Below, one piece after another: positions 1 through 64,000 of a stretch of 64,000 nucleotides of DNA. The DNA lies in assembly GCF_002224245.2 (NCBI RefSeq), contig NZ_NKHK02000006.1, positions 1 through 64,000 of the forward strand, read 5' to 3'. Both the position numbers and the translations under genes were made by a program. The notes beneath the pieces are model-generated. The model did not search any database and had not been told where the DNA came from. It saw nothing but the letters and a program-made list of their open reading frames with translations. Numbering within the stretch: the stretch's first letter is position 1; each line of letters opens with the position of its first letter. This DNA is from Moraxella sp. VT-16-12. Its GTDB lineage: Bacteria; Pseudomonadota; Gammaproteobacteria; Pseudomonadales; Moraxellaceae.

Positions 1-72
1 ATGATGGAAGGTAAGACGTTGCATGAGATTATCACTGAAATTAAGACAGCGTTTAAAGCGATTTTTAAGTAA
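1..72 (+). CDS. Short reading frame at window edge, probable end of a phage gene
   Basis: A 23-codon frame begins with ATG at the first base and ends in TAA. It is rich in Lys, Ile and Glu and shows no recognisable motif. It may be a complete tiny gene or, more likely, the C-terminal end of a longer gene lying outside the window. It sits just upstream of an endolysin gene, so a prophage lysis-region gene such as a holin is possible, but nothing in these residues proves that. Confidence 0.35.
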   Translation: MMEGKTLHEIITEIKTAFKAIFK

Positions 73-86
73 GTTTATTTTTTTCC

Positions 87-107
87 GCCCCACTTTGGGG
101 CTTTTTT
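87..107 (+). terminator. Hairpin with T-run between edge gene and endolysin
   Basis: Six-base stem GCCCCA/TGGGGC with a three-base loop followed by six T residues, a classic intrinsic terminator. It lies between the edge gene and the endolysin start at 120, so endolysin expression must come from read-through, antitermination or a promoter very close to it. Confidence 0.7.
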
Positions 108-119
108 ATGGAGTGAACT

Positions 120-773
120 ATGAGTAGTTATATCAAACAAATCCAAACCACACTTAAGCAAGCAGGGCTATACACAGACGAAGTTGACGGCATTGCCGGC
201 CCCAAAACAGTTGCTGCAGTCAAAGCCGCTGCTGCTAACGAGCTGCTAGATGCAGAAGCCAAGCGAGCAGTTGAGCAACAAAACGCATCACACCCTGAGC
301 TTGCCACACCCAAGCCTGACCAGCCACTTGTTGAAGCTAGTGGCTTTGAGCTTGGCGAAAAGAGCTTAAAGCGATTAGAAGGCGTTAATGACAATCTTGT
401 CAAAGTGGTCAAGCGAGCGATTGAAATTACCCCCATTGATTTCATGGTTGTTGAAGGGGTGCGTACTAAAGAGCGTCAGCGTCAGCTTGTGGCCAAAGGT
501 GCCTCTAAGACAATGAATAGCCGACATCTGACGGGTCATGCTGTAGATATTGCCCCCGTAGTAGATGGTCAAGTGTCTTGGGATTTTAATGACTACTACC
601 CACTTGCAAAAGCAATGGCAACTGCCGCCACAGAGCTTGGCGTTAAAGTTCGTTGGGGTGGAGCATGGACGACCATCACTAATAAATCTGGTACACCGCA
701 AGATTGGGTGAAAGCCTATCGTGCAGGTGGTGGACGCTTCTTAGATGGTCCGCATTTTGAGTTGCCTGCTTGA
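120..773 (+). CDS. Prophage endolysin, M15-family L-alanyl-D-glutamate/D-Ala peptidase type
   Basis: The product (217 residues) would cleave peptidoglycan peptide stems at the end of a phage lytic cycle. Residues 1-45 look like a peptidoglycan-binding domain (GLYTDEVDGIAGPKT). The C-terminal part is an M15 peptidase: SRHLTGHAVD supplies the zinc ligands His136 and Asp143, and DGPHFELP near the end supplies His212, the same spacing type as the T5 endolysin. There is no signal peptide, so release would need a holin, which is not visible here. A GGAG ribosome site stands just before the ATG. It marks the end of a prophage that extends left of the window. Exact bond specificity is inferred from the family. 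Confidence 0.85.
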   Translation: MSSYIKQIQTTLKQAGLYTDEVDGIAGPKTVAAVKAAAANELLDAEAKRAVEQQNASHPELATPKPDQPLVEASGFELGEKSLKRLEGVNDNLVKVVKRAIEITPIDFMVVEGVRTKERQRQLVAKGASKTMNSRHLTGHAVDIAPVVDGQVSWDFNDYYPLAKAMATAATELGVKVRWGGAWTTITNKSGTPQDWVKAYRAGGGRFLDGPHFELPA

Positions 774-782
774 TTCTGCTCC

Positions 783-808
783 AAAAGCTGCTCATTTGAG
801 CGGCTTTT
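783..808 (+). terminator. Terminator after endolysin
   Basis: Stem AGCTGCTC/GAGCGGCT (one G-T pair) with an ATTT loop, flanked by A and T runs, 10 bases after the endolysin stop. It works in either orientation on paper; it fits the endolysin transcript. Confidence 0.8.
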
Positions 809-901
809 GTTTTGCCTGAGCTGATTACTCTTGTTCTAGCTGATAAATCTCAATCACATTGCGACAGCGACTGTTATCCATCGTGTAGATGGCTTAAAAT
901 A

Positions 902-923
902 AAAAACCCCATTTGGGGTTTTT
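902..923. terminator. Bidirectional hairpin with A/T flanks
   Basis: Perfect nine-base stem AAAAACCCC/GGGGTTTTT around an ATTT loop. Symmetrical flanks mean it could stop transcription from either side. No gene ends immediately next to it. Confidence 0.65.
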
Positions 924-1116
924 ATTGAAAATCTGGCGTATGCACCAGCTTTGATGAGATTTTTTAGTTAAGTGATAGGGTGAAATAATAAGAGTATATA
1001 TGAAAGTATATTTAATTTCAAATATAAAAAAATACAATATTATCAATATATTATATAAGTAATTCCAGTCCGACCACTGGTACCATCTAAACTTCCGTAG
1101 AAGTTCGTTAAAGTTC

Positions 1117-1152
1117 AAAAACCCTTGAAGTGTATGGCTTTAAGGGTTTTTT
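1117..1152. terminator. Terminator-like hairpin related to the sodC terminator
   Basis: Stem AAAAACCCTT/AAGGGTTTTT with a 15-base loop. It shares the arm AAAAACCCTTGA with the hairpin at 1273-1299, so the two may be copies of one element. Confidence 0.55.
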
Positions 1153-1272
1153 ATATAAAGTCCATAAATTTTTATTGCAATACACAATTTTAGGGGTAAA
1201 ATTTGGGATGCATCATGCATTTAGGCATCATTCTAATGCCCCCAGTCATCTTGATAAGCCAGCCTTCTACTT

Positions 1273-1299
1273 AAAAACCCTTGATGACCAAGGGTTTTT
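1273..1299 (-). terminator. sodC terminator
   Basis: Perfect 11-base stem AAAAACCCTTG/CAAGGGTTTTT with a five-base loop, 17 bases beyond the sodC stop codon on the minus strand. Confidence 0.8.
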
Positions 1300-1316
1300 A
1301 TATTTGCTATGCTTGT

Positions 1317-1859
1317 TTATTTGGCAATCACCCCACACGCCATGCGAGCACCGCCACCGCCCAAAGGTGCTGGATGGTCAGAATGGTTATCGCCACCTTC
1401 ATGAATCATCAAAGACAAACCTTTGATTTGTTCTAAGCGTTTGATGCGTGGTGCCAATACTGATGTGGAAGCTGTGCCATCAGCATTGACAATCAGCACA
1501 GGCAAATCACCCAAGTGGGCATCATGTTGCCAAGGCAGACCATGTTTGCCTGCATGTTTGGGGTCCCAATGACCACCTGCCCCCAAACCTGCTACCAGTT
1601 TGCCGTCTTTTTCTTTGGGTTCACAGCTTGGGTTTTCATGCAGGTGAAAGCCATGTGCACCAGCAGTCAAACCATGCAGTTTGGGTGTGAACACCAAACC
1701 ATGTTTTGAGCGAGTTACTTCAACCACGCCAACATCTTTGTTGCCAGCAACAGGGTCAAGCAGTTGCATATTGATGGTCAGTGCTGGCTTTGCCATTGCT
1801 ACTGTAGATACTGCCAATAGAGCTGTGCATAATAATTTATTGACAAATTTAATCTTCAT
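1317..1859 (-). CDS. sodC: Periplasmic Cu/Zn superoxide dismutase
   Basis: SodC converts superoxide to hydrogen peroxide and oxygen in the periplasm. The ATG at 1859 is chosen because AAGGA lies 9 bases upstream; an in-frame upstream ATG at 1880 has no such site. The first about 22 residues form a signal peptide ending VAMA. The copper site is seen in HGFHLHE and the later [11 protein letters not shown], the zinc loop in [20 protein letters not shown], and the conserved disulfide cysteines in ENPSC and RMACG. Length of 180 residues is normal. The gene stands alone with its own terminator. In host-associated bacteria SodC protects against phagocyte-derived superoxide; that role here is an inference. 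Confidence 0.95.
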
Positions 1860-2244
1860 AAAAAATCCTTGAAATGCCACTAAAAAAAATTAAAACTATC
1901 CACAACAGCCATAGCCGTCATGAAGGTGTGGTCATTGTAACAAAAATACACAAATAAGAAAATGAGAAATCTAAAAATTTTGATTGGTGGTTGGATTGTG
2001 GGTGCGGTATGGTAGGGTTTTCTTTTGTTTTTAGCGGTGTTTTAAAAATGGTTTATTGGCTTGATCATCTTGGTTTGCGGTACTGTAAATATCAAGATGA
2101 CAAGCTGGTAATCCTTTAAATGTAGAAAAATTGATTGATATGTAGCAGATATCTTGATGAAGTAAAGCATATTTTACTAAGTCTAAATTACCACTTGGTC
2201 TTAAAATATGTTATATTAGGATGCTTTTACATTTGAGAATAACC
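1860..2244. other. Intergenic region between divergent sodC and M16 peptidase gene
   Basis: About 385 bases that should carry the promoters of both divergent genes. TATATT at 2212-2217 is a possible -10 for the peptidase gene but I see no well-spaced -35. No RNA gene or repeat was recognised. Confidence 0.4.
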
Positions 2245-3699
2245 ATGAATATCTTAAAGCCCTTTGCTTTATCATTGGCTATTTTTTTGCCTTTTTATTT
2301 GAGTGCTTGCCAAACTTTAACCAATACGACCCCACAAAATACACATAACACACCCAAAACTCAACAATTACGCCTATTTCAAGACATTAAAAAACACAAA
2401 TTAGACAACGGTCTTACTGTCATCATCAAAGAAGACAGGCGAGCTCCTGTCGTCATGACCCAGATTTGGTATGGCGTGGGGGCAAATGATGAGCCAGTTG
2501 GTAAAGGCGGGTTGTCGCATTTTTTGGAGCATTTGATGTTTAAAGACACCCCCAAGGTCTCTGGTGATGAATTTAGCCAACTGATTAGCCATTATGGGGG
2601 CAACAACAACGCCTATACTAACGCAGATGTTACCGTTTATCATGAGATTTTGCCTGCCAATCGCTATCCCTTAGCCTTGGAGCTTGAAGCCAATCGCATG
2701 AAAAATATCTTGTTTAAACCTGAACAAATCCAAAGCGAACGTCAAGTTATCCAAGAAGAACGCCGAGTTCGCACCGATGATAATCCCATGGCAAAGGCAT
2801 TTGAAACTTGGCGAGCCTTTATTTATAAAGACACGCCACGTGCTCACCCTGTGATTGGCAGCATGGCAGACATCAACAACCTAAGTATGGACGACTTACA
2901 AAACTGGTATCAAACATGGTATGTGCCAAATAATGCCACACTGGTTATTGTTGGCGATGTGGACAGTGATGATGCTTTGGCTTGGGTGAAAAAATATTTT
3001 GGACAAATCCCCAAAGGAGCAAAGACACCCCCACGCACACCTGCCCAGTTTATTCATGCTGATGATATATTTGTTGGACAAGGCGGTATCAATGAACGTA
3101 CCATCACCATTTACGAACCTGTCAAAGTACCAAGCATTATTTTGGCATGGCAAGTCCCAAGCTTATCTAGCTTACGCCTAAGCGGTCATGACAACCCCAA
3201 AACACAGCGTGAATTGCTTGCTTTGGGCTTATTTGATGACGTGTTAAGTGGTGGCGGGTCTAGCCGTTTTGCCAAAAATTTAATTAAAAATAACAAGGTT
3301 ACTTCTGTCAGTGCCAGTTATCAAGGCACAAGCTATGGTGATGGCTTATTTGTTGTTGGTATTACGCCCAAAGCAGGGAGCAGCCTTGATGACACCAAAC
3401 AGCTTGTGCTTGATGAAATAAAACGCACCATGACCGACCCCATTACCCAAAAAGAGCTTGACCGTTCTTTTATTGCTTTAAAAACCGCCTTGGTATTTGC
3501 ATCCGAAGGCGTGTCAGGGCAGGCTCAAATTCTAGGTGAGCTTCACCACAACAACATCAGTTTTGAGCAAATCCAACAAGAGTTAGACACCATGCCAACC
3601 ATTACTGCTGATGAAATCAAAAATGCGGGCAAAAAATACTTGACCGATGAACGTATGTACACAGCTTATATTTTACCAACTGATAAAGATGAGCAATGA
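2245..3699 (+). CDS. M16 zinc peptidase, catalytic subunit, lipoprotein
   Basis: A pitrilysin-type (M16B) peptidase. The inverted zinc motif HFLEH at residues 92-96 and the distal acidic motif EERRVR about 75 residues later are intact, so this copy should be active. The start at 2245 gives a lipoprotein signal with lipobox LSAC (Cys22), placing the enzyme on a membrane facing the periplasm. An ATG at 2221 in the same frame would put extra residues before the signal and is less likely. About 485 residues, with the usual two tandem M16 domains. The next gene, about 100 bases on, is a second M16 protein without the zinc motif, so the two probably form a heterodimer. Substrate unknown. Confidence 0.9.
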   Translation: MNILKPFALSLAIFLPFYLSACQTLTNTTPQNTHNTPKTQQLRLFQDIKKHKLDNGLTVIIKEDRRAPVVMTQIWYGVGANDEPVGKGGLSHFLEHLMFKDTPKVSGDEFSQLISHYGGNNNAYTNADVTVYHEILPANRYPLALELEANRMKNILFKPEQIQSERQVIQEERRVRTDDNPMAKAFETWRAFIYKDTPRAHPVIGSMADINNLSMDDLQNWYQTWYVPNNATLVIVGDVDSDDALAWVKKYFGQIPKGAKTPPRTPAQFIHADDIFVGQGGINERTITIYEPVKVPSIILAWQVPSLSSLRLSGHDNPKTQRELLALGLFDDVLSGGGSSRFAKNLIKNNKVTSVSASYQGTSYGDGLFVVGITPKAGSSLDDTKQLVLDEIKRTMTDPITQKELDRSFIALKTALVFASEGVSGQAQILGELHHNNISFEQIQQELDTMPTITADEIKNAGKKYLTDERMYTAYILPTDKDEQ

Positions 3700-3800
3700 T
3701 TACCAAAATTATTTTAAAATGCCAGATGTGATTAACAGCTTAATTTATCTCAATCTTATTTTATCAGACTTACAATAAACACATCAAAGATACAAAAAAT

Positions 3801-5273
3801 ATGAAGAGTTTTACCCTAAAATCGCTCAGTTTTGCTTTGTTATTATGCACCACGCCCGTTTTGGCAAATCATCACAGCCACGTACAAACAACTACCAGTA
3901 ACACGCCTTTGCCTGTGCTTGACAGCCTAAGTGATGATAAACCCCTTAAATTAAAAATCCCCCGCATGGAGCGATTTGATGTACAAGGTGTGCCTGTGAT
4001 TTTTACACAAATCAATGAGCTGCCAATTTTAGACATTTCTATGACTTTTAAAGGCGGTTCTGCCAAAGATGACACCATTCGCCCTGATGGTCATGGTATT
4101 GCTCACATGACCGCCATCATGATGACACAAGGCACGACCAATCTTGATGAAAATGAATTTGATGAACAATCAGAGCTGCTTGGGGCAAGTTTTGGGGCGG
4201 CGGCTTATTTAGATACTTTTACTTTTGATTTTAGAAGTTTATCAGATGACAAAGCGCTTAATTCTGCCCTTGATTTGTTTGTTGAGATGATACAAAATCC
4301 CAGTTTTGACGAGAATATTTTAAAACGCAACCAAGCTCAGCTTGATGTGGGCTTTGAGCATGAAAAACAAAACCCCAGCCATCTTGCTCATTTGGCATTT
4401 TTACAGACCATGTATGGCACGCACCCCTATGCCACACCCATTATTGGCACACGACAAAGTGTCAGCATCATCCAACGTGATGATTTGATTGCTTATAAAA
4501 ACAACTATCTTACCCAAAGTAATGCCCACATCACCATCACAGGCGACATCGGCCACAAACAAGCCCACGCCATCGCAAACCGCCTTGTAAGCACCTTGCC
4601 CAAGGGTGATAAGGTAAGCGATTTACCTGCACCCATGCCACCAACACCCCAACACGTCCACATCCCTTATGACAGCACCCAAACACACATCTATATTGGA
4701 CACATGGGCGAAAAAGAAACCAAAGACCCCAAAGAGTGGCAACGTCGTACCAATTTTAGCCTTGGTAATGCAGTTTTGGCAGGGGGCGATTTTAATGCTT
4801 ATTTGATGAACGAAATTCGCAAAAAAGGCGGTTATACTTATGGCATTCAAGGCGGTATGCATGTCTTTGATGAGCGGGGCTATTATCGCATTTATTTTGC
4901 CACTCAGACTGACAAAGCCACCGAAGCCATAGAAAAAACCCTAAATGTGATTAATAATACCAAAAAACATGGCATCACACAAAGCGAGCTTGACTTAGAA
5001 CGCACCAGCCGTCAATATGCCCACCCCATGAGTCTTGCCACCAATTTGGCGATTCATCACACGGCAAGCACACTGGGCTATAATGATTTGCCTGATAACC
5101 ACATCAATGATTATTTGGTGCGACTGGACAAGGCGACCTTAGATGATGTCAATCATGCTCTAAATACCTATATTCGCCCTGATGAGTTTATCATTGTTAC
5201 CATTGGTAAAGAAAAACCCAATCTATCACATCTATTTGATAAACTCAAAAATAAACCAACTGATGACAAATAA
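3801..5273 (+). CDS. M16-family protein lacking the zinc motif, probable partner subunit
   Basis: 490 residues with an N-terminal signal peptide (cut near PVLA/NHH) and the M16 fold. Where the active sister has HFLEH this one reads HGIAHMTAIMM, so both the catalytic Glu and the second zinc His are missing. The C-terminal half keeps the substrate-grip region (RKKGGYTYGI, comparable to the R/Y motif of M16 partners). In mitochondrial processing peptidase and related bacterial pairs one subunit is catalytic and the other binds substrate; that is the likely arrangement here. Soluble periplasmic location is inferred from the signal peptide without a lipobox. Confidence 0.88.
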   Translation: MKSFTLKSLSFALLLCTTPVLANHHSHVQTTTSNTPLPVLDSLSDDKPLKLKIPRMERFDVQGVPVIFTQINELPILDISMTFKGGSAKDDTIRPDGHGIAHMTAIMMTQGTTNLDENEFDEQSELLGASFGAAAYLDTFTFDFRSLSDDKALNSALDLFVEMIQNPSFDENILKRNQAQLDVGFEHEKQNPSHLAHLAFLQTMYGTHPYATPIIGTRQSVSIIQRDDLIAYKNNYLTQSNAHITITGDIGHKQAHAIANRLVSTLPKGDKVSDLPAPMPPTPQHVHIPYDSTQTHIYIGHMGEKETKDPKEWQRRTNFSLGNAVLAGGDFNAYLMNEIRKKGGYTYGIQGGMHVFDERGYYRIYFATQTDKATEAIEKTLNVINNTKKHGITQSELDLERTSRQYAHPMSLATNLAIHHTASTLGYNDLPDNHINDYLVRLDKATLDDVNHALNTYIRPDEFIIVTIGKEKPNLSHLFDKLKNKPTDDK

Positions 5274-5325
5274 CAAATTAATATTTGGCAAATTAAAAAA
5301 TATCTGGCTTTAAATAAGGCACATC

Positions 5326-6048
5326 ATGCGATTTTTTGTAGAAAATGAATTAAGTGTTGGTACGAATTTTGTTTTACCTGATAACGTTTATCATCATTGG
5401 TGCAAGGTGCTAAGAGCCACGATGGGCGATGTTGCCACGCTGTTTAATGGGCAAGGGGGGGAATACACCGCCAAACTGACCAACATCAATAAACAGTCCG
5501 CCACGGTCTTTATTGATAAATTTAACCCCATTAATCGCACACCGCCATACAAAATCACCCTAATCCAAGCCATCAGCAAAGGCGAACGCATGGATTGTAC
5601 CATTCAAAAGGCGGTGGAGTTGGGCGTATCTGCCATACAGCTCATTATAACAGAACGCTCTGAGCGTTTGCGTTATGAGCGTGATTACAAAAAATTGCAC
5701 CATTGGCAAAAAATCGCCATTTCTGCCTGTGAACAATGTGGCATGAATCTTGTTCCTAAAATTTTACCACCGATTGTGTTAAGTGAGTTTTTACCCACCT
5801 GTCATGATGAACTAAAAATTGTCATGAGTCTGCCACATGATGACCACACTTTTCACCCAAGTATGCTACCTGCTACCATCAGTTTATTGGTAGGAGCAGA
5901 AGGTGGATTGTCTGCTGATGAAATTGCTCTGTGCCATCATCATGGTTTCGTATCGTGGGCGATAGGTGAGCGGATTTTGCGAACAGAAACGGCTGGCGTG
6001 GTGGGAATGGCAGGGCTTGCGGTGATAAATGCCATGCAATCGCATTAA
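5326..6048 (+). CDS. rsmE: 16S rRNA m3U1498 methyltransferase RsmE
   Basis: RsmE methylates N3 of U1498 in the decoding centre of 16S rRNA using S-adenosylmethionine. The 240-residue length is normal. Visible family features are the N-terminal MRFFVEN with a PUA-like fold, the ISKGERMDCTIQKAVELG segment, the SAM-binding GAEGGLS, and the knot region GERILRTETA. It follows the M16 pair by about 50 bases and may be read from the same transcript. The gene contains an uninterrupted run of seven G residues at 5455-5461, which could be slip-prone. Confidence 0.93.
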   Translation: MRFFVENELSVGTNFVLPDNVYHHWCKVLRATMGDVATLFNGQGGEYTAKLTNINKQSATVFIDKFNPINRTPPYKITLIQAISKGERMDCTIQKAVELGVSAIQLIITERSERLRYERDYKKLHHWQKIAISACEQCGMNLVPKILPPIVLSEFLPTCHDELKIVMSLPHDDHTFHPSMLPATISLLVGAEGGLSADEIALCHHHGFVSWAIGERILRTETAGVVGMAGLAVINAMQSH

Positions 6049-6207
6049 CCTGACTGGTGTGAATTGGATTTGAAAAATGCTGTTGAGATAAAAATTAGTT
6101 TATAGTACAGGCTTATGTTTGGGTTTTTGTTGAGTGAAAATGGCTATTATCTATTTTTTATACAAAAAAAAGGGTTTTTATCTCTATAAACCCTGATTTA
6201 TTTAATA

Positions 6208-6284
6208 TGGTAGGCCCAGCAGGACTTGAACCTGCGACCAAAGGATTATGAGTCCTCTGCTCTAACCAACTGAGCTATGAGCCC
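6208..6284 (-). tRNA. tRNA with anticodon CAU, probably tRNA-Ile2 (lysidine type)
   Basis: A full cloverleaf of 77 bases with CCA encoded. Read on the minus strand, the acceptor GGGCTCA pairs with TGGGCCT, the anticodon stem is GAGGA/TCCTT and the loop is CTCATAA, giving anticodon CAU. CAU is shared by elongator Met and by Ile2, which is modified to lysidine by TilS. The TTGGTCGC segment and TTCAAGTCC arm resemble E. coli Ile2 more than elongator Met, so Ile2 is favoured; this is not proven. Confidence 0.9.
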
Positions 6285-6473
6285 TTAATATCATAAATAA
6301 AATTAAACATTTATTAAGATAAATATTTTACAATAAATTAAAACTAAATGCAAATATTTTTTTCATACACATCAAGTTAATTAAAAATTCTTGTTACTAC
6401 TTGCTACAAAAAAATCTAAAAATTTGCAAATATGATACAATATTCACTGTAAAAAACTTAATTTAATTACTTT

Positions 6474-7517
6474 ATGATAAATCAGATAATGGATAAAAAT
6501 TTAAACAGCTCTCTTGATAACCAACATCGTTTACTAAAACCCTTATACATCAACGGTTTAAAGATTGAAAATCGTTTATGGTTGGCACCAATGGCAGGCG
6601 TAACAGACAATCCCTTTCGCCGTCTTGCCAAGTCTTTTGGGGTAGGTCATGCCATCAGTGAGATGATGATTGCAGACACAGCGTTGTATGCTCGCAAAAA
6701 ATCTTTGTACCGTGCTAATTTTGAAGGAGAAATTGCTCCCATATCTGCCCAAGTGGCTGGGGCTGAGCCTGACAAACTTGCCCAAGCGGTCAAGTTTCAA
6801 GTACAAAATGGGGCGGCGATTGTGGACATCAATATGGGTTGCCCTGCCAAAAAAGTGTGCCGTAAACTCTCTGGCTCGGCACTGCTACAAGATTTGGAGC
6901 TGGTTAAACGACTGCTGGATAGTGCGGTAGAAGCGGTAGCAAATTTGGGCGTACCCATCACGCTAAAAACTCGCCTAGGCTTTGAAAATGGCAAAGAAAA
7001 CATTTTGACAGTTGCCAGTATTGCCGAGCAAGCAGGGATATCCGCCCTTGCCATACACGGACGCACCAGAGAAGATTTTTATACAGGTCAGGCACGTTAT
7101 GAGCTGATTAAGCAGGTCAAAGCCCATGCCAAAATCCCCATCATTGTCAATGGCGATATTGACAGCCCCCAAAAAGCCAAATGGGTTGCTGACTACACAG
7201 GAGCTGATGCGGTGATGATAGGTAGGGCGGCTCAGGGGCGACCGTGGATTTTTAAAGACATTACCCATTATTTGAACACTGGCGAAATCCTGCCCAGCCC
7301 AACTGCTGGTGAGCTAAGACAGATTGTGCTTGCTCACCTTGATGAGTTGTATCGTTTTTATGGCGAATACTCAGGTTGTCGCATTGCTCGTAAGCACATT
7401 GCGTGGTACACGGGTGGGCTTGCCAATTCCAATGCTTTTCGTGAAGCGATGTATCGTGAAGAAACCACCGCAGGACAATATCGGGCGGTGGATGAGTTTT
7501 TAAAGCTAGAATCTTAG
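6474..7517 (+). CDS. dusB: tRNA-dihydrouridine synthase B
   Basis: DusB is a flavoenzyme that reduces specific uridines in tRNA to dihydrouridine. Family signs are APMAGVTDNPFRR at the N-terminal FMN site, the catalytic cysteine in NMGCPAKKVCRKLSGSAL, TLKTRLGF, the AIHGRT loop and the FMN phosphate motif MIGRAAQGRPWIF. Length 347 (or 342 from an in-frame ATG at 6489) fits DusB. In many gammaproteobacteria dusB is followed by fis; here the next gene is an unrelated convergent gene, so the classic dusB-fis pairing is absent. Confidence 0.93.
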   Translation: MINQIMDKNLNSSLDNQHRLLKPLYINGLKIENRLWLAPMAGVTDNPFRRLAKSFGVGHAISEMMIADTALYARKKSLYRANFEGEIAPISAQVAGAEPDKLAQAVKFQVQNGAAIVDINMGCPAKKVCRKLSGSALLQDLELVKRLLDSAVEAVANLGVPITLKTRLGFENGKENILTVASIAEQAGISALAIHGRTREDFYTGQARYELIKQVKAHAKIPIIVNGDIDSPQKAKWVADYTGADAVMIGRAAQGRPWIFKDITHYLNTGEILPSPTAGELRQIVLAHLDELYRFYGEYSGCRIARKHIAWYTGGLANSNAFREAMYREETTAGQYRAVDEFLKLES

Positions 7518-7562
7518 TGTTAATGAACTGCCTCAATCACGAAAACTTATGAACACTTAATG

Positions 7563-8306
7563 CTATTCTGACGTTGTGTCTTTGTTGGGGTTGTCCTTTT
7601 CGGTAATAATATCAGCATTGGGGTCGCCAAGGCTAAATATCTCACTAAAAATGGGCTGTGCTTTTAACAGCAGTTTTTCTTTTTGCACATAGGCATGGTT
7701 GATTTGTACTTTTTTAAAATAATCTTTGAGACGCTCTTTGGGTAGAAATTTGTTGGGCTGAATTTCTGCTGTTAGCCACCGCCCAATTTCCAAATAGATA
7801 AAATTGCCTTTGTATTCAATAAAAGGTTTGCCTTTTAATTTTGGCGACAGACTCAACAAAAAGGGCAGGGGGTCTTTGTTTAAAAAACGCCGATACATAT
7901 TGATGACTGACTTGATGGCAGGTTTTTTCCACCATGATTTGGTGTGTAGGTCTAAAATTTCGGTGTCGCTGAGCTGTTCAAAGACAACAATTTGGGTAAA
8001 TTTATCTGCTCTGATTTGCGTCAAACGAAAATTGCTGGCAATAGAAAAGTGCATGCCCAAAAAATTGGCAGTGCAATACAAACGTAAATAATCGTCTAAC
8101 AATTCTACTTTTAAATCCAGTAACAAACCAACATTTTTTACAACGTATTGTTGCAGGGCATCATTGAGCTGAGTTTGGCTGACCATGACCAAAATCTCAT
8201 CGGACAGATTATCTGTGGTGGTGGCGTAGCTGTGTTTGATATTGGCAAGTGTACTTTGCCAGTTGTTTAAAAAATTATCAGTCAAAGGAATGCTATAATC
8301 GTTCAT
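7563..8306 (-). CDS. Conserved-looking hypothetical protein
   Basis: I do not recognise this 247-residue protein. It has no signal peptide, lipobox or strong membrane segment. The middle carries a Trp/Lys-rich stretch (SWWKKP) and the C-terminal tail is acidic and polar (DNPNKDTTSE). Codon use and composition match its neighbours, which suggests a resident gene rather than a recent import. It is convergent with dusB, 45 bases away, and lies downstream of lysA on the same strand but behind the lysA terminator. Function unknown. Confidence 0.7.
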   Translation of the reverse strand: MNDYSIPLTDNFLNNWQSTLANIKHSYATTTDNLSDEILVMVSQTQLNDALQQYVVKNVGLLLDLKVELLDDYLRLYCTANFLGMHFSIASNFRLTQIRADKFTQIVVFEQLSDTEILDLHTKSWWKKPAIKSVINMYRRFLNKDPLPFLLSLSPKLKGKPFIEYKGNFIYLEIGRWLTAEIQPNKFLPKERLKDYFKKVQINHAYVQKEKLLLKAQPIFSEIFSLGDPNADIITEKDNPNKDTTSE

Positions 8307-8367
8307 CGGTTGTCTGTTAAAAATAAAAGGATTGTAACAAAAATTTTGGGCATTGTGTGTGTTATTT

Positions 8368-8391
8368 AAAAAATAGGGGCAATTTGCCCCT
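8368..8391 (-). terminator. lysA terminator
   Basis: On the minus strand AGGGGCAATTTGCCCCT forms a tight hairpin followed by ATTTTTT, 12 bases after the lysA stop. Confidence 0.8.
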
Positions 8392-8402
8392 GCATAAAAC
8401 CA

Positions 8403-9719
8403 TCAAATACACTCGCCACGCCACAAATCGTCTAAGCTTTCACGTTCTCGCACCACACGATGTGTGCCATCATCACACATAATCTCGGCAGGTCGTGGAC
8501 GGCTGTTATAATTGCTTGCCATCACAAAGCCATACGCACCTGTTCCTGTGATGGCAAGGGTGTCGCCTACTTTTAAAGCAAGTTGACGGTCTTTGCCCAA
8601 AAAGTCGCTAGACTCACAAACTGCCCCAACAACATTCCAAGTGGTAAAAGGTGTGTCTTGGTGTGGCTGAGCAGGAATGATGGCCATCACAGAGTCATAC
8701 AAAGCAGGACGAATTAGCTCAGACATCGATGCATCCACGATGGCAAAGTTTTTGTGCTCAGTAGGCTTTAACACATCAACCTTAGTCAATAACACGCCTG
8801 CATTGGCACTGATATTGCGACCGGGTTCTAAATGTAAACCAAGCCCATATTTTTTTTGCAAATCAAGCAGTTTTGGCAGTAACGCATTGGCAAATGTTTG
8901 TACACTGGCAGGATTTTCATCAACATAACGCACGCCCAAACCACCACCCAAATCCAAATGGCGTAGATTGATACCAAGGCGATAAAGTTGGTCAATAATC
9001 TCAATCATTTTATCCAAAGCATCCACAAAGGGCTGTATGTCGGTCAGCTGTGAACCAATATGGCAATCAATGCCAATGAGATCAAGATTTGGCAGTGATT
9101 TGGCAAGCTGATACGCTTGAATGGCTTGGTCATGACTGATGCCAAACTTGTTGTCTTTTAAACCTGTGGAGATATAAGGGTGCGTTTTTGCGTCCACATC
9201 AGGATTGATGCGTAGGGCGATGGGAGCGACTTTGTTCAGTTTGCTTGCAACTTGACTGATAAGCTCAATCTCGCTGATGGCTTCCACATTAAAACAGCCA
9301 ATCCCTGCATCTAGGGCAGTGGTGATGTCGTCAGCGGTTTTTCCCACACCAGAATAGACGATTTTACTGGCCTGTCCGCCTGCTTTTAATACACGAAAAA
9401 GCTCGCCCACTGACACAATGTCAAAACCTGCCCCTGCTGTGGCAAGAGTGGCAAGTACGGCTAAGTTTGAATTGGATTTGACTGCATAGCAAATTTGTAC
9501 ATCTGACAAAGGAGCAAAGCTGTCCACATACGCCTGATAATTGGCAAGTAGGGCGTTTTTGCTATATACATAAAGTGGTGTGCCATAAACTTCACTTAAA
9601 GTTTTTGTACTGACATTATCTATAAAAAGTGTGCCATCTTGGTAATGGATAAACGGCAAATCTGCCACAAAAGATTTTGGGTCTAACGTCAAGATGGGGT
9701 GTTGGGTGCTGTTTGCCAT
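8403..9719 (-). CDS. lysA: Diaminopimelate decarboxylase
   Basis: LysA removes CO2 from meso-diaminopimelate to give L-lysine, the last step of lysine synthesis, with PLP as cofactor. The PLP lysine is in CYAVKSNSN near the N-terminus; GGGLGV, EPGRNISANAG and the active-site CESSDFLG follow in the usual order. The ATG at 9719 is chosen because GGAG stands 8 bases upstream; a more distal in-frame start at 9779 adds 20 residues that do not look like the family. From there the protein has 438 residues. It is divergent from ubiA. Confidence 0.95.
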   Translation of the reverse strand: MANSTQHPILTLDPKSFVADLPFIHYQDGTLFIDNVSTKTLSEVYGTPLYVYSKNALLANYQAYVDSFAPLSDVQICYAVKSNSNLAVLATLATAGAGFDIVSVGELFRVLKAGGQASKIVYSGVGKTADDITTALDAGIGCFNVEAISEIELISQVASKLNKVAPIALRINPDVDAKTHPYISTGLKDNKFGISHDQAIQAYQLAKSLPNLDLIGIDCHIGSQLTDIQPFVDALDKMIEIIDQLYRLGINLRHLDLGGGLGVRYVDENPASVQTFANALLPKLLDLQKKYGLGLHLEPGRNISANAGVLLTKVDVLKPTEHKNFAIVDASMSELIRPALYDSVMAIIPAQPHQDTPFTTWNVVGAVCESSDFLGKDRQLALKVGDTLAITGTGAYGFVMASNYNSRPRPAEIMCDDGTHRVVRERESLDDLWRGECI

Positions 9720-9895
9720 GACTGCTCCATGATGTGAGTGTTGGGGGCTTATTGTAACAAAAAATGATGATTTTACCATTTTTATTTTGGGTTTTGAGTG
9801 GTTTTAAAAGCTGATGACTGCCAGTAAAGGCATGATGACGATGTTTGGGGCTTTTTATGTTAAAATGGTCAAGGTTTTTCTTGATTTTAGATGTT

Positions 9896-10786
9896 ATGAC
9901 TGCACCAGTTTTAAAGCACCACACCTTTAAGGACAAATTTATTGCATGGCTACATTTGACACGTTTTGACAAACCAATTGGCACAGAACTGCTACTTTAT
10001 CCGACCTTGTGGGCGTTATTTTTGGCAAACGTTGGGTTTGGGAGACTACCGAGTGTCGCTCATGTGGTGATTTTTGCGATGGGGGCAGTACTCATGCGTG
10101 CCTCAGGTTGTGCCATCAATGATTTTGCTGACCGCAAAGTAGATGGGCAAGTCAAACGCACCAAATCTCGCCCCTTGGCAGACGGACGATTGTCAGCAAA
10201 AACAGCAGTTTTGACTTTTGTTGGGTTGTCGCTTTTGGCAGCAAGTTTGCTTGTGTTTTTGCCCGTACAGGTGTTTTATTGGTCGCTCATTGCGGTGGTG
10301 CTTGCCTTTATTTATCCATTTATGAAACGTTATACCCACCTGCCTCAAGTGGTGCTGGCAATGGCGTTTGGGTGGGCGGTGCCAATGGCGTATGTGGCGA
10401 CCATTGGTAAGGTGGATGTTTGGGGCTGGCTGGTGTTTGGGGCGTATATGTGTTGGACGGTGGCGTATGACACTCAATACGCCATGTGTGATAGGGATGA
10501 TGACATAAGAATTGGTGTCAAATCTACTGCCATTTTATTTGGTCGACTGGATGTGGTCATCATCATGATGTTGCAGGCGTGTTTTGTGGGAATGATGGCG
10601 GTGGTGTTGTGGCATTATTTTAATGGTTGGGCGGTGTTAGGCATATTACCTGTGGTAGCAATGGTCATTCATCAGTATCATTTGATTAAACATAAAGAAC
10701 GTCTCAGCTGTTTTAGTGCCTTTCGTCAAAATGCGTGGGTGGGGCGGTATATGTTGCTGTTGGTGGTTGGTTGCTGTTTGTTTTAA
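9896..10786 (+). CDS. ubiA: 4-hydroxybenzoate octaprenyltransferase
   Basis: UbiA attaches the polyprenyl chain to 4-hydroxybenzoate in ubiquinone synthesis, within the inner membrane. Both aspartate-rich motifs are present: [20 protein letters not shown] (first) and [17 protein letters not shown] (second), separated by hydrophobic helices; about eight or nine membrane spans can be read. The start at 9896 (MTAPVLK) gives 296 residues, the usual size; an upstream in-frame ATG at 9845 adds an unlikely extension. No ubiC lies next to it. The polyprenyl donor would be made by the ispB product encoded near 29214. Confidence 0.93.
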
Positions 10787-10842
10787 CTTTTAGTAGTAAG
10801 CAATTCGGTTTTTATTGGTTTTTGGAAAAATGACCCAAAGAG

Positions 10843-11646
10843 TCAAATTCCATTTTGTAGCGATTTTATTTCAAATAAGTTAATTTTATCTATTTTATCT
10901 GGATGAACAACTATTCTTAATTGCGCTGGATATTTAAATCTTGTTTCACTAATTCTAAATGTCCATAGCATTATTTTTAATAACTCTTCATCAGTAATAT
11001 TTTTATGTTCTTTTATCCGAGTAATGCCAGAGCCAAATATTGGAACCGATACACTTCTTTGAGCATAAACTGCATTGATTTCGTCCCAAAATTTAATCAA
11101 AAACTCCAAATACTCCGGCATTGTTAGAACTGCTTGATTTAAATTATTAAATTTAGCAAAAGCAGTTATTAAGTATTCATCATTATATAAACAAACTGTG
11201 CCAATTTTATATTTTTGTTTTTTTCCATCAAGACGGCTTGTATTTTTTTCTAAAATATTTTCATCTCTAAATTTGTATTTATTAATGTAGCTATCTAATT
11301 CATCAACAGTTTGATTAATTATTTTTTCAATAAAAATACCATTTAAAGAAGCTTTTGAAATAATTTCATTATCTACTTTTGTATCAAAGTACTCATTAAA
11401 TGGAATGGCTTTCAAATCATCTTGAACAAAGATATCTCCAGTTACTATGGAAATAGTTGTATTTTCAATATAAAGATTAATTTTTTTCCATTTTGAGACA
11501 TATATCCATAATCCTATATAAAATAAAAAGGAAAATGTAATTAATCCAATAGGATAATAGATTTTTTCTTTTAATGGTTGATTGTCAATAAATAAAACTA
11601 TTAAACCAAATATTGTAGAGAAGGCAGAGAAATAGCTCCAAAACAT
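10843..11646 (-). CDS. Thoeris-like effector: two membrane helices plus macro domain (ThsA, type II form)
   Basis: 267 residues. Two hydrophobic helices occupy about residues 3-22 and 30-52, followed by a soluble region read as the ThsA-type macro domain (VPIFGSGITRIKEH, then AVYAQRSVSVP and a C-terminal RIVVHP). In type II Thoeris a TIR protein makes a histidine-ADP-ribose signal upon phage infection and a membrane-anchored macro protein of just this layout binds it and kills or arrests the cell. The gene downstream of the TIR gene on the same strand (gap 95 bases) supports the pairing. The insert is much more AT-rich than the flanking ubiA and mnmA, a sign of transfer. Domain naming rests on recall of the family (formerly DUF6430), not on a search. 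Confidence 0.72.
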   Translation of the reverse strand: MFWSYFSAFSTIFGLIVLFIDNQPLKEKIYYPIGLITFSFLFYIGLWIYVSKWKKINLYIENTTISIVTGDIFVQDDLKAIPFNEYFDTKVDNEIISKASLNGIFIEKIINQTVDELDSYINKYKFRDENILEKNTSRLDGKKQKYKIGTVCLYNDEYLITAFAKFNNLNQAVLTMPEYLEFLIKFWDEINAVYAQRSVSVPIFGSGITRIKEHKNITDEELLKIMLWTFRISETRFKYPAQLRIVVHPDKIDKINLFEIKSLQNGI

Positions 11647-11741
11647 TTTTCTTAAATTAGCATCAAAAAACGAACTTTCATTTATTATTCTCTAAAATAA
11701 AAAAGGAAGTTATTTCATAGAAATACTCCCCCTAACTTCAC

Positions 11742-12308
11742 TTATCTATAAAAGTAAATTCCACTATCACGTTTATTTTGAACGGTAAAATTGCTATTAT
11801 TCAATGCTTTTCGAATAGTCTCTTTTTTCATTGGGATATGCAATGTTGGTACATTTTCCATTAACTCACGAAACCTGGGTAAATTATCCCACAATGATTT
11901 AATTTTATTATTTAAATCTGTTTGTTGTGAGTTTAATAATGATGACTCATCTGAATAATCTGGATAAACCACAATAACAGGCAAACCTTTCGTTCCAATA
12001 CCATATTCAATTTCTTCGCGCAATGCTCTTGAATTTAAGGTTCTTTCACTCAAAAATAAAATGACATTTTTAGATACGCTTAATCGTTGATGAAGTCTAG
12101 GTTTTAATGTTCCCTCCTAATCACTACCATCACGCACATTGTAAGTTGCATCATGTGCATTAATGAAAGGAAAAGAGTTGTCTGCTGCTTTCCAAGCTTT
12201 CAATAAATTGTAAAAACAAAAATCTTTAGTAGCATGTGCTTTTAAATTGCTTTCACTAAAAGGCTCTTTGACATAAAATGCAGAATAATTTTTGGTTCTG
12301 TTGCTCAT
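11742..12308 (-). pseudogene. TIR-domain protein of the Thoeris-like module (ThsB), interrupted by an in-frame amber codon
   Basis: Reading from ATG 12308, 63 codons run to a TAG at 12117-12119, after VRDGSD. The very same frame then continues without a further stop for 124 codons to 11742, giving a continuous 188-codon frame with one TAG. The part just after the stop reads EGTLKPRL and then KNVILFLSERT and SRALREEIEYGI, the typical TIR core with its catalytic Glu. The family normally has Trp at the stop position, and TGG to TAG is a single change. Thus no shift occurred, only a nonsense mutation (or a base-call error). The N-terminal piece lacks the catalytic Glu; the C-terminal piece could restart only from TTG at 12053. 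As it stands the TIR enzyme should not be made. Confidence 0.8.
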
Positions 12309-12389
12309 ATAGAAATCTCTCTAATTAAAGTTGTATGAATAAAAATATTGATTTTATGTGTTACACATAATTAATGAATATTAATGAAT

Positions 12390-13535
12390 TTAACCCACTG
12401 TTACATTACAACTATCAATGACACCGCCACCCAAGCACACTTCACCATCATAAAACACCACCGACTGCCCCAAAGTAACCGCTCTTTGTGGCTCATCAAA
12501 GACCACACGCACTTTGTCATCATCATGGTAAATGGTGCAGGTTTGGTCGCTTTGGCGGTAGCGGGTTTTGGCAGTAAGTTTAATGCCATCAGCAGGCGGG
12601 CTAACAACCCAGTCCAGTTTGTAAGCGGTGAGCTCAGTGCTTTGTAACATGGGGTGGTCATGTCCTTGCCCAACAATTAAGCGATTATTCACCAAATCTT
12701 TATGCAAAACAAACCACGGCTCTTCGGGGCGATTTGCCACACCGCCAATGCCAATGCCGCCACGCTGACCGATGGTGTAGTACATCAAACCGTCATGCGT
12801 GCCTAATTTTAGACCATCATCACTATAAATGTCGCCTTGTTTGGCAGGCAGATAGGTTTGTAAAAAGTCCTTAAATTTACGCTCACCAATAAAGCAAATG
12901 CCTGTACTGTCCTTTTTTTTGGCAGTAGCAAGCCCATGTTTTTCGGCAATGGCACGCACGTCTTGTTTTTCAAGTTCGCCCACAGGAAATAAAGTTTTGG
13001 CGATTTTTTCACCACTTACTGCGTGTAAAAAGTAACTTTGGTCTTTGTTATTGTCTAGCCCCCGCAACAAACACGCTTTACCATCTTGTTCAAAGCCACG
13101 CCGTGCATAATGTCCTGTGGCGATATAGTCTGCCCCAAGGTTTAAAGCATAATCCAAAAAGGCTTTAAATTTGACTTCTTTGTTGCACAAAATATCAGGG
13201 TTTGGCGTGCGACCTGATTCATATTCTTCCAAAAAATGCTCAAAGACATTATCCCAATACTCCGCCGAAAAATTGGCGGTATGAAGTGTGATACCAATAC
13301 TGTCCGCCACCGCTTGTGCATCAGCCAAATCAGTCATGGCGGTGCAATATTCGGTGCCGTCATCTTCTTCCCAGTTTTTCATGAACAAGCCTTCTACATC
13401 AAAGCCTGCTTCTTTTAATAAAACAGCAGATACAGAACTGTCCACGCCACCAGACATACCCACGATGACTTTGATGTCTTTGGGGGGTTTATTCAGGCTG
13501 GTGGCAACATCGGCAAGGGTAAAGGCTTGGGTCAT
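12390..13535 (-). CDS. mnmA: tRNA-specific 2-thiouridylase MnmA
   Basis: MnmA makes the 2-thio group on wobble uridine 34 of Lys, Glu and Gln tRNAs, taking sulfur from the Tus relay. The PP-loop SGGVDSS near residue 25 binds ATP, and the two catalytic cysteines are in DILCNKE and [10 protein letters not shown]. The start at 13535 (MTQAFTL) matches the family; the frame extends 34 codons further upstream but those residues overlap the marR promoter region. 381 residues. It borders the AT-rich Thoeris-like insert on its 3' side. Confidence 0.95.
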
Positions 13536-13621
13536 AAGATGGCTCTTTGTGGGTATTTTAAACTTAAAATTATATAGGCATGGTGGTGCATTTTGCAAGT
13601 AAACAGGTAGCAATAATTTTC

Positions 13622-13650
13622 TTGAAAAAAGTACCAAATGGTACTATAAT
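13622..13650 (+). promoter_or_regulatory. Consensus sigma-70 promoter of marR
   Basis: TTGAAA at 13622-13627 and a perfect TATAAT at 13645-13650 with exactly 17 bases between them. Transcription would start near 13657, about 58 bases before the marR ATG. Confidence 0.8.
13630..13645. promoter_or_regulatory. Palindromic operator inside the marR promoter
   Basis: AGTACCAAATGGTACT is an inverted repeat with perfect six-base arms AGTACC/GGTACT and a four-base centre. It fills the spacer between -35 and -10. A further copy of the arm, AGTACC, sits at 13661-13666, 31 bases on. The placement fits autorepression by the MarR protein encoded downstream. Confidence 0.7.
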
Positions 13651-13714
13651 AGCTAAAATTAGTACCATATCGGACTTTTTATTTTTTGATATATTTTTTA
13701 CAGTAAGGTCAATC

Positions 13715-14161
13715 ATGCACGCACTAGATACGATTGCTGAATCCATGATGAAGTTTTTGAATTTGTATGAACAATGGGCAAAACAGCAAGGCTATTTAAA
13801 TAATGAATTTTTTGTATTGTATTCTATTGGTCGGCATGGTCAATGCACGCCCAAGCAAATCGCCCAAGATTGGTGTTTACCCAAACAAACCGTAAGCAAT
13901 GTTTGTAAACAGCTGATTGCCAAAGGTTTGGTTGTCTATCAGATTGATAGCACTGACAAGCGTGCTAAATTATTGCGTTTGACCACTAATGGACAAGAGG
14001 TAGTGATACCTATGTTGGCACATCTTGAGCAGATAGAATATGACAGCATGAGAGAGTTTGGTGAACAAGCATTGGTCAAATTTGAAACAGACATTCTAAA
14101 ACTGACACAGATTTTAAGCCAAAATTTGGGTTTGGTGGGAATAAATCATGACAATGAATAG
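13715..14161 (+). CDS. MarR-family transcriptional regulator
   Basis: 148 residues with the winged-helix pattern of MarR: QGYLNNEFFVLYSIG, then the recognition helix region CTPKQIAQDWCLPKQTVSNVCKQL and the wing with DSTDKRAKLLRLT. Members bind palindromes as dimers and let go when a ligand binds. ATG 13715 is preferred over the long upstream extension (to 13580), which covers the promoter and operator. The stop overlaps the start of the next gene, an ABC-transporter membrane domain, so the two form an operon and the regulator most likely controls that exporter-like gene. Ligand unknown. Confidence 0.88.
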   Translation: MHALDTIAESMMKFLNLYEQWAKQQGYLNNEFFVLYSIGRHGQCTPKQIAQDWCLPKQTVSNVCKQLIAKGLVVYQIDSTDKRAKLLRLTTNGQEVVIPMLAHLEQIEYDSMREFGEQALVKFETDILKLTQILSQNLGLVGINHDNE

Positions 14162-15011
14162 CACTAATAATGTTTGGTCAAGTCTTTGGCATATTGCCAA
14201 AACCAACAAACCTGCCTTGTCATTGACCTTTTTGTTGGTGGCATTAGAAAATGTGTTATTGTTGACTTATCCCTTGTTTGGTAGTTTTGCTGTCAACGCC
14301 ATTGTTGTGGGGAATTTGTGGCAGGCGTTAAGTTATGCTGTGGTAGTGCTGTTGATTTGGCTGGTTGGCTCATCAAGACGAGCGGTGGATACACGCACCT
14401 TTGCTCGTATTTATGCCAATTTGGCGGTGCCTGTGATTGTCTCACAGCGTGAGCAAGGATTGGATACGTCTGCCATTAGTGCTAGAGTGGCATTGTCTCG
14501 TCAGTTTGTGAATTTTTTTGAGCTACATTTACCAGTGCTGATGACTGCTGGCTTTTCGGTGATGGGCTCGGTAGCCATGCTGCTATTGATTGAGTTTTGG
14601 TCGGGGGTAGTGGCTTGTGTGATTTTGGCAGTATTTATGGTGATTATGCCAACCTATACCAAAGTCAATGGTGGTATTTATGCCAAACTCAACAATCGCC
14701 TAGAAAAAGAAGTGAGCGTGATTGAGCGTGGTCGTTTCGATGAACTGATAAGGCACTATGACCTGTTGGCAAAAATTCGTATTCGCTTGTCTAACAGAGA
14801 GGCACTGAGTTATTTGATGGTGGGCGTAGCAATGGCGATATTATTTGCGGTGAGCATCATTCAGCTCACCACCAAAAGGGCAGAAGCAGGGCATATTTAT
14901 GCCGTCATTACTTATCTTTGGACTTTTGCCATGTGTCTTGATGATATGCCGCGATTGATAGAGGAGTTTTCTAATCTAAAAGATATTGGTAAACGGGTGT
15001 CACTATCTTGA
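14148..15011 (+). CDS. ABC-transporter six-helix membrane domain without ATPase domain
   Basis: 287 residues with about six hydrophobic spans, resembling the membrane half of a type IV ABC exporter. No Walker A, LSGGQ or Walker B motif is present, and no separate ATPase gene follows; the next gene is a partial ispF. It could be a stand-alone membrane protein, or need an ATPase encoded elsewhere, or be a truncated exporter. The start ATG 14148 overlaps the marR stop by 14 bases; a second ATG in frame lies at 14154. Co-regulation with the MarR protein is implied. Substrate unknown. Confidence 0.75.
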   Translation: MTMNSTNNVWSSLWHIAKTNKPALSLTFLLVALENVLLLTYPLFGSFAVNAIVVGNLWQALSYAVVVLLIWLVGSSRRAVDTRTFARIYANLAVPVIVSQREQGLDTSAISARVALSRQFVNFFELHLPVLMTAGFSVMGSVAMLLLIEFWSGVVACVILAVFMVIMPTYTKVNGGIYAKLNNRLEKEVSVIERGRFDELIRHYDLLAKIRIRLSNREALSYLMVGVAMAILFAVSIIQLTTKRAEAGHIYAVITYLWTFAMCLDDMPRLIEEFSNLKDIGKRVSLS

Positions 15012-15083
15012 TGTCTTTGGTGCTCATTGATGGAAAAAGATTAAGATGATACACTATGATAAATGATTGTTTGGGGATGGTTG

Positions 15084-15347
15084 ATGTTAAGAATTGGTCA
15101 AGGTTTGGATGTTCATGCTTTTACACAGGGTGATTTTGTGACGCTAGGTGGTGTGCGTATTCCCCACACACAAGGCATCAAAGCCCATTCAGATGGTGAT
15201 GTGTTATTGCACGCTTTGGCGGACGCACTTTTGGGGGCGTTGGCACTGGGCGATATTGGTCAGCACTTTCCTGATACTGACCCTGCTTTTAAGGGCACGG
15301 ACAGTAAAGTTTTATTAAAACAGGTTTATGAATTGGTACAAATTTAG
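15084..15347 (+). pseudogene. ispF: Half-length 2-C-methyl-D-erythritol 2,4-cyclodiphosphate synthase (ispF, 3' truncated)
   Basis: The first about 83 residues match IspF closely: [11 protein letters not shown] with the zinc ligands Asp and His, [18 protein letters not shown] with the third ligand, and [12 protein letters not shown]. After [14 protein letters not shown] the frame ends at TAG, where an intact enzyme has about 75 more residues, including the CMP-binding and Lys/Glu segments. I checked the following 100 bases in other frames and found no continuation. IspF of the MEP pathway is essential in most bacteria, so an intact copy must exist elsewhere. The fragment is therefore a remnant of duplication or rearrangement. 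Confidence 0.8.
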
Positions 15348-15421
15348 GGTTAAGGTAGAATTTTGCAAGGTGGTCAATGCTAACAAGATGATTATTGTAT
15401 GGTATTTTGAGTATTTTGTAT

Positions 15422-15452
15422 AAAAACCGCCCATAAATCATGAGCGGTTTTT
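15422..15452. terminator. Convergent terminator between ispF fragment and gcvP
   Basis: AAAAACCGC pairs with GCGGTTTTT, with further CAT/ATG pairing inside the loop. It lies between two convergent genes and can serve both strands. Confidence 0.8.
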
Positions 15453-15467
15453 GATGGTTAAGAGTGA

Positions 15468-18326
15468 TTACTCATAGTTGTCGATACTCGGACAACTACA
15501 AATCAAGTTCTTATCACCATAAACGTCGTCCACACGACCAACGCTTGGCCAAAACTTGTGTTTACGCACATAGTCTAGTGGGAAGGCGGCATAATCACGA
15601 CTATAAGCACGCTCCCAAGTATCAGCCGTTACTACGCTGGCGGTGTGTGGGGCATTGACTAGGGGGTTGTTGTCAAGTGTCCAGCCATCTGCACCATTTT
15701 TCACCTTTAAGGCTTCTTGTTTGATTTGCTTTAAGGCGGCAATGAAGCGGTCTAGCTCATCTTTGCTCTCGGACTCGGTGGGCTCAATCATGAGCGTACC
15801 TGCCACAGGGAATGACATGGTTGGTGCGTGAAAACCATAGTCCATCAAGCGTTTGGCGATGTCAGTTTCTGTGATGCCGGTTTCTTCTTTTAGGGGGCGG
15901 ATGTCAATGATGCATTCATGAGCCACAAAGCCATTTTTGCCCGTATAAAGCACAGGATAGTCGTCTGACAGTGATTTGGCAACATAGTTGGCATTGAGCA
16001 AGGCTTGTTTGGTTGCTGATAGCAGTCCATCACGTCCCATCATGGTGATGTACATCCACGAAATCGGCAAAATGCTTGCTGAGCCATAAGGGGCTGCTGA
16101 TACCGCACCTTGACCATTGGTGGCATTATGCACAGGCGTTACGCTGTGGCTGGCAATAAAGGGGGTAAGGTGGGATTTTAGACCAATGGGACCCATGCCA
16201 GGACCGCCACCACCATGTGGAATGCAGAATGTCTTGTGTAGGTTCATGTGTAGCACGTCCGCCCCTACGTCCGCAGGCTGCATGATGCCCACCTGTGCGT
16301 TCATGTTGGCACCGTCCATATACACTTGCCCGCCGTGTTCGTGAATCAGGTCGCAAATATCACGAATGCCTTCTTCAAACACGCCATGTGTGGACGGATA
16401 AGTAATCATCAACGCCCCAAGATTGTCAGAATGTGCTTCACATTTGGCGGTCAAATCATCAATATCCACGTTGCCGTTGTCATCGGTGGCAACGACCACC
16501 ACTTTCATGCCCATCATTTGAGCGGTGGCAGGGTTGGTGCCGTGTGCTGAGCGGGGGATTAGGCAGACGTTGCGGTCTGTTTGACCTTGAGACTCATGAT
16601 AACGGCGAATCGCTAAAAGCCCTGCATATTCACCACTTGCCCCAGAGTTAGGCTGCATACTGATTTCATCAAAACCCGTAATGGCTTTTAATTGCTCTTG
16701 CAGACTGTCAATCATCTCAATGTAGCCCAAGACTTGTTCACGTGGAGCAAATGGGTGAACATTGGCAAACTCATTCCAAGTAATCGGTAACATCTCGCTT
16801 GTGGCATTTAATTTCATGGTGCAAGAGCCTAGCGAAATCATAGAGCGGTTCATCGCCAAATCTTTGTCTTCTAAGGATTTAAGATAGCGAAGCATTTGAT
16901 GTTCGGTGTGATGACTGTTAAAGACAGGGTGGGTCAAAATCTCATCTGTACGCTCTAAATCCCCCAAAGCACTTTCAGCCACATCAAGACTGCCAGTAGC
17001 TCCAAAAATTTCACACAAGGCATCAAAATCTTCTCTTTCGGTCAGTTCATGAAATGCCACTGACACGCCAGTTTCGCCGTGTGTCCATAGGTTGTAGCCA
17101 CGTTCTTTGGCGGTATTAAAAACTTTTTGGGCGTCATCTGCCTTATCAAAATCAACCAGCACGGTATCAAAAAATACGTCATGACGTACCTTTAAACCAC
17201 TTAATTTGACTGCTTTGGCAAAGGCGACCGCTAGGGCGTGAATGCGTGTGGCAATGCGTTTTAACCCAACAGGACCATGATAGACGGCATACATGCCTGC
17301 CAAGTTGGCAAGTAAAACTTGGCTGGTGCAGATGTTTGAGTTGGCTTTTTCACGGCGGATGTGTTGCTCACGAGTTTGTAGTGCCATACGTAGGGCGGTG
17401 TTGCCTTGGGCGTCTTTGGAGACACCGATGATACGACCAGGAGCAGAGCGTTTGTCTTTGTCTTTAAAGGCAAAATAAGCAGCGTGCGGACCCCCAAAAC
17501 CCATCGGTACACCAAAACGCTGAGTGCTACCTAGGGCAATGTCTGCTCCCATCTCGCTTGGCGATTTGAGTAGGACAAGACTCATAATATCTGCCCCTAC
17601 AATGGCGTACGCCCCTTTTTCTTTAACGGCAGCGATGACATCTATTAAGTCCACCACATCACCGTCTTTGCCAGCATATTGAAAATACGCCCCAAAAAAC
17701 TCACCAGATTTGGCGGTGTCAAAATCACCTACTACCACCTCAAAGTCAAAATATTTGGCACGAGTTTTGATGACATCTAGGGTTTGTGGGTAAGTGCGAC
17801 TATCCACAAAAAACTGGTTGGATTTGGATTTGGCACAGCGTTTTGCCATGGTCATGGCTTCTGCGGCAGCAGTCGCTTCGTCCAGCAAACTTGCCCCTGC
17901 CAAGTCCATGCCAGTCAAGTCAATGCACACTTGTTGGAAGTTGAGTAGGGCTTCTAGGCGACCTTGGGCGATTTCGGCTTGGTAGGGGGTGTAAGCGGTG
18001 TACCAACCGGGATTTTCTAGCACATTACGCTGGATAACAGCAGGCAGGCGAGTGGGGCTGTAGCCTTGACCGATATAGCTTTTGGCGACCGTGATGTTAT
18101 CCGCCATCGCTCGCAGTTTGGCAAGGGCTTCGTGTTCGGTGGTGGCGGTGGGTAGGTCAAGTGGTTTGTTAAGACGCACTGCTTGGGGAACAACGGCATC
18201 AATGAAGCTCTCTAAATCATCAAAGCCCACGGTGTTTAATAGGGCTTGTTGTTCGTTTTGGTCTTTGCCAAGGTGGCGTTCCACAAAGGCGTTTTGGTTA
18301 AATAGGTCAGAGAAAGTTTGGGTCAT
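15468..18326 (-). CDS. gcvP: Glycine dehydrogenase (decarboxylating), P-protein
   Basis: The P-protein decarboxylates glycine and passes the aminomethyl group to lipoylated GcvH. At 952 residues it is the single-chain form with both the N- and C-terminal halves. The PLP lysine motif [18 protein letters not shown] lies in the second half, and LGSCTMKLN, the family signature that opens the catalytic half, precedes it. AAGGAAA stands before ATG 18326. It is the last gene of a dispersed minus-strand set that begins with gcvT at 23625; a small unknown gene separates it from gcvH. Confidence 0.97.
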
Positions 18327-18357
18327 GGGGTTTCCTTAAAAAAATATTAAGTTGGGA

Positions 18358-18963
18358 TTAGTATGGGTTAAAATTTTCTTCAAAATCTTGCTTTTTCTCT
18401 AAAAACCACTCGTCATTGGGATGAAGTTCTATTGCATTATTCAAAGTGTCTCGGTATTCTTGATAAAGCGTATTAAAAATGTATTTTGCATTTTCATATT
18501 TTTCTGTATCTGCTGTTATCATTAAACCATTGCTAAAAGCAGAATAACCGTGAACTAAATAATTTAATGTTATAACTTTTTGAACTAAAATGTCAAAAGA
18601 ATTTGGATTGTACTTTAATAATTCAGTTAAAATATGATTAGCAACAAATAAACGCCCATTTAACCTGATATCTAGTTGCTGATTTTCTGGTAATTTTGAT
18701 AGTATTTCTGCACACTGATACCAAAATATACCTTTATTGTCTGTTTTTGCTAACTGAATGTATTTTTGATAGTCTATAATTTGATTATCTTCTTGTACCA
18801 ATTTGGATAAATTTTCTAAAAATTCATATTCTTCTTTGCTAAGTTCATTCATTATTCGCTGTTTGTACTTACTCATGGCGATTGACTGATTATTTGTTTG
18901 TGAAAACAATAAATTCGGAAAACTAATGAAAAATATGATTGGTAAGATTTTTGATAATTTCAT
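18358..18963 (-). CDS. Unknown secreted protein inserted between gcvH and gcvP
   Basis: 201 residues beginning with a signal peptide (MKLSKILPIIFFISFPNLLFSQ). The rest is mostly predicted helix with TPR-like character (long amphipathic stretches; the C-terminus reads NAIELHPNDEWFLEKKQDF, which resembles the end of a TPR unit). Composition is clearly more AT-rich than gcvP and gcvH. I know no function. The gap to gcvP is 31 bases, so it could be co-transcribed with it. It probably entered the locus after the gcv genes were in place. Confidence 0.65.
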   Translation of the reverse strand: MKLSKILPIIFFISFPNLLFSQTNNQSIAMSKYKQRIMNELSKEEYEFLENLSKLVQEDNQIIDYQKYIQLAKTDNKGIFWYQCAEILSKLPENQQLDIRLNGRLFVANHILTELLKYNPNSFDILVQKVITLNYLVHGYSAFSNGLMITADTEKYENAKYIFNTLYQEYRDTLNNAIELHPNDEWFLEKKQDFEENFNPY

Positions 18964-19028
18964 ATATTCTGCATGATAAATTAATCATGGCGTAAATTTT
19001 TAAAAAATCACACCATGATTGCTTGTGC

Positions 19029-19409
19029 TTACAGACTGTTTTGATATTCGTCCGCACTCATTAGGTTGTCATAATCAGCAGGATTGGCAGGCTTAACCTT
19101 AAAGAACCAGGCTGCACCATAAGGGTCTTCATTGGCAAGCTCTGGGTTATCCACCAGTTCTTCATTGATTTCTACGATTTCGCCAGAGATGGGGGCATAG
19201 ACATCAGAGGCGGCTTTGACGCTTTCAACCACCGCAATCTCTTGGTCAGCTTCCACAATGCTACCCACTTCGGGCAGCTCAACATAGACCACATCACCGA
19301 GCAAATCTTGGGCGTGGTCGGTGATGCCAACAGTGATGGTGCCGTCAGCTTCTAGGCGTAGCCACTCGTGGCTGGCAACGTATTTTAAATCAGCAGGGAT
19401 ATTACTCAT
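19029..19409 (-). CDS. gcvH: Glycine cleavage system H protein
   Basis: GcvH carries the aminomethyl intermediate on a lipoylated lysine and shuttles between GcvP, GcvT and the L-protein. 126 residues is the usual size. The lipoyl lysine is in [10 protein letters not shown], and the flanking [12 protein letters not shown] and NPYGAAW-like NEDPYGAAW are family signs. A strong AGGAG site precedes ATG 19409. Between it and gcvT lie aldA and three small genes, which is not the usual gcvTHP order. Confidence 0.96.
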
Positions 19410-19489
19410 GGGTGTCTCCTAGTGAGTTTGTTGTCAAAAATAGGGAGTAAAGCAAGCACTTTTAAACACAAAGTGCTTGAATGTTAAAC

Positions 19490-20929
19490 TTAAATATTGG
19501 TTTCTAAATATACCATCTGTGTTTGTAGATATTCTTCCAGACCGTGTTTGCCATCGGCACCGCCAATACCTGACTTTTTCCAACCAGCATGAAAGCCTTG
19601 CATGGCTTCAAAGTTTTCACGGTTGATATAAGTTTCACCAAATTGTAGACGGCGAGTTACATAAAAGGCTTCGTTGAGATTGTTGGTATAAACCGAGCTG
19701 GTCAAGCCATAGTCGCAGTCGTTGGCAAGGGCGATGACTTCGTCCAAAGTCTCAAAAGTCGCAATCGGCAACACAGGACCAAAGGTTTCGTTTTTCATGA
19801 TGTCCATGCTATTATTGACATCTACCAAAACAGTGGGCTCAAAGAAATAGCCCTTACCTTCGGCACGTTTACCACCCATCAGCAAAGTTGCCCCTTGTTC
19901 GATTGCACGAGCCACTTTGGCTTCTACCGTTTGGGCGGCTTGTTCGTTGATGAGTGGACCCATATCAAGCTCACCTTCGCCAGCTTCGCTTGGGTTGCCG
20001 TAGCGGACAGCTTTCATGGCGTCCATCATCTTGGCAGTAAAGGTGTCTTTAATGCTTGAATGCACATAAACACGCTCAGCACAGTTACAAATTTGTCCTG
20101 TATTGCCCACACGAGATGCCAGAATGGATTTTACCGCCAAATCCAAATCAGCATCTTTTAGCACGATGGCGGGGGCTTTACCACCCAATTCTAGTGAAAC
20201 TTTGGTGATGTTTGGGGCAGCGGTCGCCATGACTTCTTGACCTGCACGCACCGAGCCAGTTAGGCTAACCATGGCGACTTTTGGGTGTCCTGCCAAATGA
20301 CTGCCTGTTTCATTACCACCATTAACCACGTTAAAGACACCAGCAGGCAAGCCCACGCTGTCCACGATTTCACTAAAAATTTGGCAGTTGATTGGCGTAA
20401 AGCTACTTGGTTTAATCACAATGGTGTTACCCGTTACCAAAGCAGGTCCCATTTTGCGAGCGATTAAGAAAAACGGAAAATTCCAAGGCAAAATGCCAAC
20501 AATCACCCCCAAAGGACGCTTAAACAAAAAGATATTTTCACGTGGGCGGTCGCTTTGTAAAATCTCACCTTCATAGCGTCTTGCCCATTCGGCTTGATAA
20601 TCCAAATAATCGGCGGTAAACATCACTTCAATGCGTGCCAAATCACGGGTTTTACCACCTTCGGCAACGATGGTATCGGTCAGCTCATCAGCTCTGGCAC
20701 GAATGCCGTCAGCGATTTTGTGCAAATATGCCCCACGCTCCACCGCAGGCAAACGCTCCCAAGCAGGCTGGGCAGTATAAGCAGCTTCTACAGCACGATT
20801 GACATCATCGGCAGTGCCAAGCGGTTCTTTGGCAATCGCTTCTTCGGTGGCAGGGTTGAGTACGTCAGTGTACTCGCCTGTAAAACCGGTATCAAACGCA
20901 CCATTGATATACATACTTAAAGATTTCAT
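19490..20929 (-). CDS. aldA: NAD-dependent aldehyde dehydrogenase, AldA (lactaldehyde/glycolaldehyde) type
   Basis: The 479-residue length equals that of E. coli AldA, which oxidises lactaldehyde to lactate and glycolaldehyde to glycolate. The general base Glu is in LELGGKAP and the nucleophile Cys in NTGQICNCAERVYV; GILPWNFPFFLIARK and the cofactor site TGSVRAGQ are intact. ATG 20929 is used because AGGAG lies 8 bases upstream; the GTG just before it is less likely. The sequence resembles AldA along its length, but substrate choice cannot be settled by reading. Its place inside the glycine cleavage set suggests a link to C2 or serine/glycine metabolism. Confidence 0.85.
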   Translation of the reverse strand: MKSLSMYINGAFDTGFTGEYTDVLNPATEEAIAKEPLGTADDVNRAVEAAYTAQPAWERLPAVERGAYLHKIADGIRARADELTDTIVAEGGKTRDLARIEVMFTADYLDYQAEWARRYEGEILQSDRPRENIFLFKRPLGVIVGILPWNFPFFLIARKMGPALVTGNTIVIKPSSFTPINCQIFSEIVDSVGLPAGVFNVVNGGNETGSHLAGHPKVAMVSLTGSVRAGQEVMATAAPNITKVSLELGGKAPAIVLKDADLDLAVKSILASRVGNTGQICNCAERVYVHSSIKDTFTAKMMDAMKAVRYGNPSEAGEGELDMGPLINEQAAQTVEAKVARAIEQGATLLMGGKRAEGKGYFFEPTVLVDVNNSMDIMKNETFGPVLPIATFETLDEVIALANDCDYGLTSSVYTNNLNEAFYVTRRLQFGETYINRENFEAMQGFHAGWKKSGIGGADGKHGLEEYLQTQMVYLETNI

Positions 20930-21184
20930 CACGCATACTCCTTGTTTGGGTTGAAACTTTGTTTTGGGTATAGACTGCTTTTGCCATCTCTGACATTTGA
21001 CAGTTTAACACAATTTTTTGCTCTGTTTTAAACTGGCAAGATTACTTAAAATCAATAAATTTAGCGTTAAAGTCTAACTTTTACAATATTTTGGCAAAAT
21101 GTCATCAAAATAAGGCAAAAGCTTGCTGTTTAATTCTTTTTTAATATAAAAACCATCAAATGGCTTTTTCCAATATATGGGTTG

Positions 21185-21553
21185 TCAATTTTGGGCTGTT
21201 TGTATTGTGCCATCATCAAATAAATCTTTGCTATGCTTCATTGCTAATTTGATGGTTTCTTGCCTTACGGCATAAAAAAACACATATTCTTTATCACCAA
21301 TAAACTGACTGCCATATTCAAAATATAATTGCCAATCAATCAAAAAATGCTTTTCCCAAAATTTGCCACCTTGTTGGGTTAAGCCCATATAGCCATCATC
21401 TTTAAGAAGCGTTAACTGTTGGGCTTTTTCATTTAAACTTGGATTTTCTAGATTTAAATTAAAACTTTCTACAAAATCATCGGCAAAAATGGCAGATGGC
21501 TCTACTCTCATGGTATGTAATAAATGAATGATGGTTAGACTTAAATCATTCAT
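21185..21553 (-). CDS. Small unknown protein next to an ankyrin protein
   Basis: 122 residues, cytoplasmic by appearance. The segment LKDDGYMGLTQQGGKFWEKHF looks like the end of a winged-helix unit, and the C-terminal part is acidic and aromatic. It starts 15 bases after the ankyrin gene and is presumably read with it. Pairs of small acidic proteins with ankyrin proteins are common among stray immunity genes of polymorphic toxin systems; this is only a suggestion, as no toxin gene is present. Confidence 0.6.
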   Translation of the reverse strand: MNDLSLTIIHLLHTMRVEPSAIFADDFVESFNLNLENPSLNEKAQQLTLLKDDGYMGLTQQGGKFWEKHFLIDWQLYFEYGSQFIGDKEYVFFYAVRQETIKLAMKHSKDLFDDGTIQTAQN

Positions 21554-21568
21554 CTGTGAGTATCTTGG

Positions 21569-21979
21569 TTAATGGCAATTTTCTTTTTCAAAATCATCAA
21601 TTTTTTGATAGATTTCATCATTATCAATAATCTTTGCTAATGCTTTTGCAGTCAAATGATGGTCATTTTCTATCAAGACATCAGCACCTTGGGCTAATAA
21701 AAACGCCACCACATCAATAAACCCTTGCTCCACAGCATTATGTAAGGGTGTGTAACCGTGTTCGCCCACAGCGTTAATATCTGCCTCATTTGCCAATAAT
21801 AATCTAAGCTCATCAATACTGCCACGAACACTAGCAACATGAATGGGATAATCGCCAAAACTGCTTTTTTGATGAACGCTAGATAATTTCATGCCAATAT
21901 ATTCTGGCAGTTCATTGTACTTTTTTAATAAATTTAACATCTTGTATGATTTACTGTCTTTGTAAGATGTGCCAATCAT
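21569..21979 (-). CDS. Ankyrin-repeat protein
   Basis: 136 residues with at least two clear ankyrin units in the centre: GDYPIHVASVRGSIDELRLL followed by HGYTPLHNAVEQGFIDVVAF, then a third degenerate unit ending ALAKIIDNDE. No signal peptide. Ankyrin repeats bind other proteins; the partner is unknown, perhaps the product of the adjacent small gene. It lies within an accessory patch between aldA and gcvT. ATG 21979 has no clear ribosome site, and an in-frame ATG at 21940 is an alternative start. Confidence 0.75.
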   Translation of the reverse strand: MIGTSYKDSKSYKMLNLLKKYNELPEYIGMKLSSVHQKSSFGDYPIHVASVRGSIDELRLLLANEADINAVGEHGYTPLHNAVEQGFIDVVAFLLAQGADVLIENDHHLTAKALAKIIDNDEIYQKIDDFEKENCH

Positions 21980-21995
21980 ATTTTTGTGTCAAAAC

Positions 21996-22472
21996 TTATA
22001 AATGGCTAAGTACCAACCATTGTCCATCTTGTTTTATCATTTCTATATGGGCAGATTTGTTTTCACCCGACTCGGCAGATTCATAAATGATGTTAAAATT
22101 TAGGGCATTTTTGGCAGGCATAGACCAATTACCAATACGCACAACATTGAGACATTTGTCCTGTGCAAGATACTTCATGCCGTTGGTTGGGCTCCATAGG
22201 TTGACCTCGGCTTGCACATTGGGTGAGCGAATGGCAGCAATGCCTTGGACATAATAACCCATAGAGCAAGAGGCATTGATGGCAAGCGTTTCAATGTTGT
22301 TTTTTGCTTCATTGGCAGCGGTATCAATTTGAGCATTATTGGCTGACATAAAAGCAGACTTGACTGCTTGGCGTTGGCTAGCACTGGGCTTTAATAAAAT
22401 TTCAGACTTGGCAAAAGATGCCTGATAAATGATGAGACAGCCAAGTACTGCCATAAATTTTAAGGTGGGCAT
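21996..22472 (-). CDS. Unknown secreted protein
   Basis: 158 residues from ATG 22472, which has AAGGAG placed correctly upstream (the GTG six bases earlier does not). The first about 22 residues form a signal peptide ending SFA/KSE. The mature part contains two cysteines (ASCSMGY and DKCLNVV) that may form a disulfide, and a C-terminal DGQWLVLSHL that resembles the end of cystatin/NTF2-like secreted domains. Function unknown. It directly follows gcvT on the same strand, with a 34-base gap, so the riboswitch ahead of gcvT may also govern it. Confidence 0.65.
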   Translation of the reverse strand: MPTLKFMAVLGCLIIYQASFAKSEILLKPSASQRQAVKSAFMSANNAQIDTAANEAKNNIETLAINASCSMGYYVQGIAAIRSPNVQAEVNLWSPTNGMKYLAQDKCLNVVRIGNWSMPAKNALNFNIIYESAESGENKSAHIEMIKQDGQWLVLSHL

Positions 22473-22506
22473 AATCACTCCTTAGGTGTTTACCAAGTCT
22501 GCAAAA

Positions 22507-23625
22507 TCAATCAAACTGCTTTTGACCGTTTCTTACAAATGGCAGTTTTAGCACTCGCACGTCCACTTCCTTGCCACGCATGATGACTTTGGCAGTATCG
22601 CCCTTAAAGTCGGCAGGCACACGAGCAATGGCGATGGCTTGCCCCAAACTTGGACTAAACACGCCACTGGTGGTAATGCCTTCACCTGCATCAGTAACGA
22701 CCGTCATACCCGCACGTAGCACGCCACCTTTGCCAGTTTGTAAAAGCCCCACTTGTTTGACTGCCACACCTTTTTCTTTTAGGGCGACTAGGGCAGATTT
22801 ACCGACAAAATCACGGTTTTCGTCCTTTAAATCCACCGTCCACGCCATGCCAGCTTCTAGTGGACTCACCTCATCGTCCATGTCGTTGCCGTATAGGTTC
22901 ATGCCTGCTTCCATACGCAACGTGTCTCTTGCTCCAAGACCACATGGACTTACACCTGCTTTGACCAGCTCATCAAAAAATGCGACTGCTTGGTTGCTTG
23001 GCAAAATCACCTCCACGCCATCTTCGCCAGTATAGCCTGTGCGAGCCACAAACCAATCATCGCCCCCTGTTTTTTCCGAAAGGTCAGCTCCAACAAAGGG
23101 CTTTAAGCCATTGACCGTGTCTGTCCAGTCAGCTTTGATGGAAAGTAGTTTTTGAGTGGCTTTTGGACCTTGGATGGCAATCATCGCCAAATCATAACGT
23201 GGCGTGAGTGTTACGCCAAATTCTGCACCCACTTTATGAAATTGTGCTAAGTCTTTTTCACGAGTTGCCCCATTAGAGACGATACGATAAGCGGTTTGTG
23301 CTTCGTTCATGCGATAAACGATTAAATCGTCTATCACGCCACCATTATCATTGAGTAGGGCGGAGTATAGGGCTTTGCCAACAAAGGACAGTTTGGCAAC
23401 ATCATTGGCAAGCAGTTTTTGAAAAAAGGCTTTGGCGTGTTCGCCTGTTACGTCCGTAACGAGCATGTGCGAGACATCAAACATGCCTGCATCAGTACGC
23501 ACAGCTTCGTGTTCGGCAAGTTGTGAACCGTAGTGGATGGGTAGCTCCCAACCGGCAAAATCAACCAGTTTGGCATTTGCTTGGATGTGAGCGTCATAAA
23601 AAGGGGTGTGTTGTAGGGCAGACAT
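22507..23625 (-). CDS. gcvT: Glycine cleavage system T protein (aminomethyltransferase)
   Basis: GcvT transfers the methylene group from lipoyl-GcvH to tetrahydrofolate and releases ammonia. 372 residues. The folate-binding and catalytic region is seen in MFDVSHMLV and in [13 protein letters not shown]; the C-terminal [17 protein letters not shown] matches the family. It is the first gene behind a tandem glycine riboswitch, so its expression should rise when glycine is in excess. gcvH and gcvP lie further along the same strand after unrelated genes. Confidence 0.96.
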
Positions 23626-23702
23626 GATTTTTCCTTAAATTAAGTGCAACATAGTGATTATCAAAATTTTTACCAAACATAAACAATATTTGGTTGGTTG
23701 CA

Positions 23703-23892
23703 CCCCATCTGTCCTGATACCTGAGATTTTCAACAGATAAATCCGTTTTCTTCCCTTCGGTGAACTTTTGTTCTCTCCAGATTGTGTTGGTAATATTTTA
23801 CCAAATTTTTCAGTCCTTTTACCTGAGCGATTATAGGGTTGTTTACGCCTTCGGTGATGGTTTGGACAAACCATGCTCTCCTGAAAAATTTT
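23703..23892 (-). promoter_or_regulatory. Tandem glycine riboswitch ahead of gcvT
   Basis: Read on the minus strand, two glycine aptamers follow one another. The first (about 23890 to 23805) has GGAGAGCATGG, CACCGAAGG, CTCAGGTA and AGGACTG closing against CAG. The second (about 23783 to 23704) repeats the pattern: TGGAGAGAAC, CACCGAAGGG, CTCAGGTATC and AGGACAGA. These are the conserved blocks of the glycine riboswitch, and the place, about 80 bases before gcvT, is the usual one. The downstream expression platform is not obvious; ACCAAA/TTTGGT and GTGCAAC/GTTGCAC pairings occur before the gcvT ribosome site. In known cases glycine binding turns the cleavage genes on. Confidence 0.93.
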
Positions 23893-23998
23893 AACGCCCA
23901 TATTATGAAAAAAAATGCTACAATTTACAAGTAAAATTTTAAATTTTTGCAAAATAAATAGGTATCATAAAAAATTTATCTAAAAGTGAGAAAAACTT

Positions 23999-24319
23999 AT
24001 GCATTGTGATGTTTATAAATTTCCCAAAAGTCCTGATTGGTATGTGTACATTGCTCGTCCTGATTATCCTAATGATACTGATGAGATTAAAGATTGGCTT
24101 GGTGTGTTGCCAAGCGAGCTACGTGCCAAATTGGGTTTGGGGACTTTTGTTATGCACTTAGATTTGTTAGCACGAGACAAATTAGCCCAAGCTGACATCA
24201 AGATGGTAAAGACCAAACTTGCTGAGCAAGGCTATTATGTGCAAGCCCCGCCAGCAGATGTGTTGGCACAGCAAGCTTTGGCAAAAGCAAAAGCTCTACA
24301 AGACAATAAATATGATTAA
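23999..24319 (+). CDS. YcgL-domain protein
   Basis: 106 residues of the YcgL family (formerly DUF709), seen in MHCDVYKFPKSPDWYVYIAR, GTFVMHLDL and the signature KTKLAEQGYYVQAPP. These are small cytoplasmic proteins without an established biochemical role. In relatives such as Acinetobacter the gene often follows rnd; here it stands divergent from gcvT with the riboswitch between them. Normal length. Confidence 0.88.
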   Translation: MHCDVYKFPKSPDWYVYIARPDYPNDTDEIKDWLGVLPSELRAKLGLGTFVMHLDLLARDKLAQADIKMVKTKLAEQGYYVQAPPADVLAQQALAKAKALQDNKYD

Positions 24320-24400
24320 AAAGTGTGGTTTTTTGTAAAACTTCAAAATACCAGCATAAATTTGTGGTAGAATTGAGTGTTTATTTTGTGGTGTACGATT

Positions 24401-24901
24401 ATGGATTGGCTAAAAAATCTAATAAAAAACTTGCCCTTAGATGCCATGAGTGAATGGGCAACCCAATTTATCACATGGTGGAGCAATATTACCTCGGGCA
24501 TACCTGATGATGATTTGCCTTTTTATGCCTATGTGGGTGCGTCTGTTTCGGTATTGCTACTGCTACTTTTTGTGATTCGTGTGATGCCACGCACAATGGG
24601 TGGGGTGTTTTGGGTGTTTTGTGCATCGGTGCTTTTAACGCCTGATACTTTTTCAGGAGAAGGACAAGTAGCTCCTGCGGTGGCAGGGGTGGCACATGGC
24701 ATTTTGATGAAGGATTATGCAGGAGCAATGGCTTCTTTACTGCCAATTTTGACGGTCTTTGTGGTGCTGTTGTGTGTGGGAGCGATTTGGCAGATTTTGC
24801 GTGGTGTGGTGGAAACCAGCGTTGCCAAAGCTCGTGAAACTGCACAAATTCAAGCGAAAAAACAAGAACTTGCCAAACAATCTGAAAATACCACCGTATA
24901 A
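24401..24901 (+). CDS. Small unknown inner-membrane protein
   Basis: 166 residues from ATG 24401 (MDWLKNL). Three hydrophobic segments are visible (about residues 44-62, 66-80 and 107-133), followed by a charged Ala/Gln/Lys-rich tail that could form a short coiled coil. No family recognised. It lies 82 bases after the ycgL gene on the same strand. The composition matches the neighbours, so it is probably a core gene of the genus. Confidence 0.7.
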   Translation: MDWLKNLIKNLPLDAMSEWATQFITWWSNITSGIPDDDLPFYAYVGASVSVLLLLLFVIRVMPRTMGGVFWVFCASVLLTPDTFSGEGQVAPAVAGVAHGILMKDYAGAMASLLPILTVFVVLLCVGAIWQILRGVVETSVAKARETAQIQAKKQELAKQSENTTV

Positions 24902-24926
24902 AATCTTTTTTTTGCTAAAAAATTTT

Positions 24927-24934
24927 GCTATAAT
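24927..24934 (+). promoter_or_regulatory. Extended -10 promoter for the rpsF operon
   Basis: TGCTATAAT combines an extended TG motif with a perfect -10 hexamer (24929-24934). No good -35 is seen; an eight-T run at 24906-24913 occupies that region. The start of the S6:S18 leader lies about 50 bases on. Confidence 0.65.
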
Positions 24935-24983
24935 GAGTGGCTTGTTAAATGATTTTGGTATATTACTAAAATTGCTTTTCAAT

Positions 24984-25027
24984 CTCCTTGCCATCATACA
25001 ATGATGGCTGTTTTAATCCGTAGGGAG
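24984..25027 (+). promoter_or_regulatory. S6:S18-binding leader of rpsF
   Basis: CTCC at 24984-24987 pairs with GGAG at 25024-25027, which is also the rpsF ribosome site. Inside, GCCATCAT and ATGATGGC form a perfect eight-base hairpin with an ACA loop (24990-25008), and the 3' side of the bulge holds CCG at 25018-25020. This is the layout known for the leader RNA that binds the S6:S18 complex and represses translation of rpsF. Recognised from memory of that motif. Confidence 0.7.
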
Positions 25028-25032
25028 TCCTT

Positions 25033-25434
25033 ATGAGACATTATGAAGTGGTGCTACTGGTACACCCAGACCAAAGCAACCAAGTTGCCGACATGGTAAC
25101 AAAATATCGTTCTATCGTTGAAGAAAATGGTGGTACCAACCATCGCCTAGAAGATTGGGGTCGCCGTCAGCTGGCTTATCCAATCAACAAAATCCACAAA
25201 GCACACTACGTGCTACTAAATATTGAATGTAACGATGCAACACTAGCTCAGCTAGAAGAGCTATTCCGTTATAACGATGCCATCATTCGTAGCCTAGTTA
25301 TCCGCCGTGAAGCTGCCATCACTGAGCAATCACCTTTGGCAAAAGAAGCCGAAGAGAAACGCACTCGTAAAGCCAACCGCCGTAACGATGTTCGCACTAT
25401 TGAAAGTGAGAACGAAGTTGCTGACAGCGAATAA
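25033..25434 (+). CDS. rpsF: 30S ribosomal protein S6
   Basis: S6 sits on the platform of the 30S subunit and pairs with S18. The sequence [34 protein letters not shown] and HYVLLNIE is characteristic. 133 residues with a long charged C-terminal tail ([11 protein letters not shown] onward). First gene of rpsF-rpsR-rplI; priB, often present between rpsF and rpsR, is absent, with only 15 bases between the two. The preceding leader suggests feedback control. Confidence 0.98.
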
Positions 25435-25449
25435 TTAAGGAGACATATC

Positions 25450-25677
25450 ATGGCACGTTTTTATCGTCGTCGTAAATTCTGCCGTTTTACCGCCGAAGGT
25501 ATCACGCATATTGATTACAAAGATGTAGAGCTGTTAAAGCAATACATCAGCGAAAATGGCAAAATCATTCCTAGCCGTATCACAGGTACTTCCACCAAGT
25601 ATCAACGTCAGTTGGCAGTTGCCATTAAACAAGCTCGCTATTTGGCACTATTGCCATATACCGACAACCACAAGTAA
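25450..25677 (+). CDS. rpsR: 30S ribosomal protein S18
   Basis: 75 residues, the normal size. [25 protein letters not shown] and [19 protein letters not shown] with [13 protein letters not shown] are diagnostic. S18 binds S6 on the 30S platform. It sits between rpsF and rplI with short gaps and good ribosome sites (AAGGAGAC before the ATG). Confidence 0.98.
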
Positions 25678-25693
25678 TTAACGGAGAAAAATC

Positions 25694-26173
25694 ATGCAAG
25701 TTATTCTATTACAGCGTGTCGTTAATCTTGGTAAACTTGGCGAGACTGTTGATGTAAAAGCAGGTTATGGTCGTAACTACCTAATCCCGCAAGGCAAAGC
25801 CCTGCCAGCTAACGAAGCAAACATTGCCAAGTTTGAAGCACGTCGTGCTGAGCTTGAAGCTGCCGAAGCTGCCGAATTGGCAGAAGCCAAATCTCGTGCA
25901 GACGCATTGGCAGATGTCAATGTCATCATGCGTGCCAAAGTGGGTGATGAAGGCAAACTATTTGGTTCTATTGGTGCTCGTGATATTGCTGATGCCTTGA
26001 CCAAATCAGGCTTGCCAGTTGACCGCTCAGAAGTTAAGATGCCAGAAGGTTCATTCCGTCAAGTGGGCGATTACAAAGTGGTGATTCAACTTCATCATGA
26101 CGTTACTGCTGACATCTTGGTAACTATTTTGTCAGAAGATGCAGAAAGCAAAACTGATGAAGATGATGAATAA
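25694..26173 (+). CDS. rplI: 50S ribosomal protein L9
   Basis: L9 binds domain V of 23S rRNA and extends from the subunit. [30 protein letters not shown] is the conserved N-terminal domain, followed by the long helix rich in Glu and Ala and the C-terminal domain ([12 protein letters not shown]). At 159 residues it is about ten longer than usual, because of an acidic tail (ESKTDEDDE). Last gene of the operon and followed by a terminator. Confidence 0.97.
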
Positions 26174-26188
26174 GTAGTCATTAAATAA

Positions 26189-26217
26189 GACAAGCTCTTT
26201 TTAGGGCTTGTTTTTTT
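26189..26217 (+). terminator. Terminator of the rpsF-rpsR-rplI operon
   Basis: ACAAGCTC pairs with GGGCTTGT and is followed by a seven-T run, 15 bases after the rplI stop. Confidence 0.8.
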
Positions 26218-26593
26218 GTGGGAAATATTTTGTTGTATGTTGGATGATTTTTATAAAAAAATGTTAACAAGTGAGTGCTTAGATTTGTCTTTTCGGATGG
26301 AAACATCATGTCAGATTTAAGCGATATGTCTTACAAATAAGATATTAAAAAATATGCTTTATTTGGCATGTTTTTTATATAGTAACTGCATTATAAATCA
26401 TGTTATGGAAGTGATTTAATGATGTGATGTTTGATGAATTAAAATCATACCTAAGTACATTTTGAGCTATCAAAAAAACCATGATGGTGATATTAATTTT
26501 TGGGGTGATTAGAATAAAAATAGCAGGCACCAGTTTTAAAGGCATGGCGTTGGTGAAAAAAGAGCCATTCCAAGTACACTAGTAAAAATAATA
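26218..26593. other. Intergenic region without a recognisable gene
   Basis: AT-rich. The only structure seen is a weak hairpin around 26347-26378 with A and T flanks. No reading frame of useful length, RNA gene or repeat was found. Confidence 0.5.
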
Positions 26594-26625
26594 AAAAAGG
26601 GATAATATTGACTATTACCCCTTTT
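26594..26625 (-). terminator. aroG terminator
   Basis: On the minus strand AAAAGGGGTAAT pairs with ATTATCCCTTTT with one mismatch, followed by T residues, 13 bases after the aroG stop. Confidence 0.8.
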
Positions 26626-26638
26626 GTGTTGATGAATG

Positions 26639-27718
26639 TTATCTGTTTGACAAATGGTCTTTAACATTTTTAGCAAATTGACGTAGTGTATCCACGGTGC
26701 TGTCCCAGTCCAAACAACCATCTGTTACTGATTTGCCATATTCTAGTTGTGATAAATCAGCAGGGATATTTTGACGACCGCCTTTAAGATGACTTTCAAT
26801 CATCAGGCCCATGATGGATTTGTTGCCGTTTTGGATTTGGTGGGCGATGTTTTGAATGACCATGGGTTGCAGATAAGGGTCTTTGCCAGAGTTGGCGTGG
26901 CTAGCATCCACCATGATTTTGCCCGATGTTTTGCCTTTGGCAAGCTCATTTTCGGCGGCCAATATGGCAGTCTCATCATAGTTGGGTTGGTCGTTGCCAC
27001 CACGCAGGACGACATGAGCATATTTGTTGCCACGAGATTTGATGATGGAGACTTGTCCATCTGATGATAGCCCCAAAAAGCTGTGTCCTGATTTTACCGC
27101 TTGCATGGCATTGACTGCGACAGTCATGCTGCCATCTGTGCCATTCTTAAAACCAACAGGGCAGGACAGACCGCTTGACATTTCACGATGGGTTTGTGAT
27201 TCGGTGGTTCTGGCACCAATGGCTGACCAGCTGATTAAATCTTGCATATATTGGGGGGTGTTGGGGTCAAGTGCTTCGGTGGCACAAGGCAGACCTTTTT
27301 CGTTTAATTCCAGCAAAAGCTTGCGAGCCATACCAAGCCCTTTTTCAATGTCAAAACTGTCATTCATATCAGGGTCATTGATAAGCCCTTTCCAGCCTGT
27401 GGTGGTGCGTGGTTTTTCAAAATACACACGCATGACAATAAATAACTCATCTTTTAATTCGTCTGCCAGCACTTTTAATTTGTCAGCATATTCATGCGCG
27501 GCATTAACATCATGAATGGAGCAGGGACCAACAACAACTAAAATGCGTTTATCAATGCCATCTAGGATATTTTCAACCACTTTTCGTCCATTGAGTACCG
27601 TGTTAAAGGCTTGGCTGGTTAAAGGGTAAGTGCGTTTTAATTCAGCAGGAGTAATCAGGGGGGTGATTTTTTCGATATTCACATCATCAATTTCGGTGTG
27701 GTGAGTTAAAAATGACAT
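26639..27718 (-). CDS. 3-deoxy-7-phosphoheptulonate (DAHP) synthase, class I
   Basis: Condenses phosphoenolpyruvate with erythrose-4-phosphate, the first step of the shikimate pathway. Class I (AroF/G/H type) is shown by VVVGPCSIHD, MRVYFEKPRTTTGWKGLINDP, the SGLSCPVGFKNGTDG segment and MVDASHANSGK. 359 residues from ATG 27718, which has AAGGTAGGC upstream; the longer frame to 27766 is unlikely. Which amino acid inhibits it cannot be read with certainty, so no isozyme letter is given. It has its own terminator; the adhP terminator separates it from the upstream gene. Confidence 0.94.
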   Translation of the reverse strand: MSFLTHHTEIDDVNIEKITPLITPAELKRTYPLTSQAFNTVLNGRKVVENILDGIDKRILVVVGPCSIHDVNAAHEYADKLKVLADELKDELFIVMRVYFEKPRTTTGWKGLINDPDMNDSFDIEKGLGMARKLLLELNEKGLPCATEALDPNTPQYMQDLISWSAIGARTTESQTHREMSSGLSCPVGFKNGTDGSMTVAVNAMQAVKSGHSFLGLSSDGQVSIIKSRGNKYAHVVLRGGNDQPNYDETAILAAENELAKGKTSGKIMVDASHANSGKDPYLQPMVIQNIAHQIQNGNKSIMGLMIESHLKGGRQNIPADLSQLEYGKSVTDGCLDWDSTVDTLRQFAKNVKDHLSNR

Positions 27719-27838
27719 AATGCCTACCTTGCAAGATGGTTGGGTAAATCGTGCTATTATGCACATAAATCAGGGTTTTGGCAAGTTAAAATCTCATCAA
27801 AGATATGATAAGTTGGCATATCTATTGTATGTTAATGA

Positions 27839-27873
27839 CAAAAACCGCCCAATCTAAATTGAGCGGTTTTTTG
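27839..27873. terminator. adhP terminator
   Basis: AAAAACCGCCCAAT pairs with ATTGAGCGGTTTTT (one mismatch) around a CTAA loop; flanks of A and T on both sides. It ends 20 bases past the adhP stop on the minus strand. Confidence 0.8.
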
Positions 27874-27893
27874 CATCAGATGATGTCTATTGA

Positions 27894-28937
27894 TTAGCCG
27901 TGGCATTCACAAGGGGCTTTCATGTCAATCACCATACGCCCTTGAATTTTACCATCATGCATCTCTTGGAAAATTTGAGCGGTTTCGGCTAGGGTGCGTT
28001 TTTGTACCACAGGCACAACCAATCCTTCTGCACCAAATTGGAATGCTTCAGCAAGGTCTTGGCGAGTGCCAACAAGTGAGCCAACAACTTCAATGCCATC
28101 TAAAACAATGCGTGGAATGGATAAATCCATGGTGTCAGGGGGCAGACCAATGCACACCACACGTCCAGCTGCTCTGACAGCATCAATGGCAGAGTTAAAG
28201 GCATCTTTGGAAACTGCGGTTACAACTGCTGCATGAACACCGCCCACTTTTTCATGAATGACTTTGGCAACATCGTCTGTTTTTGGGTTTAAGGTGATGT
28301 CTGCTCCGCATTCTTTGGCAAGCTGTAATTTATCATCATTAATATCAATGGCAATCACGTGAGCTCCAAAGACTTTTTTGGCATATTGCACACCCAAGTT
28401 GCCCAGTCCGCCTGCTCCATAAATGGCTACCCATTGCCCTGGGCGTACGCCTGATACTTTAATGCCCTTATAGGTGGTAACGCCAGCACAGGTGATGGAG
28501 CTTGCTTGGGCAGGGTCTAATCCTTCTGGCACTTTAACGGCATAATCAGCATCTACGATACAATGTGTTGCCATGCCACCATCGGCGGTGTAGCCTGCAT
28601 TTAGTACGGTACGGCAGAAAGTCTCACGACCGCTATTGCAGTATTCGCAAGCACCGCACGCTTTAAATAACCAAGCGATACTCACACGGTCGCCTACTTT
28701 TAAGGCGGTAACACCGTCTGCGATTTCGGTAACAATGCCAATTCCTTCATGACCAAGTACACGCCCTGGTTTGTCGCCATAATCGCCTGCCGCTACATGC
28801 AAATCTGTATGACAAACACCACAATACTCAACTTCTACAAGAGCTTCATTGGTTTGTAGGGGGCGAATTTCTTTTTCAATGATTTCTACGTTACCATCAC
28901 AGGCTTGGGTAACAACTGCTGCTTTCATCTTTGCCAT
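27894..28937 (-). CDS. adhP: Zinc-dependent alcohol dehydrogenase, AdhP type
   Basis: Medium-chain dehydrogenase that interconverts primary alcohols such as ethanol and aldehydes with NAD. Catalytic zinc ligands are in [10 protein letters not shown] and LGHEGIG with a later Cys ([10 protein letters not shown]); the structural zinc is bound by the four cysteines of [17 protein letters not shown]. The NAD fold shows GAGGLGNLG. About 347 residues. AAGGAG lies upstream of two consecutive ATG codons at 28940 and 28937; the second gives the better spacing. The C-terminal CECHG adds two cysteines not typical of the enzyme. Confidence 0.92.
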
Positions 28938-29149
28938 CATCAACTCCTTGTTTGGCAGGTGGGTGGAACAGTTATGATTAAATTATGCCCAAAAAAATTG
29001 CATTAATCAAGCAAAATTTACAAAAAAATACAATAAAATCAATCATTTAGATATGAAATAACATTTCAAAATAATTATCAGTTATTTTTGGACAGTTTTT
29101 GCGATAAGATTCTGATAAAAAGGGTGATTTTTCCGATAAAAATCCAATT

Positions 29150-29178
29150 TTGAGTATGGAGCGTGCTTGTGGTATGAT
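29150..29178 (+). promoter_or_regulatory. Sigma-70 promoter of ispB
   Basis: TTGAGT at 29150-29155 and TATGAT at 29173-29178 with a 17-base spacer, 36 bases before the ispB ATG. Confidence 0.6.
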
Positions 29179-29213
29179 AACGTATTTTTTGATTGATATG
29201 TTTGAGATAAATA

Positions 29214-30209
29214 ATGACCACGCCCACTTATGCCGAGATTTTATCCGTTGTTGCCGATGACTTTGCTGTCATGGATAAGCAAGTTTTTGGCTCATTAAAC
29301 TCCAAAGTTCAGCTCATCATGAAAGTATCTGACCATGTCATCAACGCAGGAGGCAAACGTATGCGACCTTTGATGACTTTGCTTGTTTCGCGTCTGATAA
29401 ATGATGTGCCAAGCGATAAGGCAAATGAGCTTGCAGCCATTACCGAAATGCTTCATACAGCAACGCTTGTGCATGATGATGTGATAGACAGCTCGGGCAT
29501 GAGACGGGGGCGACCTACTGCTAACGCCACTTGGAATAATGCCACGGCGGTCTTGGTGGGGGATTATTTGATTGCTCGCTCTTTTAATCTTTTGACGGGT
29601 TTTGGCGATATGACGCTTTTAAAGCTGTTTTCAGACGGCACGTGCGACATTGCCGAAGGTGAAGTGCTACAATTACAACATCAGCATAACATTGATACCA
29701 CCGAGAGCGATTATTTGCAAATCATTGATGGCAAAACATCACGTCTGTTTATGATGGCGTGTGTGGGGGCAGCCTTATTGCATGGCAAACATCATGATAA
29801 AGAGCTGCTTGGTGCTTTGTCGGATTTTGGGCAGCATTTTGGTAATGCTTTTCAGATGATTGATGATGTCATGGATTTTGTGGGCGATAGTAATGCCATG
29901 GGTAAAAATTTGGGTGATGATTTGGCAGAAGGCAAACCCACTTTACCCATCATTAAAACCCTTGAAATTTTAAATAAGGCAAACTCACCTGATTATGACA
30001 TCTTGCGTATCGCTGTGCAAACAGGTAAAACAGACAATCCTGCCGCTTTGATTGATTTGGTCAAATCATCAGGGGCGTTGGAGTACTGTAAAAACCGAGC
30101 AAGACAAGAGACCGTTTTGGCTCAAAATGCCCTTGATAAACTGCCTGATAACAAATACTGTCATGCACTTTGTCAGCTAACTAGGCTTGCCAGCAGTCGG
30201 CTGATTTGA
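29214..30209 (+). CDS. ispB: All-trans polyprenyl (octaprenyl) diphosphate synthase
   Basis: Makes the ubiquinone side chain by adding isopentenyl units to farnesyl diphosphate. Both aspartate-rich motifs are intact: DDVIDSSGMRRGRPT and DDVMDFVGD, together with GGKRMRP near the N-terminus. 331 residues. The chain length is not certain from sequence; octaprenyl is assumed from E. coli IspB, though Moraxellaceae can use nonaprenyl. Its product would feed the UbiA enzyme encoded at 9896. A promoter is visible just upstream. Confidence 0.92.
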   Translation: MTTPTYAEILSVVADDFAVMDKQVFGSLNSKVQLIMKVSDHVINAGGKRMRPLMTLLVSRLINDVPSDKANELAAITEMLHTATLVHDDVIDSSGMRRGRPTANATWNNATAVLVGDYLIARSFNLLTGFGDMTLLKLFSDGTCDIAEGEVLQLQHQHNIDTTESDYLQIIDGKTSRLFMMACVGAALLHGKHHDKELLGALSDFGQHFGNAFQMIDDVMDFVGDSNAMGKNLGDDLAEGKPTLPIIKTLEILNKANSPDYDILRIAVQTGKTDNPAALIDLVKSSGALEYCKNRARQETVLAQNALDKLPDNKYCHALCQLTRLASSRLI

Positions 30210-30219
30210 TGGGGCTGGC

Positions 30220-31083
30220 GTGTTTTTGATATTTGCCATTTGTGCCAGTGTGCTTGTGTCTGTCTTTTTAAAAATCGCAAGATGGCAGCACATTGACATA
30301 GCACAAGCGATTTTGGTGAATTATATCACCGCCATTGTGCTGTGTTTGGTAGTGTTAAGCCCTGATTTTAGTGGTGGCTTGACTGGTGTGTTACATGGCG
30401 GAGTAATGATATTTGTGCTACTTGGGATACTTTTGCCAAGTGTGTTCATCATCATGGCAAAAGCGGTGCAGATGGTTGGCATTGCCAAATCAGACGTGGC
30501 TCAAAGGTTGGCGTTGTTTTTGCCAATACTGGCATCTTTTACCATTTTTGGAGAAACCTTAACTCTTGCTAAGGGCGTGGGGATTGTTTTGGCGTTTTTG
30601 TCGTTGATGACTTTGACATTCAAGCCCAGCTTAAACTTTACTCAAAATCAACCAATTAGCACCAAGCAGACGGTATTGGTATTAGGTGGTGTGTGGGCAG
30701 GCTATGGCGTGATTGACATTTTGTTTAAACAGATGTCAAAGCTTGGCAATGCCTTTGCTCACACGCTACTGATTAGTTTTGTATTGGCATTTGTATTGCT
30801 GTTTGTTTATCTGATGACCCAAAAAACACGTTGGCATGGCAAAAGTCTTGCCAGTGGTGTGATATTGGGCGTGCTAAATTTTTGTAATATTTTATTTTAT
30901 ATTAAAGCACATCAAGTCCACAAAGACGACCCCACGCTTGTATTTGCAGGCATGAACATTGGTGTGATGTGTGTGGGAGCGATGGTGGGTGTGTTGATTT
31001 TTAAAGAAAAGCTAAATAAAATCAATATTTTAGGCATATTATCAGGCATATGTGCGGTGTGGTGTCTGTTTTATTTGGCATAA
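30220..31083 (+). CDS. DMT-superfamily-like inner-membrane transporter
   Basis: 287 residues with about ten hydrophobic segments arranged as two similar halves, as in EamA/DMT permeases; each half ends in a motif like GETLTLAKGVGIVLAF and KEKLNKINILGILSG, typical of this group. The start is GTG at 30220, ten bases after the ispB stop, so it is probably in the ispB operon. Substrate unknown. Confidence 0.78.
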   Translation: MFLIFAICASVLVSVFLKIARWQHIDIAQAILVNYITAIVLCLVVLSPDFSGGLTGVLHGGVMIFVLLGILLPSVFIIMAKAVQMVGIAKSDVAQRLALFLPILASFTIFGETLTLAKGVGIVLAFLSLMTLTFKPSLNFTQNQPISTKQTVLVLGGVWAGYGVIDILFKQMSKLGNAFAHTLLISFVLAFVLLFVYLMTQKTRWHGKSLASGVILGVLNFCNILFYIKAHQVHKDDPTLVFAGMNIGVMCVGAMVGVLIFKEKLNKINILGILSGICAVWCLFYLA

Positions 31084-31096
31084 CTGTGGAGTTATT

Positions 31097-31543
31097 ATGA
31101 AAGCTTCTGCTGTTTTGATTTTAATTGTCTGTTTGATGGGCTGTCAAAATACCCATTTGTTTGTATCGCAACCTAAACTGTCGGATGATGCCCGTTATTT
31201 TTGTGAAAAAGAGTTATTAGGAGACATCATACAACAGCAAATCGGCGGTCAAAAGGTGGCGTTATGTCAGTTTGTGGACAATACAGGAAAAGTGCAAAGC
31301 CATGATGCTCATGCGTTACTAAAAGGTTTTGCTGATATGATGATAAAAGGCGATACGTTGCCTAGACGCGCCACCAAGACAGTAGGCGCGGCAAATCCTG
31401 CCAGCACCTATTGCGTGGAGCAAGGCGGTCAATCGCACATCAAAACTGATAAAGATGGCAATCAATATGGCGAGTGTCATCTGCCTGATGGGCGTGTGGT
31501 TGATGAATGGGAATATTTTCGTAAAAACAGCCCATCGCCCTAG
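31097..31543 (+). CDS. Lipoprotein with DUF333 domain
   Basis: 148 residues from ATG 31097, which has GGAG seven bases upstream. Signal with lipobox CLMGC gives a lipidated N-terminus. Near the C-terminus NPASTYCVEQGGQSHIKTDK and GECHLPDGRVVDEWEYF form a DUF333 domain, a small secreted fold of unknown role. It follows the DMT-like gene by 13 bases. An internal region has three further cysteines that may form disulfides. Confidence 0.85.
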   Translation: MKASAVLILIVCLMGCQNTHLFVSQPKLSDDARYFCEKELLGDIIQQQIGGQKVALCQFVDNTGKVQSHDAHALLKGFADMMIKGDTLPRRATKTVGAANPASTYCVEQGGQSHIKTDKDGNQYGECHLPDGRVVDEWEYFRKNSPSP

Positions 31544-31795
31544 CTAAATAAAAACTGATACATAAAAGATTGATTTTATCCATCATCGCCTGATTGTAAA
31601 GGTTTGTTTTGTGTCATCTTTTTATAAAAATCACACTGTTTGAGCTAAGATAAGAAAGGTGTCATATCAACTAAATAAATATGTGGTTATATTCCAGTTT
31701 ATATTAAAGCCATCAGGCATATCTTACCAAAATCCCCCCATTTTTGTCAAAATCCATTATAATAATCGCCCCATTGATGATAATGAAGATAATCT

Positions 31796-33832
31796 ATGAG
31801 CAACCTAAACCCCCGCCAAGAAGAAGCCAAATGCCATGTAGATGGAGCCCTGCTCGTCCTAGCAGGGGCGGGTTCTGGTAAAACGTCTGTCATTACCCAA
31901 AAAATCGCCCATCTTATCCAAAACTGCCACATCCCTGCAGAGCGTATCACCGCCATGACTTTTACCAACAAGGCGGCTCGTGAGATGAAAGAGCGTGTCA
32001 AAAAATTACTTCCAAGTGAAGAGACTCGTGGGCTGACGGTGTCCACGTTTCATCAGTTTGGTTTGCAGTTTTTGCGGTATGAACTCATGCACACGCCTTT
32101 AAAGGGGAATTTTAGTATCATGGATAGTGATGACAGCAAGCGTTTGATTGCTGAGCTGATGGTGCGTGATAATTTATCAGGGGCAGAACGTGGCGACATG
32201 CTTGGTAAGGCACTAAATATGATTAGTGATTGGAAAAATGACCTTATTGCCCCAGAAGATGCCCAAAAGAGCCTAGATGACCCAGAAGATGTGATTTTTG
32301 CCCATCTTTATGAGTTGTATGAGCGTCATTTGCGGGCGTACAATGCGGTGGATTTTGATGATTTGATTGTCTTGCCTGCTCGCATTTTAAAAGAAAATCC
32401 CATCGTCCGCCAAAAATGGCAAAACCGCATACGTTATTTGTTGGTGGACGAATACCAAGACACAAATACCGCCCAGTATGAGCTGATTAAGCTGTTGGTT
32501 GGTACATCTGCTCGCTTTACTGTGGTGGGCGATGATGACCAGTCTATTTATGCATGGCGTGGGGCAAAACCTGAAAATATGGCGTTGTTAAAGCAGGATT
32601 TTCCTGATTTGACCGTCATTAAATTAGAACAAAACTATCGCTCCACCAACCGCATTTTGTCATCTGCCAATGCAGTCATTGCCAATAATGAGCATTTGTT
32701 TGATAAGGTGCTGTGGTCGGATAAAGGGCATGGTGAAAAAGTGCGAGTGCTGACTTGTTTTGATGATACGGCGGAAGCTGAGCGTGTGGCAAAGGAGATT
32801 GTTACCCATCGCATGCGTCATGGGGGGACATGGGAGCAATATGCGGTACTGTATCGCTCAAACTTTCAAGCTCGCCCCCTAGAAGCACAACTTCGCTCTT
32901 TGCAAGTGCCTTATAAACTCTCTGGCGGTACGTCCTTTTTTGCTCGCACGGAGATTAAGGATGTGATGGGTTATTTGCGTATCATTTTAAACCCTGATGA
33001 TGATTCGGCATTTTTAAGAGTGATTAACACCCCAAAGCGTGGCATGGGTTCAGCCACCTTAGAAAAATTAGGGTTGTTTGCCCAAGAGCTTGGCTCATCA
33101 TTATTGGTGGCGTGCTTACATACAGGATTGCGTGCGGCGGTGGGGGCAAAAGCAAGCCATACTTTGCAGGATTTTGCTCATTTTATTGAGCATTATACTC
33201 GTGAGCTGTATGACAATCCTGACCCCATGCCCCTTGTGCGTCAGATGATTGTAGAGACAGGTTATATTGATTATATCAAAGCGGACAGCAAAACCCCCCA
33301 ACAAGAAAAAAATCGTCTTGACAACATAGAATCGCTCTATCAAAGCATTGCTCGTTTGATTGAGCGGGCAGAAGACGATGATGAGCGAACCATAGATGCG
33401 GTGATTCGCAAACTGGTGCTACTAGACATGCTTGAACAACAACAAGAAGAAGAAAACACCAACAAAGTCAATCTGATGACCCTACACGCTGCTAAGGGTT
33501 TGGAGTTTGATTATGTGTATGTCATTGGGGTAGAAGAAGACATTTTGCCCCACAAAAACTCCATTGTTGCTGATACCGTAGAAGAAGAAAGACGGCTGAT
33601 GTATGTGGGCATCACACGAGCAAGGCACGAGCTAACACTTATGATGGCACAAAAACGCAGAGTAGGTAGGGATTATAAACCTACCACGCCATCACGGTTT
33701 TTAGATGAATTGCCTGATGAGCATATTGATTATCCTGCCAAACGCAAAACCACTCATGCCGACCCAAAACAAATTGCTCATGAATATTTGGCAAATATTC
33801 AAGCCATGCTTGCTCAAAAAAGGGGCGGTTAG
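31796..33832 (+). CDS. rep: ATP-dependent DNA helicase Rep
   Basis: A superfamily 1A 3'-5' helicase that helps restart and drive replication forks through protein blocks. Walker A is in LAGAGSGKTSV near residue 22, the DExx box is DEYQDTN, and later motifs QNYRSTNRILSSAN, TLHAAKGLEFDYVYV and EEERRLMYVGITRAR are complete. 678 residues, closer to Rep than to UvrD in length and motif context. Its stop codon overlaps by three bases the stop of the convergent dehydrogenase gene; there is no terminator between the two. Confidence 0.94.
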   Translation: MSNLNPRQEEAKCHVDGALLVLAGAGSGKTSVITQKIAHLIQNCHIPAERITAMTFTNKAAREMKERVKKLLPSEETRGLTVSTFHQFGLQFLRYELMHTPLKGNFSIMDSDDSKRLIAELMVRDNLSGAERGDMLGKALNMISDWKNDLIAPEDAQKSLDDPEDVIFAHLYELYERHLRAYNAVDFDDLIVLPARILKENPIVRQKWQNRIRYLLVDEYQDTNTAQYELIKLLVGTSARFTVVGDDDQSIYAWRGAKPENMALLKQDFPDLTVIKLEQNYRSTNRILSSANAVIANNEHLFDKVLWSDKGHGEKVRVLTCFDDTAEAERVAKEIVTHRMRHGGTWEQYAVLYRSNFQARPLEAQLRSLQVPYKLSGGTSFFARTEIKDVMGYLRIILNPDDDSAFLRVINTPKRGMGSATLEKLGLFAQELGSSLLVACLHTGLRAAVGAKASHTLQDFAHFIEHYTRELYDNPDPMPLVRQMIVETGYIDYIKADSKTPQQEKNRLDNIESLYQSIARLIERAEDDDERTIDAVIRKLVLLDMLEQQQEEENTNKVNLMTLHAAKGLEFDYVYVIGVEEDILPHKNSIVADTVEEERRLMYVGITRARHELTLMMAQKRRVGRDYKPTTPSRFLDELPDEHIDYPAKRKTTHADPKQIAHEYLANIQAMLAQKRGG

Positions 33833-34878
33833 TTGTTTTGGTTGTTTGTTGCAAGTGCAACACACATGTCTAGCAGACGATTGGCATAGCCGACTTCATT
33901 ATCATACCATGCCAAAATTTTAAATTGCTCGCCTGCTTGCATGAGCTGTCCGCCATCTATGATGAGCGAATGGCTATCACCGATAAAGTCGCTGGACACC
34001 AAAGGCTCATCAGTATAATCCATGATTTTTGCTAAGGTGGTTTGGCTGGCGTGTTTTAATAAGGTTTTGATGCCATCTAAGGTGGGCGTACGTTCAAAGA
34101 TGATATTAACATCAATACAAGCGACATTTACCGTTGGTACTCGGATAGAATGACCGTTGATTTTGCCTTGCAAAAATGGCAAAACTCGCACGGTGGCGTT
34201 AATGCTGCTAGATGTGGTGGGTATGATGTTATGCCCTGATGCACGGGCTCGCCTTAGGTCTCTGTGGGCTTGGTCTAGGACGGTTTGGTCGGCGGTTACG
34301 GCATGAACTTCGGTCATCATCACACAAGATAGCCCAAAGGCGTTGTGCAGGGTGTGAAGTAGTGGCACAAGAGCTTGGGTGGTGCAAGATACGCCAGAGA
34401 TGATAGGTAGGTCTTTGTGCAGTAAATTATCATTAACACCCATGACCACACTGGCATCCACTTTATCAAAAGGGGCTTGTCCGATGATGACTTGCTTTGC
34501 CCCTGAGATTCGGTGTAGGTTTGCTTGTTCATAAGAGCGAAAATGCCCTGTACATTCTAAAACAACATCTATATCTAGCGTATCCCATGCCAAAAGTGCA
34601 GGGTTTTTTTGATTAAACATTAAAATGTTGGCAAGGATTTGTCCATTTTTTTGCAAAATCAAACGCTCATCTTGTATGAATGCTTGACCGTTTAATCTGC
34701 CGTGTGTGCTGTCAAATTTTAATAAATGCAATAATGTATGAGCATCTGCCACATCATTGATGGCAATAATATCCAAACAAGAAAAATTTTCGTAATTTGC
34801 CAAAAACGCACGCACCAGCATACGTCCAATACGCCCAAAGCCGTTGATGGCAAGGCGAAGTTTAGGGGTGTGAGTCAT
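33829..34878 (-). CDS. GAPDH-family dehydrogenase (GAPDH or erythrose-4-phosphate dehydrogenase)
   Basis: 349 residues from ATG 34878, which has AAGGAAG upstream. NAD-binding NGFGRIGR is at the N-terminus, the nucleophile Cys in SGVSCTTQALVP, the catalytic His in EVHAVTADQ, and the phosphate site in DLRRARASGHNIIPTTSSS; WYDNEVGYANR closes the protein. Standard enzymes have CTTN after the nucleophile; this one has CTTQ. The DLRRARA and IIPTT pattern resembles Epd, so the substrate could be erythrose-4-phosphate (for pyridoxal phosphate) or glyceraldehyde-3-phosphate (for gluconeogenesis). It overlaps the end of the upstream helicase gene by 17 bases, implying coupled translation. Confidence 0.85.
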   Translation of the reverse strand: MTHTPKLRLAINGFGRIGRMLVRAFLANYENFSCLDIIAINDVADAHTLLHLLKFDSTHGRLNGQAFIQDERLILQKNGQILANILMFNQKNPALLAWDTLDIDVVLECTGHFRSYEQANLHRISGAKQVIIGQAPFDKVDASVVMGVNDNLLHKDLPIISGVSCTTQALVPLLHTLHNAFGLSCVMMTEVHAVTADQTVLDQAHRDLRRARASGHNIIPTTSSSINATVRVLPFLQGKINGHSIRVPTVNVACIDVNIIFERTPTLDGIKTLLKHASQTTLAKIMDYTDEPLVSSDFIGDSHSLIIDGGQLMQAGEQFKILAWYDNEVGYANRLLDMCVALATNNQNN

Positions 34879-36625
34879 AATCTTCCTTATCTGCCCTGAT
34901 AAAGGCAAGGGCAAGACGTACGGTGTGATAAGGGTAGGGCGTGGGCAGAGCTTCAATAATGGGGCGAAGTTTGGGCGGGTCGTCAAGCTCGCCTTTGCTT
35001 TCTAGGTCATTTAATACCGCTTTGATGTCAGCAAGTACCTGATTGCTTGGGGCAAATCGCTCATAATCAGACACCCCATCTTGAGCGATGAGTTTGTTGA
35101 TATGTTCTGTGATGGTGGATTTGGCAAGATGGCGTTTGTTGGCAATCTCATCTAGGTCAAGCCCCTGTTGTATCAGCACTTTGGTGGCGTGCAGGGTGTT
35201 TGTATTGATGGTTTTTGGTGGGGTGGTGGGTTTGGTGGGTATGTTGGTTAAACCGCCACAGGCTGTGATAAAGGCGGTTTGTTGAGCTTTGATGGCGTCA
35301 TCTGTCATGGCGGTAAAATGGCGTTCATGTTCATCAGACAGATCCAACAGGCGTTTATCCACACGAAACACCCATTCGTCCAAACGCAGGCTTTGATGGT
35401 TCATGCCAAGCAGTTTTAAGCCGTCCAAAGAACGCAGGCGAGATAGTGCCACATAGCCTTGCCCAGTCTCAAAAGTGCTTGATAAATCAATCTCAGCAGC
35501 GTCCAAGGTCATGCCTTGGGATTTATGTACGGTAATCGCCCAAGCAAGACATAAGGGGATTTGGGTGTAGTTTGCCAAAACTTGTCCGTCGGCGTCTTCT
35601 ATCGTCCACTCCTCAGGTTCGGCGATGACATTTTGTCCTGAATTTAAGCGAACAATGGGAGGTGTGCTGTGATTGGCGGTTTTTTTTGTGCCATCATCCA
35701 AGCCAACAAAGCCCACCACTTCCCCCATTGTGCCATTAGACACGCCAAGCTCGGGGTTGTTTTTGACAAACATGACTTTTGCCCCTTTTTTAAGCGTTAA
35801 AGTGTCAGTTGCACGTACGTTCTTTTTTAGGGTGTCAATCAGTGCTTTTTCGCCAAATGTGGTGCATTCAAAGGTATGAGATGGGGTATTTAAAGCAAAT
35901 AGGGCTTCTTCGTTAATCTTATCCACACTGGCATTATGAGTATAAAGCCGAGTGCGATTTAGATTGATGGTGTTATTTTTGGTGGCAAGTAAAGTGTTGA
36001 TGGCGGTTTGGCTGACGGTTTGGCTGCGGATTTGGTTTAAAATGTCGGTCAAAGAAATGCCGTATCGCTGGATTTCATCTTGGTTATTTTGGCGGTGTTG
36101 TTCTGATAGGTAGCACACTTGAAATTTGGCACTTAGCCATGATTTTGCCATGAACGCAAACTTTTCTTTGTTGCTTTCGCCTTTGCCACCAATGGGGGGA
36201 AGCTGAAAAAAATCCCCTGAAAAGATGACTTGCATGCCACCAAAAGCTTGGTCATTTTCTCGTACGGTGCGTAAAATTTCGTCCAATAAATCCACCTGCC
36301 GAGCATGAAGCATGGAAATTTCATCAATGATAAGCACTTTGGTGTCTTTTAGGCGGTCAATGACGGTTTTACGAGATTTTAGGCGAATAAAATCGTCCTT
36401 GGTAAAATGGTCTTTGATGCCCATGCCGCTCCATGCGTGTATTGTCATGCCATTTATGTGCGTAGAAGCAATGCCTGTGCTGGCGGTGATGGCAACAGGA
36501 ATGTGTCTGGTTCTTAGGTGGCTGATGTATTGATTAAGGACATAGGTTTTGCCTGCGCCTGCCTGTCCTGTCAAAAAGACGTTTTGTCCTGTTTTTAAGA
36601 TGTCAAGTGCAATGCTTTGTTTCAT
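34862..36625 (-). CDS. Pif1-like helicase with C-terminal helix-turn-helix
   Basis: 587 residues. The N-terminal part is a superfamily 1B helicase of the Pif1/RecD2 group: Walker A LTGQAGAGKTYV near residue 20, Walker B LIIDEISMLHA, FSGDFFQLPP and the late motif AWAITVHKSQGMTLD. After about residue 480 a spacer with a run of Thr and Pro leads to a helix-turn-helix (GLDLDEIANKRHLAKSTITEHI), a domain also found at the end of some RecQ-like proteins. Family members unwind 5'-3' and often act on G-quadruplex or D-loop DNA; the role here is inferred. No clear ribosome site before ATG 36625. Confidence 0.87.
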   Translation of the reverse strand: MKQSIALDILKTGQNVFLTGQAGAGKTYVLNQYISHLRTRHIPVAITASTGIASTHINGMTIHAWSGMGIKDHFTKDDFIRLKSRKTVIDRLKDTKVLIIDEISMLHARQVDLLDEILRTVRENDQAFGGMQVIFSGDFFQLPPIGGKGESNKEKFAFMAKSWLSAKFQVCYLSEQHRQNNQDEIQRYGISLTDILNQIRSQTVSQTAINTLLATKNNTINLNRTRLYTHNASVDKINEEALFALNTPSHTFECTTFGEKALIDTLKKNVRATDTLTLKKGAKVMFVKNNPELGVSNGTMGEVVGFVGLDDGTKKTANHSTPPIVRLNSGQNVIAEPEEWTIEDADGQVLANYTQIPLCLAWAITVHKSQGMTLDAAEIDLSSTFETGQGYVALSRLRSLDGLKLLGMNHQSLRLDEWVFRVDKRLLDLSDEHERHFTAMTDDAIKAQQTAFITACGGLTNIPTKPTTPPKTINTNTLHATKVLIQQGLDLDEIANKRHLAKSTITEHINKLIAQDGVSDYERFAPSNQVLADIKAVLNDLESKGELDDPPKLRPIIEALPTPYPYHTVRLALAFIRADKEDYDSHP

Positions 36626-36717
36626 GGCGTTTTGATGTGTTTAAAAAGTGTAGGATAGCATATTTTTAAGTTTTACAAAAACAAAACCAAAAAATTGGCA
36701 AAACCACGCCCAACCCA

Positions 36718-39024
36718 TTATTTTGGGAGCTGTGGGGGTTTTTCGGGCTTTGGCAAAGGGTTTTTAGCGTTGTTTTCGCTGTTCATGTCCAGCCCAATCT
36801 CACCAGCTTCTATGTGTCTGTCATGTTTGTCTTTGAGCTTGACCACATCAAGCGTTTCCTGGCTTAAATCGGTATTGGCGACTTTATTGGCGTTTTGTGG
36901 GCTTGTTTTTTTATTGCCTAAGCGTCTGACGACATAGCCATGTGGCATTTGGGTTTCTTTGACATTATCGTCTCGAATGATGCGACCTTCGCTGTCAATG
37001 CGTGCGTATTTGACGCTTTCATTTCTGGGCATGATAAAATCTTTGGGCTGAGTGATGAGATGTTTGATTATCAAATCCCCCAAATCTTTCCATTGACTAA
37101 AATGCACTTCTTTGGAGCGAAGGGCAATCATTAAAGAAAGCGAAAAACTCACCATCAAATTGACAAAACCAATAAGCAGCACGCCCAAAAATGAATACAA
37201 GGCAAGTTGCCACGTCAAATCAAGTGGCGATAAAAAAAACAGCCCATGCACAAGATTGGCCGAAGCAAAAGCAATGTGGCGAATGTCTAGTGGCAAACCA
37301 AGCATGTATCCGATGGTGGCGGTACTACCCAAAAAGCAACCAAAGATAAAATTCCCCATAATCGCCCCAAGGTTGGCTTCCACAAAATCACCCAGTTTGT
37401 TTTGCCAATGAATTGGCATGACATAAGATAACAGACGGTGTCTTTTGATACGCTCGCCAATTTTGTTAAAAGCTGCCAGATTGTCATAATAGCCAGAAAT
37501 CAATCCTGATAAAAACAAAAACACCCCTGCAATGGCGGCGTGTGGTAAAGACAAGGAGCGAAGTGGGTCTAATTCATGCAAAAGATGGGCGGCTTTTTTG
37601 GTGTCAATCATGGGGGCATCATAGATTTGTACCCAAGCAAAAGCAATGATAAACGCCACAGGTATGGCAATGGAGATGTTGCCTAAAATGGCAATGAATT
37701 GTGTTCGCATGATGTCCACAATCAGCTCTGCAAGTTTGCTAAGCTGTTTGATTTTTTTGTTGCCACTTTCAGAGATGGTAGAAGCGATGGCGGCGGCGGT
37801 CATGGCAGGCTGTTTGGTGGCGACTGTGCCACCTGCGATATGAATACCCACAAAACCCAAACCATAAATCATGCTGTTCATAAAGGCTTTGCCAATAGGG
37901 GCAAGCACAAGATTTGAGCCTAGAATTTTTAAGGTCGCCATAAAAGCAATAAAAAATCCCCCAATGGCAGCCTTTTTATACATTTTTTTATATCCAAGGG
38001 TGTCGGTGCTGATATAGTGCTCACCAACACGCCCTGAATTTTCGGTGATTTTACGAGATAAAAGTTTGGTGTTGTTTTTGATAAGATGACCAAAACTGTA
38101 ACGGTTTTTTGCGGTGCGGACGACTTCTTGGATAAGCTCTACAATGGCTTTGTCTCTGTTTTTGTTACAGTCAGAAACCAGCTCCAACAAGATTTGCATG
38201 CGATGAATGCTTTGTTCTAAACGCACCAACATATTGGTCATGCGAATAGAAATGCCCGTTTTATAGACACGTTTGCGAATATTATCAACAATATCACTAC
38301 ATTGCTCCAACATGACCAAGACAGGAGCAGGGTCAATGTCAATCTCGGGTATGGTATCGGTCATGGCATCAAGATTGTGAGCTTGTCGGTATTCATTGAC
38401 AAACAATACAGTTTCTTGGTTTTGGGCGACAAAAGCTGCGGAATAAGACAGCACTTGTGGATAAGTTTCCATCATTTCAGCGTGTAATCCTATGCCACTG
38501 ATGCGATAGGATAAAATAACTAAGGAGTTAAGAATGCTGTTTTTGGCACTGGCAACAAGCTCTAAGTTGTCTTGACCAACTTTTAAAAGTTCTACCAAGT
38601 CATCCCAGTTTTTTGCACTGATTAAAGAAAGCCACTCTTCATCGGTGGCACTATCAAAAAGGTAATTGGCAAGCTCTACAACAGAATCTTCTTCGGGTAA
38701 TAATGGTAAAAAGCGATGACCGATTAAGCGGTTAATGCTATGAGAAAAGCTGTCATCAGACACAATGCCTGTGTTGGTGTAGAGAGTGATTCTTTGGTAG
38801 CTGTCAGTGAGTTTTAGAATAAATACCGCAAGCCCTGTGCTGTATTCTGGGTTTTGTTTTAAAATTTCAATCAAATCGGTGATTTTTTTGTTGGCAAGTT
38901 TTTCATCGCCATTATTCACTCTTAAAAAATCAATCAATCGCTTTAAGGAAGCAGGTTCGGGCAGTGAACGTAACGCATTAATGTGGGCTAAAATATGTTC
39001 TAAATCATTGCAAGTTGCAAGCAA
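36718..39024 (-). CDS. SpecificRecomb-family (Gcr-like) polytopic membrane protein
   Basis: 768 residues. The family carries the name site-specific recombinase from an old Neisseria report, but the protein does not contain a recombinase active site that I can see. The N-terminal 340 residues are helical and soluble; from about residue 350 to 660 there are about six or seven hydrophobic spans (for example AAIGGFFIAFMATLKILGSN), followed by a polar tail. The role in these bacteria is unknown. The apparent start is TTG at 39024 with AGGA upstream; no ATG is near. Recombinase activity should not be assumed. Confidence 0.78.
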   Translation of the reverse strand: MLATCNDLEHILAHINALRSLPEPASLKRLIDFLRVNNGDEKLANKKITDLIEILKQNPEYSTGLAVFILKLTDSYQRITLYTNTGIVSDDSFSHSINRLIGHRFLPLLPEEDSVVELANYLFDSATDEEWLSLISAKNWDDLVELLKVGQDNLELVASAKNSILNSLVILSYRISGIGLHAEMMETYPQVLSYSAAFVAQNQETVLFVNEYRQAHNLDAMTDTIPEIDIDPAPVLVMLEQCSDIVDNIRKRVYKTGISIRMTNMLVRLEQSIHRMQILLELVSDCNKNRDKAIVELIQEVVRTAKNRYSFGHLIKNNTKLLSRKITENSGRVGEHYISTDTLGYKKMYKKAAIGGFFIAFMATLKILGSNLVLAPIGKAFMNSMIYGLGFVGIHIAGGTVATKQPAMTAAAIASTISESGNKKIKQLSKLAELIVDIMRTQFIAILGNISIAIPVAFIIAFAWVQIYDAPMIDTKKAAHLLHELDPLRSLSLPHAAIAGVFLFLSGLISGYYDNLAAFNKIGERIKRHRLLSYVMPIHWQNKLGDFVEANLGAIMGNFIFGCFLGSTATIGYMLGLPLDIRHIAFASANLVHGLFFLSPLDLTWQLALYSFLGVLLIGFVNLMVSFSLSLMIALRSKEVHFSQWKDLGDLIIKHLITQPKDFIMPRNESVKYARIDSEGRIIRDDNVKETQMPHGYVVRRLGNKKTSPQNANKVANTDLSQETLDVVKLKDKHDRHIEAGEIGLDMNSENNAKNPLPKPEKPPQLPK

Positions 39025-39215
39025 AATGTATTTTCCTAGCTAAAATTAGCCCCTTATTCTATCATATTTGGTGAGTGCTGACATTGCCTATTTCGCATAA
39101 GGTATGAAAAACTGGAATAAAGCGACTGGCAGGCAAAAAAAGTGGGATAAAATTAAAGCTTTGTATAAAGCAATAAGGACGAAAATTCGCCCTTATTTTG
39201 CTTTATGTGGCGACA

Positions 39216-41009
39216 TCAATCGGCAAAAAACTCAGGCTTAAAAGCCATGATGCTATCTGCCCCATGCGTTGCCATATCTGCATGAGCATTTAGACGTGGC
39301 AAAACACGAGCGACAAAATAGTCCGCTAAGCGTAATTTGTCAGCATAAAAATCCCCTGCTTTTATCTGTCCATCTGCCCCAAAGCAGGCACGTACTATCA
39401 GTACATACATATAGGCGTAGCACAAATAGCCCACAGCGTGCAGATAGTCCACTGCCGAGCCACTGATGGTGTTGGGGTTGGTTTTGGTTTGAGCCAATAT
39501 ATGTTCGGTCAATTCTTGTACACCTTCACAAGCCAAGAGCGTGGCAGAAATGATGGCGTGGTCAAAAGTGGCGTTTTGGCAAGTGCTTTTAATCTCATCA
39601 ATCAAGGCAAAAAGCGTAACTCCTTGATTTTTAACCACTTTACGCCCCAAAAGGTCAAGGGCTTGAATGCCGTTGGTGCCTTCATAGATTTGGCTGATAC
39701 GCACATCACGAACGATTTGCTCCATACCCCATTCTTTGATGTAGCCATGTCCACCAAAAACTTGTTGGCAGTCTATGGTGGCATTTAGTGCCATGTCGGT
39801 CAAAAACGCCTTAGCAATGGGAGTAAGTAGGGCGACTTTGGCATTGGCTGTTGCTTTGATGGTATCATCATCGGCAAATTTGGCAATATCAAGCTCACGA
39901 GCCACATACATGGCAAAAGTGCGAGTTGCCACGCTGTTGGTTTCGGCATTTAAAAGCATGCGACGAACGTCAGCGTGATGAATGATGGGGTCGGCAGGTT
40001 TGTCAGTAAGCTTTATACCATCGTCAGCACGTCCTTGTAGGCGTTCGTGAGCATAACGGCAAGCGTTTTGATAAGCAAGCACACTTGCTCCAAGACCTTG
40101 TAAGCCCATGGTAACACGCTCATAGTTCATCATCACAAACATCGTGGCAAGACCTGTGTTTTCTGCTCCAACCATGTAGCCTGTGGCGTTGTCAAAATTC
40201 ATGACGCAGGTGGCAGATGCTTTGATGCCCATTTTATGCTCAATAGAACCCGCTTGTACGCCGTTACGCTCACCTAGAGTGCCATCAGCATTAACCAAAA
40301 ATTTTGGCACAATAAATAACGATATGCCTTTTGAGCCTGCTTTTGCATTGGGTGTTTTGGCAAGCACCAGATGAATGATGTTTTCGGTCAAATCATGCTC
40401 ACCTGCGGTGATAAAAATCTTTGTTCCTGTGATGCTGTACGAACCGTCCGCATTGGGTGTGGCACGAGTTTTAATCATGCCCAAATCTGTCCCCGCATGA
40501 GCTTCGGTGAGACACATGGTGCCTGACCATTCGCCTGTATAAAATTTAGGCAAATAAGTGGCTTTTTGCTCATCACTACCGCTTGCAAGCAGACACAAAC
40601 TGGCTCCCACGGTTAAGTTGGGGTATAGAGCAAAAGATTGGTTGGTGGTAAACAGCATCTCTTCACACAGCATGGAGAGTATTTTTGGCATGCCTTGACC
40701 GCCAAATTCAGGGTCGCCTGACAGTCCAATCCAGCCCATGTCGCCGTATTCTTTAAAGGCAGTTTTAAAGCCTGTGGGTGTGGTAACTTGTCCATCACCA
40801 AGATATTTTGCCCCTTCGTCATCGCCCGATTGGTTTAGGGGGAGTAGGCGTTCTGTGGTAAACTTTGCCATTTCATTTAAAATCATCTCCACAGTGTCGC
40901 TGTCCATGTGCGATAGAGCAGGCGTGTTTTGCCAAAAAGTGTGAGTATCAAACACATCATATAAAGTAAAACGCATTTCATCAAGAGGGGCGGTATAAGA
41001 TAGGGTCAT
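39216..41009 (-). CDS. Acyl-CoA dehydrogenase, long C-terminal-extended type
   Basis: 597 residues, the size of the FadE-like/DmdC-like group that has an extra C-terminal domain. Acyl-CoA dehydrogenase signs are MCLTEAHAGTDLGMIKTRA, the ITGTKIFITAGEHDL segment, the QVFGGHGYIKEWGMEQIVRD flavin region and YEGTNGIQALDLLGRK. AAGGA stands before the ATG. It would introduce a trans double bond into acyl-CoA, feeding electrons to the ETF system. Chain-length preference cannot be read. It stands alone on the minus strand next to the ssrA-side accessory patch. Confidence 0.9.
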   Translation of the reverse strand: MTLSYTAPLDEMRFTLYDVFDTHTFWQNTPALSHMDSDTVEMILNEMAKFTTERLLPLNQSGDDEGAKYLGDGQVTTPTGFKTAFKEYGDMGWIGLSGDPEFGGQGMPKILSMLCEEMLFTTNQSFALYPNLTVGASLCLLASGSDEQKATYLPKFYTGEWSGTMCLTEAHAGTDLGMIKTRATPNADGSYSITGTKIFITAGEHDLTENIIHLVLAKTPNAKAGSKGISLFIVPKFLVNADGTLGERNGVQAGSIEHKMGIKASATCVMNFDNATGYMVGAENTGLATMFVMMNYERVTMGLQGLGASVLAYQNACRYAHERLQGRADDGIKLTDKPADPIIHHADVRRMLLNAETNSVATRTFAMYVARELDIAKFADDDTIKATANAKVALLTPIAKAFLTDMALNATIDCQQVFGGHGYIKEWGMEQIVRDVRISQIYEGTNGIQALDLLGRKVVKNQGVTLFALIDEIKSTCQNATFDHAIISATLLACEGVQELTEHILAQTKTNPNTISGSAVDYLHAVGYLCYAYMYVLIVRACFGADGQIKAGDFYADKLRLADYFVARVLPRLNAHADMATHGADSIMAFKPEFFAD

Positions 41010-41136
41010 AGGTAGTCCTTTGTTGATTTAAGAATGATGTATTAAATTTACCTAAATTTTTGGGCTTTGGCAAGAGGTATTTGTTTGGGTAATAAAGTGC
41101 GATAATTTATATCAAAAGTATCTTAGCACCAATGAA

Positions 41137-41808
41137 TTGGTGAAAGCAGGTAAACATGAATTAAAACCCAAACTTAACCGATTAAAGCAACAGCTTAGTC
41201 ATCATAAAATGCACCAGTATATGTCCAAAGGTTTAAAAAGTACCATTGTAGAAGACACCATCATTTTAAATACTGACCATACTTATGAGTCTGCTTTTGA
41301 AGAAGCCATCAGTCAATATACCAAACACATTCCTGATGTCATCAAACAAGGCTTTAAACTTTTAACACTTCACCCTGACACTCAGGCATATCAGTTTTTA
41401 GCACAAGCCACTCAGTATTCAGATTTTACAGCCAAATATGTCTTAGCAGAATATCTGCAAGAACAAGGTAACAGCCTAGATGACGCCATCAGTCAAGCCC
41501 AAGAGACATTCATTAACTTTGATGTGCCAACATCAAGGGGGCTTGATTATGCCAATAAGATGGGACTATTTATGTTTACTAAGTTTTTTATTAGATTCCA
41601 AAAAGTACTACAAAAGCAAATCAAAGACAATCCTGTACAAGTAGCCATACAATCTTTACTATTACATTATGGCTTAGATTTACCCACAGTGGTAGAACCT
41701 GCTTGGTTGCTTAATATAGACCCCATACCTGTTGATGGCAGTCTATTGATTGCTCCTAATGCCTTGGTGGACATTACACCGATTGACTTGGCTACTAGGG
41801 TGTTGTAG
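41137..41808 (+). CDS. Phage-like protein, apparently lacking its 5' end
   Basis: The frame is open from 41056 to 41808 but has no ATG at its head; the first usable codon is TTG 41137 with no ribosome site. The translated part (223 residues) is soluble and largely helical, with FDVPTSRGLDYANKMGLFMF and a Leu/Pro-rich end. By memory this resembles the C-terminal part of large internal virion proteins of podophages, but I am not sure. The lack of a start and the position beside ssrA, a common integration target, suggest a decayed phage insertion. A bidirectional terminator follows. Confidence 0.5.
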   Translation: MVKAGKHELKPKLNRLKQQLSHHKMHQYMSKGLKSTIVEDTIILNTDHTYESAFEEAISQYTKHIPDVIKQGFKLLTLHPDTQAYQFLAQATQYSDFTAKYVLAEYLQEQGNSLDDAISQAQETFINFDVPTSRGLDYANKMGLFMFTKFFIRFQKVLQKQIKDNPVQVAIQSLLLHYGLDLPTVVEPAWLLNIDPIPVDGSLLIAPNALVDITPIDLATRVL

Positions 41809-41817
41809 GTAGTAAGT

Positions 41818-41847
41818 AAAAAGACCTAATAACACTAGGTCTTTTTA
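41818..41847. terminator. Convergent terminator
   Basis: AAAAAGACCTA pairs perfectly with TAGGTCTTTTT around ATAACAC, between the phage-like frame and the convergent DUF4760 gene. Confidence 0.85.
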
Positions 41848-42527
41848 TTGGCTTTAATAATGTCTTCCACAGTTAAAGGGTTAGCTTTCCATTTAGTAGC
41901 AAGCAATTCAAAATCTTTAAATAAAGTATCTTTATTAACTTGTATTCTGAGTTGATTAACAGATGGACTAACTTGTTCCCAAAGCTGGATAAAGTTAGAA
42001 CAGTGCATACGTTTAAACAGACGCTCATCTAACAAACCACTATTAATACCTATGGCATAAAATTCATGACGACTTAATACAGTGAGCATTTTAGTGCGTA
42101 TGTATTCTTGTGCATAACTAAGTTCGTCCTTATCTTTTTTAAGAATGGCAGGTAAGTCTAAATACTCTTCTGCTGAGTCTTTAAGGTCTGAGTGCTTGAT
42201 GTAGTATTCTTTATAGAAATGTTTGGGATTTTTCAAGAATAATAGCAAATCTGATTTGGCTTCAATAAGGTGTATGTCATTATTATCTGACAATATGATT
42301 TCCAAAGTTGCTTTTTCTTTGGAGATGGTTTTGGAAGAGTTGATGGTAAATACGGCAATAATAGCAGACACACCAATAATGGTTGTTTGTATGGCATAAA
42401 TCCAATCAGAAACAGACCATGTATTGATGTGTAGTATTGTGTAGATTTTTTGTGGTAAGGGTATAAGTAGTCCAATGGTTAAAACAATTAACCATAGATA
42501 ATAAACCTTATCATGTTTAAACTTCAT
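41835..42527 (-). CDS. DUF4760-like membrane protein
   Basis: 230 residues. Two hydrophobic spans at about residues 10-28 and 45-62 precede a soluble domain containing LSRHEFYAIGINSGLLDERLFK and the region around LWEQVSP, the pattern I associate with DUF4760. Such proteins occur in phages, plasmids and defence islands; their function is not established. The gene is AT-rich and lies between the ssrA 3' end and the phage-like frame, in line with an accessory origin. Start ATG 42527. Confidence 0.65.
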   Translation of the reverse strand: MKFKHDKVYYLWLIVLTIGLLIPLPQKIYTILHINTWSVSDWIYAIQTTIIGVSAIIAVFTINSSKTISKEKATLEIILSDNNDIHLIEAKSDLLLFLKNPKHFYKEYYIKHSDLKDSAEEYLDLPAILKKDKDELSYAQEYIRTKMLTVLSRHEFYAIGINSGLLDERLFKRMHCSNFIQLWEQVSPSVNQLRIQVNKDTLFKDFELLATKWKANPLTVEDIIKANKKT

Positions 42528-42611
42528 AAGACCAGTTTATTGGTTATTTAACCGTCCCAACCCTCTGAGAATTTGTACACGATATACTCCTAACTTTAAT
42601 GTTATGGGCTA

Positions 42612-42646
42612 AAAATGCCTTATATATTTGAAATATAAGGCATTTT
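42612..42646. terminator. Strong hairpin beyond the ssrA 3' end
   Basis: AAAATGCCTTATAT pairs perfectly with ATATAAGGCATTTT around a seven-base loop. It lies 115 bases beyond the ssrA end on the minus strand and 85 bases before the DUF4760 start, so it may terminate ssrA read-through. Confidence 0.7.
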
Positions 42647-42761
42647 AATTATTAAACAATAAATATATGATTTATACTAACATGGTTATTTAAGGAAGTA
42701 AATGTCTAAAAAGACCATTAAGGTAAAAATCATATAAGTTATTGACTTTTAAGGGTTTATA

Positions 42762-43119
42762 TGGTGGAGATGGCGGGAGTTGAACCCGCGTCCGCCAGCA
42801 CTACGCCCATGACTCTACATACTTAGAATCTGTCTATGGCTTTAATCCGCACCGAACCGACAGTCAGGTAGGCTTGGACGATTTGCTAAGAGTTTGCCTG
42901 ACGCATCGCAACGCTACGTCAAACTATCCTTTGTGCGTTCGCATCGGGGTGAGCAACCAGACCAAAGGCAATCTGTGCCGACCCAAGTAGCCCTTAGGCT
43001 GCTAGTGCGTAAGTTTCGTCGTTTGCGACTATTTTAATTGTACGTTGATTTACAAGAGACATACGCTCTTGGTATGCATCATTGAGTTTCATTACCAGCG
43101 TCGAAGCCAGAACATCCCC
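42762..43119 (-). ncRNA. ssrA: Transfer-messenger RNA
   Basis: tmRNA rescues stalled ribosomes together with SmpB. On the minus strand the 5' end GGGGATGTTCTGGCTTCGAC and the 3' end GGTTCAACTCCCGCCATCTCC plus CCA form the tRNA-like half (seven-base acceptor stem, one G-T pair). The tag frame runs from the resume codon GCA at 43026 to TAA at 42994 and encodes ANDETYALAA. Length of 358 bases is normal. Mobile elements often integrate at the 3' end of ssrA, and the AT-rich accessory genes at 41056-42527 lie on exactly that side. Confidence 0.97.
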
Positions 43120-43128
43120 AATATTTTG

Positions 43129-43157
43129 ATTATAATGAATTTTTTTATAAAAATCAA
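43129..43157 (-). promoter_or_regulatory. Consensus promoter of ssrA
   Basis: On the minus strand TTGATT (43157-43152) and a perfect TATAAT (43134-43129) stand 17 bases apart, just upstream of the tmRNA 5' end at 43119. Confidence 0.8.
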
Positions 43158-43254
43158 GTATTCAATGCGACTAAGCCACAAACATATTTAAAAAATACTT
43201 ACTATAACCTTATATAATACAACATAAATGAACAAAAAATGTACAATAATTGCT

Positions 43255-43282
43255 TTGACTTACATGATGTTCTTTGTTAGAT
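43255..43282 (+). promoter_or_regulatory. Likely promoter of the WG-repeat gene
   Basis: TTGACT at 43255-43260 and TTAGAT at 43277-43282 with a 16-base spacer, 45 bases before the ATG at 43328. Confidence 0.5.
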
Positions 43283-43327
43283 TATCAATAGAAATAAGTG
43301 TTTCACTCATTTAAAAGGAGACGACAA

Positions 43328-43831
43328 ATGCGTAGTAAATCACTCATTTCCTTGGCTATTTTGGTAAGTTGCTTATCAAGTGTATCAGCGTTTGCTTGCC
43401 AAAAACCAAATGTCAATCAATTTAACTATCAGTATGTCCATTGTCTAGAAGAGGGACTTGCTCTATTTAAACCCAGAGGTCAGCCTTATGGCTATATGGA
43501 TCAGCGTGGCGATGTGGTCATTCAACCACAGTTTGAAGAAGGCAAACGCTTTAAAGAGGGTTTAGCTGCTGCTAAGGTAAATGGCAAATGGGGTTATATT
43601 GATAAAAGTGGTAGCTTTGTCATCAGACCACAATATGAATTTGCCAATGATTTTTATAATGGCGTGGCTGAGGTTCGTAAGATGGGCGATAACAAGCTGA
43701 CAAAAATCAACAAACAAGGTTATGAACAAGGTGCAGGCAACTCAAATCCAGCAACATCTTCACGTCCGACCATTATAGACCCTTCATCGCATAGAGACAT
43801 AGCGTATCCACAGCGGCAGATATACAGATAA
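43328..43831 (+). CDS. Secreted WG-repeat protein
   Basis: 167 residues from ATG 43328, which has AAGGAG upstream (the frame is open further left but without a good site). A signal peptide ends near SAFA/CQK. Two WG units follow: YGYMDQRGDVVIQPQFEEGK and WGYIDKSGSFVIRPQYEFAN, with a degenerate third. WG repeats are beta-rich and of unknown binding partner. The C-terminus is low-complexity (Ser, Pro, Arg). The protein would be periplasmic or, given the Cys right after cleavage, possibly lipidated, although the lipobox is poor. Confidence 0.8.
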   Translation: MRSKSLISLAILVSCLSSVSAFACQKPNVNQFNYQYVHCLEEGLALFKPRGQPYGYMDQRGDVVIQPQFEEGKRFKEGLAAAKVNGKWGYIDKSGSFVIRPQYEFANDFYNGVAEVRKMGDNKLTKINKQGYEQGAGNSNPATSSRPTIIDPSSHRDIAYPQRQIYR

Positions 43832-43848
43832 ACCATCCTGCCACTACT

Positions 43849-43877
43849 AAAAGCAAATGTGAATTCACTTGCTTTTT
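43849..43877. terminator. Terminator of the WG-repeat gene
   Basis: AAGCAA and TGAATTCA-centred pairing (AAGCAAATGTGAATTCACTT) followed by GCTTTTTT, 18 bases after the stop and before the convergent AhpD-like gene. Confidence 0.65.
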
Positions 43878-43913
43878 TGTTTTGATGGTTTGTTTTAAAT
43901 CTACTAAGTTGAT

Positions 43914-44471
43914 TTATCCATGTTTTGGTGCGTAATCCGCCAATTCTGGATTAATGTCTGTTTTACCAACATTATTGGCATAATTACAAAGCGTTGCCAG
44001 TGCCACGCCCATCACAACATCTAGGACATTTTGGTCATTGTAGCCAACCGCCTTAAAGGCTGCAAGCTCTTCGTCAGACACCGCCCCACGCTTGTCAATC
44101 AGCTGCATGGTAAACTGAGCAAGCGCTTGATATTTTTCGTTGCTGTCAATATTGGTGCGATTACGCAAGGCTTCTAGCACATCATTGGGCATTTTTAGGC
44201 GTAGTGTGCCAATTTTGGTATGTCCTGCCACACAAAAATCACAGCCATTGTGAGCGGCAGCAGTGATTTGTACCACTTCCACTTCTTCGGCAGTCAGCGA
44301 GTTTGAGCTGTTCATTTTGCCAACTTCTTGATAAAAAGCAAGGGCATTTGGCGAATTGGCAAGCACACCAATCAAATTAGGAATAAAGCCATTGGCTTTT
44401 TGCACCGCTTGCATACGCTCTTTGGCTTTTTCTGGGGCGGTATCAGGGGTGTGGACAGTCAAACGTGCCAT
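43914..44471 (-). CDS. AhpD-like carboxymuconolactone decarboxylase-family peroxidase
   Basis: 185 residues from ATG 44471, chosen for GGAG seven bases upstream; the frame is open 67 codons further but that part is AT-rich and not family-like. The redox motif NGCDFCVAGHTKIG has the CxxC and the trailing His of AhpD-type alkylhydroperoxidases, and the Glu-rich helix before it (LTAEEVEVVQI) is typical. Members reduce organic peroxides or act as general CxxC reductases; which holds here is not known. Divergent from clpB. Confidence 0.85.
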   Translation of the reverse strand: MARLTVHTPDTAPEKAKERMQAVQKANGFIPNLIGVLANSPNALAFYQEVGKMNSSNSLTAEEVEVVQITAAAHNGCDFCVAGHTKIGTLRLKMPNDVLEALRNRTNIDSNEKYQALAQFTMQLIDKRGAVSDEELAAFKAVGYNDQNVLDVVMGVALATLCNYANNVGKTDINPELADYAPKHG

Positions 44472-44607
44472 AAATAACTCCATTAAACAAAAGTACTGTG
44501 CTTTATGGGTACATCTCTTAAAATTACAATAGCCAATCAAAAATTTATATTTTTTATTTAAAATCAATAATTTATAAATAAATTTTAACAGATTGGCAAA
44601 CAGATGA

Positions 44608-44635
44608 TTGAAAAATTTATCATCGCCTAGCATAT
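44608..44635 (+). promoter_or_regulatory. Possible heat-shock-type promoter of clpB
   Basis: TTGAAA at 44608-44613 followed after 12 bases by CCTAGCAT resembles a weak sigma-32 site (CTTGAA, spacer, CCCCAT). It is in the right place for clpB, but the -10 is poor, so it is only a candidate. Confidence 0.25.
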
Positions 44636-44695
44636 ATTTGACAAGAAAGCAAATTAAATTTTTAGTTTGCAACAGTAGATAAAAAGAAGGTACTT

Positions 44696-47269
44696 ATGAA
44701 TTTTGAAAAATACACCACCAAATTACAAAACATCGTCAGGCAAGCCCAATCTTTGGCACTCTCCAAAGACAACACCAGCATTGGTTCGGTACATTTGTTG
44801 GCTGCCATGCTTGCTGATGCATCTGTGATGTCGCTATTACAAAACGCCAAAGCAAATTTGTCTGTACTACAAGGTGAAACCCAAGCCTTGCTTGAACGCC
44901 AAGCGATAACACCCACACCAACTGGTCAGATAAATTTAGGTGCTGATGCTGCACAAGTGCTTAATTTGACCCAAAGTTTGTCCGCCAAAGCAGGTGATGA
45001 GTTCGTGGCAAGTGAGTGGCTACTGCTTGCCTTAGCATCACAAACCGACACCAAAAAAGTCTTTGCCCAAGCAGGTGTGAGCACCGACACCTTGACCAAG
45101 CTCATTCAAACCATCAGAGGAGATAACACCGTGAACACACAAAATGCCGAAGAAACTCGTAACGCCCTAGAAAAATACACCATCAACCTAACCGACCGAG
45201 CCCGCGAGGGTAAACTTGACCCTGTGATTGGGCGAGATGATGAGATTCGCCGTACGGTACAAGTGTTATCAAGACGCACCAAAAACAACCCTGTGCTCAT
45301 CGGTGAGCCGGGGGTGGGTAAAACCGCCATTGTTGAGGGGCTGGCTCAGCGTATCATCAACGGCGAAGTGCCAGAGAGCCTAAAAAATAAAGAAGTGTTG
45401 TCGCTGGATATGGGTTCGCTCATTGCAGGGGCAAAATATCATGGTGAGTTTGAAGAGCGTCTAAAAGGCGTGCTAAACGACCTTGCCAAACAAGATGGTA
45501 ACATCATTTTGTTTATTGATGAGCTACACACCATGGTTGGAGCAGGCAAAACGTCAGGGGCGATGGACGCAGGCAATATGCTAAAACCTGCCCTAGCTCG
45601 TGGTGAGTTACGCTGTGTGGGAGCAACCACGCTTGATGAATATCGCCAATACATTGAAAAAGACCCTGCACTAGAACGCCGCTTTCAAAAGGTCTTGGTG
45701 GATGAGCCAAGCGTGGAAGACACCATCGCCATTTTGCGTGGCTTAAAAGAGCGTTATGAGCTACATCATGGTGTTAAAATCACTGACAACGCCATCATTG
45801 CTGCCGCCAAGATGAGTCATCGCTATATCACCGACCGTCAGCTGCCTGACAAAGCCATTGATTTGATTGATGAAGCAGCAAGCCGTATCAAAATGGAGCT
45901 TGACAGCAAACCTGAGAGTTTGGACAAACTTGACCGCCGTATCATTGCCCTAAAAATGCAGCTAGAAACGGTCAAAAAAGATGATGATGCAGGCAGTCTT
46001 GCCCAAGCAGGACAGCTACAAAATCAAATTGATGAGCTAAGCCGTGAGTACAATGACTTAGAAGAGATTTGGAAAAGCGAAAAAGTCTTGGTAGAAGGCA
46101 CCAAACAAGCCCAAGTGGCACTTGATAAGGCGCGTATCGCCCTAGAAAAAGCCCAACGTGAAGGGGATTTGGCAGAAGCGGCTCGTTTGCAATATGGCGT
46201 TATTCCAGAGCTACAAAAACAGCTTGCCGATGAACATCATGACGAAACCACCACGCCCAAACTCCTTAGAAATAAAGTAACCGATAACGAAATCGCCGAA
46301 GTGGTCTCAGCTGCCACAGGCATTCCTGTTGCCAAGATGATGCAAGGCGAGCGTGATAAACTGCTTACCATGGAAGACAAACTCCATGAGCGTGTGGTTG
46401 GTCAAGATGAAGCGGTGTTATCGGTTGCCAACGCCGTACGCCGTAGCCGAGCAGGACTATCCGACCCTAACAAACCAAGCGGTTCGTTCTTGTTTTTAGG
46501 TCCAACAGGTGTTGGTAAAACTGAGCTGACCAAATCGCTGGCAAATTTCTTATTTGACTCAGAAGATGCGATGGTGCGTATTGACATGAGTGAATTTATG
46601 GAAAAACACAGCGTGAGCCGTTTGGTGGGAGCACCCCCAGGCTATGTGGGCTATGAAGAAGGCGGTGTGCTTACCGAAGCGGTACGCCGTAAACCATATA
46701 GCGTGGTTCTGTTTGATGAAGTGGAAAAAGCCCACCCTGATGTCTTTAATATCTTGCTACAAGTTTTGGACGATGGGCGTTTGACAGACTCTCATGGACG
46801 TGTGGTGGATTTTAAAAACACTGTCATCATCATGACATCCAACCTTGGCAGTCATAAAATCTTTGACATGGCAGGTGATGGCTATGACAAGATAAAATCG
46901 GCGGTGATGGAGTCGGTAAACGCTCATTTTCGCCCAGAATTTATCAACCGTATTGATGAGATTGTGGTCTTTCATCCGCTTGGCAAAGAGCAAATGGCAG
47001 GTATTGCGGGCATTCAGCTTGACCGCTTAAGAGCCAGACTAAAAGAGCGTGAACTGTCCCTTGTTTTGTCAGACGAAGCAATGAGCGAGCTTGTTGGGGT
47101 GGGCTACGACCCTGTGTTTGGGGCACGCCCCTTAAAACGCGCCATCGTTCAAGAGATTGAAAATCCTTTGGCCCAAAGACTGCTTGCAGGTGAGTTTGTG
47201 GCAGGGGATACTATCTTGGTGGGGATTGATGACGGCCAGTTTATTTTTGAAAAATTAAAGCTGAACTGA
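44696..47269 (+). CDS. clpB: ATP-dependent disaggregase ClpB
   Basis: ClpB, with DnaK, dissolves protein aggregates after heat stress. 857 residues, the same as in E. coli. The N-terminal Clp repeat domain precedes AAA1 with Walker A GEPGVGKT (near 205), a coiled-coil middle domain (about 410-525: [18 protein letters not shown] onward), and AAA2 with Walker A GPTGVGKT (near 605). Walker [11 protein letters not shown] and DEVEKAHP and the pore loops [10 protein letters not shown] and GYVGYEEGG are present. No frameshift or odd residue seen. Confidence 0.97.
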
Positions 47270-47402
47270 TGATTTGCCTAAGAGCTGTTTACCAAAATGA
47301 GTACAAAAAGATGGTTATTTTAACGAATGCTTATTTTTCTGATAAAATACCATCTTATGATAGTCATAACACCGCCCAAAAGGGCATTTTAGGAGATGAC
47401 AG

Positions 47403-47639
47403 ATGAAAAAACTACTGACTGTATTTGCTGTAAGCACTTCTTTGCTTTTGACTGCGTGTGCCAGTCAGCCTTACCAAACCAACACTCAAACTCGCAATGC
47501 TGTACTTGGTGGAGCGGCTTTGGGGGCGGCGATTGGGGCATTGAGCCAAACTGATGATGGCGACCGCAAAGACATTGGTAAAGGTGCCGCCATTGGAGCG
47601 GTGGTTGGTGCAGGTGCAGGCTACGCCACAACTCGCTAA
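47403..47639 (+). CDS. Small glycine-zipper lipoprotein
   Basis: 78 residues. The signal peptide ends in the lipobox LTAC, and after a short linker come two glycine-zipper stretches (VLGGAALGAAIGAL and GKGAAIGAVVGAGAG). Such proteins are outer-membrane lipoproteins of the YmgG/OsmB type; function is generally unknown and often envelope-stress linked. AGGAG precedes the ATG. It has its own terminator and is convergent with mltB. Confidence 0.85.
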   Translation: MKKLLTVFAVSTSLLLTACASQPYQTNTQTRNAVLGGAALGAAIGALSQTDDGDRKDIGKGAAIGAVVGAGAGYATTR

Positions 47640-47651
47640 GTGATTTGAAAT

Positions 47652-47684
47652 AAAAAATCCCCAAGTCATTTGGGGATTTTTTTA
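47652..47684. terminator. Terminator between the glycine-zipper gene and mltB
   Basis: AAAAAATCCCCAA pairs with TTTGGGGATTTTTT, with T and A runs on either side, so it can serve both convergent genes. Confidence 0.8.
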
Positions 47685-47696
47685 TGGGTCAAATCA

Positions 47697-49064
47697 TCAC
47701 CAAATCAGCTCATTGGCAGAATTTTGGGTGATAAAGCCATCAGGAATTTTACCATTATCTGATTGCCACTGAGCAAATGCACGGCGAGTGTTTGTGCCTG
47801 CCATGCCATCAGGTGTACCAGCGTTGTAGCCTTTGGCGTTTAGGTTCTCTTGCAGGCGTCTGACCTGAGCGGAGGATAGCGGGCGTTCGTGGCGAGGCCA
47901 ATTTGAGACAATGCCACTTTGTTTGCCAATACGTTTGGCAAGCAGTGCCACACCAAGGGCGTAATTTGATGAATTATTGTACACTTTAATCACATCAAAA
48001 TTTGGCGTTAATAGTAGGGCAGGTCCTAAGATGCCAGCAGGTAGCCACAGCTCAGCAGGTGTGTTGCTGTTGGGTAACGAAGTACCATTAATAGACAACA
48101 ATCCTGCTTGTTGCCAAGCGCTTAGGGGCTGTTTTTGACCGATGAGCTGATGGTTAAAATGACTTGGTAAGCGAACTTCATAAAAAGCATCCAAACCAGC
48201 AATCCAGCCACTGCCACTTAAATAGTTAGCGGTGGAGCTTAGAGCATCAGAGATGACCCAAGGATTTTTTTGCCCATCATTGTTGCCATCTACGCCTTGG
48301 GCGAGCCATGTTGATGGGATAAACTGGGTGTGTCCCATGCCCCCTGCCCAAGAGCCTTTAAGTTGTGAGCGATTGACATCACCACGATTTATCATGTCTA
48401 GCATGGCGATAAGTTCCCCTTCGGCAAAACTACGGCGGCGACCATCATACGCAAGACTAGATAAGGCATTGACCAAATCTGTATTGCCCGTGGCTGCCCC
48501 ATAAGATGACTCCATACCCCAAATGGCGACCACAATTTCACGGGGAACGCCATATCTGCTTTCAAGACGAGATAATAAACTTGGGTATTCATCAGCTTTG
48601 GCACGCCCTGTGCTGACCCGATTGCCTGATGTGGCGGATTCGGCATATTCCCAAGGCATTTTGGCAAATTCTGCTTGCTTACCATCTAAGGAGATGACTT
48701 GTTGGTTGAGACTGGCGTTATTCATCAGAGCATAAACATCGTTAGCACGATAGCCACGAGCAATGGCACGATTGATAAAATCGCTTTTCCATTCACCAAA
48801 ACTGCCATAAAATTGTTTTGGTTCAACAATCGGAGCAGGTGCTGATACGCTGGGTGTTACCGCAGGCGTGGGGACGTTTTTGGTGGCAGGGTTGGGTGGT
48901 GTGGGCTTGGGGGCTTGGGGAGCAGGCAGTTTTGGTGGCTGAGCCACTTCAATGGGTGTGGGTTTTTTGGGAGCGGTATTGCACGCTGCCAATGCACCAA
49001 CCATGCACGCAAGCACACTTAGATAAAAAACAGGGTGTTTATAAAATTTGGGTATCATAGTCAT
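47697..49064 (-). CDS. Lytic murein transglycosylase B-family lipoprotein
   Basis: 455 residues. The N-terminus carries a lipobox (LAAC) and then a Pro/Ala/Lys-rich linker. The catalytic domain (about residues 95-360) is of the MltB/SLT_3 type, with the catalytic Glu in IWGMESSYGA and GSWAGGMGHTQFIPSTW. A C-terminal peptidoglycan-binding domain follows (AQVRRLQENLNAKGYNAGTPDGMAG). The enzyme cuts the glycan chain forming 1,6-anhydro ends. Start could be ATG 49064 or 49058; neither has a strong ribosome site. Confidence 0.9.
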   Translation of the reverse strand: MTMIPKFYKHPVFYLSVLACMVGALAACNTAPKKPTPIEVAQPPKLPAPQAPKPTPPNPATKNVPTPAVTPSVSAPAPIVEPKQFYGSFGEWKSDFINRAIARGYRANDVYALMNNASLNQQVISLDGKQAEFAKMPWEYAESATSGNRVSTGRAKADEYPSLLSRLESRYGVPREIVVAIWGMESSYGAATGNTDLVNALSSLAYDGRRRSFAEGELIAMLDMINRGDVNRSQLKGSWAGGMGHTQFIPSTWLAQGVDGNNDGQKNPWVISDALSSTANYLSGSGWIAGLDAFYEVRLPSHFNHQLIGQKQPLSAWQQAGLLSINGTSLPNSNTPAELWLPAGILGPALLLTPNFDVIKVYNNSSNYALGVALLAKRIGKQSGIVSNWPRHERPLSSAQVRRLQENLNAKGYNAGTPDGMAGTNTRRAFAQWQSDNGKIPDGFITQNSANELIW

Positions 49065-49236
49065 CACAGGGGTTAAGATTAAAAATTGAGTTTTTACTCT
49101 ATCATTAGTCGGTTAAAAAGTCTAGGGCGTGTTGAATCTTTATAATGCAACTTACAAATTGGTAATACTGTGGCAAGATGTGAGATGATTATGTGTTGGT
49201 AAATATATATTTACCATGTTAAAAATTGTCCAAAAC

Positions 49237-49262
49237 AAAAAGCCAAGATGTCTTGGCTTTTT
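49237..49262 (-). terminator. Terminator of the FadL-type porin gene
   Basis: AAAAAGCCAAGA pairs perfectly with TCTTGGCTTTTT around a two-base loop, 14 bases past the stop on the minus strand. Confidence 0.8.
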
Positions 49263-49275
49263 GGCGGTTGATTTG

Positions 49276-50688
49276 CTATTTTTTGTGGTAGGCAAGTTTA
49301 ACGCCAACAATATAGCCATCATTATCTTTAAATTGACCAGCTGTGGTGCGAGTGGGTAGCTGAGCAGTGGCATCACCAAATTTTAGGTATTTTGCCCCTG
49401 CTGACACTGACCATTCAGGCGTAAAATTATATTTTGCTCCCAAGCCCAAGCTATAATAGCCTTTAATAGGACCTAATGTGCTGATGGGGTTACCTGCACC
49501 ACTGTCATAACCAATGTTGCCTGAGACAGAGACTTTATCGCTAAGTTTTTTACCAAGCCCAATCTCGCCTGACCACTGGTCTTTGGCGTAGTCAATGATG
49601 GGTGTTTTGGCGGTCTGAGTATAAAGTGTTGGACGAATGTCAAAATCACTCCACGGCACATAACGCACTTTGGCGGTCAGAAGCATGGTGGGCGATACAC
49701 CTGTTTGAAAATCTAGGTTATAAGATTCAGGCAGGGTAACACGAAATGGCTGGGTTTGTCTTCCTGTCTGTCTAAGTGCAGGAAAAACTTCGGCGATGTC
49801 GGTTTTATGCTCAATGTCAGAGCGATAAGTCAAAGATGCTTTTAGGGCAATCTCTGGCTTGGTGTATGCCACCCCTGCGACCCAGCCTAAGGCATGGTCA
49901 GTACTTATTTTGGCATCATAGCCTGTCGCTCGGTCATAAGCTGTGCCACGCAGATGCACCTCACCATTTAGGCGTTGTAGGGCAGGACCGCCATAGATTT
50001 GGAAGTTTTTATTTTGACCAAATTTTGCTCCAAGCAGGAAAGTGGCGTTTTGGGTGCGGATTTCTACATTGGTGCCTTGACCTTTTTGTGCTTCAGCAGT
50101 GTTAGAAATTTGATTGACGGGCGCTAACTGTTTAATGGCTTCACTGGCCAGATGCTGTGCCGCAGCCTCCCCAACATCTATTCTTTGCTTATCTAGAATT
50201 TGTTGCTGTAAAATGGGTCCTAATCTTTTGCTGGCTTTTTCAAGTTCAATGTCGTTAATTGAACCATCTGGATTGACTGCAAGAGAACTTAATGCTCTTG
50301 GGATATTTTGACCATTTGTACCAGCAACTAAAGCTGAATAAGTTGCATCTGCACCTTGACTAACAAAATTACTGTTACCAAAATGCTCAACCGCCGCCCC
50401 CCAAGGCTCATCATACAGCACACCCACGCTAAATGTGTCATTGATGTCTGCTTTAACCCCAAAGCGAGCAAAATCATAGGCTTCTGCCAAATCTCCTGTA
50501 CTGCCACCATTCATGTCCGTCCCTGAGACATCGGCATCAATATAGGTATAGACCACTTCTCCATAAGTGCCATCTTGTAAAAAAGCAGTAACGTCCTGTC
50601 CTGAACGGTCAAGACCCGCCCCATAAGTCGTCATGCTCAGTCCACAAAGGGTGGCAAGTGTTAGTGTTTTATAAGAAAAATATGTCAT
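49276..50688 (-). CDS. FadL/OMPP1/TodX-family outer-membrane protein
   Basis: 470 residues with a signal peptide (ending near TTYGAG) and the N-terminal GLDRSGQDVTAFLQDG region typical of FadL, which plugs the barrel. Repeated amphipathic strands rich in aromatic residues fill the rest, and it ends with an aromatic strand (VGVKLAYHKK). FadL proteins carry hydrophobic compounds such as long-chain fatty acids across the outer membrane. M. catarrhalis OmpE is of this family and similar size, so this may be its counterpart. AGGAG precedes the ATG. Confidence 0.88.
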   Translation of the reverse strand: MTYFSYKTLTLATLCGLSMTTYGAGLDRSGQDVTAFLQDGTYGEVVYTYIDADVSGTDMNGGSTGDLAEAYDFARFGVKADINDTFSVGVLYDEPWGAAVEHFGNSNFVSQGADATYSALVAGTNGQNIPRALSSLAVNPDGSINDIELEKASKRLGPILQQQILDKQRIDVGEAAAQHLASEAIKQLAPVNQISNTAEAQKGQGTNVEIRTQNATFLLGAKFGQNKNFQIYGGPALQRLNGEVHLRGTAYDRATGYDAKISTDHALGWVAGVAYTKPEIALKASLTYRSDIEHKTDIAEVFPALRQTGRQTQPFRVTLPESYNLDFQTGVSPTMLLTAKVRYVPWSDFDIRPTLYTQTAKTPIIDYAKDQWSGEIGLGKKLSDKVSVSGNIGYDSGAGNPISTLGPIKGYYSLGLGAKYNFTPEWSVSAGAKYLKFGDATAQLPTRTTAGQFKDNDGYIVGVKLAYHKK

Positions 50689-50861
50689 TGCTAACTCCTG
50701 TTATCAGTTTTTAAGTAACATTTGTAAAATATTACGCATTTCCCAAATCAATGTGTAACAAGCGTATATTAAAACAATCGTTTTGGAAATACAAGAAAAA
50801 AAATCCAATCATCAGATGAACGGTTTTTTGTGATAAGCTTTAAATGATAATAAGAATTGGT

Positions 50862-51098
50862 TTAATAGTGGGGCGGTTTGTCAGCCAACAAATCAAACGG
50901 AGCGATACCCTCATCATGCTCTTTTTCTAAAAATTTATAAATCAGTTTTAATTGGTCTTGTAGGTCTTTTAATTCACGGTCTTGTTTGGCAATCACGTCA
51001 TTTAAGGTATCAACGGTATTTTCAAGATATGCCAGTTTGATTTGTAAATCAATCAGATGATTTGCCAAATCCGCAGTATCAAAGGCGACATTGGTCAT
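50862..51098 (-). CDS. slyX: SlyX-family protein
   Basis: 78 residues: a single coiled coil (HLIDLQIKLAYLENTVDTLND followed by QDRELKDLQDQLKLIYKFL) ending in the family PPHY motif. The function is not established. AAGGAA precedes the ATG. It is divergent from uup. Confidence 0.88.
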   Translation of the reverse strand: MTNVAFDTADLANHLIDLQIKLAYLENTVDTLNDVIAKQDRELKDLQDQLKLIYKFLEKEHDEGIAPFDLLADKPPHY

Positions 51099-51160
51099 AT
51101 TTTTCCTTTTTGCGATAAAAATTTGCTATAATTGCCCCATTTTATCACCGATTATCACAT

Positions 51161-53098
51161 ATGGCACTAATTACCCTAAAAAACATCTGCCTGAGTTTTG
51201 GCGTCTCTCCCATTCTTGACCATGTGAATTTTTCCTTAGAACAAGGCGAGCGAGTCTGTTTGATTGGACGAAATGGCGAAGGCAAATCCACACTTTTTAA
51301 GCTCATCAATGGCACACAAACTGCTGATGATGGCGAGATTTTGATTGTTGATGGCATAAAAATCGCCATGCTTGCCCAAGATGTGCCAGATGATGACGGC
51401 ACTTTGCTTGATGTGGTCATGAATGGTGATGAAAAAACAGCCAATCTATTAAGAACATATCATGAACTGTCTGAAAAATGCACCCAAGGTCAGATGAATG
51501 CTTGTGAGCAGATGGCAGGCGTGCAACATGAGATTGATGCTTTGCATGGCTGGGATTTGCAAAGAAATGCTCGCACACTCCTTGATAATATGGGCTTAAA
51601 TCCAAATGATACGTTGGCAGATTTGTCAGGGGGGCGTAAAAGACGGGTGCTGCTTGCTCGGGCATTGGTGGTCAAGCCTGATGTGCTACTGCTTGATGAA
51701 CCGACCAACCATTTGGACGTGGAGAGTATTGATTGGCTGGAAAATTATCTATTAAATCAAAATCTTACTGTATTATTCATTACCCATGACCGTAAATTTG
51801 TGGACAATCTTGCCACACGCATCATAGAGCTTGACCGTGGCAAGCTGTCAAGTTATGATGTCAGTCAAGGTATTGGTGGCTATGCTCGCTACCAAGAATT
51901 AAAAGAGTTAGAGCTAGAAAGTGAAGCCAAATCCTTTGCGGAATTTGATAAAAAACTTGCCCAAGAAGAAGTGTGGATACGCCAAGGCATTAAGGCTCGT
52001 CGCACCCGCAACGAAGGTCGTGTTCGGGCATTAAAAGCATTAAGAGAAGAACGCAAACAAAGACGAGATGTGGTGGGCAATATCTCCATCAGTCAAAACG
52101 TGGGTGAAAAATCAGGGAAAATTGTCTGCGAAGTCAATCATTTAACCTTAAAGTATGACAATAAAATTTTGGTGAAAGATTTTTCCACTTTGCTCATGCG
52201 TGGTGATAAAGTGGGTATTATTGGCAAAAACGGTGTGGGCAAAACTACCTTGATTCGCACAATTTTGGGGCTTGATGACACGGCAAAAACTGATGGTAAA
52301 ATTCGCCTTGGCACCAATTTAAACATTGCTTTTTTTGACCAATTAAAAGACCAGTTGGAGCTTGATAAATCTGTGGCCGAAAACGTCTCGCAAGGCTCTG
52401 ATTATGTGGACGTGGGCGGACGGCGAGTGCATATTTTGGGCTATTTGCAGGATTTTTTGTTTGCCCCAAACCGAGCCAGAACACCTGTAAAAGCACTATC
52501 AGGGGGCGAAAAAGCCCGAGTGCTACTTGCCAAAAATTTATTAAAACCTGCCAATGTATTGGTGCTTGATGAGCCAACCAACGACCTTGACATGGCGACT
52601 TTGGAGCTGTTGGAAGAATATGTGGTGGGTTTTGATGGAACCATTTTGTTGATTAGCCATGACCGCACTTTTATGGATAATGTGGTAACGCAAACGTGGG
52701 TGTTTGATACTGACAAAGATGGCAATGGGGTCATCAATGAATATGTGGGCGGTTATCACGACTATGTAGAACAAAGCCAAAGACAAAAGGTTGGTCAAAC
52801 TGTTGTCAAAAAAGATGAAGCAAAAGCCCCAAAAATCAACAAACCCAAAACCGACAACACCCAACCGCAAAAACGTAAATTATCATATAAAGAACAACGA
52901 GAGCTGGAAAATCTGCCCAATGAGATTCATCAGCTTGAACAAGAGCAAGCGACATTAAATGACAAGCTGGCAGATGGTTCATTGTTTGTGAGCGATTTGG
53001 CATTGGCGACAACATACAGTCAAAGGCTTGGCGAGATTGATGAGATGTTGCTTGAAAAACTAGAACGATGGGACGAGCTTGAAAGTTTGAGCAAATAA
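51161..53098 (+). CDS. uup: ABC-F ATPase Uup
   Basis: A soluble protein with two ABC ATPase domains and no membrane part. Walker A motifs are GRNGEGKST and GKNGVGKTT; signatures LSGGRKRR and LSGGEKAR; Walker B LLLDEPTNHLD and LVLDEPTNDLD. The linker between domains and the C-terminal coiled coil (LSYKEQRELENLPNEI onward) are typical of Uup, which binds DNA and affects transposon excision and ribosome function. 645 residues. slam follows after 21 bases. Confidence 0.92.
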   Translation: MALITLKNICLSFGVSPILDHVNFSLEQGERVCLIGRNGEGKSTLFKLINGTQTADDGEILIVDGIKIAMLAQDVPDDDGTLLDVVMNGDEKTANLLRTYHELSEKCTQGQMNACEQMAGVQHEIDALHGWDLQRNARTLLDNMGLNPNDTLADLSGGRKRRVLLARALVVKPDVLLLDEPTNHLDVESIDWLENYLLNQNLTVLFITHDRKFVDNLATRIIELDRGKLSSYDVSQGIGGYARYQELKELELESEAKSFAEFDKKLAQEEVWIRQGIKARRTRNEGRVRALKALREERKQRRDVVGNISISQNVGEKSGKIVCEVNHLTLKYDNKILVKDFSTLLMRGDKVGIIGKNGVGKTTLIRTILGLDDTAKTDGKIRLGTNLNIAFFDQLKDQLELDKSVAENVSQGSDYVDVGGRRVHILGYLQDFLFAPNRARTPVKALSGGEKARVLLAKNLLKPANVLVLDEPTNDLDMATLELLEEYVVGFDGTILLISHDRTFMDNVVTQTWVFDTDKDGNGVINEYVGGYHDYVEQSQRQKVGQTVVKKDEAKAPKINKPKTDNTQPQKRKLSYKEQRELENLPNEIHQLEQEQATLNDKLADGSLFVSDLALATTYSQRLGEIDEMLLEKLERWDELESLSK

Positions 53099-53119
53099 AT
53101 TTTGTGGGATGGGTGATTT

Positions 53120-54580
53120 ATGATGGAAAAACGCTTTTTATCTACGTTGTGTGTTTTGTCGTGTGGACTGAGTGTTAATACAGTCTTTGCCGATATTTAT
53201 GATAAGCAAGACGACCAACGTATCCAAGATGTGCATATTCAAAAACAGGTTGAAATGACACAACCTGTTGCCCCTGATGTGCCTAAAACATCAAGTGAGC
53301 AAGGAAAAAGCTTGTCAATATCAGCAGATGAGCTGTTAAACTACCCTGATTTGGTGGTGCGAGCGATGGCGATGGCGGTACTTCAAAACAACTTTGATGA
53401 TGTTGCTTTTTTGTTGCCTTATTATCAAAAAATCCCCAATCATTTGCGTGAAACCATGCTAGAACAATGGGCAAAAGGCATGGTTGCAGAAGCCCAAGGA
53501 GACGCAAAAACTGCTGTCCGAGCCTATCGCAGTGCTTTATCGGTCAATAATGATGCAAGTTTGTTGCGATTGCGTTTGGCGATGGCGTTGTATGCCAATA
53601 AAGAATATGATGCGTCCGAAGACCAATTTACCAAGCTACTAAGCGAAGAGATGCCACCACAAGTTGCCCAGTTGATACATCAATATTTGACCGCCATCAA
53701 ACGCCAAAATCGTGTGTCCATCAATGGTGGTATCAACTACTTGGCAGACAAAAACATCAACAATGCCCCTAAAAATAGCGATTTGGGTGGGGGTTGGACA
53801 GCCCCCAAGGCTCAGTCGGCTCATGGCATAGGCTTTAATTTTGGGGTGGATAAAAAATGGCGTCTGCCACAGGGGTTTTTTGGTCAAACACGCCTTGATA
53901 CTTATGGTAAATATTATACCAATAACAAGCCTTATAATGAGCTGACGGTGCGTGTGTTGGCAGGAGCAGGACATGAGAATGCTCGTCATAGTTTTGCTTT
54001 ATTGCCTTTTGTGGAAAAAAGCTACTATGCGGGGGGCAATGCGGATAATGACAAGCTGAAATATTTTTCCACATCCAAAGGCATATCAGCACAATGGAGC
54101 TATTGGCTAAATCCAAAATGGCAAGCCAGCGTTTATGGGGAATATGCCAAACAAGATTACACCACACGCAATCACCTGGACGGTGAAAGCAAAAGTTTGG
54201 GTGTTAGTGCGTTGTACTTAGCCAATGCCAAACGCTACTATTTTACAGGGATAGATTATCACAAAACCGACACAAAAGATGCCGATGATTCTTTTGTGCG
54301 TCAAGGTGTGCGAGCAGGCGTGGGGCAAGAGCTTGGGCTTGGATTTAGCACTCGTGTGAGCGTGAATGTGGCTCAAAAAGAGTATCAAGGTGTGGGATTT
54401 TTTGGCAAAATTCAAAAAAATAACGAATATGGGGCAAGCGTTTCTGTTTGGCACAAAAAAGTACATTATGCAGGCATTACTCCACAAATCACTTGGCAGT
54501 ATAATAAAGTGGACAGTAATTTGCCTTTGTATGAATATGACAAACACCGAATTTTTATAGAAATGAGTAAAAAGTTTTGA
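53120..54580 (+). CDS. Slam-family surface-lipoprotein assembly modifier
   Basis: 486 residues. A signal peptide (cut near VFA/DIYD) is followed by a TPR-like domain (about 80-195: EAQGDAKTAVRAYRSALSV) and then a beta-barrel of about 290 residues with many alternating strands and a C-terminal aromatic strand (IFIEMSKKF). This is the Slam (DUF560) layout: an outer-membrane protein that moves lipoproteins such as TbpB, LbpB or HpuA to the cell surface in Neisseria and Moraxella. No recognisable substrate lipoprotein lies beside it. Ends in an overlap with lpxL. Confidence 0.88.
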   Translation: MMEKRFLSTLCVLSCGLSVNTVFADIYDKQDDQRIQDVHIQKQVEMTQPVAPDVPKTSSEQGKSLSISADELLNYPDLVVRAMAMAVLQNNFDDVAFLLPYYQKIPNHLRETMLEQWAKGMVAEAQGDAKTAVRAYRSALSVNNDASLLRLRLAMALYANKEYDASEDQFTKLLSEEMPPQVAQLIHQYLTAIKRQNRVSINGGINYLADKNINNAPKNSDLGGGWTAPKAQSAHGIGFNFGVDKKWRLPQGFFGQTRLDTYGKYYTNNKPYNELTVRVLAGAGHENARHSFALLPFVEKSYYAGGNADNDKLKYFSTSKGISAQWSYWLNPKWQASVYGEYAKQDYTTRNHLDGESKSLGVSALYLANAKRYYFTGIDYHKTDTKDADDSFVRQGVRAGVGQELGLGFSTRVSVNVAQKEYQGVGFFGKIQKNNEYGASVSVWHKKVHYAGITPQITWQYNKVDSNLPLYEYDKHRIFIEMSKKF

Positions 54581-55659
54581 ATAATTCAGCCAATAAACAT
54601 TGTTGTGGGTCAAATTGTCATTCTGATGATAATTTGCAACAATCAAACAATGACCTACCGCAAATTGACATTAAAAAAATGCCTGATTTGACCGCCACGC
54701 ATAAACAAACCCATATGGCGGATAAATTGCCGTTTCGTTTGGAGTTTTTAATGCCAAAGTATTGGGGGATTTGGCTGGCGTTTATGATATTTTTACCACT
54801 GATTTATCTGCCACTACGTATTCAGTTTATGATTGGGCGACATATTGGCAGACTGGCTTTTTTATTGGTCAAAAGGCGTGTTAAAGACACATTGGTAAAT
54901 TTGAATTTGGCATTTAAAGACAAATCTGATGATGAAAAATTAAAAATTGCCAAGCAGGTTTTTGTCAATCAGGGCATTGGCATTTTTGAGACCTTAAACG
55001 CATGGTTTCGCCCCAACGTATTTAAACGTACGTTTAGCATTTCAGGATTGCAACACCTGATTAATGCTCAAAAAGAAAATAAAGCGGTGATACTGCTGGG
55101 TGGGCATTTTACCACCTTGGATTTGGGCGGTCGGCTGTGTACACAGTTTTTTGGGGCGGATTGTATGTATCGCCCCCAAAATAATCCTTTGCTTGATTGG
55201 TTTGTGTATAATAGTCGCAGACGTATTTTTGATGAGCAAATCAGCAGTCGTGATATGAAAAAACTCATCAGTCGGATTAAGGCGGGCAGGGTGATTTGGT
55301 ATAGTCCCGACCAAGATTTTGGGTTGGAGCATGGTGTGATGGCGACATTTTTTGGTGTGCCGTCTGCTACCATCACCGCTCATCGGCGTTTTGTGAGCTT
55401 TGATAAAAAAAATCCGCCTGTCTTTATTGTGATGGACATGATACGCCAAACTCCTGATTATATTCCAAAAGGCAAACGTCCGCATTATCACATCACGCTG
55501 TCATCTGTGCTTGATGGCTTTCCAAGCAATGATGAACAGGCAGACGCACAGCGTATCAATGACCTGTTTGAAGTTAATATCAAAAAAAATATTGCCCAAT
55601 GGATGTGGTTTCATCGGCGATTTAAAACACAGGCAAGTGGCAAGAATTTTTATGAATAA
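54577..55659 (+). CDS. lpxL: Lipid A lauroyl acyltransferase, LpxL/HtrB type
   Basis: Adds a secondary acyl chain to lipid A on the inner membrane. The HX4D catalytic motif is in GGHFTTLDLGG, and the later MYRPQNNPLLD, SPDQDFGLEHGVMATFFGVP and WMWFHRRFK are family landmarks. A membrane span lies at about residues 62-82. The frame starts with TTG 54577 that overlaps the slam stop; ATG codons at 54679 and 54715 are alternatives but lack ribosome sites. The TTG start would add an unusual N-terminal section with KHCCGSNCH. 360 residues in that case. Probably translated by coupling from slam. Confidence 0.88.
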   Translation: MNNSANKHCCGSNCHSDDNLQQSNNDLPQIDIKKMPDLTATHKQTHMADKLPFRLEFLMPKYWGIWLAFMIFLPLIYLPLRIQFMIGRHIGRLAFLLVKRRVKDTLVNLNLAFKDKSDDEKLKIAKQVFVNQGIGIFETLNAWFRPNVFKRTFSISGLQHLINAQKENKAVILLGGHFTTLDLGGRLCTQFFGADCMYRPQNNPLLDWFVYNSRRRIFDEQISSRDMKKLISRIKAGRVIWYSPDQDFGLEHGVMATFFGVPSATITAHRRFVSFDKKNPPVFIVMDMIRQTPDYIPKGKRPHYHITLSSVLDGFPSNDEQADAQRINDLFEVNIKKNIAQWMWFHRRFKTQASGKNFYE

Positions 55660-55772
55660 GTTTTACGGTTTATCGTCTGGTGGTGTGTGATGGGAATTTA
55701 AAGAAAAAGCCATTGATTTACTTTTTTCTTTAATTCTTTTACAATAACCTGATACCAATAAAGAGCATTGTC

Positions 55773-56585
55773 ATGTCTGACCAAAACGCCATCTCTATTA
55801 CAGTTCTATCCAAAACTCCCATCACACCAACCTTATTTAGTTTTACGACCACACGCCCTGATGGTTTTCGCTTTGAAGCGGGGCAGTTTGTGCGACTAGG
55901 TGTTGCCCCTAATGAGTTACAGGTCAATCAAACTGCCCCAAAAAACGCCATTAGCCCCAAGATTTTTCGGGCGTATTCGGTGGTGTCATCGCCTTATGAT
56001 GAGCATTTGGAGTTTTTTTCGGTGGTTGTGCCAGATGGGGCGTTTACCAGTCAGCTACAACATTTACAAGTGGGTGATACTTTGTATCTAAACCCAGAGC
56101 CGTTTGGTTTTTTGACCTTGGCACGCTATCAAGAGCCAGCTCCGCAGGATTTATGGCTATTTGCCACTGGCACAGGACTTGCACCATTTATTAGTATGCT
56201 TGGCGATATGATGACATGGCAAAATTATCGTGATATTGTGTTGGCATATAGCTCTCGCACTCTTGCTGAGCTGGCTTATGTGGATAAAATCGCTGATTTG
56301 CAAAGCCAGTTTGGTCAGTTCATAGACACGCCAGCACGTTTGCAGTTTGTGCCGATTGTTACGCGTGAAAAAGCTGATGGCTGTTTAAACGAACGCATTC
56401 CTACTTTGATTGAAAGTGGCAAACTTGAAACTCATGTGGGGCTAAGTTTAAACCCTGCCACATCACATATCATGCTTTGTGGCAATCCCCAAATGGTAGA
56501 AGACACCAAAGAAACTCTAAAATCCAAAGGTTTGACCATGAACCGCCGTGGCGTGGGTAATATTGCCGTAGAGAATTATTGGTAA
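55773..56585 (+). CDS. fpr: Ferredoxin--NADP reductase
   Basis: A flavoprotein that passes electrons between NADPH and ferredoxin or flavodoxin. The FAD motif is RAYSVVSSP, the NADP part begins with ATGTGLAPFISML, and the C-terminus VENYW ends with the aromatic residue that stacks on the flavin in this family. 270 residues. The N-terminal stretch ITVLSKTPITPTLFSFTTTRP matches the bacterial Fpr group. pncA follows after 11 bases, so both likely share a transcript. Confidence 0.92.
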   Translation: MSDQNAISITVLSKTPITPTLFSFTTTRPDGFRFEAGQFVRLGVAPNELQVNQTAPKNAISPKIFRAYSVVSSPYDEHLEFFSVVVPDGAFTSQLQHLQVGDTLYLNPEPFGFLTLARYQEPAPQDLWLFATGTGLAPFISMLGDMMTWQNYRDIVLAYSSRTLAELAYVDKIADLQSQFGQFIDTPARLQFVPIVTREKADGCLNERIPTLIESGKLETHVGLSLNPATSHIMLCGNPQMVEDTKETLKSKGLTMNRRGVGNIAVENYW

Positions 56586-56596
56586 AGGAGAAAGTG

Positions 56597-57223
56597 ATGT
56601 TAAATCAAGCTCATACAGCGTTATTGGTTGTGGACATTCAAAATGGCTTTGTGGATGGTAATCTGGCGGTGTCAGGCTCTGCCAAGATTATCCCTGTGGT
56701 TAATCAGCTCATTGCACAGTTTGATAACGTCATTTTAACCCAAGATTATCACCCTGCTGACCACGTTTCTTTTTATCAAAACCATACAGGCAAACAGCCC
56801 TTTGATACCATTGAGCTTGATTATGGCATGCAGGTGTTGTGGAATCGCCATTGTGTGCAAGGCACCGTGGATGCGTTGTTTCATTCGGACTTGCAGGCGA
56901 GTAAGGCTCAGCTGATTATCCGTAAAGGTTATCATCGCGATATTGACAGCTATTCAGCATTTATGGAAGCTGACAGACGCACCATGACGGGACTGGCAGG
57001 ATACCTAAATGAGCGGGGCATCAGCCATGTGTATGTTGTGGGCATCGCCACTGATTTTTGTGTGGCATGGACAGCGATAGATGCGGTGAATTTAGGCTTT
57101 GACTGCACAGTGATTACAGACGCCACCGCCCCAATAGATGTCAATGGCTCGTTAGATAAGGCGATGAGTGATATGACAAAAGCGGGTGTCAAATTGATGA
57201 CATATAAAGAGATTTTGGTATAA
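56597..57223 (+). CDS. pncA: Nicotinamidase/pyrazinamidase
   Basis: PncA hydrolyses nicotinamide to nicotinic acid for NAD salvage. The catalytic triad is Asp in LLVVDIQNGF, Lys in IIRKGYH and Cys in GIATDFCVAWT; the metal site is DYHPADHVSF. 208 residues from ATG 56597, which has AAGGAG upstream; the frame is open six codons earlier into the fpr end. A complete and apparently active enzyme. Confidence 0.94.
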   Translation: MLNQAHTALLVVDIQNGFVDGNLAVSGSAKIIPVVNQLIAQFDNVILTQDYHPADHVSFYQNHTGKQPFDTIELDYGMQVLWNRHCVQGTVDALFHSDLQASKAQLIIRKGYHRDIDSYSAFMEADRRTMTGLAGYLNERGISHVYVVGIATDFCVAWTAIDAVNLGFDCTVITDATAPIDVNGSLDKAMSDMTKAGVKLMTYKEILV

Positions 57224-57261
57224 TCGATTTTGTTGTGTATTGGACTTTAAAGGAATGAATT

Positions 57262-57531
57262 ATGCGTAAATTTACCATCTTGGCTATCGCACTTGTTATG
57301 GCTGGTTGTGCTTCTACTTCTGGGGTGCAGACACCACAAACCCGTACTGATAAGCTAACTGCTCAGCAAAATTTAGAAAAAGTATATTACCAAAATATTT
57401 ACCAAGACAATATGACGGTTAATGATAATCAGGTGGTGTTAATTGGTCGTAATAAACAGATGATTAGCAAACAAGCTGATTATACTGAAAATGAGCTTGT
57501 CATTATCAAACGTAGCAAGACCGCCAACTAG
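57262..57531 (+). CDS. Small lipoprotein of unknown function
   Basis: 89 residues with a clear lipobox (VMAGC), then a Thr/Gln-rich linker and a short domain (YYQNIYQDNMTVNDNQVVLIG). No family recognised. AAAGGAA stands before the ATG. A different frame opens in its last codons and continues for about 170 codons (see next feature). Confidence 0.75.
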   Translation: MRKFTILAIALVMAGCASTSGVQTPQTRTDKLTAQQNLEKVYYQNIYQDNMTVNDNQVVLIGRNKQMISKQADYTENELVIIKRSKTAN

Positions 57532-57701
57532 CCACGGCTCAGACATTACTGACGGTTGCCAGTGTTTTTGCATTAACACCAATAACGCCCAACTCGTTTC
57601 AAAAAGACCAATTAAGAGGAGAGGTTTTAGAGCCTAAATTTGACAACAAAACCCTAGATTATGCTCGCTCGCTTTTACAAAATTGGATAAATACACAAGC
57701 A

Positions 57702-58031
57702 ATGCATTTTGCTCCAAATGATAAACCCATCACTAAGGTGGTGATAGAGCCAAAGCGTTTTTATTTGGTTTATGAAAATTTGGTGGGTAAAGAAGCATAT
57801 CGTCTGACCAACTCTTTGGATATTGTGCTTTATAATACCGAACTGACATCAGAGGCTTATCGTTTTGAATGCGAAAAAAACTCTCATGTGGAAACCTTAG
57901 CACAGTGGCAGGCAAATCATTATGCCAAAGTAAATCAAATCCTAAATGCTCAAATTGATTCATGTATGGCGGATTTGACGCGACATAAAGACAAAGTGTA
58001 TGCATATCTTGCTAAAAACTTGCAGTCTTGA
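57702..58031 (+). CDS. Unknown protein, 5' end unclear (open frame from 57516)
   Basis: The first ATG is at 57702 but has no ribosome site, while the same frame is open back to 57516 without any ATG, GTG or TTG. The upstream part reads like a protein: a hydrophobic signal-like stretch LLTVASVFALTPITPNSF followed by EPKFDNKTLDYARSLLQNW. So either the gene lost its start codon, or its start lies in another frame within the lipoprotein end and a frameshift separates them. The 57702 form (109 residues) has two cysteines (FECEK, DSCMAD). No family recognised. Confidence 0.45.
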   Translation: MHFAPNDKPITKVVIEPKRFYLVYENLVGKEAYRLTNSLDIVLYNTELTSEAYRFECEKNSHVETLAQWQANHYAKVNQILNAQIDSCMADLTRHKDKVYAYLAKNLQS

Positions 58032-58136
58032 TGGATTGTCATAAGTCATCATTGATGTCTTTTTGTTGTGTATTTTATTAAAAATTTATTTAAATCAATA
58101 GCTTAAAAAATTTTTTAAAATTTTATTAAAAAATGC

Positions 58137-58164
58137 TTGCCAATCTTTAAAAAATCATTATAAT
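58137..58164 (+). promoter_or_regulatory. Promoter of tRNA-Leu
   Basis: TTGCCA at 58137-58142 and a perfect TATAAT at 58159-58164 with a 16-base spacer, 34 bases before the tRNA 5' end. Confidence 0.75.
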
Positions 58165-58198
58165 ACGCACCATCAAGACGAGATGTCTTAATAAATCT

Positions 58199-58283
58199 GG
58201 GGTTGTGGCGAAATTGGTAGACGCACTGGATTTAGGTTCCAGCGGGGCGACCCGTGAGAGTTCGAGTCTCTCCAACCCCACCA
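58199..58283 (+). tRNA. tRNA-Leu (anticodon UAG)
   Basis: 85 bases with CCA encoded. GGGGTTG pairs with CAACCCC in the acceptor stem; the anticodon stem CTGGA/TCCAG encloses TTTAGGT, anticodon UAG, reading CUA and related codons. The long variable arm (GCGGGGCGACCCGT region) identifies it as class II tRNA-Leu. Confidence 0.96.
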
Positions 58284-58291
58284 TATTAAAG

Positions 58292-58315
58292 ACCTGCTAT
58301 TATGGCAGGTTTTTT
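58292..58315 (+). terminator. Terminator of tRNA-Leu
   Basis: ACCTGC pairs with GCAGGT and is followed by TTTTTT, nine bases after the tRNA end. Confidence 0.8.
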
Positions 58316-58353
58316 GTTATTTGCCGTTTGCCCAGCCATCATTGAGACAGCTA

Positions 58354-59838
58354 ATGACCGTACACACTTTCAACCCCAAAGCCACAACCGAGCCATACCA
58401 CCACAAAGCCAACCATAACCAAAACCGAGACATTGTTCAAAGCGAACAATTTGTCCCTACGGATTTATCCACCAAAGCCCCAAAAGTGGGTTTTGTGTCG
58501 CTTGGTTGCCCCAAGGCTTTGGTGGATAGTGAGCGTATCATCACCGAGCTGACTCGTGAAGGTTATCAAGTCGCCAAAGATTATGATGGGGCAGATTTAG
58601 TGGTGGTCAATACCTGTGGTTTTATTGAGTCGGCGGTGCAAGAGAGTCTCGATGCCATTGGCGAAGCGATTAGCAAAAACGGCAAAGTGATTGTAACAGG
58701 TTGTCTGGGCAAAGACGCTGATAAAATTCGTACCATGCACCCTGCGGTACTGGCAGTAACAGGGGCTCATGCTTATGATGAAGTCGTCAAAGCGGTAACA
58801 CACCATGTGCCAAAACCTACCAAATCCAAAGCCTACGACCCAAAAATTGACCTTATCAATGACGCTGGTATTAAGCTGACCCCAAGTCATTATGCTTACC
58901 TAAAAATCTCCGAAGGCTGTAATCATCGCTGCACCTTTTGTATCATTCCGTCTCTACGTGGCGATTTGGTGTCTCGCACCATTGATAGCGTGATGAATGA
59001 AGCGGTAGCACTTCAAAAAGCAGGCGTAAAAGAGCTGCTCATTATCAGTCAAGATACGTCCGCTTATGGACTGGATTTAAAATACAAAATGGCATTTTGG
59101 CAAGGTCAGCCACTAAAAACCAAATTTTTTGATATGTGCCAAGCTCTTGCAAAACTAGGTGTTTGGGTGCGACTGCATTATGTTTATCCTTATCCGCATG
59201 TGGATGCTGTGGTACAAATCATGGCAGAGAGCATGGCGATTAGTGGCGGCAAAGGTGGGCTGTTGCCGTATCTTGACATTCCTTTTCAGCACGCCAGCCC
59301 TGATGTATTAAAGGCGATGAAACGCCCCGCCCATAGTGAAAATACGCTTGAACGTATCGCTAAATGGCGAGAAATTTGCCCTGACATTGCCATTCGTTCT
59401 ACCTTTGTGGTGGGCTTTCCGGGGGAGACAGACGAAGACTTTGAGTATTTGCTGGATTGGCTTAAAAAAGCTCGCCTTGACCGTGTGGGCTGTTTTATGT
59501 ATTCGGAAGTAGAAGGAGCGGCTGCCAACGAGCTGCCAAATCCTGTGCCAGAGTCTGTCAAGCAAGCACGTTATGAGCGATTTATGGCGGTTGCCCAGTC
59601 CATCAGCGAAGAAAAACTCCAAGAAAAAGTTGGCAAAACCTTAGTGGTGTTGGTTGATGAGATTGACGAAGAAGAAAACATCGCCATCTGTCGCAGTTAT
59701 GCTGATGCCCCAGAGATTGATGGTCATGTGTATGTGGATAATATTGACCAGACGGTAAAAGCAGGGCAATTTTTGACGGTGGTCATTGATGAAGCCAGTG
59801 AGTATGACTTGTTTGCCAGCTTTTGTAACGCCAAATGA
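58354..59838 (+). CDS. rimO: Ribosomal protein S12 methylthiotransferase RimO
   Basis: RimO adds a methylthio group to Asp88/89 of ribosomal protein S12 using radical SAM chemistry. The N-terminal cluster domain shows [15 protein letters not shown] and [11 protein letters not shown], the radical SAM cysteines are in [17 protein letters not shown], and the C-terminal part has the TRAM domain ([14 protein letters not shown]). From ATG 58354 it has 494 residues, about 35 longer at the N-terminus than usual (His/Asn-rich). TTG 58321 is open too but has no ribosome site. Confidence 0.93.
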
Positions 59839-59949
59839 CAGCGTGTTATTTTAAGTAGCTTTTTATGCCCTTTATGATATTTGGCTTGTGATTGCAGGAT
59901 TAATTCAGTAGAATGACAGTCAAATAAAACAGTAATAACGGGTGAATTT

Positions 59950-60267
59950 ATGGCAAAATCTTTTGCGGTGCGACTGGTTTTGGTGATGGTATTGTCCTTG
60001 ATGTCTGTTGTTTCGGTATCTGTTCATGCCAGCCAAGGTAAATTACCACCACAGTTTAGTGCAGATAAAGACTATCATACGAATGTCGCTAAGGCTCGTG
60101 AAATGCTCCAAGCTCGTAGTAATTACCAAGTTACCAACATCAAAGCCAGTGTTCAAGAAGGTAAAAAATACCTTGAAGTAAAAGCCTACAAGGGAGCATC
60201 AGAATATGAGATTAAGTTGGACTATCCAAATTTAAAGATAGTCAAAGAAAACAAAATCGGCAAATAA
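59950..60267 (+). CDS. Small secreted protein, PepSY-like
   Basis: 105 residues. A signal peptide ends near VHA/SQG. The mature part (about 78 residues) has the helix-strand pattern of PepSY: KAREMLQARSNYQVTNIKASVQ then KYLEVKAYKGASEYEIKLDY. PepSY domains often inhibit or guide peptidases; the partner is unknown. A terminator follows. Confidence 0.7.
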   Translation: MAKSFAVRLVLVMVLSLMSVVSVSVHASQGKLPPQFSADKDYHTNVAKAREMLQARSNYQVTNIKASVQEGKKYLEVKAYKGASEYEIKLDYPNLKIVKENKIGK

Positions 60268-60279
60268 ACCAATCATTAC

Positions 60280-60308
60280 AAAACCATTCATTCAGATGAG
60301 TGGTTTTT
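60280..60308. terminator. Terminator between the PepSY-like gene and tetR
   Basis: AAACCATTCAT and ATGAGTGGTTT pair with one mismatch around TCAG, followed by T residues; serves the convergent genes on both sides. Confidence 0.75.
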
Positions 60309-60325
60309 GTATATCTGCTTGAAAA

Positions 60326-60874
60326 TCAGTTTGTGGGTTTGATGTCTTCAATCAGCCCCAATAGATAATTTCTAATTTCTGCCAATTTATCATCACTGGT
60401 TTGATTTAGCCAAGTGCCATCTGCGGCATGGCGAATTGCCATCAGGCGACTGTCGCTGTCAGTATCAGCATGAACAGCCAGTTTGGTGTTAAGCCAATTT
60501 GTCCATAAATCACGAAGTTTATTATCTGCATTCATGGCTTGAATGAGTCCCGCCCAATCACCAGATAAACCAATTTGTGTGTCATCAAAAAGTACATGAA
60601 CATAAGCTTTGGTAAAAGTGCCAAATTCATCGGTGATGTGAGTCATGATGGCGGTGTTAATTTGGGCGATAAATAACTCAAAAACGCTCATTATTAGGTC
60701 ATCTTTGTTTTTAAAATGATGGCATAATCCACCTTTGCTTGTGCCCGCCATATCAGCAACTTTTTGTAAAGATAAATTGGCAATGCCATCTTTGAGTATC
60801 AGCTCTTTGGTGCAGATGATGATGCGGTGGCGTAATGCTTGGGGGTTGTTTTTGCGTTTGGGTGATGTCATCAT
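60326..60874 (-). CDS. TetR-family regulator
   Basis: 182 residues. The N-terminal helix-turn-helix is clear: LQKVADMAGTSKGGLCHHFKNKDDLI. The C-terminal domain, which would bind a ligand, is not assignable. The remnant of an SMR efflux gene ends only 18 bases upstream on the same strand, so the regulator once controlled or accompanied that efflux gene. Start ATG 60874; a second in-frame ATG at 60871 follows at once. Confidence 0.88.
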   Translation of the reverse strand: MMTSPKRKNNPQALRHRIIICTKELILKDGIANLSLQKVADMAGTSKGGLCHHFKNKDDLIMSVFELFIAQINTAIMTHITDEFGTFTKAYVHVLFDDTQIGLSGDWAGLIQAMNADNKLRDLWTNWLNTKLAVHADTDSDSRLMAIRHAADGTWLNQTSDDKLAEIRNYLLGLIEDIKPTN

Positions 60875-60892
60875 GTGCTTTGCTTTTCCTAA

Positions 60893-61046
60893 TTAATGAG
60901 TGGTAACATTTGAAAAAACATTCATAATCACCACGCCAATGATGATAAAAATAATCCCAATGATGGCAGGAGTATCTGGGGGATTTTTTAAAATAAAAAC
61001 GCCAATAAGAGCTGTGAGAACAATGCCCACCCCTGAACAGAGTAAT
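60893..61046 (-). pseudogene. C-terminal remnant of a small multidrug resistance (SMR) efflux gene
   Basis: On the minus strand the bases between queC and tetR translate to the last about 50 residues of an SMR transporter: CSGVGIVLTALIGVFIL, then DTPAIIGIIFIIGVVIMNVF and a terminal TTH before TAA at 60893. SMR proteins have about 110 residues in four helices; helices 1 to 2 and most of helix 3's start are missing, cut at the queC stop codon. No start codon is available. The short region was too small to list as a normal frame. It shows that an efflux gene was removed down to its tail, leaving the regulator. Confidence 0.75.
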
Positions 61047-61754
61047 TCACGCTTTGTAACGAGTGGGGTCTAAAACGCCTGCATCTATAAACCCTTGACG
61101 GCGTAACACGCAGCTATCACACACGCCACATGCTCGCCCATCTGTGTCGGCTTGGTAGCAAGATACGGTTTGAGCATAATCTACGCCCAGTGATAAACCC
61201 AACTGTAAAGTTTGGGCTTTGGACAGGTGCTGTAATGGGGCAATGATGGATAGGCGGTTACCTGCTCGCCCAGCAACGGTTGCCAAATTTGCCATCAGCT
61301 CAAAGGCCTGAATAAAATCTGCTCGGCAATCAGGATAGCCTGAAAAATCTACCGAACTGACCCCAATGATGATATGATTTGCCCCTGTAACTTCGGCGAC
61401 CGCCAACGCATAGGATAAAAATATCGTGTTTCTGGCAGGAACATAGGTGATGGGCACACTATCTATGTGGTCGCTATGATTGGGTACGTCTATGGTGGTG
61501 TCGGTCAGGGCAGAGCCACCAAGCTGAGCGATGTCTATGTCTATGATGCGGTGTGATATGCCCAATTTTTTTGCGATTTTTTGGGCAAAAATCAGCTCAC
61601 TGCAATGACGTTGCCCATAACGAAAACTGATGGCAGTTACGTCCTTAAAATGTGCTTTTGCCCAGTATAAACAAGTGGTGCTATCAAGCCCACCAGAAAA
61701 TAACACGACAGCACGGTCGTTTGGATGGCTTGGGGTGAGTGTGATGTCATTCAT
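61047..61754 (-). CDS. queC: 7-cyano-7-deazaguanine synthase
   Basis: QueC converts 7-carboxy-7-deazaguanine to preQ0 in queuosine synthesis. The PP-loop [11 protein letters not shown] lies near the N-terminus, and the zinc site [20 protein letters not shown] near the C-terminus has all four cysteines. 235 residues from ATG 61754 (MNDITLT); the frame is open a little further upstream. The gene ends in normal fashion (DPTRYKA) immediately before the SMR remnant. QueD and QueE are not in the window. Confidence 0.95.
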
Positions 61755-61873
61755 GATTAAAATTATGTATTTTACCATGAAATATCAGTTTGGCAAAGGT
61801 TGGTCAATGTTTAAAAATATGCTTAAATTTTAAAACGATTGTGTTACAATAACGCAAAAAATAGGACATGGAC

Positions 61874-62503
61874 ATGGACACAGAGCTTATTAAAATCATC
61901 CTTGCCTTTGTGGTGCTAATCAATCCGTTTAGTACATTAAGTTTGTTTTTAAACATCACAAGTGGCTATCAGCCCAAAGACCGCCAAAAAGTCGCCCAAA
62001 TTGCCTGTTTGACGGTGTTTATTACCATTGCCTTTTTTACCTTGCTTGGCGAGAATCTTTTAAAGGTGCTGGGAATTTCAGTGGGGTCGTTTCAGGTGGC
62101 AGGTGGGATTTTGGTGTTTTTGATTGCCATTAATATGATGAATGGTGGCGGTAACCCTGTCAAACCCAATGCTGATGAAGTGGAAGTCAGCTCATCTTTG
62201 GCGGCATCTGCTGTGGTGCCAATTGCCATACCAATGATGATAGGACCTGGGGGGATTTCTACGGTCATCATTTATAGCAGTCAGGTCAAAGGTGTATTTG
62301 CCATAGCCATGATTTTATCGGCAGGTTTGTGTATCAGTCTGTTTTGTTATGTGTCGCTGATGATGGCAGGGCGGATTAGTCGCTTTTTGGGGGAGACTGG
62401 ACTTAATATCCTAAGTCGTATCATGGGCATGTTGCTTGCGGCGGTGGCGATTGAGATTTTGGTAAATGGACTGCGTGGGCTATTTCCCCAATTAATGATT
62501 TAG
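61874..62503 (+). CDS. MarC-family inner-membrane protein
   Basis: 209 residues with about six hydrophobic spans and family features VLINPFSTLSLFL, GGILVFLIAINMM and PIAIPMMIGPGGIST. MarC proteins were once linked to multidrug resistance but that role is not supported; transport of small metabolites is suspected. ATG 61874 is preferred over 61868 because AGGA ends too close to the earlier codon. A terminator follows, and accC is convergent. Confidence 0.88.
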   Translation: MDTELIKIILAFVVLINPFSTLSLFLNITSGYQPKDRQKVAQIACLTVFITIAFFTLLGENLLKVLGISVGSFQVAGGILVFLIAINMMNGGGNPVKPNADEVEVSSSLAASAVVPIAIPMMIGPGGISTVIIYSSQVKGVFAIAMILSAGLCISLFCYVSLMMAGRISRFLGETGLNILSRIMGMLLAAVAIEILVNGLRGLFPQLMI

Positions 62504-62516
62504 TTGATTGGCATTT

Positions 62517-62540
62517 AAAAACCCAGCGAACTGGGTTTTT
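62517..62540. terminator. Convergent terminator between marC-like gene and accC
   Basis: AAAACCCAG pairs with CTGGGTTTT around a CGAA loop, a very stable tetraloop, followed by T residues. Confidence 0.85.
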
Positions 62541-62542
62541 AT

Positions 62543-63889
62543 TTAGTGCTTAGTATTTAACAGATGAGTTTCAAGATAATGAATGTTTTGAGCATCTTCG
62601 CTAAAATTTTCATCTACCAAAATCACATCACGATGTAGTGGCACGTTGGTTTTAATGCCTTCAATCACCAGCTCATCTAAGGCGTGGAGCATTTTTGCGA
62701 TGGATTGCTGGCGAGTTTGGGCATGACAGATGAGTTTGCCAATCATTGAATCGTAGTAGCTTGGAATGTTATATCCTTGATACAGATGACTGTCAAAACG
62801 CACGCCTGAGCCACTTGGGGCAAATAAATTATTGATTTGACCGGGGCAGGGCATAAATGTTTTGGGGTCTTCGGCATTGATACGGCATTCTATGGCATGA
62901 CCACGAATGGTAATCTCATCTTGATGGTAGGACAGCCCATAGCCTGCGGCGATTTTAAGTTGTTCTACAATGATGTCAATGCCTGTAATCATCTCAGTAA
63001 CTGGGTGTTCTACTTGGACACGAGTGTTCATCTCAATAAAGAAAAATTCTTCATTTTCATACAAAAACTCAAATGTCCCTGCACCACGATAGCCGATTTG
63101 CTCGCAAGCACGCACACAAGCATCTAAAATGGGCTGTTTAATGTCATCAGGAATGCCGGGGGCAGGAGCTTCTTCTAGTACTTTTTGATGACGGCGTTGC
63201 AGTGAGCAGTCTCGGTCAAATAAGTGCAAAGCATTACCATCACCGTCCCCCAAAACTTGCACTTCTACATGGCGGGGATTTTTTAAAAACCTTTCCATAT
63301 AAACCGTATCATCACCAAAAGCACTTTGAGCTTCGGTTTTTGCAGCTTGGACTTGATTAATCAGCTCTTCAAAACGCTCTACCACACGCATACCACGTCC
63401 GCCACCACCAGCTGCCGCCTTGACGATGAGGGGGAAGCCAATTTTGCGAGCTTCTTCTTCGGCATTATGCAGAGTAATCGCCCCAACAGAGCCGGGGACG
63501 GTGGGTACGCCAGCTTCTTTCATGGCGTTGATGGCAGAGACTTTATTGCCCATCAAGCGGATATGGTCAGGGTGCGGACCAACAAAAGTCAATCCTGCTC
63601 CTTCAACTTTTTCGGCAAATTCAGCATTTTCGGACAAAAATCCATAGCCAGGGTGAATGGCGTCTGCCCCTGTTACTTCGGCGGCGGTCAGTAGGGCTGA
63701 GATGTTAAGATAGCTTTGGTTGGATGGGGGGTTGCCGATACATACCGCTTCATCACAAAACCTAAGGTGCATCAAATCCTTGTCGGCTGTGGAATATACG
63801 CCCACCGTCTGTATGCCAAGTTGTTTACACGCACGCACGATACGCAAGGCAATCTCACCACGGTTGGCAATCAGAAGTTTTTTAATCAT
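62543..63889 (-). CDS. accC: Biotin carboxylase subunit of acetyl-CoA carboxylase
   Basis: AccC carboxylates biotin on AccB with ATP and bicarbonate, the first half of malonyl-CoA synthesis for fatty acids. 448 residues. [20 protein letters not shown] opens the biotin-carboxylase domain; the ATP-grasp glycine loop is [12 protein letters not shown], and [20 protein letters not shown] carries the metal and bicarbonate residues. It follows accB by ten bases in the usual accBC order. Confidence 0.97.
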
Positions 63890-63899
63890 GGGTCAAGCC

Positions 63900-64000
63900 T
63901 TATGCTTTATAACGAATGACAGGCTGTCCAAACTGCACGACTTCGGCATTAGACACCAAAATTTCTTCAATAATACCGCTTTGAGTGGCTTCTAAGGGGT
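63900..64000 (-). CDS. accB: Biotin carboxyl carrier protein, C-terminal end (partial at window edge)
   Basis: The last 32 complete codons are in the window: PLEATQSGIIEEILVSNAEV and FGQPVIRYKA. This is the strand region after the biotinyl lysine, which lies just beyond the window edge. It is followed by accC, the normal operon partner. Confidence 0.9.
   Translation of the reverse strand, partial: PLEATQSGIIEEILVSNAEVVQFGQPVIRYKA

Follow-up and report, generated by a model that had tools for sequence, protein, structure and literature searches.

Type II Thoeris is an anti-phage system in which a TIR protein (ThsB) makes histidine-ADP-ribose (His-ADPR) upon infection, and a macro-domain protein (ThsA) oligomerises and disrupts the membrane, as described in PMC11204291, PMC12948488 and PMC12360287. 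In intact relatives the TIR domain of ThsB would sense infection and produce His-ADPR from NAD+; the signal would bind the macro domain of ThsA, ThsA would oligomerise, and its transmembrane (TM) helices would disrupt the membrane, killing the infected cell before the phage can spread. The TM-macro systems of E. coli CFT073 and P. corrugata combine a macro ThsA carrying hydrophobic N-terminal helices with neighbouring ThsB TIR genes, of which there are two; the in vitro ligands reported in PMC11204291 are ADPR and imidazole adenine dinucleotide, and base exchange with histidine was not seen for EcThsB1. The same paper discusses ten residues of EcThsA, nine of which contact ligand, including Ser175 as a contact to the distal ribose, while D100 holds a loop.

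A locus of this kind lies in Moraxella sp. VT-16-12, in the 64,000-nucleotide stretch analysed (the window), which belongs to a draft assembly of 60 contigs. Two AT-rich minus-strand genes at 10843-12308 are inserted between genes for UbiA (PF01040, 3.4e-59; ORF as listed 9845..10786, plus strand) and MnmA (PF03054, 7.3e-82; ORF as listed 12390..13637, minus strand, with 12393-13535 used as the protein). The closest named relatives of the window MnmA are from Moraxella cuniculi (85% identity) and M. catarrhalis (82%), in a search from which its own record may be left out. The GC content of the insert is 0.274 (thsB 0.312, thsA 0.25), whereas the genes on either side have values of 0.464 and 0.455 and the window as a whole has 0.423; none of 626 segments of equal length, taken in 100-base steps, is as low, and all nine of those at or below 0.32 overlap the insert. 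The initial annotation, which had pointed to an AT-rich minus-strand pair of a composition unlike its flanks, is borne out here, although the check it proposed placed the macro product first and the TIR product second; the two are swapped, as the TIR gene is upstream by strand. Repeat searches around the insert gave weak, scattered matches, none of which could be placed as a target-site duplication.

Judged by their sequence matches, the two genes are a type II (TIR plus TM-macro) Thoeris pair, an already known kind of anti-phage system. The pair had been named as the membrane-macro form of Thoeris from the beginning, and matches to PADLOC models, Pfam families and solved structures support the assignment, as do plasmid operons with the same gene order. 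These operons, from Serratia, Klebsiella and Citrobacter (L007, L011, L141 and L142), share both order and orientation with the window, encode ThsA that is 53-58% and ThsB that is 59-61% identical, and also have a hairpin between thsB and thsA; however, their thsB genes contain no internal stop, whereas thsB in the window is interrupted and the pair is sited between ubiA and mnmA. As in the TM-macro systems of PMC11204291, a macro ThsA with hydrophobic N-terminal helices neighbours a ThsB TIR gene, but only one ThsB is found rather than two, it carries a premature stop, and ThsA has an N-terminus shorter by 12-14 residues (from the first in-frame ATG) and Ala at the Ser175 position. At three E. 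coli loci that were examined, the TIR gene near thsA belongs to another subfamily and is encoded on the opposite strand, in contrast to the same-strand arrangement in the window. A genome of the same order (L137) has a TM-macro ThsA 58% identical to that of the window, paired with a ThsB only 31% identical.

ThsA is a 267 aa protein as counted from the first in-frame ATG (10843..11646, minus strand), and no stop occurs within its 267 codons. It matches the PADLOC model PDLC00413 at 3.4e-108 over residues 2-267, the Pfam family PF20016 (ThsA_Macro) at 1.8e-62 over residues 65-248, and the solved ThsA macro domains in PDB entries 8v6s (1.8e-84, residues 51-267) and 8v6q (1.7e-82); NCBIfam gave no match. 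Going by sequence and lengths, 8v6q/8v6r and 8v6s are taken to be the ThsA of E. coli CFT073 and of P. corrugata, respectively. The N-terminus is hydrophobic, and a single-sequence AlphaFold model places helices at residues 2-18 and 23-62, with block pLDDT values of 78-91 for residues 1-50; the mean is 42.7 and the remainder of the model is unusable, the folds of both ThsA and ThsB resting on homology to solved structures. N-terminal TM helices together with a ThsA-type macro domain, as first described for this product, are thus indicated by the PF20016, PDLC00413 and 8v6s matches. Nine of the ten residues discussed for EcThsA in PMC11204291 are kept, when positions are numbered after the near-identical E. 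coli ThsA of L010; the exception is residue 164, at the position of Ser175, which is Ala in the window, Ser in seven of eight relatives and Thr in the other.

The start of thsA looks like a second defect from comparison with its homologues, eight of which begin 12-14 alignment columns ahead of the first in-frame Met of the window protein. An ATG is present near the homologous start (11679..11681, minus strand); it is out of the thsA frame, offset by 2 relative to 11646, and opens an ORF of only nine codons. The thsA frame itself runs on upstream and would encode FFDANLRK, resembling FFDRRILE in L007 and FIDKRVFE in L134, and this in-frame stretch contains no ATG, GTG or TTG. Translation may proceed from the internal ATG at 11646.

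The gene upstream, thsB (11742..12308, minus strand), is a TIR gene of 189 codons including its final stop. Its N- and C-terminal halves match the PADLOC ThsB model PDLC00421 at 2.8e-23 and 2.3e-30, and both match Pfam PF08937 (ThsB_TIR) above its cut-off, placing a ThsB TIR gene next to thsA; the whole-genome search recovered it at 83.8 bits with one TAG inside. When read through, ThsB matches two solved structures: 3hyn at 2.4e-74 over residues 1-188, and 9uv0, whose deposited name is putative ThsB, at 6.6e-70 over residues 2-187. The macro and TIR folds proposed as a check on the family call are both matched by solved proteins. NCBIfam gave no match for the N-terminal half and one, far below cut-off, for the C-terminal half. 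The initial annotation took thsB to be an open frame of 188 codons, which it is not: codon 64 is an in-frame TAG (12117..12119, minus strand), and the gene is listed as two ORFs, of 63 aa (12308-12117) and 103 aa (12053-11742). The column of codon 64 is Trp in all seven same-subfamily homologues (L007, L011, L134, L135, L140, L141 and L142; the Klebsiella records L144 and L145, which have frame breaks, were excluded from this count), all seven being free of internal stops, and it is Trp in 3hyn and 9uv0; in four ThsB proteins of other subfamilies it is a gap. The segment SRALREEIEYGI, which includes Glu99, sits 3' of the premature TAG. Glu99 is kept in 7/7 of the same-subfamily homologues and the position is Glu in all nine rows of a broader ThsB alignment, one row being the window protein; it is the presumed catalytic Glu, and ThsB is not encoded as one continuous protein that includes it. 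A possible TTG start at 12053 precedes the C-terminal half, and the two halves could conceivably, though improbably, be translated as separate TIR pieces. The single stop aside, each half of thsB is a good match to the family, so the inactivation, if real, would be recent; the stop could also be a base error, given the draft state of the assembly.

Only one copy of each gene was found in the genome. The genome search for ThsB_TIR matched the window gene alone, which argues against a ThsB supplied by a second gene elsewhere, and the search for ThsA likewise gave one match. Suppression of the stop codon is opposed by the tRNA complement: the anticodon CUA is absent among 41 tRNA places found in the draft genome, the anticodons having been assigned with ARAGORN for the window and for 31 loci covering the remaining places, a search that a tRNA missing from the draft or scoring below cut-off would escape. 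Of the window's 32 stop-to-stop frames exceeding 250 codons, not all of which need be genes, five end in TAG.

The reading that we strongly favour is that a type II Thoeris operon was gained horizontally at ubiA-mnmA and has since been inactivated by the nonsense codon in thsB, the start of thsA probably being defective too. The thsB-thsA operon would have entered the ubiA-mnmA interval by horizontal transfer; with a TIR protein that ends at residue 63, short of the glutamate presumed to be catalytic, synthesis of the signal should fail in this strain. As far as can be judged from the letters, the locus is most likely an inactive, recently broken copy. The working defence system implied by the initial annotation fits poorly with the premature stop, the lack of another ThsB in the genome search and the absence of a TAG-reading tRNA among those found. 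The system could still be intact and active if the stop arose in assembly or if ribosomes read through it, and that there is only a single stop in an otherwise well conserved thsB, along with the retention of nine of the ten discussed ThsA residues, would agree with this; we consider it unlikely, as none of the 41 tRNA places found holds a TAG-reading tRNA, other long frames in the window terminate at TAG, and the irregular start of thsA means that one error would not explain everything.

Retention of thsA alone, as an orphan membrane effector answering an ADP-ribose-type signal from another enzyme while thsB decays, would be consistent with the uninterrupted 267 codons of thsA compared to the stop in thsB, and with in vitro binding of ADPR itself by the macro domain of a relative, reported in PMC11204291. 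It is nevertheless very improbable: the start of thsA also looks displaced, the distal-ribose contact at the Ser175 position is Ala where all eight relatives have Ser or Thr, the genome holds no second ThsB_TIR match, and an open frame says little after a recent inactivation. Phase variation is known in Moraxella, and the irregularity in the thsA frame is located in a stretch with a short T run, as would suit a reversible inactivation of the module; however, this T run is only six bases, and the stop codon in thsB lies outside any repeat tract, where slippage neither makes nor reverses it, leaving reversible inactivation the most far-fetched of these explanations. With a broken thsB as the preferred account, the locus is a further example of an abortive-infection module in decay, here at a variable site of the chromosome, and is otherwise an ordinary member of a known system; it could be listed as a complete Thoeris since family searches recognise both genes, yet its sensor is cut by a stop.

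The ubiA-mnmA interval is a variable site. Searches of 22 genomes of the genus recovered mnmA from 18 and ubiA from 20; the 18 genomes with both genes include five in which they lie within 3 kb on one contig (the window being one of these), seven in which they are far apart on one contig, and six in which they are on different contigs, so that nearness cannot be judged. The cargo differs in all five of the close arrangements, and in the other four (L130, L131, L132 and L133) it consists of a DUF805 gene, a PIN-domain gene with a small neighbour, a WG-repeat gene and a TonB-receptor gene. The initial annotation had regarded the site as a likely defence hot spot and suggested comparing the interval across Moraxella genomes; different cargo is indeed seen, among the 5 of 18 genomes that have ubiA and mnmA no more than 3 kb apart, but a hot spot for defence is only partly supported, as only the PIN-domain gene among the other four cargoes is toxin-antitoxin-like. 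PADLOC gave no match for the PIN gene, its neighbour or the WG-repeat gene.

A hairpin of -11 kcal/mol followed by six T, terminator- or attenuator-like in form, is located between thsB and thsA (11702..11733, minus strand). Its z value is -1.71, with 12 of 200 dinucleotide shuffles equally stable, and a terminator scan did not list it. Hairpins of -13.9 to -15.6 kcal/mol occur at the same place in L007, L011, L141 and L142 (0-3 of 200 mononucleotide shuffles equally stable), in a set of homologues that was hand-picked and is partly related; the stem sequences differ between the window and the four plasmid operons. No hairpin of note was found between the genes in L134 and L135, which have spacers of 25 and 11 nt, and in L140 thsB and thsA overlap. 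A conserved attenuator could hold the lethal membrane effector at low levels compared with the sensor; this is a rather doubtful reading, weakened by the T run, which reaches five or more only in the window (six), L011 (5) and L141 (7), with only 3 in L007 and L142. The hairpin is considered a small lead, not a result.

Relatives of the locus are rare in the lineage. ThsA_Macro was found in one of 22 genus genomes and four of 348 family genomes, and ThsB_TIR in one of the 22, while the protein search had matches in 3 of 390 genomes sampled from the order and in 2 of 369 sampled from the class; the genome analysed here is counted throughout. In a set of 72,556 plasmid records, 83 have a ThsA relative and 53 a ThsB relative. 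Of 5426 E. coli genomes, 202 contain DNA relatives of the locus, with 80% coverage reached in none, and a phage collection of 50,697 records gave a single match at 34.7% identity; a degenerate-pattern scan of genome contigs and viral contigs confirmed no close relatives. In a genome of the same family, a thsB-thsA pair (L135:3479-4923) is located between terminase-like and tail-fibre-like genes and is probably prophage cargo; the terminase-like gene also matches a homing-endonuclease model. In the Klebsiella records L144 and L145, the reading frames of thsB and thsA are both broken, possibly through sequencing errors. Thoeris decay is seen in other replicons as well: a Klebsiella grimontii plasmid has a thsA (L143:2300-3801) with no match to the window ThsB within 3 kb on either side, adjoining ORFs that by eye resemble transposase remnants, and in an Acinetobacter plasmid an IS4 transposase gene lies between two pieces of thsA.

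What the first reader, a model, noticed from the sequence alone, without database searches (positions are those of the whole stretch)
12117..12119. Single in-frame amber codon inactivates the TIR gene
After VRDGSD the frame reads TAG and then goes on in the same frame for 124 codons with clean TIR sequence. Where the stop stands, relatives should have Trp, so one G to A change (TGG to TAG) explains it. The effector gene is intact while the signal-producing enzyme is cut before its catalytic Glu. A toxic effector with a dead trigger, amber suppression, or restart at TTG 12053 are all possible outcomes.
Basis: seen in the sequence. Interest (0 to 1): 0.75.

Follow-up and report, generated by a model that had tools for sequence, protein, structure and literature searches.

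The report
Doubly broken bacterial anti-phage defence operon
A two-gene anti-phage alarm system (type II Thoeris) acquired by this bacterium is broken in both genes, by a stop codon in the sensor and a frame slip at the start of the effector, so it is most likely a recently dead remnant, which is an ordinary fate for defence genes.

Summary
The TIR gene (thsB, 12308..11742, - strand) has an in-frame TAG at codon 64 (12119..12117) and then continues in frame for 124 clean codons. In 19 of 19 relatives, and in two homologues with solved structures, that residue is Trp.

The claim that the effector is intact does not hold. Relatives' thsA starts M-(x)-K-V-x-F-x-D. The window has that start (ATG 11681, MKVRF), but the frame slips by one base inside a six-T run (11670..11665), and that reading ends as MKVRFLMLI*. 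The TM-macro frame is open only in another frame, whose first ATG (11646) lies past the conserved N-terminus.

So both genes of a type II Thoeris pair carry one lesion each. No other thsB or thsA exists in the genome, and no amber-suppressor tRNA was found. None of 45 conserved genes on the same contig is broken, which argues against assembly error. Otherwise 47 of 48 invariant TIR residues are kept, so the decay is recent. The pair is AT-rich, absent from 21 sibling species, and sits in a small cargo spot between ubiA and mnmA.

Verdict: a young pseudogenised Thoeris II system. It is ordinary and of low novelty.

The parts
11742..12308 (-). thsB: TIR-domain sensor/synthase gene of type II Thoeris, 188-codon frame, interrupted
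   Evidence: PF08937 and PADLOC ThsB matches; 19 homologues at 45-66% identity; PDB 3hyn E 9.6e-73 and 9uv0 (ThsB) E 2.8e-68
12117..12119 (-). In-frame amber codon TAG at thsB codon 64; relatives have Trp
12051..12053 (-). TTG, first in-frame start-type codon after the stop; would give a 103-aa C-terminal piece; no Shine-Dalgarno signal
11679..11681 (-). ATG at the place of the thsA start in relatives (MKVRF...)
   Evidence: comparison with ten relatives: L010, L031, L032, L194-L196, L198-L200, L008
11665..11670 (-). Run of six T on the - strand where the thsA frame slips by one base against all relatives
   Evidence: MKVRF lies in one frame and FFDANLRKMFW... in another (three-frame translation); relatives are open through M-x-K-V-x-F-x-D
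10843..11670 (-). thsA: two transmembrane helices plus macro domain, frame open from here to the stop; first in-frame ATG at 11646 (267 aa)
   Evidence: PF20016 ThsA_Macro E 1.9e-62; PADLOC ThsA E 2.6e-110; PDB 8v6s/8v6q ThsA macro domains E 2e-84; ORF list
11644..11646 (-). ATG from which a shortened ThsA without the conserved N-terminal K-V-x-F-x-D could start; weak ribosome-binding signal
10831..10845 (-). Terminator-like hairpin at the end of thsA (weak; 1 found, 0.6 expected)
9893..10786 (+). ubiA, left flank of the cargo spot
   Evidence: same order lysA-ubiA-cargo-mnmA in four sibling species
12390..13538 (-). mnmA, right flank of the cargo spot

Best explanation
This is a recently inactivated type II Thoeris anti-phage system (TIR synthase thsB plus TM-macro effector thsA), gained by horizontal transfer into the ubiA-mnmA interval of a genome that is probably Moraxella. 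In the working system ThsB senses infection and turns NAD+ into an adenine-dinucleotide/ADPR signal, which binds the ThsA macro domain and clusters its membrane helices, killing the infected cell (published or proposed for relatives, PMC11204291; not shown here). In this genome thsB ends at codon 64, before the catalytic region. The thsA reading frame breaks a few codons after its start. Neither full-length protein should be made, so the locus no longer defends.
For: Stop at codon 64 where 19/19 relatives have Trp; the conserved EE at residues 98-99 lies downstream. Frame break in thsA: K-V of the M-x-K-V-x-F-x-D start is invariant in 9/9 aligned relatives and is encoded here in a different frame from the rest. 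No other ThsB_TIR or ThsA_Macro in the genome. No CUA anticodon among 41 tRNA genes. Assembly control: 0 of 45 genes (45.9 kb, 127 homopolymers of 6 or more) shared with a sibling genome are broken; the two flagged were stops upstream of the true ATG. If lesions were errors at the 95% upper rate, two or more in 1.44 kb has P about 0.004. Young decay: 47 of the other 48 invariant TIR columns kept. Foreign origin: GC 27% against 42% for the contig; no match in 21 sibling species; sibling species carry other cargo at the same spot.
Against: No raw reads and no second strain of the species could be examined, so each lesion rests on one assembly. A shortened ThsA from ATG 11646 would keep both membrane helices and the macro domain and might retain some activity. 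The very good conservation outside the two lesions would also fit continued use by some form of recoding.
Confidence: 0.86

Rival explanations
1. One or both lesions are sequencing or assembly errors and the strain has an intact Thoeris II operon.
For: The slip lies in a homopolymer, the commonest place for indel errors; apart from two sites both genes look fully conserved. A nearly unannotated plasmid record (pKP13, MZ690486) shows a thsBA pair broken in pieces, possibly sequencing error.
Against: 0 of 45 conserved genes on the same contig broken, with 127 homopolymers of 6 or more read in frame; assembly 99.99% complete with 0% contamination. The stop is a substitution outside any homopolymer.
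Confidence: 0.08
2. Half-dead operon: thsB is dead but a shortened ThsA (267 aa from ATG 11646) is made and keeps some function, for example answering a signal from elsewhere.
For: ORF of 267 aa with both helices and the macro domain; macro residues well kept.
Against: It loses the conserved N-terminal leader; weak ribosome-binding signal (-2.4 kcal/mol, at background); no second ThsB in the genome to supply a signal.
Confidence: 0.04
3. Programmed recoding keeps the system expressed at a low level: read-through of the TAG plus a -1 frameshift at U_UUU_UUG in thsA.
For: The thsA break sits on a heptamer of the classical slippery form, in the right frame and direction (sequence); good conservation downstream.
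Against: Loss of one T from a longer run makes this heptamer automatically, so it is not independent evidence; no relative has either the stop or the slip; no suppressor tRNA.
Confidence: 0.02

Closest known systems
Type II Thoeris with TM-macro ThsA (E. coli and Serratia/Klebsiella/Citrobacter plasmid systems; EcThsA/PcThsA macro structures 8v6q/8v6s, PMC11204291)
   Same: Same two genes in the same order, thsB then thsA about 50 bp apart; ThsA macro domain E 2e-84 to the solved ones; 56.7% identity of ThsA and 59.9% of ThsB to a Serratia plasmid copy
   Different: Both genes are interrupted here; chromosomal between ubiA and mnmA rather than on a plasmid
3hyn (putative signal transduction protein) and 9uv0 (ThsB) TIR structures
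   Same: Full-length homologues of the thsB frame (E 9.6e-73 and 2.8e-68), both with W-E at the stop position
   Different: Uninterrupted
Defence-system pseudogenes as described in the PADLOC server paper (PMC9252829)
   Same: Multi-gene defence locus with nonsense or frameshift lesions; the paper says many putative defence genes are annotated as pseudogenes and may be remnants of inactivated systems
   Different: A particular new case, with a separate lesion in each gene

Membership tests
Type II (TM-macro) Thoeris | ThsB TIR-like gene | tested here: met
   PF08937 E 7.7e-24; PADLOC ThsB E 5.2e-71, read across the stop
Type II (TM-macro) Thoeris | Adjacent ThsA with transmembrane helices and macro domain | tested here: met
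   PF20016 E 1.9e-62; PADLOC ThsA E 2.6e-110; gene follows thsB on the same strand
Type II (TM-macro) Thoeris | Both reading frames open, so that ThsB and ThsA are made | tested here: not met
   TAG at thsB codon 64; frame break at 11670..11665 in thsA. It is therefore filed as a pseudogenised member, not a working one
Type II (TM-macro) Thoeris | Conserved catalytic-region Glu in the TIR | tested here: met
   Invariant E98-E99 present in the DNA but downstream of the stop; which of the two is catalytic was not resolved here
Type II (TM-macro) Thoeris | Signal production and phage protection | not testable with these tools
   Needs wet-lab work
Pseudogene (nonsense/frameshift) | Stop or frame break at a place where homologues are open | tested here: met
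Pseudogene (nonsense/frameshift) | Lesion not explained by assembly error | tested here: inconclusive
   Control 0/45 genes broken, but the reads themselves were not available
Amber-recoded gene | Suppressor tRNA with CUA anticodon or conserved stop among relatives | tested here: not met
   No CUA anticodon among the tRNA genes found; all relatives have Trp

The most novel reading that the evidence does not exclude
The two interruptions form a silent-but-retrievable state. Rare amber read-through and -1 frameshifting (or slippage back in the T run) would let a few cells in the population make a working Thoeris system, as bet-hedging against its cost.
Probability: 0.02. Interest if true: 0.6.

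Novelty: new member of a known kind. Interest (0 to 1): 0.17.

Why it matters
It corrects the annotation: this genome should not be counted as having an intact effector or a working Thoeris II system, and PADLOC-type tools would see only a lone ThsA. As a case it illustrates the gain and quick loss of a defence module at a small exchange spot in the genus. Defence pseudogenes are already known to be common (PMC9252829), so the general interest is small.

Tried and rejected
(1) Intact effector: rejected after comparing the thsA start with ten relatives. (2) Suppressor tRNA: 41 tRNA genes found and read by ARAGORN, none with CUA. (3) Restart at TTG 12053, or near the TAGGAGGGA sequence created at the stop: no Shine-Dalgarno before TTG 12053. 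The only start-like codon close behind TAGGAGG is an ATT in another frame that stops after three codons. (4) A second ThsB or ThsA elsewhere in the genome: none. (5) Same-species or nearly identical DNA: exact pattern around the stop absent from viral contigs; plasmid DNA matches only 67-71%; no phage record. (6) First assembly control used too little of the sibling genome (17 genes); enlarged to 1.9 Mb. Two apparent broken genes were stops upstream of the true ATG. (8) Phase variation: a six-T run is short for slippage-based switching (general knowledge) and a TAG substitution cannot switch, so not pursued.

Full report
What was claimed.

Observation. On the - strand the frame 12308..11742 reads MSNRTKNYSAFYVKEPF...NVRDGSD, TAG, EGTLKPRLHQRL...YFYR and then a stop: 188 codons with one internal TAG at codon 64. 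Read across the stop it matches Pfam ThsB_TIR (E 7.7e-24) and PADLOC ThsB over its whole length (E 5.2e-71). A scan of genome contigs gave 19 relatives at 45-66% identity. All 19 have Trp at the stop position, as do the homologues with solved structures 3hyn and 9uv0. The more distant EcThsB2 (8v6t) has no Trp there, so the Trp is a feature of this subfamily. The observation and the Trp guess are confirmed.

The effector. The next gene is a TM-macro ThsA (PF20016 E 1.9e-62, PADLOC E 2.6e-110; macro domain E 2e-84 to 8v6s), so the pair is type II Thoeris. It is not intact. In relatives from Chryseobacterium, Serratia, Citrobacter, Klebsiella and E. coli plasmids, and other genera of the same family, ThsA begins M-(x)-K-V-x-F-x-D; K and V are invariant in the nine aligned. 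The window has ATG AAA GTT CG followed by six T at the homologous place. From that ATG (11681) translation runs MKVRFLMLI and stops, while FFDANLRKMFW... lies in another frame. The frame therefore slips by one base inside the T run 11670..11665. The 267-aa ORF that gave the impression of an intact gene starts at ATG 11646, past the conserved N-terminus, with a ribosome-binding signal no better than background.

Is it an assembly error? The reads were not available. As a control, 155 kb of the same contig was compared with 1.9 Mb of a sibling species. Of 45 conserved genes (45.9 kb, 127 homopolymers of six or more bases), none is broken; two flagged cases were stops upstream of the true start. 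At the 95% upper bound of that rate, two lesions in 1.44 kb has P about 0.004. Real lesions are the better reading.

Can the cell read through? All 41 tRNA genes found have standard anticodons and none is CUA. The first possible restart in thsB, TTG 12053, has no Shine-Dalgarno signal and would lose the half that holds 24 of the 49 invariant columns. The genome has no other ThsB or ThsA. The thsA break falls on U_UUU_UUG, a classical -1 slippery heptamer, but loss of one T from a longer run produces that sequence automatically and no relative has it, so this is weak evidence for recoding.

Age and origin. Outside codon 64 the TIR keeps 47 of 48 columns that are invariant in relatives, so the decay is recent. 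The pair is 27% G+C against 42% for the contig and about 46% for its neighbours. It is absent from the 21 sibling species searched, and four genomes of 349 in the family, this one included, have a match. In four siblings the order lysA-ubiA-cargo-mnmA is kept, with a different cargo each time: a WG-repeat-like protein, a small membrane protein, a PIN-domain-like protein, a TonB-receptor-like gene (descriptions by eye). The locus is therefore a small exchange spot. That the genus is Moraxella is an inference from family size, genome size and gene content; no tool named it.

Mechanism. For the working system, published work on relatives (PMC11204291) shows that ThsB-type TIRs make ADPR and base-exchange dinucleotides from NAD+ and that ThsA macro domains bind them and oligomerise; membrane damage by the clustered helices is proposed there. 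None of this was tested here. The loss step is shown in sequence: neither full-length protein can be made by ordinary translation. Which lesion came first cannot be told. A dead synthase with a live effector would not be harmful in itself, because the effector is thought to need the signal, so the lesions need no special compensation.

Verdict. A young, doubly broken type II Thoeris locus. Defence pseudogenes with nonsense or frameshift lesions are already recognised as common (PMC9252829). Interest is low.

Noticed in passing
window 15063-15347 (+): A 3'-truncated ispF copy (86 of 155 Pfam positions) next to gcvP; an intact ispF lies on the same contig at 94107-94568. Probably a partial duplication or transfer remnant.
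   Followed up: partly
window 10786-12390 and L203, L205, L206, L208: The ubiA-mnmA interval is an exchange spot in the genus: each of five species with ubiA-mnmA synteny carries a different small cargo there.
   Followed up: partly
window 11710-11718 (-): A strong Shine-Dalgarno (-9.3 kcal/mol) precedes ATG AAA TAA, a two-codon open frame between thsB and thsA, in frame with the macro reading. Meaning unknown.
   Followed up: no
L032, L033, L201 (plasmid records): Other type II Thoeris pairs also look incomplete: an E. coli plasmid copy of thsA with tet(M) rather than thsB annotated upstream, a Klebsiella grimontii plasmid thsA frame without a normal start, and a Klebsiella plasmid record with both genes in pieces. 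The last may be sequencing error.
   Followed up: partly
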